Source: Pseudomonadota bacterium (GTDB taxonomy: Bacteria; Pseudomonadota; Gammaproteobacteria; Acidiferrobacterales; Acidiferrobacteraceae). From it: a stretch of DNA of 5,756 bases. Below, one piece after another: positions 1-5,756 of the stretch (the stretch's first letter is position 1; each line of letters opens with the position of its first letter). Where the stretch lies: positions 1-5,756 of the forward strand of contig JAJYPQ010000287.1 in assembly GCA_021795255.1 (NCBI GenBank), read 5' to 3'. The position numbers were made by a program, and so were the translations under genes. The notes beneath the pieces were generated by a model. The model was not told where the DNA came from and did no database searches. It worked only from the letters and a program-made list of their open reading frames with translations.

Positions 1-1439
1 TGCGCACGGCCCAGCAGCTCTATGAGGGTGTCGAGATCCAGGGCGAGACCGTAGGCCTCATAAGCTACATGCGTACCGATTCGGTGACCTTGGCGCAAGA
101 CGCTCTGGCCGAGATTCGCGCGGTCATCAAGGAGCGCTTTGGAGCCAGCAACCTGCCGGAAGCCCCACATCTCTACAAGACGCGATCGAAGAACGCGCAA
201 GAGGCCCATGAGGCCATCCGTCCGACATCGGTGGCTAGGAGTCCGGAGGACGTGAAGGCCTTGCTCGCTGGCGATCAGCTGAAGCTGTACGACCTCATTT
301 GGCGGCGCACCATGGCCTGCCAGATGATCCCGGCTGTGCTCGACACCATGGCGGTCGATCTCGAGGCGGGCCCGGGGGATGTGTCGCGAGCCACGGGCTC
401 GGTGGTGCTGGTGCCAGGCTTTATGGCCGTGTATCAGGAGGGCGCGGATGATCGCAAGGGCGACGAGGACGATGCCGATCGTCTCCTTCCGGACATGCGC
501 GAAAACGATCAGATCGACGTGAAGACGATCCATAAGGAGCGGCACTTTACCGAACCACCGCCGCGGTATTCCGAGGCGAGCCTCGTGAAGACCCTGGAGG
601 CCTACGGCATAGGCCGCCCCTCGACGTACGCGACCATCATCTCGACCTTGCAGCAGCGCGAGTATGTGGTGCTGGATAAGCGTAGGTTCAAGCCCACCGA
701 TGTCGGCCGCGTCGTGAATAAATTCTTGGCCCTACACTTCGAGCAATATATCGATTATGAGTTTACCGCCCGTCTTGAGGATGATTTAGACGCGGTGTCG
801 CGTGGTGAAAAGGAATGGGTCCCCTTACTGCGAGATTTTTGGGTCGAGTTTCATCGCCAGGTGAGCGATAAGGAAGATGCCGAGCGTCCCGGCATTGAGG
901 TGCTGGAAGAGACCTGTCCCCAGTGCCAGAAGCCGCTTTCAAAAAGGCTCGGCCGCAACGGTTACTTCATAGGCTGTACCGGTTATCCCGAGTGCGATTA
1001 CACGCGCAATCTGGGCGAGGACGCCGATGCCCCGGGCCCCGAGGTGATCGCTGATCGGCAGTGCCCCGAATGCCAGGGGGCGCTCGTGATCAAACGCGGT
1101 CGCTATGGCCGCTTTATCGGATGCAGTAATTACCCCGCTTGCCGGCATATGGAGCCGCTTGAAAAGCCTACGGATACCGGGGTCGCTTGTCCGGAATGCA
1201 AACAAGGCGCCTTGCTTAAGCGCAAGTCCCGTTACGGTAAGTTGTTCTACTCGTGTTCTCGCTACCCCGAGTGCAAATACGCGGTGTGGAATCCGCCGCT
1301 TGCCGAACCCTGCCCGCAATGTGGTCACCCTATCCTTACGGTGAAGACGACAAAGCGCCGCGGGACGGAAAAGGTGTGCCCGCAAAAGGAATGCGGCTAT
1401 GCGATTCCTTGCCCTGAATGTGCCTCCGACGCCTCTTAA
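1..1439 (+). CDS. topA: DNA topoisomerase I, 3' part (5' end outside window)
   Basis: Type IA topoisomerase, which relaxes negative supercoils by transient single-strand cleavage through a 5'-phosphotyrosine. The frame is open from base 3, upstream of the ATG at 69, so this ATG is internal and the Toprim domain lies outside the window. The catalytic tyrosine is visible in ISYMRTDS (Tyr codon 66-68; the Arg two residues on is also conserved in the family). Further family blocks are AQEAHEAIRPT and the EASLVKTLEAYGIGRPSTYA region. The C-terminus carries four zinc ribbons starting near 915, 1062, 1188 and 1311, each with CPxC followed by a second Cys pair. Ribbons 1-3 contain the GYPEC/NYPAC/RYPEC signature. 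A lone extra CPEC pair (from 1410) sits just before the TAA. It converges on the minus-strand operon. The identification is secure; only the start is missing. Confidence 0.97.
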   Translation, partial: RTAQQLYEGVEIQGETVGLISYMRTDSVTLAQDALAEIRAVIKERFGASNLPEAPHLYKTRSKNAQEAHEAIRPTSVARSPEDVKALLAGDQLKLYDLIWRRTMACQMIPAVLDTMAVDLEAGPGDVSRATGSVVLVPGFMAVYQEGADDRKGDEDDADRLLPDMRENDQIDVKTIHKERHFTEPPPRYSEASLVKTLEAYGIGRPSTYATIISTLQQREYVVLDKRRFKPTDVGRVVNKFLALHFEQYIDYEFTARLEDDLDAVSRGEKEWVPLLRDFWVEFHRQVSDKEDAERPGIEVLEETCPQCQKPLSKRLGRNGYFIGCTGYPECDYTRNLGEDADAPGPEVIADRQCPECQGALVIKRGRYGRFIGCSNYPACRHMEPLEKPTDTGVACPECKQGALLKRKSRYGKLFYSCSRYPECKYAVWNPPLAEPCPQCGHPILTVKTTKRRGTEKVCPQKECGYAIPCPECASDAS

Positions 1440-1674
1440 CCTTTTGCGCTTTATGGAGAACCTGATCGTCGCGTTTACCGACAGTTAGGGCGAGAGCGTT
1501 CCGCGCACGACTAAAGCGCAGCACAAGGTCTCTGGCGGCGCGCTTCCTGGAAGGTGTCCCCATTTGCCCCACTCGCGGCAATCTTTCAGGCTGTCGTAAA
1601 CGCGTTGACGCACGGCGCTCACGCTTCTCTTTCGGGGTGAAATGCCAGCGCTAGTAAAAATGGGCGGCGAACAT
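1440..1674. other. Intergenic gap between convergent topA and bufC-like gene
   Basis: No credible gene was found here. The longest plausible plus-strand start (ATG at 1453) stops after 11 codons at 1488. A minus-strand frame across about 1485-1670 has no family resemblance I recognise. The region contains several inverted repeats, listed separately, but no GC-rich hairpin followed by a T-run in either direction. Termination of topA and of the opposing operon may be Rho-dependent, or may use the long imperfect repeats. Confidence 0.6.
1470..1604. repeat. Imperfect inverted repeat in convergent intergenic region
   Basis: CGCGTTTACCGACAG at 1470-1484 is the reverse complement of CTGTCGTAAACGCG at 1591-1604, apart from a single extra C. 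The arms are 14-15 nt, separated by 106 nt. A second perfect pair, TGCGCTTTA (1445-1453) and TAAAGCGCA (1512-1520), overlaps it in an interleaved arrangement. Possible roles are a bidirectional transcription-stop structure, a small mobile-element scar, or chance. Confidence 0.4.
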
Positions 1675-2457
1675 TTACAGCAATCCTTGCCGGGTCCCTA
1701 GAATAGCACCCTCATTACGGAGGTCCTGGAGGATCACAAGACCCCCTGCGATCGCCGTGTCGGGATCGGGAAGAGAGTAGTCTCGTACTGCTTTTTGTAC
1801 GGCGTCATATCCGCTCAACCTCTCATCCATAAGAATAGCCATTAAACGCATAGTCACGTTATTGAGGGAAAGAAAGCGCACATGATACGCAGCGTCGCGA
1901 AACCCAAGGATATAGGTCGGCCGTGGCGGCAAGTCAGGCTTAAAGCGTGGACCTATCAGGTGCACCGGGTAGCGATAATCGGTGATCGCGAGAATAGGAT
2001 TGAGGACCGGGATACCCTCCGCAAGGACGCCGTTTACTTGGAAGACGCGAGGGGTAGAATCTCCCGATATCGATAAGACAAGCTCACTCCACTCGTAGTG
2101 TATAAGCTCTTTAAGAAAGGGCGCATCGTTTTCTCCGTGGCCGCGTTCTGTTTCCAGGTACCGAATAAGCTCGTTTGGGATTTCATGGAAGTAGGGTGTT
2201 GCGCAGTCGTGGTGCTTTACAAAGTCCTGAACCAGCGCCTTCCAAGCACGCCTACCCGTTACCGCTTGTGCGATGGGAAAACATGCGGATAGGTGTACGT
2301 CTATGTCGTTCAGTATCAGGTCGCTATAAAGACGGATGCGCGCACGCGGGCCGAGGCCAGTCGGCGGTATGCGGTGTTTTGGGTCGCGCAGGTGACGAGT
2401 GAAGGCGATCTGGAAGTCAGATAGCGCATTCACCTGAGGCGGTTTGCTTGAGGGCAT
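1675..2457 (-). CDS. bufC: DUF2063 family protein, BufC/HvfC-type partner of the DUF692 enzyme
   Basis: 260 aa. The N-terminal DUF2063 domain (about residues 10-105) has the family pattern: LSDFQIAFTRHLRD, then R-x-R-x-x-LYSDLILNDI, then a conserved A-CFPIAQAVTG segment and a D-F-x-x-HH-x-x-TPYFHEIP segment. A linker with L-x-HYEWSEL follows. The C-terminal half (about 150-258) matches the second HvfC domain, with the ITDYRYPVHLI stretch. In MNIO systems this protein is the recognition partner that brings the precursor peptide to the DUF692 oxidase; this is known for the family, not shown here. I chose ATG at 2457 because AAAGGAG (2472-2466) lies 8 nt upstream; the in-frame GTG at 2463 is too close to it. 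The start overlaps the end of the DUF692 gene by 41 nt, which implies translational coupling and matched dosage. The name BufC rests on domain and context; HvfC is the equivalent alternative. Confidence 0.88.
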   Translation of the reverse strand: MPSSKPPQVNALSDFQIAFTRHLRDPKHRIPPTGLGPRARIRLYSDLILNDIDVHLSACFPIAQAVTGRRAWKALVQDFVKHHDCATPYFHEIPNELIRYLETERGHGENDAPFLKELIHYEWSELVLSISGDSTPRVFQVNGVLAEGIPVLNPILAITDYRYPVHLIGPRFKPDLPPRPTYILGFRDAAYHVRFLSLNNVTMRLMAILMDERLSGYDAVQKAVRDYSLPDPDTAIAGGLVILQDLRNEGAILGTRQGLL

Positions 2458-3298
2458 GGTCACATCTCCTTTGCAGTGTGCCGATCATAGCGAGCTCTGG
2501 CTCCAAATCGGCAAGTGCCGGGATGCGCATGTCGCGCTCCAAGGTGGTCGGGGCGGCCCCGTGCCGTCTGTACGCGCGTTCGAGGAGGGCCCAGACCGGA
2601 TCAGTGATCGCCGCGCCATGGGTGTCAATCAGTAAATCGTCATTCAGGCGGTCATGTCCGGCGATATGCATGTAGGCGATCTGACTGCTCGGTAGGGCGT
2701 CAATAAAGGCCGCGGCATCAAACTTATGGTTTACGCTATTGACATAGACGTTGTTCACGTCCAAGTGTAGGAGACAGTCCGCCTCTTTTAGGACCGCGAG
2801 TGTGAACGCCAACTCGCTCATTTCCGAGATCGGCATGCGTGCGTAGTAGGAGGTGTTCTCGATCCCTATGCGGTGACCCAGAATATCTTGGGTCTGCCCG
2901 ATGCGCGCGGCTACATGCCTTATCGCTTCTTCCGTAAACGGTAGCGGCAGAAGGCCGTAGAGGTAACCAGTGCCGGAGCAATAAGCTAAATGCTCTGTGT
3001 ATAAGGCGATGCCATGCGTCGCCATGAACAACTTGATAGCGCGTAGTAGCCTCTCGTTTAAGGGCCCGGGCCCGCCCAGCGACAACGATAAGCCATGACA
3101 CACGAACGGATAACGCTCCGTGAGCGCTCGAAGGTGAGCCCCAAGGCCGCCCCCGATATGTATCCAATTCTCGGGGGCGATCTCAAGGAAGTCCACGCTA
3201 TGGGGCAAGGCCTCGGTGCGCAGTTCGGTGAGGAATTCGCGCCGTAAACCGAGGCCTGTGCCGGAGACTTCTCGTCTCTTTTGCTCTGCCATGGCCAA
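2417..3298 (-). CDS. bufB: DUF692 / MNIO family peptide-modifying oxidase, BufB/HvfB type
   Basis: 293 aa TIM-barrel protein of the DUF692 family (MbnB, BufB and HvfB relatives). These multinuclear non-haem iron enzymes oxidise cysteines in a precursor peptide, for example to thiooxazole or to oxazolone/thioamide. Family motifs appear in order: GTGLGLR (13-19), EIAPENW (39-45), HGLSLSLGG (68-76), TEHLAY (101-106), IENTSYY (146-152), LDVNNVYVN (179-187), HIAGH (211-215), DTHGAAI (225-231) and LERD (253-256). By family analogy, probable metal-ligand candidates include His68, Glu147, Asp180, His211, Asp225, His227 and Glu254. No key motif is missing, so the enzyme looks active. The start is ambiguous: TTG at 3298 has a weak GGA 9 nt upstream, while ATG at 3292 shortens it by two residues. 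It lies 43 nt downstream of the small peptide gene and overlaps the DUF2063 gene, so the three are almost certainly one operon. The exact product chemistry cannot be read from sequence. Confidence 0.92.
   Translation of the reverse strand: MAMAEQKRREVSGTGLGLRREFLTELRTEALPHSVDFLEIAPENWIHIGGGLGAHLRALTERYPFVCHGLSLSLGGPGPLNERLLRAIKLFMATHGIALYTEHLAYCSGTGYLYGLLPLPFTEEAIRHVAARIGQTQDILGHRIGIENTSYYARMPISEMSELAFTLAVLKEADCLLHLDVNNVYVNSVNHKFDAAAFIDALPSSQIAYMHIAGHDRLNDDLLIDTHGAAITDPVWALLERAYRRHGAAPTTLERDMRIPALADLEPELAMIGTLQRRCDHALKQTASGECAI
2466..2472 (-). promoter_or_regulatory. Ribosome binding site of the DUF2063 gene, inside the DUF692 gene
   Basis: AAAGGAG lies 8 nt before ATG 2457. It sits within the coding sequence of the upstream DUF692 gene, so terminating ribosomes can reinitiate nearby. 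It rejects the in-frame GTG at 2463, which would leave only 2 nt of spacing. Confidence 0.7.
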
Positions 3299-3341
3299 CA
3301 GTTCAGTTCCGTTGCGGCCCTGTTAGGACAATCGTTGCGCT

Positions 3342-3578
3342 TTAGGATTTATTTGCTTTGAGATGGTGCTCTTTCATATATCGCGCGCTGCACTTGCCAT
3401 CGTGGGCCTTGATCATACCGCTGCTGGCGCAGCCGCCGGCGCTTACCTTGACCAATTGGCCGGTATGAACCACGTCCGCGGCAAATGGATTTGCGGCTGG
3501 GGATGCGGCGAGCGCCGACACGGATAAGGCTAGTGCTGATGCAGCAGCAAACGGAACAATAGTTTTTCTGGCGTTCAT
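3342..3578 (-). CDS. Small secreted two-cysteine peptide, probable MNIO RiPP precursor (bufferin/HvfA-like)
   Basis: 78 aa. Residues 1-24 form a signal peptide: MNARK, a hydrophobic A/L/S-rich core, and a likely cut after ALA at 24. The mature part is about 54 aa, with an NPFA segment (30-33) then VVHTGQLVKVS. It has only two cysteines, Cys50 in GGCAS and Cys63 in HDGKCSA, plus four histidines (38, 59, 71, 72) and a basic tail. D-G-K-C resembles the E-G-K-C-G unit of HvfA-type substrates, and NPF also recalls that group; this is from memory of the family. As the first gene of an operon with DUF692 and DUF2063 proteins, it is most simply their substrate. ATG at 3578 is chosen because AGGAG (3593-3589) lies 10 nt upstream and the signal peptide starts there; the frame stays open upstream. 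The usual four or more cysteines of bufferins are absent, so its subclass is uncertain. Confidence 0.75.
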   Translation of the reverse strand: MNARKTIVPFAAASALALSVSALAASPAANPFAADVVHTGQLVKVSAGGCASSGMIKAHDGKCSARYMKEHHLKANKS

Positions 3579-3588
3579 GAGGGAAAAA

Positions 3589-3593
3589 CTCCT
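3589..3593 (-). promoter_or_regulatory. Ribosome binding site deciding the start of the small peptide gene
   Basis: On the minus strand AGGAG is followed by a 10-nt T/C-rich spacer and the ATG at 3578. This supports the 78-aa product beginning MNARK over a longer form extending to 3653, whose extra 25 residues would bury the signal peptide. Confidence 0.7.
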
Positions 3594-3613
3594 ATTATTG
3601 AGCATAATTGGAC

Positions 3614-3642
3614 ATATTAGCGGATGGACAGACTTCTGTCCC
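3614..3642 (-). promoter_or_regulatory. Candidate promoter of the peptide-bufB-bufC operon
   Basis: Reading the minus strand, GGGACA (3642-3637; four of six bases match the TTGACA consensus) is followed by a 17-nt spacer and TAATAT (3619-3614; near the TATAAT consensus). Initiation would fall near 3607, giving a leader of about 28 nt to the ATG at 3578. The spacing is ideal but the -35 is imperfect, consistent with a regulated promoter. An ECF-type promoter elsewhere in the upstream region is not excluded. Confidence 0.45.
3626..3641. promoter_or_regulatory. Perfect palindrome overlapping the operon promoter, candidate operator
   Basis: GGACAGACTTCTGTCC has 7-bp perfectly complementary arms around a 2-nt centre. 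It covers most of the putative -35 element and the first part of the -35/-10 spacer, a usual position for a dimeric repressor site. It shares the GACA...TGTC look of some metal-responsive response-regulator boxes (CusR/CopR type), but the spacing differs, so no regulator is assigned. No regulator gene is in the window. Confidence 0.5.
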
Positions 3643-3726
3643 GCGGCGATCACGGTCGTTTGACTTTTTGATCGTGTCTGGAGATCCTAGCACAATGACA
3701 GTTGATCGCAAGCGGCCCCCAAAGAC

Positions 3727-4152
3727 CTAGGGTGAGCGGCGCTGGGATGCATGGCGGACGATAAGCACCGAGCCCATGTCAAGAGTAAAGAAGCCGAGCG
3801 TCTGACCGTCGCGGTCGAGGCGCTCGTGCTGCCCCGGATTGCACACGGGATCTGGAGTTTGTAGCACCCAAACATGCGCGCGGCCTGTGTGCTCTGGCTG
3901 ATGGTGGTGGCAGATTGGATCGGCGCGATCGGAAAGATGTAGGACGTGATCACAAGACGGATACCGGCGACAAGAAGCACGAGCCAGGTCGTCCACGGAG
4001 GTGTCTGCGGATCGGTCTTGGCGGGTTGCGTGAGGGCTACCGTACGTGTTTAGGCAGGCGGTTCGCCCGGCCCCGGGTGAGCGGCACGGTACGGGTGCCA
4101 CAAGGAATATAAAGATGTCAGCGTTGGCGCAGGCTTGATAGCTTGCGATCAT
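3727..4152 (-). pseudogene. Uncharacterised 141-codon frame, possibly a frameshifted membrane-protein remnant
   Basis: I do not recognise this gene. The frame is open for 141 codons. Its ATG at 4152 has GGAGG 10 nt upstream, and ATGA overlaps the stop of a short preceding frame, which looks like coupled translation. Against an intact gene, the product is odd: cysteine- and histidine-rich with no clear domain, signal peptide or fold. In addition, a different frame across 3986-3927 encodes a strongly hydrophobic stretch (WLVLLVAG, then LVITSYIFPI) like a membrane helix, preceded by a proline-rich PQTPPW. The downstream part (about 3900-3750) reads as plausible protein in the 141-codon frame. 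A small membrane protein gene broken by one or two frameshifts explains both. A spurious frame remains possible. It lies upstream of and in the same direction as the peptide operon. Confidence 0.3.
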
Positions 4153-4590
4153 GTGCGGACCGCCTCCACAAAACGTGCGTTATTCATGGGCGGCGTAGGT
4201 CCGAGCAGCTTGGCGTGAATAGACACGCTTCGTCGGGGCTAGGCCACCTGCAGGGACATCGACACGGCGTCCCCTCATTATGGACGCGTCGCTTGTGCGC
4301 CAGCAAAGCACACGGGTCATCCACAGGACGGCCGCACGCATCTCGTGGCGTCGTTCAAGGATCATGAGCCATCTGAAAATTGAAGGCGCGAGTCGATAAG
4401 GCGCAAGCGCGGCCGCAGGGCCAGGTGAATGCGGTCACGGTACAGATGCTAACCGCGGCGCCGGTAAAGCGCACCGCCAACTTCTGGTGATGTTCCTGAC
4501 CTGGAATCGAAAGGCCTAAGGCGACCGCAAGGGACTATAATCGCAGCGCCCCGCGTCTCCCTATTATCGGGCTGCTCTTGTCGGCAAGAT
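4153..4590. other. Stretch without an intact gene; short broken frames on both strands
   Basis: No frame here gives a recognisable product. Short protein-like runs appear, for example plus-strand HPQDGRTHLVASFKDHEPSE ending at the stop near 4378. A plus-strand run with VNAVTVQML ends at the stop near 4489, and a minus-strand run with LAVRFTGAAV covers part of the same bases. Each is cut by nearby stops. The pattern suggests decayed coding DNA next to the 3727-4152 remnant. No tRNA, transposase or CRISPR signal was seen. Confidence 0.45.
4536..4541 (+). promoter_or_regulatory. Possible -10 element upstream of dsbG
   Basis: TATAAT is a perfect sigma-70 -10 match, but no good -35 lies 16-18 nt upstream. 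It would give a leader of about 145 nt before dsbG. A closer alternative is TACAAT at 4632-4637, also with a poor -35. At least one promoter is expected in this stretch because dsbG is the first gene of its unit; which one is unresolved. Confidence 0.3.
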
Positions 4591-4604
4591 ATTGATTCGA
4601 GCGC

Positions 4605-4625
4605 GGCAACAGCCATTATGTTGCC
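4605..4625. repeat. Inverted repeat GGCAAC-N9-GTTGCC before dsbG
   Basis: Perfect 6-bp arms with a 9-nt loop lie just upstream of the TACAAT hexamer at 4632. A second small hairpin, TCTTG-TCGG-CAAGA, occupies 4576-4589. They could be an operator or leader structure for the dsbG-dsbD unit; evidence is structural only. Confidence 0.35.
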
Positions 4626-4690
4626 ATAGTCTACAATCGGTCTTAGGCATTGCCAGCAGACCGGACCACACGCGATTTGCGAGGGTTGTC

Positions 4691-5308
4691 ATGATGAATG
4701 CGGAGCGAGAAAGCCTGTCGACACGGATATCACGGCGGTATGCGGCCAGAGCGTGGCCGGCCTGGGCGGGCGTGGTCGTGCTAACTTTGATCATGGGGGG
4801 TTACGCTCATGCGGCGGTACCAAGGTCGGTGCGGGCCGCCCACCTTTATACGCAGCTCGGGCACGCGAAATGGATCGCGTTTGGCCATGGGCCCAAGATC
4901 CTTTATGACGTTTTCGACCCCAATTGTCCCTATTGCCACCTGCTATTCAACGAGTTGAAGCCTCTGATTGGTCCTGACCACTTGACCGTCCGGGCCGTGC
5001 CGGTGGGGTATCTCACAACCACCAGTTCGGCAAAGGCTGCGGCCATCCTGATGGCCAAAGATCCTCGACAGATGCTGCTGCGCGGAGAGGCCCACTTCTC
5101 CTTCCAGCACGGGATGCAGATTCCGTTGACGATCCCCAGTCGGGCCGTCCATCAGGCCCTGCATCGCGCTCTTCAGTCGGTGGTGGCTGCGGCCGGTTAC
5201 GCGATCGTACCGATCCTGGCCTATAAAACGAAAGGCGGTCAGGCTAAGTTCGTCATCGGTCCCCTGGGAACCCACGCACTGCAGGTCCTCATTAAGAGCA
5301 TGCGGTAA
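4691..5308 (+). CDS. dsbG: DsbG-like periplasmic thiol:disulfide interchange protein, short form
   Basis: 205 aa. The N-terminus is basic, followed by a hydrophobic segment AGVVVLTLIMGG and YAHA at 38-41, a signal peptide with probable cleavage near 41. The thioredoxin-fold active site is FDPNCPYCH, with Cys79 and Cys82 (codons 4925-4936). Downstream, SAKAAAILMAKDP (113-125) matches the DsbG helical insert, and IVPILAY holds the cis-proline Pro174. DsbG/DsbC proteins reduce or isomerise wrong disulfides, or rescue oxidised cysteines, and are kept reduced by DsbD. Compared with E. coli DsbG (about 248 aa) this one lacks the roughly 60-residue N-terminal dimerisation domain and starts at the linker helix. 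The residue before the cis-proline is Val, as in DsbA, not Thr as in DsbG/DsbC. ATG 4691 (or 4694) is chosen because GAGGG sits at 4681-4685; a farther ATG at 4592 lacks this and would mask the signal peptide. It overlaps dsbD as TAATG, which fits a DsbD-dependent reductase. Confidence 0.85.
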   Translation: MMNAERESLSTRISRRYAARAWPAWAGVVVLTLIMGGYAHAAVPRSVRAAHLYTQLGHAKWIAFGHGPKILYDVFDPNCPYCHLLFNELKPLIGPDHLTVRAVPVGYLTTTSSAKAAAILMAKDPRQMLLRGEAHFSFQHGMQIPLTIPSRAVHQALHRALQSVVAAAGYAIVPILAYKTKGGQAKFVIGPLGTHALQVLIKSMR

Positions 5309-5756
5309 TGGGAAGGGTCGGCGTTCGGTTGCTCTGGATCAGCCTCTGGGCAATCCTTGGTTTGGTGGAATTAGCGCAGGCGCGCCTGTTGCCGCCCGAT
5401 CAGGCGTTTGGCTTTACCGCTGTGCTGGCACCGCACCACCGTATTGATGTCCGCTGGCGAGTGGCACCGGGCTATCACCTCTATCGCCGCCACGTGCACG
5501 TGCAGATTCGCCCGGCACCCGTGACCCTGGGATCTTATCAGCTGCCGCGGGGACGACGGCTCGTACTCCCAGGCCTAGGGAGCATACCGGTCTATTTTCA
5601 GTCCGTTGCCTTGACCCTACCCTACCATCTGCAGGGCGCCGTACCGGCGGTGCTTGTCGTGACCAGTCGCTATCAGGGCTGCGCCAACACCGGGATCTGT
5701 TATCCACCGATCACTACGACGGTGGCGTTGCGGCGGCCTGTGGGCCCGTCGCCGAG
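5308..5756 (+). CDS. dsbD: DsbD N-terminal domain, 3' end outside window
   Basis: The open frame starts at ATG 5308, sharing one base with the dsbG stop (TAATG), and runs off the window end: 149 codons visible. Residues 1-25 form a signal peptide (hydrophobic core LLWISLWAILGLV, cleavage after AQA). The next part matches the DsbD alpha domain: LLPPDQAFGF (27-36), RWRVAPGYHLYR (49-60), and the reactive pair in YQGCANTGICYPP (Cys125 and Cys131; E. coli has YQGCADAGFCYPP). DsbD carries electrons from cytoplasmic thioredoxin across the inner membrane to periplasmic partners such as DsbC and DsbG; the membrane and C-terminal thioredoxin domains would follow beyond the window. Adjacency to dsbG implies co-transcription and probable redox partnership. 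A weak AAGAG lies 9 nt before the start, so translation is probably coupled. A shorter DsbD-like (ScsB-type) protein cannot be excluded without the missing part. Confidence 0.92.
   Translation, partial: MGRVGVRLLWISLWAILGLVELAQARLLPPDQAFGFTAVLAPHHRIDVRWRVAPGYHLYRRHVHVQIRPAPVTLGSYQLPRGRRLVLPGLGSIPVYFQSVALTLPYHLQGAVPAVLVVTSRYQGCANTGICYPPITTTVALRRPVGPSP

Follow-up and report, generated by a model that had tools for sequence, protein, structure and literature searches.

Known precursor-MNIO-PME1 systems

The closest described systems include: (i) the captophorins/oxazolins (HvfABC, FonABC and NgoABC), whose precursors carry repeated EGKCG motifs, (ii) the bufferins, with Buf1 (DUF2282) and Buf2 (6 or 12 Cys) precursors, and (iii) the chimeras of the Buf_EGKC and EF-hand_5 domains. 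In PMC12452194 and PMC13097082, precursor-MNIO-PME1 operons are described with or without DoxX, their cysteines are converted to 5-thiooxazoles (loss of 4 H) and copper is bound; small secreted ORFs in the hundreds, each with 1-18 Cys and unsorted into families, are likewise noted ahead of MNIO genes. An operon that lacks DoxX and encodes a two-Cys precursor is therefore expected within the known kind. FonABC, as presented in PMC13097082, has precursor, MNIO and PME1 genes only. The MNIO of this system, FonB, is reported to prefer Gly or Ala after the Cys and modified a substrate of two repeats, with Cys five residues apart, and not one of a single repeat (PMC13097082).

A three-gene operon at a synteny break

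The 5,756-nt stretch of DNA analysed here (the window) encodes a precursor peptide, an MNIO and an HvfC partner, co-oriented in this order on the minus strand from 3578 to 1675 (Table 1). The complete precursor-DUF692-DUF2063 operon of the original prediction, which left the strand unstated, is thus present, and its overlapping or short junctions are borne out: the MNIO and HvfC reading frames share 41 nt, and 49 nt separate the precursor stop from the MNIO ATG. An AGGAG lies 8 nt upstream of the HvfC ATG. As predicted, no DoxX-like fourth gene follows, since the convergent topA ends at 1439 on the plus strand, 235 nt from the HvfC stop.

Table 1. Features of the window, with positions and strand.
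Feature	Position	Strand	Basis and remarks
topA, 3' part	3..1439	+	Pfam; convergent neighbour of the operon
HvfC/PME1 partner: DUF2063 and NGO1945 C-terminal domain	1675..2457	-	ATG at 2457; alternative GTG at 2463
MNIO, HvfB type	2417..3292	-	ATG at 3292; alternative TTG at 3298
Precursor gene, 78 aa	3342..3578	-	ORF reading and family alignment; Cys50 at 3429-3431, Cys63 at 3390-3392
Core, 'KAH module' (name coined here), residues 48-72, GxCxSxxMxKAHxGxCxxRYMxEHH	3363..3437	-	Alignments and profile search
NPF leader motif, residues 30-32	3483..3491	-	Invariant in 7/7 window-family members
Sec-type signal peptide, residues 1-24	3507..3578	-	Judged by eye
Ribosome-binding site AGGAG	3589..3593	-	Sequence; 10 nt ahead of precursor ATG
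Inverted repeat GGACAGA-N2-TCTGTCC	3626..3641	.	Perfect 7-base arms, 47 nt upstream of precursor ATG
DsbG-like periplasmic thiol protein (CPYC)	4592..5308	+	NF008657 77.4 bits, below cut-off 124; TTG start doubtful
DsbD N-terminal part	5308..5756	+	PF11412 98.5 bits; runs off the window, overlaps dsbG stop

The inverted repeat is a possible operator; it is absent from the 220 nt upstream of the precursor at L001, a related locus. A sigma-70 scan gave nothing ahead of the operon and a single site on the plus strand (1.7 expected), while a tRNA search found none and the only Rfam match scored below its gathering score.

The host adjoins genomes G375 and G373 by topA identity (96% and 95%, with 87% for G001). 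In these three genomes and in G374, topA is followed by dsbD-dsbG. DNA similarity to the window stops right behind topA, at 1441 (G375) and 1445 (G373), and for the more distant two relatives at 1414 and 1424, with one further 40-nt match within dsbG. Beyond topA the window continues with the operon and then with dsbG-dsbD in the opposite order, at only 41-49% protein identity to the relatives. At E 1e-40, an MNIO is missing from both G373 and G375, and in G001 the operon and topA are on different contigs (C2 and C28). As similarity stops behind topA and these two close genomes are without an MNIO, the operon stands at a synteny break and is patchy in distribution; its setting resembles that of an accessory cassette. 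No mobility gene is seen within the window, and neither copper genes nor DoxX are among its genes. The DsbG-like and DsbD genes are divergent from the operon and are not claimed as members of it.

The precursor peptide

The window precursor opens with a K/R-containing start and a hydrophobic stretch and has, by eye, an AxA-type cleavage site at residues 22-24. It is encoded directly ahead of the MNIO gene and contains Cys, as do HvfABC-type precursors. Among 5.77 billion clustered proteins, two relatives are retrieved by single sequence and six by profile, the latter search also returning two EGKCG precursors with E values of 2.8 and 6.2. Both Cys, their 13-residue spacing and the KAH, RYM and EHH motifs are conserved in the seven-member family alignment; a further seven-row alignment of the core (six of the window family and the core of locus L170) has both Cys and nine further residues invariant. 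Because the family has seven members and L001 keeps a precursor ahead of its MNIO, the gene is taken to be more than a chance reading frame.

The peptide is not recognisable as a member of DUF2282 or HvfA, with whose profiles the original prediction proposed to compare it. The window precursor has no match at E 1 to the HvfA/EGKCG models NF050188 (cut-off 95) and NF050137 (cut-off 19.5), and the six other members reach at best 20.8 and 13.2 bits, both below cut-off. Pfam gives no match, DUF2282 included, the precursor having two Cys and not four; its six relatives have a single, unrelated Pfam match that is below cut-off. The NPF leader is a feature shared with the captophorins/oxazolins, where [NDS]PF occurs in 63 of 72 EGKCG precursors. 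By contrast, the conserved core KAH...RYM.EHH, with its His and Met, sets the window family apart from them: His makes up 8.8% of the window core versus 0.8% on average (4.2% at most) in the 72 EGKCG precursors. Within the family, the residue behind Cys50 is Ala, Met or Thr and that behind Cys63 is Ser or Gly.

The precursor family is apparently small and undescribed, with a possible overlap with adjamnio-3 of PMC12452194. Among the open-licence papers retrieved by literature searches, no title or abstract names a KAH-type core, and a subset of these papers likewise lacks the word Acidithiobacillus. KAH-core precursors may already be included in PMC12452194 (Table S2 or Fig. S3). The CxxxxC class of that paper does not fit because the window Cys pair is 13 apart.

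A relation to the EGKC/EF-hand chimeras was also considered, in which the core would be a decayed first EF-hand and the operon a degenerate member of that known type. The chimeras are secreted and, in their Nitrosospira form, have few Cys, as does the window precursor; those of Nitrosospira type read C-x9-DGK-V-[ST]-x7-HH, a gapless match by eye that resembles the window family in DGKxS...HH, and locus L002, with a chimera precursor, has its MNIO in the clade of the window enzyme. The window family has no match to EF-hand models, however, and column-shuffle tests score EF-hand and EGKCG equally: when the part behind Cys2 is shuffled, 6 of 150 shuffles attain the real score in both cases. Cores from the order of genome G282 (see below) match much better. 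Since the shuffle tests do not separate an EF-hand from an EGKCG origin, EF-hand descent is not favoured over EGKCG descent and is kept as a weak, very unlikely rival.

MNIO and HvfC proteins

Both partner proteins score above family thresholds, in line with the DUF692 and DUF2063 assignments first made. The window MNIO gives 321.1 bits with Pfam MbnB_TglH_ChrH (cut-off 25) and 383.2 bits with NCBIfam HvfB NF003818 (cut-off 360), and its nearest solved chain is 3bww (E 4e-67). Window HvfC gives 221.2 bits with NCBIfam HvfC NF050145 (cut-off 142), 69 bits with Pfam DUF2063 (PF09836; cut-off 27.2) and 67.3 bits with Pfam NGO1945_C (PF22106; cut-off 27); its nearest solved chain is 3dee (E 4e-9). 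It thus combines DUF2063 with an RRE-type C-terminal domain, as is expected of a PME1/HvfC protein. Of the bufferin/HvfA-like core that had been proposed, the HvfABC side stands and the bufferin side does not. Bufferins share an MNIO, a DUF2063 partner and a secreted Cys peptide with the window operon, but their precursors have four or six Cys, and the window MNIO reaches only 254.3 bits with BufB NF050167 (cut-off 310) and falls outside the Buf-type clade of the tree.

Across 171 aligned enzymes, 20 H/D/E/N/Y/R/C columns show at least 97% conservation, and the window MNIO retains every one of them; the Asp of its ERD/EWD motif, the putative catalytic Asp256, is found in 153 of 155 enzymes, the other two being gaps. 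Arg19-Arg20 are retained, and Met257 stands where FonB has Phe250 (residues counted from the TTG at 3298). The positions of the FonB residues (Arg15, Arg16, Asp249 and Phe250) are assigned from the GLG.RR and ERDF motifs, as for 3bww, and not from an alignment of the FonB sequence itself. The Arg-Arg at the presumed FonB 15/16 site is common to the captophorin enzymes and the window operon, whereas the Met or Leu of the window and L001 MNIOs at the presumed Phe250 site sets the two apart. In the MNIO tree, the window and L001 enzymes group together (support 99) within the HvfB/EGKCG side (support 100). They differ by dN 0.32 and dS 2.1; between the two precursors and the two HvfC proteins, synonymous sites are saturated.

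Across the core-associated enzymes, the Phe250 place is Met (window), Leu (L001) or, among the 16 such enzymes of G282's order, Asn in 14 and His in 2; it is Phe in 110 of 128 others, Buf-type rows set aside. The window belongs to a nine-row MNIO set (support 95 in one tree and 99 in a tree of 97 MNIOs), in which L003, L004, L007 and L009 are also without Phe and L002, L006 and L046 retain it. As four of these seven lack Phe, the change may precede the core. The mean share of Gly after Cys is 0.94 in 85 precursors of Phe enzymes and 0.62 in 17 precursors of enzymes with other residues (Mann-Whitney 1e-8, uncorrected for kinship; core-associated enzymes left out, and no usable precursor for 25 of the 110 and 1 of the 18 enzymes). 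Corrected for kinship, two independent pairs remain on well-supported branches (eight on all branches), too few for a sign test to reach significance. The rule that Phe at this site goes with Gly after Cys is thus rejected as a rule and is suggestive only.

These residues bear on the chemistry. Oxazolone/thioamide formation, a cross-link or modification of one Cys only might be expected if Met257 and the non-Gly residues after Cys alter the reaction, and PMC13097082 places F250 of FonB at substrate Lys3/Gly5. Against this, FonB F250A and F250D still yielded the ~305 nm product (PMC13097082), and in the window MNIO the metal-ligand candidates are conserved and the catalytic Asp is retained. Such other chemistry is considered distinctly unlikely.

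Recurrence of the core beside another MNIO lineage

Among 155 MNIO rows, for part of which a usable precursor is present, L170 (genome G282) is the only one besides the window and L001 to bear the core, behind EGGCS motifs (by eye). The order of G282 is represented by 31 genomes; a profile search detects the core in 19 of them, after G174 (E 0.02, in a 605-aa frame) was dropped from the 20 listed. As this first profile had included the L170 core, a second search used only the seven cores of the window family. It covered 12,797 frame segments of 209 partly overlapping loci and matches 20 precursor loci, with E values between 8e-10 and 6.5e-4; the best segment that lacks the core is at E 0.0018. 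Outside these 20 are core fragments at L203, L204 and L206 (frames of 77, 38 and 38 aa; E 3e-8 to 8e-8 with the first profile), as well as L201 and L205 (E 0.02 and 0.05). In 18 of the 20 loci the core lies behind EGNCS/EGGCS-type motifs, L185 and L186 have two Cys only, and none has the NPF or, more broadly, an [NDS]PF leader. Sixteen (L182, L183 and L187-L200) adjoin MNIO and HvfC genes, the MNIOs being of another clade; L184, L185, L186 and L202 have no MNIO within ~1.5 kb. Neither the core nor this recurrence formed part of the original prediction.

A phylum-wide sample of 398 genomes gave 10 matches at E <=0.05, of which only G001 is strong (1.5e-22; next 0.006). Of 369 genomes of the class searched earlier with the single sequence, 18 gave a match (1e-21 for G001, the others at 5e-5 or worse); absence there means little because that search missed G282. 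A plasmid search with the L188 precursor found no match.

The core and an HvfB-like MNIO coincide in 19 of the 31 genomes, and the remaining 12 are without both (Fisher 7e-9, kinship not corrected). HvfB-like here denotes E 1e-60 or better, a limit set after the list was seen, or the MNIO of G805, a fragment of 52% identity where a contig ends; at a threshold of 1e-15, G826 joins, which lacks the core and whose MNIO is more distant (E 5e-42). The MNIO-adjacent precursor of G806 has EGNCS motifs and no core, the core gene being on another contig, and in G803 the core gene and MNIO are on different contigs with no precursor seen directly before the MNIO. Thus, repeats and core can part.

The tree of 97 MNIOs (a quick method, SH-aLRT only) comprises all 18 core-associated enzymes, 6 of Buf type, 18 without Phe250 and every second of the 110 with Phe250. 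The core-associated MNIOs form two groups in it, 16 rows from the order of G282 (99) and the window with L001 (99) in an EGKCG clade, and its well-supported branches force two changes. The simplest reading of this sequence comparison is that the core was transferred between leader/enzyme backgrounds, although an ancient presence with many losses may also account for it.

The order of G282 appears to be that of Acidithiobacillus (Acidithiobacillales), and its members presumably acidophiles, because the rusticyanin of one of its genomes, G808, matches PDB 1CUR, a protein of Acidithiobacillus ferrooxidans, without a difference over 155 residues. A rusticyanin gene lies ~1 kb from the stand-alone core gene of G806, and one is also present in G001. 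A general link between rusticyanin and the core was rejected, as rusticyanin is over cut-off in 8 of the 31 genomes and only 3 of those 8 have the core.

Other precursors

Several precursors of other types were seen. L164 and L168 have another small core, DPAVCG[TS]F-x4-CS-x2-HL, ahead of MNIOs with Glu at the Phe250 place; the L031 precursor ends in this core behind EGKCG-like repeats, and it looks like a further modular precursor core. Two-Cys precursors of a different kind, MACGAG[KQ]CGSSM with an acidic tail, precede the MNIOs of L163, L165 and L166. In the L124 precursor, C-x3-C pairs (RRCGTFCGG, KKCGTFCAG) replace GKCG, and its enzyme has Leu at the Phe250 place. The MNIO-adjacent precursor of G806 (L217) has two EGNCS motifs, no core and the C-terminal end KEGKHVKSHMKQQ, with core genes or fragments on other contigs. 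Among the Nitrosospira EF-hand precursors (P0012 and relatives), some chimeras have a single Cys, with EGRCGMSM before the EF-hand; in P0012, EGKS replaces EGKC, and an MNIO and HvfC nonetheless follow in L002.

Proposed mechanism

The window operon is best read as a minimal operon of the captophorin/oxazolin type, with which it shares operon order, HvfB/HvfC-type proteins and secretion. The three-gene layout without DoxX stands as first described but is no novelty, as fonABC consists of precursor, MNIO and PME1 genes only (PMC13097082); the new part is the precursor, which has two Cys in place of repeated EGKCG and is below the HvfA model cut-offs. Quite probably, the operon yields a RiPP with an unusual, minimal two-site precursor that would be modified to two 5-thiooxazoles, exported and used as a periplasmic Cu(I) buffer. 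By analogy to characterised relatives, the RRE half of HvfC would bind the NPF-bearing leader, and Cys50 and Cys63 would each be oxidised by the MNIO (HvfB), complexed with HvfC, to a 5-thiooxazole with loss of 4 H. The shift to be expected is thus -4 Da per Cys (PMC13097082), not the loss of 2 H first suggested. The peptide would leave by Sec, its signal peptide then being removed. The two thiooxazole thiolates, together with Met55, His59, Met68, His71 and His72, are proposed to coordinate a single soft metal ion, most likely Cu(I), for periplasmic copper buffering; the His/Met auxiliary ligands and the single metal site are the part of this proposal without direct precedent.

The captophorin-type reading is supported by HvfB and HvfC scores over curated cut-offs, tree position, the conserved enzyme columns, core conservation and co-occurrence of core and MNIO. 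Counting against it are the precursor scores below every HvfA/DUF2282 cut-off; the residues after Cys (Ala/Met/Thr and Ser/Gly) and the Cys spacing of 13, set against the Gly/Ala preference and five-residue spacing reported for FonB (PMC13097082); a core-MNIO link by genome, not operon, in G803 and G806; and the lack of a copper gene, DoxX or a sigma-70 site before the operon.

Instead of buffering copper, the peptide may serve a different metal (mercury, silver or gold) or act in redox/thiol chemistry with its DsbG-DsbD neighbours, for which the His-rich core would be suited. The window dsbG-like gene is divergent from the core gene and ~1 kb away, and a DsbG-like gene is likewise divergent beside a stand-alone core gene in G805 and G806 (L209:4779-5426 (-) and L210 ~5944-6585 (+); 31% identity, E 1e-20). 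In this region G805 and G806 are closely related (91% DsbG identity), and the neighbourhood therefore amounts to one event and the window. By tblastn, moreover, the gene is absent from L001 and from the long loci L207, L208, L212 and L213, and the characterised PME1-type products bind copper (PMC13097082). Such a role is considered unlikely.

More tentatively, the KAH core may be a transferable cassette for one metal site, with two Cys and assistance by His/Met, that moved between leader/MNIO backgrounds; in some genomes the product of a stand-alone two-Cys gene would be modified in trans, and the enzymes would have lost a Phe gate to accept the core. This extension is possible but doubtful.

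Significance

MNIO-modified copper peptides are widespread, but the precursors of those characterised are larger or rich in repeats. A natural two-site core with conserved His and Met would be about the smallest substrate on which to solve the metal site and the enzyme contact. With the same core on two leader/enzyme backgrounds, nature itself offers a way to test which enzyme residues recognise the surroundings of the Cys. Acidithiobacillus is known from copper-rich acid waters; a periplasmic copper buffer in its order, as proposed here, would be of practical interest in such waters.
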